Source: Nanoarchaeota archaeon
Lineage (GTDB): Archaea > EX4484-52 > LFW-46
DNA: 8,428 bases
Assembly: GCA_018897155.1 (NCBI GenBank)
Contig: JAHILE010000036.1
Coordinates: forward strand, 1-8,428
Reading direction: 5' to 3'
The notes beneath the pieces were generated by a model that was not told the DNA's origin, ran no database searches, and saw nothing but the letters and a program-made list of their open reading frames with translations. The translations under genes and the position numbers were made by a program. Below are positions 1 through 8,428 of the stretch, in pieces (the stretch's first letter is position 1; every line of letters begins with the position of its first letter).

Positions 1-447
1 ATAACTCCTATTCGTATCTCCGCTTGGCGCAACCACACCATTCGTCGTATTCCAGCTTGTGATTTTTGTATTGTTTATTATGCCAATACCCTGGATCTTG
101 ATATATGATACGTTGCTGTCATTTAAGCTTTGCAGCTTGAGCCAGGACGTATCCACATCGGTAATCCTTAAAGTTGCCGTCGTCCCGTTTACAATCACTG
201 GAACTTTCAGCAACCACTCTTTATTTCCTAAATCCTCTAGATAAAAAGCATTAGCTATCGACTGATTTATTGAGGTCATATTCTCGTCGGCATTTGCTCC
301 GTAAACATATATCGCCCAGCCGGACGCGCCGTTTGTGTAGGAAGACATTGCAAATGCAGGTGATGCAAAATACGCAAAAACCGAAATCAGAATAACTGAA
401 AATGAAATCAGAAGAAGTTTATTATTGCTCTCTCTCTCTCTCTCTCT
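1..447 (-). CDS. Secreted protein with signal peptide, N-terminal part, no start codon in frame
   Basis: This minus-strand frame is open from a TAA at 450-448 to the window edge, and the C-terminus lies outside. From base 420 it reads a classic signal peptide: a Lys, a long run of Leu/Ile/Val/Phe, then ASPAFA, which looks like a signal peptidase I site. The mature part is rich in Asn, Thr and Ser and carries the segment KITSWNTTNG followed by NRSY. That pattern resembles right-handed parallel beta-helix proteins of the NosD/C5-epimerase type, so an exported surface protein is an inference. No ATG, GTG or TTG precedes the signal peptide in this frame; the first in-frame ATG (348) falls after the cleavage site. 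Upstream ATGs at 479 and 475 are in the other two frames and are separated from the signal peptide by an (AG)10 repeat. The gene may be phase-variable and read out of frame here, or the repeat length may be an assembly error. Confidence 0.6.
428..447. repeat. (CT)10/(AG)10 microsatellite at the start of the secreted-protein gene
   Basis: Ten perfect CT units on the plus strand, read as AG units by the minus-strand gene. The tract lies between the only upstream ATGs (479 and 475) and the signal peptide at 420. Losing one unit puts ATG 479 in frame with the signal peptide; gaining one unit puts ATG 475 in frame. With ten units neither is in frame. Dinucleotide tracts this long are classic sites of strand slippage. 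Confidence 0.9.
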
Positions 448-507
448 TTATGTCCAGAAAAAGCGATGACACCATGCATGACTACCAATTACTATTGCGC
501 ACGACGG

Positions 508-525
508 CTATATATAGATTTATAG
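508..525 (-). promoter_or_regulatory. TATA-like promoter for the secreted-protein gene
   Basis: On the minus strand two TATA-like boxes lie in tandem, CTATAAATC (525-517) and CTATATATAG (517-508). Archaeal transcription normally starts about 26 bases downstream. That gives starts near 495 or 487, just upstream of the ATGs at 479 and 475. Translation is therefore likely to begin on the far side of the AG repeat. Confidence 0.5.
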
Positions 526-549
526 ATTATATGATTTTGCGCGAAATTC

Positions 550-903
550 TCATTTCGCCTCTTTTTCAAGTTCCTTAAGGATTTTCTCCATTTTTGCTTT
601 CAGTTCAGGCAAATCATATTTTACAACATCCCAAACAACATTCATGTCAACGCCAAAATAATTATGCGCTAATTTATCACGCGTGCCTGTAATAGCACTC
701 CATTTTATCTGCGGGTATTTAGCGGTGAATTCAACAGGCAGATTTTTTGCAGCTTCTCCGACTATTTCTATTTCCCTGATGATTGCGCTTTGCCTCATTT
801 TATCCGTTTCAAATTCGCTTTTCGAAAGCCTGAGAGAAAAAGATTCCACGTTTCTGATGCTTTCAAGAATGTGCTTAATGAAAATTGCGGGATCCTTTTT
901 CAT
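550..903 (-). CDS. hepT: HepT-like HEPN toxin (DUF86)
   Basis: A 117-aa all-helical HEPN-domain protein of the HepT/DUF86 family, the RNase toxin of MntA/HepT type toxin-antitoxin systems. The diagnostic RX4HXY motif is intact as RDKLAHNY (residues 75-82), preceded by the typical IREIEIVGEAAKNLP segment (about 42-56). In characterised systems Arg and His of this motif cut RNA, and the Tyr is modified with AMP by the partner nucleotidyltransferase to silence the toxin. Its ATG overlaps the TGA of the upstream antitoxin gene (ATGA), so translation is probably coupled. A strong Shine-Dalgarno GAGGAGGT lies at 920-913, nine bases before the start. Length and motif are normal for the family, and nothing indicates inactivation. 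Confidence 0.93.
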   Translation of the reverse strand: MKKDPAIFIKHILESIRNVESFSLRLSKSEFETDKMRQSAIIREIEIVGEAAKNLPVEFTAKYPQIKWSAITGTRDKLAHNYFGVDMNVVWDVVKYDLPELKAKMEKILKELEKEAK

Positions 904-1190
904 ATGATTCGTACCTCCTCATTCAGGATTCGTTCCTTCAAAAGAGGATTAATCCCGTTATATGTTAAAAGATCAACGTCTTTTCCAATGGATTTTTCTA
1001 ATTCCATCTCAAGCCCAACAAGATCAAACAGGCTGAACTTTTTTGCCTTTACTTTTATCAGGATGTCGACATCACTTTTTTTCTTCGCCTCCCCTCTTGC
1101 ATACGAACCAAATATCCCTGCCCGTACAACACCATTGCGCTTAAGAATCGGAATTATGGCTCTTTTAATCGCCATCATATCATTTTTCAT
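900..1190 (-). CDS. mntA: MntA-like nucleotidyltransferase antitoxin
   Basis: A minimal nucleotidyltransferase of 96 aa from the ATG at 1190. It has the GSX10DXD signature, GSY at residues 28-30 and DVD at 40-42, and a further acidic strand DVDLL (71-75) supplying the third metal-binding Asp. In the characterised MntA/HepT family this enzyme transfers AMP from ATP to the tyrosine of its HEPN partner, neutralising the toxin. It comes directly before hepT with a 4-base overlap, the usual antitoxin-first order. An in-frame GTG at 1199 would add three residues. That GTG is better read as part of the Shine-Dalgarno GGTGA for the ATG at 1190. A TATA-like stretch (CCTTATTAAG, minus strand, 1231-1222) could drive the pair. 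Confidence 0.92.
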   Translation of the reverse strand: MKNDMMAIKRAIIPILKRNGVVRAGIFGSYARGEAKKKSDVDILIKVKAKKFSLFDLVGLEMELEKSIGKDVDLLTYNGINPLLKERILNEEVRII

Positions 1191-1195
1191 ATCTT

Positions 1196-1200
1196 TCACC
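1196..1200 (-). promoter_or_regulatory. Shine-Dalgarno GGTGA deciding the mntA start
   Basis: GGTGA sits five bases before ATG 1190. The in-frame GTG at 1199 is part of this motif. The same arrangement, an in-frame GTG exactly nine bases before an ATG, recurs at 7301/7310 and 7639/7648, which suggests that in all three cases the GTG belongs to the ribosome-binding site. Confidence 0.55.
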
Positions 1201-1381
1201 TATTCTATTATCAATTTTTTGCTTAATAAGGTTTTTTTGCGTTTTTGTCACCTTATGCATTTCATGCATAACGCCCTCATTATCACCCAATGCAGTTCGC
1301 TTTGGCAGCCACTTTTCCCCAATGCATTTCACCCGCCGCCAGCATCACCAAATCCTTTCGTTCACCATGTTCACTTTAGGC

Positions 1382-1407
1382 TTTTTTGTGCCTACGGACA
1401 CAAAAAA
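1382..1407. repeat. Inverted repeat (9-bp stem)
   Basis: TTTTTTGTG (1382-1390) pairs perfectly with CACAAAAAA (1399-1407) around CCTACGGA. Two more G-C pairs can form inside if one A is bulged. It lies in the geneless stretch, with no obvious gene to terminate. It could be a remnant or part of a small RNA. Confidence 0.6.
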
Positions 1408-1549
1408 TGCATTGCAGCCTTTTGCCATCTCGCATGGAAACACAAGGCAAAACCTTAGGCGTATTTCAGCCACGTCCGAAACTCAAGGCGTGCCACTATT
1501 CAAGCATAAACCTTCTTTTCGCCATCCATAAAACTATTTCGATTTCCAA

Positions 1550-1652
1550 AATCCGTCGCGTCTTCATCCCGCAGCACCGTCCAATGCTCGTCCAAAATTC
1601 GTCGCCTGGACTGGAAACCGAATCCGTCGCTTTTTCAACCAGTATTCGTCGC
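1550..1652. repeat. Four degenerate direct repeats of the AATYCGTCGC type
   Basis: AATCCGTCGC occurs at 1550-1559 and 1621-1630, AATTCGTCGC at 1596-1605 and TATTCGTCGC at 1643-1652. The first and second copies also share the preceding TCCAAA. Spacings are 46, 25 and 22 bases, too irregular for CRISPR. The copies lie just downstream of the zinc-ribbon/nuclease gene and may be binding sites or decayed repeats. Confidence 0.55.
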
Positions 1653-1701
1653 CTGAAGTTTCCATAACATGCTGCTTTTCAGGCGAAATTTCTGGCAAAT
1701 A

Positions 1702-2601
1702 TCAATTCCGCATTTGGAAATTTACTTTTGCATCCTTCGGGCTGAACTCATAATAAACATTGTCGTCAAACCAGGCGCATCTGAAATTCTCCAGTTTTAT
1801 CTTTGTCCGAAAAGACAAACCTGAAGCATAGAAAAATAATTGCGAAGCCACTTTTTCTACATTCTCAAAAGCAGCATCAGGCTTAAAATCAAGCACGTAA
1901 ACCCGCCCGTTTCTTATCTGCAATACATCTATGTGCCCGCAGATGCTTGCATTAAGGTTTTTCTCAAAAAGCCAGACAGGAACTTCGCACGCAACAGTAG
2001 AAGAATCATTTATTAGCATGAAATTTTCAACTACGGAATGGCGTTCTTTATTCCTGTCGCATGCATGCAGAGCCAATTCAGCCAGCCGGCATGCGTTGTT
2101 GTACTTGCCTTCTTTTCTTACAGAAATGTTGATTTTTACCTGAGAGCATCTATCCTCGATTTTCTTGAAATAATCCGGGCATCCTGCTTCAAATCCCTTC
2201 AAATAATTTCCAAGACCTGAAAAACCGTTTACACAGAAAGATTCAAGCTTTGGAATGTGATATTGAAAGTCGTAATTCAGTCCGTTGTGCTCAAATGTCT
2301 TTTCAAAAAGAACATTTTTCCCATAATCTTTCAAAAAATCAGTGCGCAGCTTGTTATATGTGCAGATATTCGAAAATTCTTTAAGCCATGAATGAACCGC
2401 GCTTTTTGAGATATTGACCTTAAAGCGCCTGTTTGTATTATTGGCGGATTCCTCAAGCGTATTGCCGAGATTATAAGCGCATAAAGTGTTTGTGATGATT
2501 TTCGGGCTGTAAGTCTTTCCAGCCATTTCATCATCGACAAACGTCTTGCCGCAATTCCTGCAAAAATAGAGTTGCCTGAAATTGAGTTTTGTCTTACGCA
2601 T
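1702..2601 (-). CDS. Zinc-ribbon/HTH protein fused to a RecB/Cas4-like PD-(D/E)XK nuclease (5' frameshift)
   Basis: The open part is 299 aa. Residues 12-21 hold the second half of a zinc ribbon (CRNCGKTF, Cys14 and Cys17), as at the N-terminus of many transposases. Residues 31-80 look like the helix-turn-helix that follows it in such proteins (YSPKIITNTL...SKSAVHSWLKEF). The C-terminal third looks like a PD-(D/E)XK nuclease: Glu206, GHID (Asp225), VLDFK (Asp238 and Lys240), then QLFFY (254-258), the QxxxY motif of RecB and Cas4 nucleases. No DDE transposase core is visible. The other zinc-binding Cys pair is encoded just upstream in another frame. Removing one A from the A7 run at 2611-2605 joins the frames into a complete ribbon. 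The gene follows TyrRS on the same strand. A DNA-binding nuclease of a mobile element, or a domesticated one, is inferred; the substrate is unknown. Confidence 0.7.
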   Translation of the reverse strand: MRKTKLNFRQLYFCRNCGKTFVDDEMAGKTYSPKIITNTLCAYNLGNTLEESANNTNRRFKVNISKSAVHSWLKEFSNICTYNKLRTDFLKDYGKNVLFEKTFEHNGLNYDFQYHIPKLESFCVNGFSGLGNYLKGFEAGCPDYFKKIEDRCSQVKINISVRKEGKYNNACRLAELALHACDRNKERHSVVENFMLINDSSTVACEVPVWLFEKNLNASICGHIDVLQIRNGRVYVLDFKPDAAFENVEKVASQLFFYASGLSFRTKIKLENFRCAWFDDNVYYEFSPKDAKVNFQMRN

Positions 2602-2662
2602 ACCTTTTTTTAATAATATTCTTTTTGCCGCACACCTTACAAGAAATGTTTTCTGTTTGCAT
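2594..2662 (-). pseudogene. Out-of-frame first half of the zinc ribbon of the nuclease gene
   Basis: From ATG 2662 this frame encodes 22 residues, including CKVCGKKNIIKK, then reaches TAA at 2596-2594. CxxCGxKNxxKxG followed about 25 residues later by a second CxxC is the standard transposase-type zinc ribbon. Here the second half (CRNC) lies in the next frame. AAAGGT upstream (2676-2671) is a plausible Shine-Dalgarno, eight bases before the ATG. The start lies 28 bases after the TyrRS stop. This is probably the true start of the 1702-2601 gene. The break at A7 could be a mutation, programmed slippage or a sequencing error. Confidence 0.65.
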
Positions 2663-2690
2663 TTCAGAAACCTTTTATTTCAATGATTTT

Positions 2691-3773
2691 TCATCTCGTC
2701 ACTTCAAACCCCTCAACCTGCGCTTTTAATTCGCGCGCCTTCTGATTTTTCTCAAAATGTGTGCGCACCGGCGCAACCATTTCATTAATGCTGCGCGCAA
2801 CCGCCGCCTTCAAATCCATCGGGTGAATCTTTCCTGCCGTGTATTGCTCTTTCAATTCATTAAAATTTGCAAGCTCCAAATCGCCGCCAAATTTCGCCGG
2901 GCGTTCAAGTTTCAGTTTGTTGAATTTCGGGAAAACAAGATACTCCGCATATTCCATAATCGGGTTCTCTCCTACCTGCTTTTCAGGGCAGTATGCCTTT
3001 GTGATTTTGCGTTTCACATCTTCCTCGGAATCGGTCATAAATATTGCTGAATCAGGAATTGATTTTGACATTTTCATTGCGATTGCGCGTTCTGTTGCGT
3101 CTTTGATATCGGTTTTCGGCTGTCCCAGGCCCATCAGCATGTGGTGATGCACTGCAACCGGCTTCCAGAATCCTAATTTAGGCCCGGTTTCGCGCGCAAG
3201 CATATTCACCTTGCGCTGGTCCATCCCAAGCTGTGTTATATCTGCTTTCAGCTCGAAAATATCCGCAGCCTGCATGCACGGATAGAAAATCTGCGAAGCG
3301 TATAGCGATTCCGATTCGCTTCGGCCCATTATCTGCGAGCAGCGGATTATTCGGTTCATGGTTGTGGTTCGCGCGACATTCATCACGGTTTTCCAGTAAG
3401 TGTCCTCTTTCATTAATTCACTCGCCCAGACGAACTCCACATTCTTGAAATCCATGTCGCAGGCGCGCCATATTTCAATCAGGTATTTTCCGACAGCCTG
3501 GATTTTTTCAAGATCGCCGCCCATTTTGTTGTTCGCCCATGCGTGCCAGTCTGCGACAAACATCTTGAATTTGCAGCCTGCTTTTGTCATGCGGTTCACG
3601 TTTGTTGCGCGCAAAATTCCCTGCGCAAGATGCATCTTTCCTGACGGCTCGAAACCATCATAGGCTATAGGATGCGCTTTTTCTGCAAATAGCGCGCGAA
3701 GCTCATCTTCCGTGATTATTTCTCCGCCTTCAGCAACTGATTTTACAAGAACTATTCTTTCTTCGAGATTCAT
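2691..3773 (-). CDS. tyrS: Tyrosyl-tRNA synthetase, archaeal/eukaryotic type
   Basis: Class I synthetase of 360 aa that charges tRNA-Tyr in the cytoplasm. The ATP-binding HIGH-type motif is GFEPSGKMHLAQG (residues 40-52) and the second signature is KMSKS (234-238). Tyr38, Tyr164, Gln168, Asp171 and Gln186 match the tyrosine-pocket residues Tyr32, Tyr151, Gln155, Asp158 and Gln173 of the Methanocaldococcus jannaschii enzyme; the last four share one offset of 13. The C-terminal region, with HPMDLKAAVARSINEMVAPVR, is the anticodon-binding domain. Segments such as VADWHAWANNKMGGDL and RCSQIMGRSE read more like eukaryotic cytosolic TyrRS than the shorter euryarchaeal enzymes. It starts four bases after the stop of the metalloprotease gene, but has its own TATA box 27 bases upstream. 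It is probably leaderless, since no Shine-Dalgarno precedes the ATG. Confidence 0.96.
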   Translation of the reverse strand: MNLEERIVLVKSVAEGGEIITEDELRALFAEKAHPIAYDGFEPSGKMHLAQGILRATNVNRMTKAGCKFKMFVADWHAWANNKMGGDLEKIQAVGKYLIEIWRACDMDFKNVEFVWASELMKEDTYWKTVMNVARTTTMNRIIRCSQIMGRSESESLYASQIFYPCMQAADIFELKADITQLGMDQRKVNMLARETGPKLGFWKPVAVHHHMLMGLGQPKTDIKDATERAIAMKMSKSIPDSAIFMTDSEEDVKRKITKAYCPEKQVGENPIMEYAEYLVFPKFNKLKLERPAKFGGDLELANFNELKEQYTAGKIHPMDLKAAVARSINEMVAPVRTHFEKNQKARELKAQVEGFEVTR

Positions 3774-3777
3774 GAAA

Positions 3778-4467
3778 TTACATTTGTATATACTTTTTTA
3801 TAAATAGCAGTATATCGTTTTTGAGTTTCGCATCTTGAAATAAGGCAAATTCTTTCTCATCCATAAGATTCTTGTAGCCTCCGCACCACATATTCGCTCT
3901 TTTTCTGAAGAAAAAATCAGCCATTTTTTCTGCATCATCCCAGCCCCATTTGTCATGGCAATAAACTATGTGTTCAAGAACATATTGTTTTATGAATTCT
4001 TTGTCGAGGCTCATTATTTCTGATTCTGCTTCTTGTTCCTGTACTTTGCCACCCTCGTCGCTTAATAATGATTTAAGATACGTTTCAGGGTTTTTTGCAG
4101 CTTGAGATATATGAACCATTTCATGCGCTACTAAAAACAATACTCCTGAAATAGACAAAAAACTCTTTGCAGAGTTCAGATAAAGTAATATTCCGCGTTC
4201 ATATTCAGATGCAGATGCAGATGTAATAAAGACCTCGCTCCAGCAATCGGGTTCGTATGGATGAATCTCTTTGTCAGACACAAATTCGCCTGTAAGTATG
4301 TATATTTTCCAGCCTTCGGGATAGCCGATTTTATCCGCAAGATACTTGACATTTTTTGGAAAATTTTCCATGTTGTTTTTCCAGAATTCCTGCCGATTTT
4401 TGAGAAGTCCGTCTCTTGCTTTTTGCAATCCCAAATCTCCAAGTTTTTTGTAATCGAAAGAAGCCAT
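3778..4467 (-). CDS. Zincin-like metalloprotease, HEMVH motif
   Basis: A 229-aa protein of no family I recognise. It has a clear zinc-protease signature: LVAHEMVH (His115, Glu116, His119 from this start), preceded by a hydrophobic helix. An acidic EQEAESE stretch about 28 residues later could supply the third zinc ligand, as in gluzincins. No signal peptide or membrane segment is visible, so it is probably cytoplasmic; the substrate is unknown. The frame stays open to an ATG at 4611. I prefer ATG 4467 because AGGT (4477-4474) lies six bases before it. The extra 48 residues would also be encoded by a run of hairpins and look unlike protein. It lies directly upstream of TyrRS with a four-base gap. 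Confidence 0.7.
   Translation of the reverse strand: MASFDYKKLGDLGLQKARDGLLKNRQEFWKNNMENFPKNVKYLADKIGYPEGWKIYILTGEFVSDKEIHPYEPDCWSEVFITSASASEYERGILLYLNSAKSFLSISGVLFLVAHEMVHISQAAKNPETYLKSLLSDEGGKVQEQEAESEIMSLDKEFIKQYVLEHIVYCHDKWGWDDAEKMADFFFRKRANMWCGGYKNLMDEKEFALFQDAKLKNDILLFIKKYIQM
3797..3804 (-). promoter_or_regulatory. TATA box of the TyrRS gene
   Basis: TTTATAAA is centred about 27 bases upstream of the TyrRS ATG (3773) and predicts a start at or next to the ATG, hence a leaderless transcript. It lies within the last codons of the upstream metalloprotease gene, so TyrRS may be transcribed independently. Confidence 0.6.
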
Positions 4468-4522
4468 GGCAAGACCTGAAAAATAATGAGTGGGGTCGCC
4501 GCGATTTTCAGATTTCCGGATA

Positions 4523-4550
4523 TTTCCGCCCTCGCGAAGCGAGATCGGTG
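4523..4550. repeat. Palindromic repeat unit, copy 1
   Basis: TTTCCGCC, then the hairpin CTCGC-GAA-GCGAG, then ATCGGTG. It contains GCGAAGC, known as an unusually stable DNA mini-hairpin. Compare copy 2 at 4778-4807. Confidence 0.7.
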
Positions 4551-4777
4551 GTTTTTCTCTTTCTTCAACACGAAGTGTTGGAGATGTGAAAAAACGAAGT
4601 TTTTTCTTCATCTACCCGGATTTGTCTTTCTCTTTTTACAAAAAGAGAAAGAAATCGTTTGAACGCGAATCGCCGGCTGTTTCTAACCGCAATGGGTCGC
4701 TTCTAAGCCGAGCACGCTTAGCTTTTTCGGGTGCGAAAAAGTGTGAAAATTCGAAGAATTTTCAAGTGTGCGAAGGG

Positions 4778-4807
4778 TTTCCGCCCTCGGCAAAGCCGAG
4801 GTCGGTG
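4778..4807. repeat. Palindromic repeat unit, copy 2
   Basis: TTTCCGCC, then CTCGGC-AAA-GCCGAG, then GTCGGTG. Compared with copy 1 the stem is one pair longer, with both arms changed together, so pairing is kept while sequence differs. Confidence 0.7.
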
Positions 4808-4946
4808 AAAGCGTGAACCGATTTTGCGGTTCCCCGAAGCCGGAAGTCTACCATTCTAACATGCGAAGCAAGTTGGAAGCTTGTGAAAGCTTGCTTTCAC
4901 AAGAAGTTATCCTACGACCCCTTCGCATTTTCATTGTGATATCAAC

Positions 4947-4954
4947 TTTATAAA
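4947..4954 (+). promoter_or_regulatory. TATA-like box in the region before the tRNA
   Basis: TTTATAAA followed by A/G-rich sequence predicts a plus-strand start near 4976. No open reading frame follows. The box is itself palindromic, so it could also act on the minus strand. Confidence 0.35.
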
Positions 4955-4971
4955 AAGAGCGCGACTTATCA

Positions 4972-5010
4972 ACCGTTATTTAAGGAAAACGGTAGTGCAT
5001 TGGTCACTAC
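4972..5010 (+). other. Two overlapping hairpins, possible small RNA
   Basis: ACCGTT (4972-4977) pairs with AACGGT (4988-4993), and GTAGTG (4992-4997) pairs with CACTAC (5005-5010). The two share bases 4992-4993, so they compete slightly. They lie at and just after the start predicted from the TATA box at 4947-4954. No known RNA family is recognised and no T-run terminator follows, so this is weak. Confidence 0.3.
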
Positions 5011-5025
5011 AGCCCATCTAAAAAG

Positions 5026-5035
5026 CTTAAATTAA
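5026..5035 (+). promoter_or_regulatory. TATA-like box of the tRNA-Arg gene
   Basis: CTTAAATTAA is centred about 28 bases before the first tRNA base (5059), the usual archaeal spacing for a start at or just before the mature 5' end. Confidence 0.5.
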
Positions 5036-5058
5036 TGCTTTTGCATAACGTTCCTTGC

Positions 5059-5165
5059 GGGTCCGTAGCTCAGTTTGGATAGAGCAGGGGCGTCCTAAGC
5101 CCAAGGTCGTGGGTTCAAAATTGTTCTTTTCCGAAAGAACAATGAATATCTCACCGGGCTCGCCA
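5059..5165 (+). tRNA. tRNA-Arg(CCU) with a 29-nt intron in the T-loop, CCA encoded
   Basis: Acceptor GGGTCCG (5059-5065) pairs with CGGGCTC (5155-5161), followed by G and an encoded CCA (5163-5165). The D-arm is GCTC/GAGC (5068-5071, 5082-5085). The anticodon arm (5087-5103) has loop GTCCTAA, giving anticodon CCT, which reads AGG as arginine; its outermost pair is a G-A mismatch. The variable loop is AGGTC. The T-stem is GTGGG (5109-5113) with CTCAC (5150-5154), but 36 bases lie between instead of seven. Removing 5120-5148 leaves a normal T-loop, TTCAAAT. The gene lies between its TATA box and the convergent PH-domain gene, whose stop lies only six bases beyond the CCA. Confidence 0.93.
5120..5148 (+). 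other. tRNA intron at position 59/60, canonical bulge-helix-bulge
   Basis: T-stem GTGGG/CTCAC is the exon helix. TTCA (5114-5117) pairs with TGAA (5143-5146) as the 4-bp central helix. AAA (5118-5120) and TAT (5147-5149) are the two 3-base bulges. A 9-bp intron helix (5121-5129 with 5134-5142) ends in loop TCCG. Archaeal splicing endonuclease cuts after the second base of each bulge, which gives intron 5120-5148. Confidence 0.9.
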
Positions 5166-5176
5166 TTCTTTTATTT
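5166..5176 (+). terminator. T-rich terminator after the tRNA
   Basis: TTCTTTTATTT directly follows the encoded CCA, as expected for an archaeal oligo-T stop. CGCCA at the tRNA end could also pair with TGGCG at 5176-5180. The site overlaps the last codons of the convergent gene. Confidence 0.45.
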
Positions 5177-5653
5177 GGCGTGCGTTCCATATTTTGTCGC
5201 AGATATCAGGCTGTCAAGAAGATTCCTTATTTTATCTATTCCGCCGACGCATTTCATTACGATTTCCGGCTCATCGTCGCCGTCAACGCTTTCTATTTCT
5301 ATTGTTCCGATATCAAGAAGCCGCTCGATGAAGTTCTGCTTTATTGTGTAGTTTGCCACACGGTCTGTCTGAAGATACGTTTCTTCTATTGAAAGAATTC
5401 CTTTTTTCTCGGCAATTCTTTGGTCGGATATATAGAACCGGTTTACACGTATGCTGATTTCAGCCCACAAAATATGCAAAAGCCCGATAATTGGCAGAAT
5501 AAATAAATATGGCGTTAATGTTGCGGGAATAGATATGCCTGCAATGCCGAAGTATACGACAATCCATGCCATTATCCAAACGAAGCCGGCAAGATACAAT
5601 TTTAAAAATGCGATGCGCGTGGAATTGAACTTAAGGAGCATCTTTTCGTTCAT
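5171..5653 (-). CDS. Membrane protein with bacterial-type PH domain (YdbS/DUF304-like)
   Basis: A 160-aa protein with two membrane helices near the N-terminus (about residues 14-38 and 47-64). A domain with the signature of the bPH2 family follows: NRFYISDQRIAEKKGILS, then a polar strand, then RLLDIGTIEIES. This matches the usual order of Tyr-x-hs-(D/N)xRh...G, and RLLGhGTI, of PH-like membrane proteins. The function of archaeal members is not established; the domain is probably cytoplasmic and membrane-proximal. The gene is divergent from SRP54 and convergent with the tRNA, ending six bases from the tRNA 3' end. A TATA-like box lies about 29 bases upstream and no Shine-Dalgarno is seen, so the message may be leaderless. 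Confidence 0.8.
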   Translation of the reverse strand: MNEKMLLKFNSTRIAFLKLYLAGFVWIMAWIVVYFGIAGISIPATLTPYLFILPIIGLLHILWAEISIRVNRFYISDQRIAEKKGILSIEETYLQTDRVANYTIKQNFIERLLDIGTIEIESVDGDDEPEIVMKCVGGIDKIRNLLDSLISATKYGTHAK

Positions 5654-5674
5654 GAGAGATTATTTGCGCGCGGG

Positions 5675-5686
5675 AATATTTATATT
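5675..5686 (-). promoter_or_regulatory. TATA-like box of the PH-domain gene
   Basis: AATATAAATATT on the minus strand lies 22-33 bases upstream of the ATG at 5653, within the 93-base divergent spacer shared with SRP54. Confidence 0.5.
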
Positions 5687-5717
5687 GATTAAACGATTCA
5701 TCTGCCCTAAAATGAGC

Positions 5718-5725
5718 TTTTTATA
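5718..5725 (+). promoter_or_regulatory. TATA-like box of the SRP54 gene
   Basis: TTTTTATA is centred about 25 bases before ATG 5747. No Shine-Dalgarno is visible, so a leaderless SRP54 message is likely. Confidence 0.55.
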
Positions 5726-5746
5726 CTTTGCATGCGAAGATGAATT

Positions 5747-7057
5747 ATGCTTGAAAAACTGCGCGACGCGCTCTCAAAGTTTGCGCGAATCGGAGTTGCT
5801 GATAAAAATGCAGTGGACGCGCTGATAAAAGAGATTCAGCGCACGCTGATTCAGTCAGACGTTGATGTTAAGTTGGTTTTTGACCTGTCAAAGCGCATAA
5901 AAGACGAAGCACTTGACGAAAAGATTCCAAAGGGACTTACGCGCAGGGAGCATATTATTAATATTGTACATAGTGAACTGACGCGGTTTTTGGGCGAAAA
6001 AGCTCCGGTAATAGAGCTTAAGGCGCAAAAAATTCTTCTTGTCGGGCTTTTCGGCTCCGGAAAGACTACGTCTTCCGCAAAAATTGCGAAATTCTACATG
6101 AAAAAAGGTCTAACAGTCGGGCTTATTTCCTGCGACACCTGGAGGCCAGCGGCGTATGAGCAATTAAAGCAGCTTGGTGAGAAAATCGGCGTCGAGGTTT
6201 ATGGCGAACCGAAGGAAAAAAAAGCGTCTAAAATTGTGAAAGATGGTTTGAAGCATTTCGCGGACAAAAAAATTGTAATAATTGACTCTGCCGGAAGATC
6301 TGCGCTTGATTCGGAATTACGCGAGGAGCTGGAGGATGTTAATAAAGCTGCCGAAGCGGATGAACGTTTTCTTGTGCTTTCGGGCGATATAGGGCAGGCA
6401 GCAAAAAAGCAGGCAGATGAGTTCAATAAAATTGTCGGGCTTACGGGCGTAATTCTCACAAAAATGGATTCATCGGCAAAAGGCGGAGGCGCGCTATCTG
6501 CATGCTTTGCTTCAGGCATTAACGTGAAATTTATCGGAACTGGTGAAAAAGTTGATGATTTTGAGGTTTATGACCCTGTGCGATTTGTCGGAAGGCTTCT
6601 TGGAATGGGTGACCTTGAGGCATTGCTTGAAAAGGCAAAAGAGGCAATAGAGCCTGAAAAAGCGGCTGACTTTGTCCGCGGCGACTTCAATCTGCAGGAC
6701 TTTTATAGCCAGATTGAATCCGTAAGCAAGATGGGCTCTTTTTCAAAGCTTCTTGAGATGATTCCCGGGATGAGTGCGGTAAAGCTACCAAAAGACATGA
6801 TTGAAGTGCAGGAAAGCAAGATGAAGCGCTGGAAATACATCATGCAGTCTATGACAAAGGAAGAGAAGCTGAATCCGGATATTGTGGATTCCTCGCGAAT
6901 ACAGCGCATTGCAAAAGGCTCAGGCGCAAAACCTGAGGAGGTCAAGGAGCTCATCAAGAACTACAACCAGACAAAGAAGATGGTCAAGAAGATGCAGGGC
7001 GGAAAGGCGTTTAAGCGCGGACCTATGGCTGGTATGATGAAAAATATGGGTATGTAA
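5747..7057 (+). CDS. srp54: Signal recognition particle GTPase SRP54 (Ffh)
   Basis: A 436-aa protein that binds 7S RNA and hydrophobic signal sequences and, with the receptor FtsY, delivers ribosomes to the membrane. The helical N domain (1-85) is followed by the G domain: G1 GLFGSGKTT (100-108), DTWRPAAYEQL (130-140), G3 DSAGR (180-184), G4 TKMD (238-241) and GGGALSA (247-253). The Met-rich M domain carries the RNA-binding segment RIQRIAKGSG (384-393). A basic Gly/Met-rich tail ends the protein. Length is normal. Two usually conserved residues differ: Phe replaces Gln in G1 (GLQGSGKTT in most), and Ser replaces Thr in G3 (DTAGR). The reading frame is intact and every other motif is present, so I take it as functional. 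Confidence 0.97.
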   Translation: MLEKLRDALSKFARIGVADKNAVDALIKEIQRTLIQSDVDVKLVFDLSKRIKDEALDEKIPKGLTRREHIINIVHSELTRFLGEKAPVIELKAQKILLVGLFGSGKTTSSAKIAKFYMKKGLTVGLISCDTWRPAAYEQLKQLGEKIGVEVYGEPKEKKASKIVKDGLKHFADKKIVIIDSAGRSALDSELREELEDVNKAAEADERFLVLSGDIGQAAKKQADEFNKIVGLTGVILTKMDSSAKGGGALSACFASGINVKFIGTGEKVDDFEVYDPVRFVGRLLGMGDLEALLEKAKEAIEPEKAADFVRGDFNLQDFYSQIESVSKMGSFSKLLEMIPGMSAVKLPKDMIEVQESKMKRWKYIMQSMTKEEKLNPDIVDSSRIQRIAKGSGAKPEEVKELIKNYNQTKKMVKKMQGGKAFKRGPMAGMMKNMGM

Positions 7058-7098
7058 TGCAATTTCTAATTTTGATTCGTTCTAAAGTGATACTTTTA

Positions 7099-7107
7099 GC
7101 GATATTG
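7099..7107. repeat. Target-site duplication, left
   Basis: GCGATATTG, identical to 7247-7255 on the other side of the MITE-like element. Confidence 0.8.
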
Positions 7108-7246
7108 GGTGCTGTTGCACAATTCGCAGAGCACATACACCTTAGCGTTATCTGCAAAGCTAAAACCGAGTCATTCAAAATTCTTGCGTTCAACGCTAAG
7201 ATTTGAGCAAGAATTTTGGCATATATAAATCTTATGCAACAGCACC
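7108..7246. mobile_element. 139-bp MITE-like element with IS6-type inverted ends
   Basis: Perfect 12-bp terminal inverted repeats, GGTGCTGTTGCA (7108-7119) and TGCAACAGCACC (7235-7246), are flanked by identical GCGATATTG (7099-7107 and 7247-7255), a target duplication. The ends differ by one base from those I recall for IS257 (GGTTCTGTTGCA) and resemble IS26 (GGCACTGTTGCA), both IS6 family, which duplicate 8 bp. There is no room for a transposase, so the element is non-autonomous. The interior has two interlocking inverted repeats (7141-7149 with 7192-7200; 7176-7187 with 7207-7218). An outward TATA-like TATATAAAT lies at 7222-7230. Confidence 0.85.
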
Positions 7247-7255
7247 GCGATATTG
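7247..7255. repeat. Target-site duplication, right
   Basis: GCGATATTG, identical to 7099-7107. The ninth base may be chance, since IS6-type insertion normally duplicates eight. Confidence 0.8.
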
Positions 7256-7269
7256 CTCCAATATTAAGG

Positions 7270-7278
7270 TTTAAAAAT
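7270..7278 (+). promoter_or_regulatory. TATA-like box of the small gene at 7310
   Basis: TTTAAAAAT predicts a start near 7300, giving a leader of about ten bases before ATG 7310. It lies 15 bases beyond the MITE target duplication, so the insertion spared it. Confidence 0.5.
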
Positions 7279-7309
7279 TTGCGCGGATGTCAGTAAACTT
7301 GTGGATATT

Positions 7310-7543
7310 ATGGACGTTTTGCTAAGGCTATTCAATCTACCTACTGAACATCTTGATGAACTCTTAGAAAAAGAAGAGATTGCGCGATTAAAAGGGCTTG
7401 CAGGAAACTACCTATTTATTGAGGATAAGAAAGTCAAATATTTCGACAAGTCCTACTCTAAGTTACTTACTAACGGGCAAATACCAAGTCTTAGTGAAGT
7501 GAAATTGTATTTTGTGCCTTTGAAAAACAAACAGTGTGCGTAA
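7310..7543 (+). CDS. Small protein of unknown function (77 aa)
   Basis: I do not recognise this protein. It has an acidic, Leu-rich N-terminal helix region (about residues 1-30, with EHLDELLEKEE) and then a Lys/Tyr-rich part likely to form strands (NYLFIEDKKVKYF, EVKLYFVP). There is no signal peptide, membrane segment or Cys pair. An in-frame GTG at 7301 would make it 80 aa. I prefer ATG 7310 because GTGGA then serves as a Shine-Dalgarno and the TATA box places the transcript start near 7300. It stands alone between a MITE-like element and a membrane-protein gene. A promoter at the right distance supports it as real, but its small size leaves doubt. Confidence 0.55.
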   Translation: MDVLLRLFNLPTEHLDELLEKEEIARLKGLAGNYLFIEDKKVKYFDKSYSKLLTNGQIPSLSEVKLYFVPLKNKQCA

Positions 7544-7593
7544 TTTTTCATGTTTTACAAAAAATAGAATTTATTGTTTTTCTAACAACTTAG

Positions 7594-7614
7594 TGCTTTT
7601 AAAGCATTTAAATA
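7594..7614 (+). promoter_or_regulatory. Promoter with overlapping dyad for the gene at 7648
   Basis: The TATA box TTTAAATA (7607-7614) predicts a start near 7637. The near-perfect palindrome TGCTTTTAAAGCA (7594-7606) abuts it where the BRE would lie. A repressor or activator binding there could control the gene; this is inferred from position only. Confidence 0.4.
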
Positions 7615-7647
7615 CAGGAATATAATTATTACTAATTAGTGATTATT

Positions 7648-7959
7648 ATGAAATGGATAATTAATACGTTAATGAGCGCGGCTTTTTTCGTAATCTCTAT
7701 AGCTGTACTGCTCCTCGTTTTCAACAGCTTTATGACAATCGCAGTGGCGCAGTCAAACAGAATGCTTGACTCAGAAGGCATTGGAATCGGCGCAACAAGC
7801 ACTGGAATGGCTGTGAGCAAAACCGCAAGCGACGGGCAGGATGATTTGAGTATCGGAATCGCGCGAACAGAAGATAACGGGATTCTCATCCAGACAAAAG
7901 ACGGAAGCATGAAGCTGAATCGGGATGGAATCGAGCTGCCGGGTTTGGTTTTTGAATAA
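7648..7959 (+). CDS. Membrane-anchored or exported small protein of unknown function
   Basis: 103 aa from ATG 7648. The first residues are MKWIINTLMSAAFF, followed by a strongly hydrophobic run to about residue 33, which forms a signal anchor or signal peptide; AVAQ could be a cleavage site. The remaining 70 residues are Gly/Ser/Thr/Asp-rich with alternating strands (IGIGATSTGMAV, LSIGIARTEDNGILIQTKDG), which suggests a small beta domain outside the membrane. I recognise no family. An in-frame GTG at 7639 is more likely part of a GTGA ribosome-binding site five bases before the ATG. The gene converges on the two-helix membrane protein with nine bases between stops. Confidence 0.65.
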   Translation: MKWIINTLMSAAFFVISIAVLLLVFNSFMTIAVAQSNRMLDSEGIGIGATSTGMAVSKTASDGQDDLSIGIARTEDNGILIQTKDGSMKLNRDGIELPGLVFE

Positions 7960-7968
7960 AAATTCTAT

Positions 7969-8202
7969 TTACGCTGCTTTACCATGCTGCGCAACCCCTA
8001 CTGCAACAGCAATCCAGGCAAGGCCTCCGAAGAGGAACAAAAGAAATGCTATAAAAAGAGTGCCGTAGAATGAAGCGTCTGTAATGCCTAAAACGCGCTC
8101 AAGATGCCCTGCAAGCCATGAGCCAAGAAGCATACATAATGCGCCTATGATCCAGAAAAGCGCGAGTTTTCCTTCAGGAAGTTCCTGTTGATGCGCGGAC
8201 AT
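7969..8202 (-). CDS. Small membrane protein with two helices
   Basis: 77 aa from ATG 8202. A polar start (MSAHQQELPEGK) precedes a hydrophobic helix (about 14-33). A short linker, HLERVLGITDASF, leads to a second hydrophobic helix (about 47-70), and a basic tail GKAA ends it. The family is not recognised. The frame is open back to ATG 8283, but the extra 27 residues run through the TATA box and into the IS end. ATG 8202 lies 27 bases from the TATA box, implying a leaderless message. Confidence 0.65.
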   Translation of the reverse strand: MSAHQQELPEGKLALFWIIGALCMLLGSWLAGHLERVLGITDASFYGTLFIAFLLFLFGGLAWIAVAVGVAQHGKAA

Positions 8203-8224
8203 AATATATGTTTTGTGAGAATAT

Positions 8225-8234
8225 GTATATATAG
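8225..8234 (-). promoter_or_regulatory. TATA box of the two-helix membrane protein
   Basis: CTATATATAC on the minus strand is centred about 27 bases from ATG 8202. The neighbouring insertion sequence ends only some 24 bases upstream of it. Confidence 0.55.
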
Positions 8235-8257
8235 ATGACTGCGCATGCAAGTGGTGG

Positions 8258-8428
8258 TGGACTGCACCCCTAAAAGTGGACAATTAGTTAAGTACACTTT
8301 CAACTAAATGATAGCTCTTTTTCTATGTATGCGCCGATAGCATTCATGCCTTCTCTTACAGTTTGAAAATCGCTGTTGTTCAAAACAAATCGTTGTATCA
8401 ATCCAAAATCCCGTTCAATAGGATTCAG
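8258..8428 (-). mobile_element. End of an insertion sequence, continues beyond the window
   Basis: The stretch contains a transposase C-terminus and, after its stop, a likely element end. ACTGCACCCCTAAAAGTGG at 8261-8279 resembles the ends of IS150-group IS3 elements (TGTACTGCACCC). An internal pair AAAGTG/CACTTT lies at 8273-8278 and 8295-8300. The exact boundary, at about 8258-8262, cannot be fixed because the other end and the target duplication are outside. Confidence 0.65.
8300..8428 (-). CDS. DDE transposase, C-terminal fragment
   Basis: The last 42 residues of a transposase whose N-terminal part lies outside the window. They begin with LNPIERDFGLIQRF. An NPIE motif with the catalytic Glu followed by an aromatic helix is typical of DDE transposases. 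LNPIE suggests IS630/Tc1, while the rve (IS3/IS481) type is possible given the element end. The fragment ends YIEKELSFS and a stop, where rve-type enzymes usually continue to a YNxxRPH segment. It could therefore be truncated, or of a different family. Confidence 0.65.
   Translation of the reverse strand: MNPIERDFGLIQRFVLNNSDFQTVREGMNAIGAYIEKELSFS

Follow-up and report, generated by a model that had tools for sequence, protein, structure and literature searches.

The window analysed is the whole 8,428-nt stretch of contig JAHILE010000036.1 (assembly GCA_018897155.1), which belongs to a genome of 1.43 Mb that is 96% complete. Its one close relative in the comparison is the congeneric MAG LFW-46, whose SRP54 protein, encoded on contig L026, is 86% identical to that of the window. 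A placement in Micrarchaeota, raised by the match of SRP54 to Burarchaeum, was dropped in favour of the published assignment of LFW-46 by its authors to p__EX4484-52, sister to Nanohaloarchaeota (PMC8561730), and the DPANN host proposed in the original prediction is thus supported. Positions 5059–5165 of the forward strand comprise a complete tRNA-Arg(CCT) gene with a single 29-nt insert (5120–5148) at position 59/60; on re-reading, the coordinates, insert and motif were as originally described. A second tRNA gene, for Pro(CGG), lies on the minus strand.

5021..5036, +, putative BRE/TATA-like AT-rich sequence AAAAGCTTAAATTAAT, ~23–38 bases upstream of tRNA-Arg(CCT)
5059..5119, +, 5' exon of tRNA-Arg(CCT), positions 1–59, from the acceptor to TTCAAA (5'-half model, stem pairs)
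5114..5149, +, bulge-helix-bulge (BHB) of tRNA-Arg(CCT), TTCA 5114–5117 / TGAA 5143–5146
5120..5148, +, 29-nt intron at 59/60 of tRNA-Arg(CCT), 9-bp hairpin TTGTTCTTT TCCG AAAGAACAA followed by TGAA TA
5149..5165, +, 3' exon of tRNA-Arg(CCT), with T60, T-stem CTCAC, acceptor CGGGCTC, G73 and an encoded CCA (pairing, ARAGORN)
4491..4921, -, tRNA-Pro(CGG) with three introns and an encoded A73; recognised by ARAGORN as tRNA-Pro(cgg) only once all three inserts are taken out
4505..4657, -, 153-nt T-loop (59/60) intron of tRNA-Pro(CGG), with BHB TTCA/TGAA, a member of the ~110-nt family described below
4679..4832, -, 154-nt anticodon-loop intron of tRNA-Pro(CGG)
4853..4903, -, 51-nt D-loop intron of tRNA-Pro(CGG), its limits deduced from the congener's D-loop, which lacks an intron

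Besides these, the window encodes SRP54, a Tyr/Trp-type tRNA synthetase and, at 550–1199 on the minus strand, a toxin-antitoxin-type pair of a HepT-like ribonuclease and an MntA-like nucleotidyltransferase. Downstream of SRP54, a structural-scan match at 7108–7246 was rejected as a tRNA; it is a short element of ~140 bp with perfect 12-bp inverted ends (GGTGCTGTTGCA/TGCAACAGCACC) that resembles an insertion-sequence MITE. A minus-strand frame at 8300–8428, cut by the contig end, ends with ...LNPIERDFGLIQRFVLNN..., like the C-terminus of a DDE transposase. The tRNA-Pro(CGG) gene, about 430 bp long, overlaps the listed start of a 277-aa ORF (3778–4611), and the true start of this ORF is probably further in.

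The acceptor of tRNA-Arg(CCT) is formed by GGGTCCG (5059–5065) and CGGGCTC (5155–5161) with 7/7 pairs, G-T pairs included, and the T-stem by GTGGG (5109–5113) and CTCAC (5150–5154) with 5/5 pairs. The D-arm reads GCTC...GAGC and the anticodon loop GTCCTAA, giving the anticodon CCT. The anticodon stem carries a single mismatch, G-A at 27-43, a small point against the splicing interpretation given below. With a covariance model trained on tRNA 5' halves, the gene was the top match in the genome (E=1.9e-13, a value inflated by the inclusion of the gene itself among the 20 training sequences). Similarity by BLAST of the upstream region to congener contig L026 starts at 5026. ARAGORN detected no tRNA at 5059–5165 in the unspliced sequence, and the Rfam tRNA model missed the gene in the raw window, giving a partial match below threshold. 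Absence from standard annotation is therefore no evidence against the gene.

The 29-nt intron and its bulge-helix-bulge

The final T of the T-loop is separated from TTCAAA by the insert, ATTGTTCTTTTCCGAAAGAACAATGAATA. With the T-stem acting as the exon helix, the junctions form the strict archaeal splice motif of a 4-bp helix between two 3-nt bulges (AAA at 5118–5120 and TAT at 5147–5149), continued by a 9-bp intron stem (5121–5129/5134–5142). No shuffle of the insert produced the central helix together with a 9-bp stem (0 of 200,000), and the central helix with at least 5 bp occurred at a frequency of 1e-4 in the same 200,000. The product alone leaves the cut site ambiguous by 1 nt, and 59/60 was chosen by the BHB geometry. 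In-silico removal of 5120–5148 restored the consensus loop TTCAAAT exactly, as had been predicted, and ARAGORN reported tRNA-Arg(cct) only from this spliced sequence. The proposal of a BHB intron at 59/60 of tRNA-Arg(CCU) is thus supported by structure, by recovery of the tRNA on splicing and by uninterrupted T-loops found in relatives. A group I intron or a known intron-borne ncRNA was rejected, as the searches gave no match to any Rfam family.

T-loop introns in the genome and across the order

At least 14 tRNA genes of the host genome appear to be interrupted at the same T-loop site. The genome scan required acceptor pairing, T-stem pairing and a BHB; anticodons were parsed and some loci were read by eye. 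The inserts were distributed as follows.

tRNA-Arg: CCT, 29 nt; TCG, 41 nt; TCT, relaxed
tRNA-Pro: CGG, 153 nt; GGG, 107 nt
tRNA-Asp: GTC, 115 nt
tRNA-Thr: GGT, 113 nt
tRNA-Ile: GAT, 113 nt, 3/4 helix pairs
tRNA-Ala: CGC, 108 nt
tRNA-Glu: CTC, 45 nt
tRNA-Leu: CAA, 33 nt; another Leu on contig C25
tRNA-Gln: CTG, 20 nt
tRNA-Ser: GCT

Uninterrupted T-loops were found in the same genome for Asn, Phe, Gly, His, Lys, Val and more, which indicates that the scan was not simply permissive. An empty site is provided by tRNA-Ile: without its insert the host gene reads GGGAG TTCAAAT CTCCC, identical to the intronless tRNA-Ile of the congener.

In six other genomes, tRNA 5'-half matches were compared with full tRNA matches, and 15 regions without a full match were read. 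Two of these overlap and one had no parseable gene, leaving 14 parsed loci, 13 of which had T-loop inserts; ten carried a 4/4 central helix, which was not a requirement of this reading. The usual 3' end of these inserts was TGAAAA^T. Many inserts occurred in family f3 (genome G003) and some in family f4, and in the outgroup G034 the T-loop was uninterrupted in the best ten 5'-half matches. For tRNA-Arg(CCT) itself, the insert was present in four genomes (G000, the host; G001, LFW-46; G004; G019) and the T-loop was intact in seven (G002, G003, G008, G010, G011, G017 and G027), a patchy presence of the kind expected from gain and loss. The BHB of the congener's insert is less clean than that of the host, which counts against the splicing interpretation. 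Judged by sequence, the Arg(CCT) intron is one of a clade-wide population of T-loop introns with a shared TTCA/TGAA scheme.

Six T-loop introns were aligned (A2) and a model (R2) was built from the alignment. This ~110-nt family has an unusual layout: a pyrimidine-purine hairpin, GACAARTCYGGGTRG, then a second tract of purines and another hairpin, with pairs that covary. Matches to R2 were confined to the host genome and LFW-46, that is to one genus, with no convincing match in 39 other genomes. Within the window, the model matched the T-loop intron of tRNA-Pro(CGG) at 4505–4659 (E=1.1e-9), with a weak partial match at 4759–4844 in the anticodon-loop intron of the same gene. Family copies occupy T-loops in tRNAs of differing amino-acid specificity. 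One lies in the anticodon-loop intron of tRNA-Ser(CGA) of LFW-46, and in each of the two species the T-loop intron of tRNA-Ser(GCT) holds an antisense copy (L154 1501–1606 and L152 1501–1608). Outside tRNAs, copies directly follow the stop codons of protein genes (L159 1462–1599, minus strand; L166 1249–1484, minus strand; L165 1501–1589, plus strand).

Between the two congeners, tRNA exons are mostly 95–99% identical (96–99% for the family-carrying tRNAs for which this was computed). The introns of the same gene are 55–69% identical, no higher than introns from different genes, and the highest intron identity (83%) was found across different tRNAs (Asp/Pro-GGG, Ile/Ala and Thr/Asp). The simplest reading of these sequence comparisons is an exchange of introns among T-loops after the two species had split; rapid divergence of unconstrained introns would be a partial alternative explanation of the low identity. 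The comparison accordingly supports the mobility suggested in the original prediction where the genome's other T-loop introns are concerned, and not for the 29-nt Arg intron, since R2 had no match at 5120–5148 and this intron falls outside the ~110-nt family. Its TTCTTT/AAAGAA hairpin had prompted the idea that it is a mobile-family intron reduced in length, to which R2 gives no support.

The second purine tract of the family covaries with, and is complementary to, the pyrimidine (5') strand of the hairpin (permutation p=0.003, for copies that are not independent), and may represent an alternative pairing, a triple helix or a duplicated tract. This third tract and the retention of covarying hairpins would also suit a reading, compatible with protein splicing, in which T-loop introns persist through a guide or regulatory function of the excised RNAs. 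We consider such a function unlikely, given the lack of Rfam matches, the restriction of the family to one genus and the finding that introns differ or are missing at orthologous sites; the 29-nt Arg intron is, moreover, merely a short hairpin.

Predicted splicing enzymes and the proposed pathway

Genes for an EndA-type endonuclease (PF01974, PF02778) and for the ligase RtcB (PF01139) are present in the genome. The subunit check recommended with the original prediction identified one EndA subunit type, of 232 aa (L066 1474–2169, minus strand; G000:C48), with one copy each of PF01974 and PF02778. Searches with these two domains found one EndA protein per genome of the order wherever any was found and detected no second subunit, hence no (alpha-beta)2 pair, although a sequence-divergent second subunit may be present. 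The enzyme is nearest to the alpha4 endonuclease of M. jannaschii (1a79, E=1e-29) and shares the organisation of alpha4 enzymes (whose subunits have ~180 aa), in that a single N domain and a single C domain make up the one subunit type detected. The three-unit epsilon2 chain of ARMAN-2 (~390 aa) does not correspond to the host protein, which has 232 aa and one C domain.

The Tyr and His of the catalytic triad (Y115, H125 and K156 in M. jannaschii) are retained. The Lys (K156, HSVRKK) is replaced by Ala or Ser (HNIRATAL, HNIRSTAL) in all aligned members of the order. A loop, YFGKWIDEEK, aligns in sequence with the Crenarchaea-specific loop (CSL) of A. pernix, YYGQPLDVEK44, and the loop Lys varies among the families of the order. 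Published work links the Crenarchaea-specific loop and its ARMAN-2 analogue to a broad range of substrates (PMC6379350, PMC12397907). The special endonuclease that the original prediction regarded as conceivable is in keeping with an enzyme that looks unusual in sequence, with its single-domain-set subunit, CSL-like loop and Lys to Ala/Ser replacement. As the usual catalytic Lys is missing, the predicted activity is not to be assumed.

These results favour, with a probability of roughly 0.9, the reading that the DPANN host has a single detected tRNA-Arg(CCU) gene, 5059–5165, and that this gene carries a 29-nt T-arm intron that would be spliced by proteins. A second intact tRNA-Arg(CCU) gene, named in advance as evidence to the contrary, was not found in searches of the 96%-complete genome (4% incomplete) with the gene and the 5'-half model. 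It is quite improbable that the gene is instead a pseudogene broken by a palindromic insertion, with tRNA-Arg(UCU) reading AGG. A tRNA-Arg(TCT) gene is present on contig C41 and may read AGG through wobble, and AGG codons are few in the genes of the window; however, a random palindrome is not expected to bring both TGAA and 3-nt bulges, all stems of the gene are kept but for one pair, and the same site is broken in many apparently single-copy tRNAs (Asp, Ile, Thr, Pro) that cannot all be dead. It is scarcely credible that the mature tRNA keeps the insert, whether as an extra arm or as a widened T-loop. Although the insert alone folds into a stable hairpin, its retention would abolish the elbow formed by the D-loop and T-loop, inserts at this site range in length from 20 to >200 nt from tRNA to tRNA and from one congener to the other, and excision restores the consensus loop exactly.

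Under the splicing interpretation, tRNA-Arg(CCU) would be transcribed as a precursor with the 29-nt intron in its T-arm. The T-stem would serve as the exon helix, and the 4-bp BHB helix would form between TTCA of the T-loop and TGAA of the intron. The EndA-type endonuclease would then cut inside both 3-nt bulges, at TTCAAA^A and TA^T, and RtcB would seal the exons to leave the normal loop TTCAAAU. As TTCRA is near-invariant in tRNAs, an insert ending in YGAA plus two bases could build its own BHB in any of them, and the heavy use of 59/60 is likely to reflect the TTCRA target offered by nearly every tRNA. A wider scheme is put forward tentatively, and we hold it to be doubtful as a whole: a single-subunit EndA, with its Lys replaced and a CSL-like loop gained independently of (alpha-beta)2 and epsilon2 enzymes, would support T-loop introns that are partly a non-autonomous ~110-nt mobile element, surviving through the TTCRA-built BHB and lying also in intergenic and antisense positions.

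Relation to known tRNA introns

Position 59/60 is among the known non-canonical sites of tRNA introns, for which Crenarchaeota and Nanoarchaeota are rich sources (PMC4090602), and Asgard archaea are rich in non-canonical tRNA introns generally (PMC11291895). The original description of 59/60 introns as known mainly from Thermoproteales-type Crenarchaeota was thus too narrow. The introns described here resemble those of Thermoproteales and other archaea in position, BHB geometry and the occurrence of several introns per tRNA gene. They differ in their host, a DPANN archaeon of the EX4484-52 lineage, in the T-loop being a major site and, compared with (alpha-beta)2-bearing systems, in the single EndA subunit type. 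Transposition of tRNA introns has been described for Thermoproteales (Fujishima et al. 2010, cited from PMC4090602), and the similar, recently moved introns in tRNAs for different amino acids are alike in this respect; unlike that case, the family of the host genus also has intergenic copies, a copy in an anticodon loop and antisense copies inside a tRNA intron. Among archaeal EndA types (PMC6379350, PMC12397907), the enzyme is a homologue of M. jannaschii alpha4 with a CSL-aligned loop and a Lys at the place of K44, and departs from alpha4, (alpha-beta)2 and epsilon2 enzymes in combining one ~232-aa subunit with Ala or Ser at the catalytic Lys. Introns at 59/60 and intron transposition are therefore already known elsewhere, and the lineage, the scale and the enzyme are new. 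In the literature searched, mainly non-subscription, no description was found of a T-loop emphasis in a DPANN order, an intron family extending outside tRNAs or the altered endonuclease.

Standard tRNA finders miss such genes, and for LFW-46 18 tRNA types were listed, compared with 20–21 in many other MAGs of the same study (PMC8561730). The findings add a poorly known DPANN lineage to those in which non-canonical tRNA introns are rampant. With two close species and one fixed site at which introns are gained, lost and exchanged, intron movement becomes open to direct comparison, and the EndA of the order could test whether a loop Lys replaces the classical catalytic Lys.
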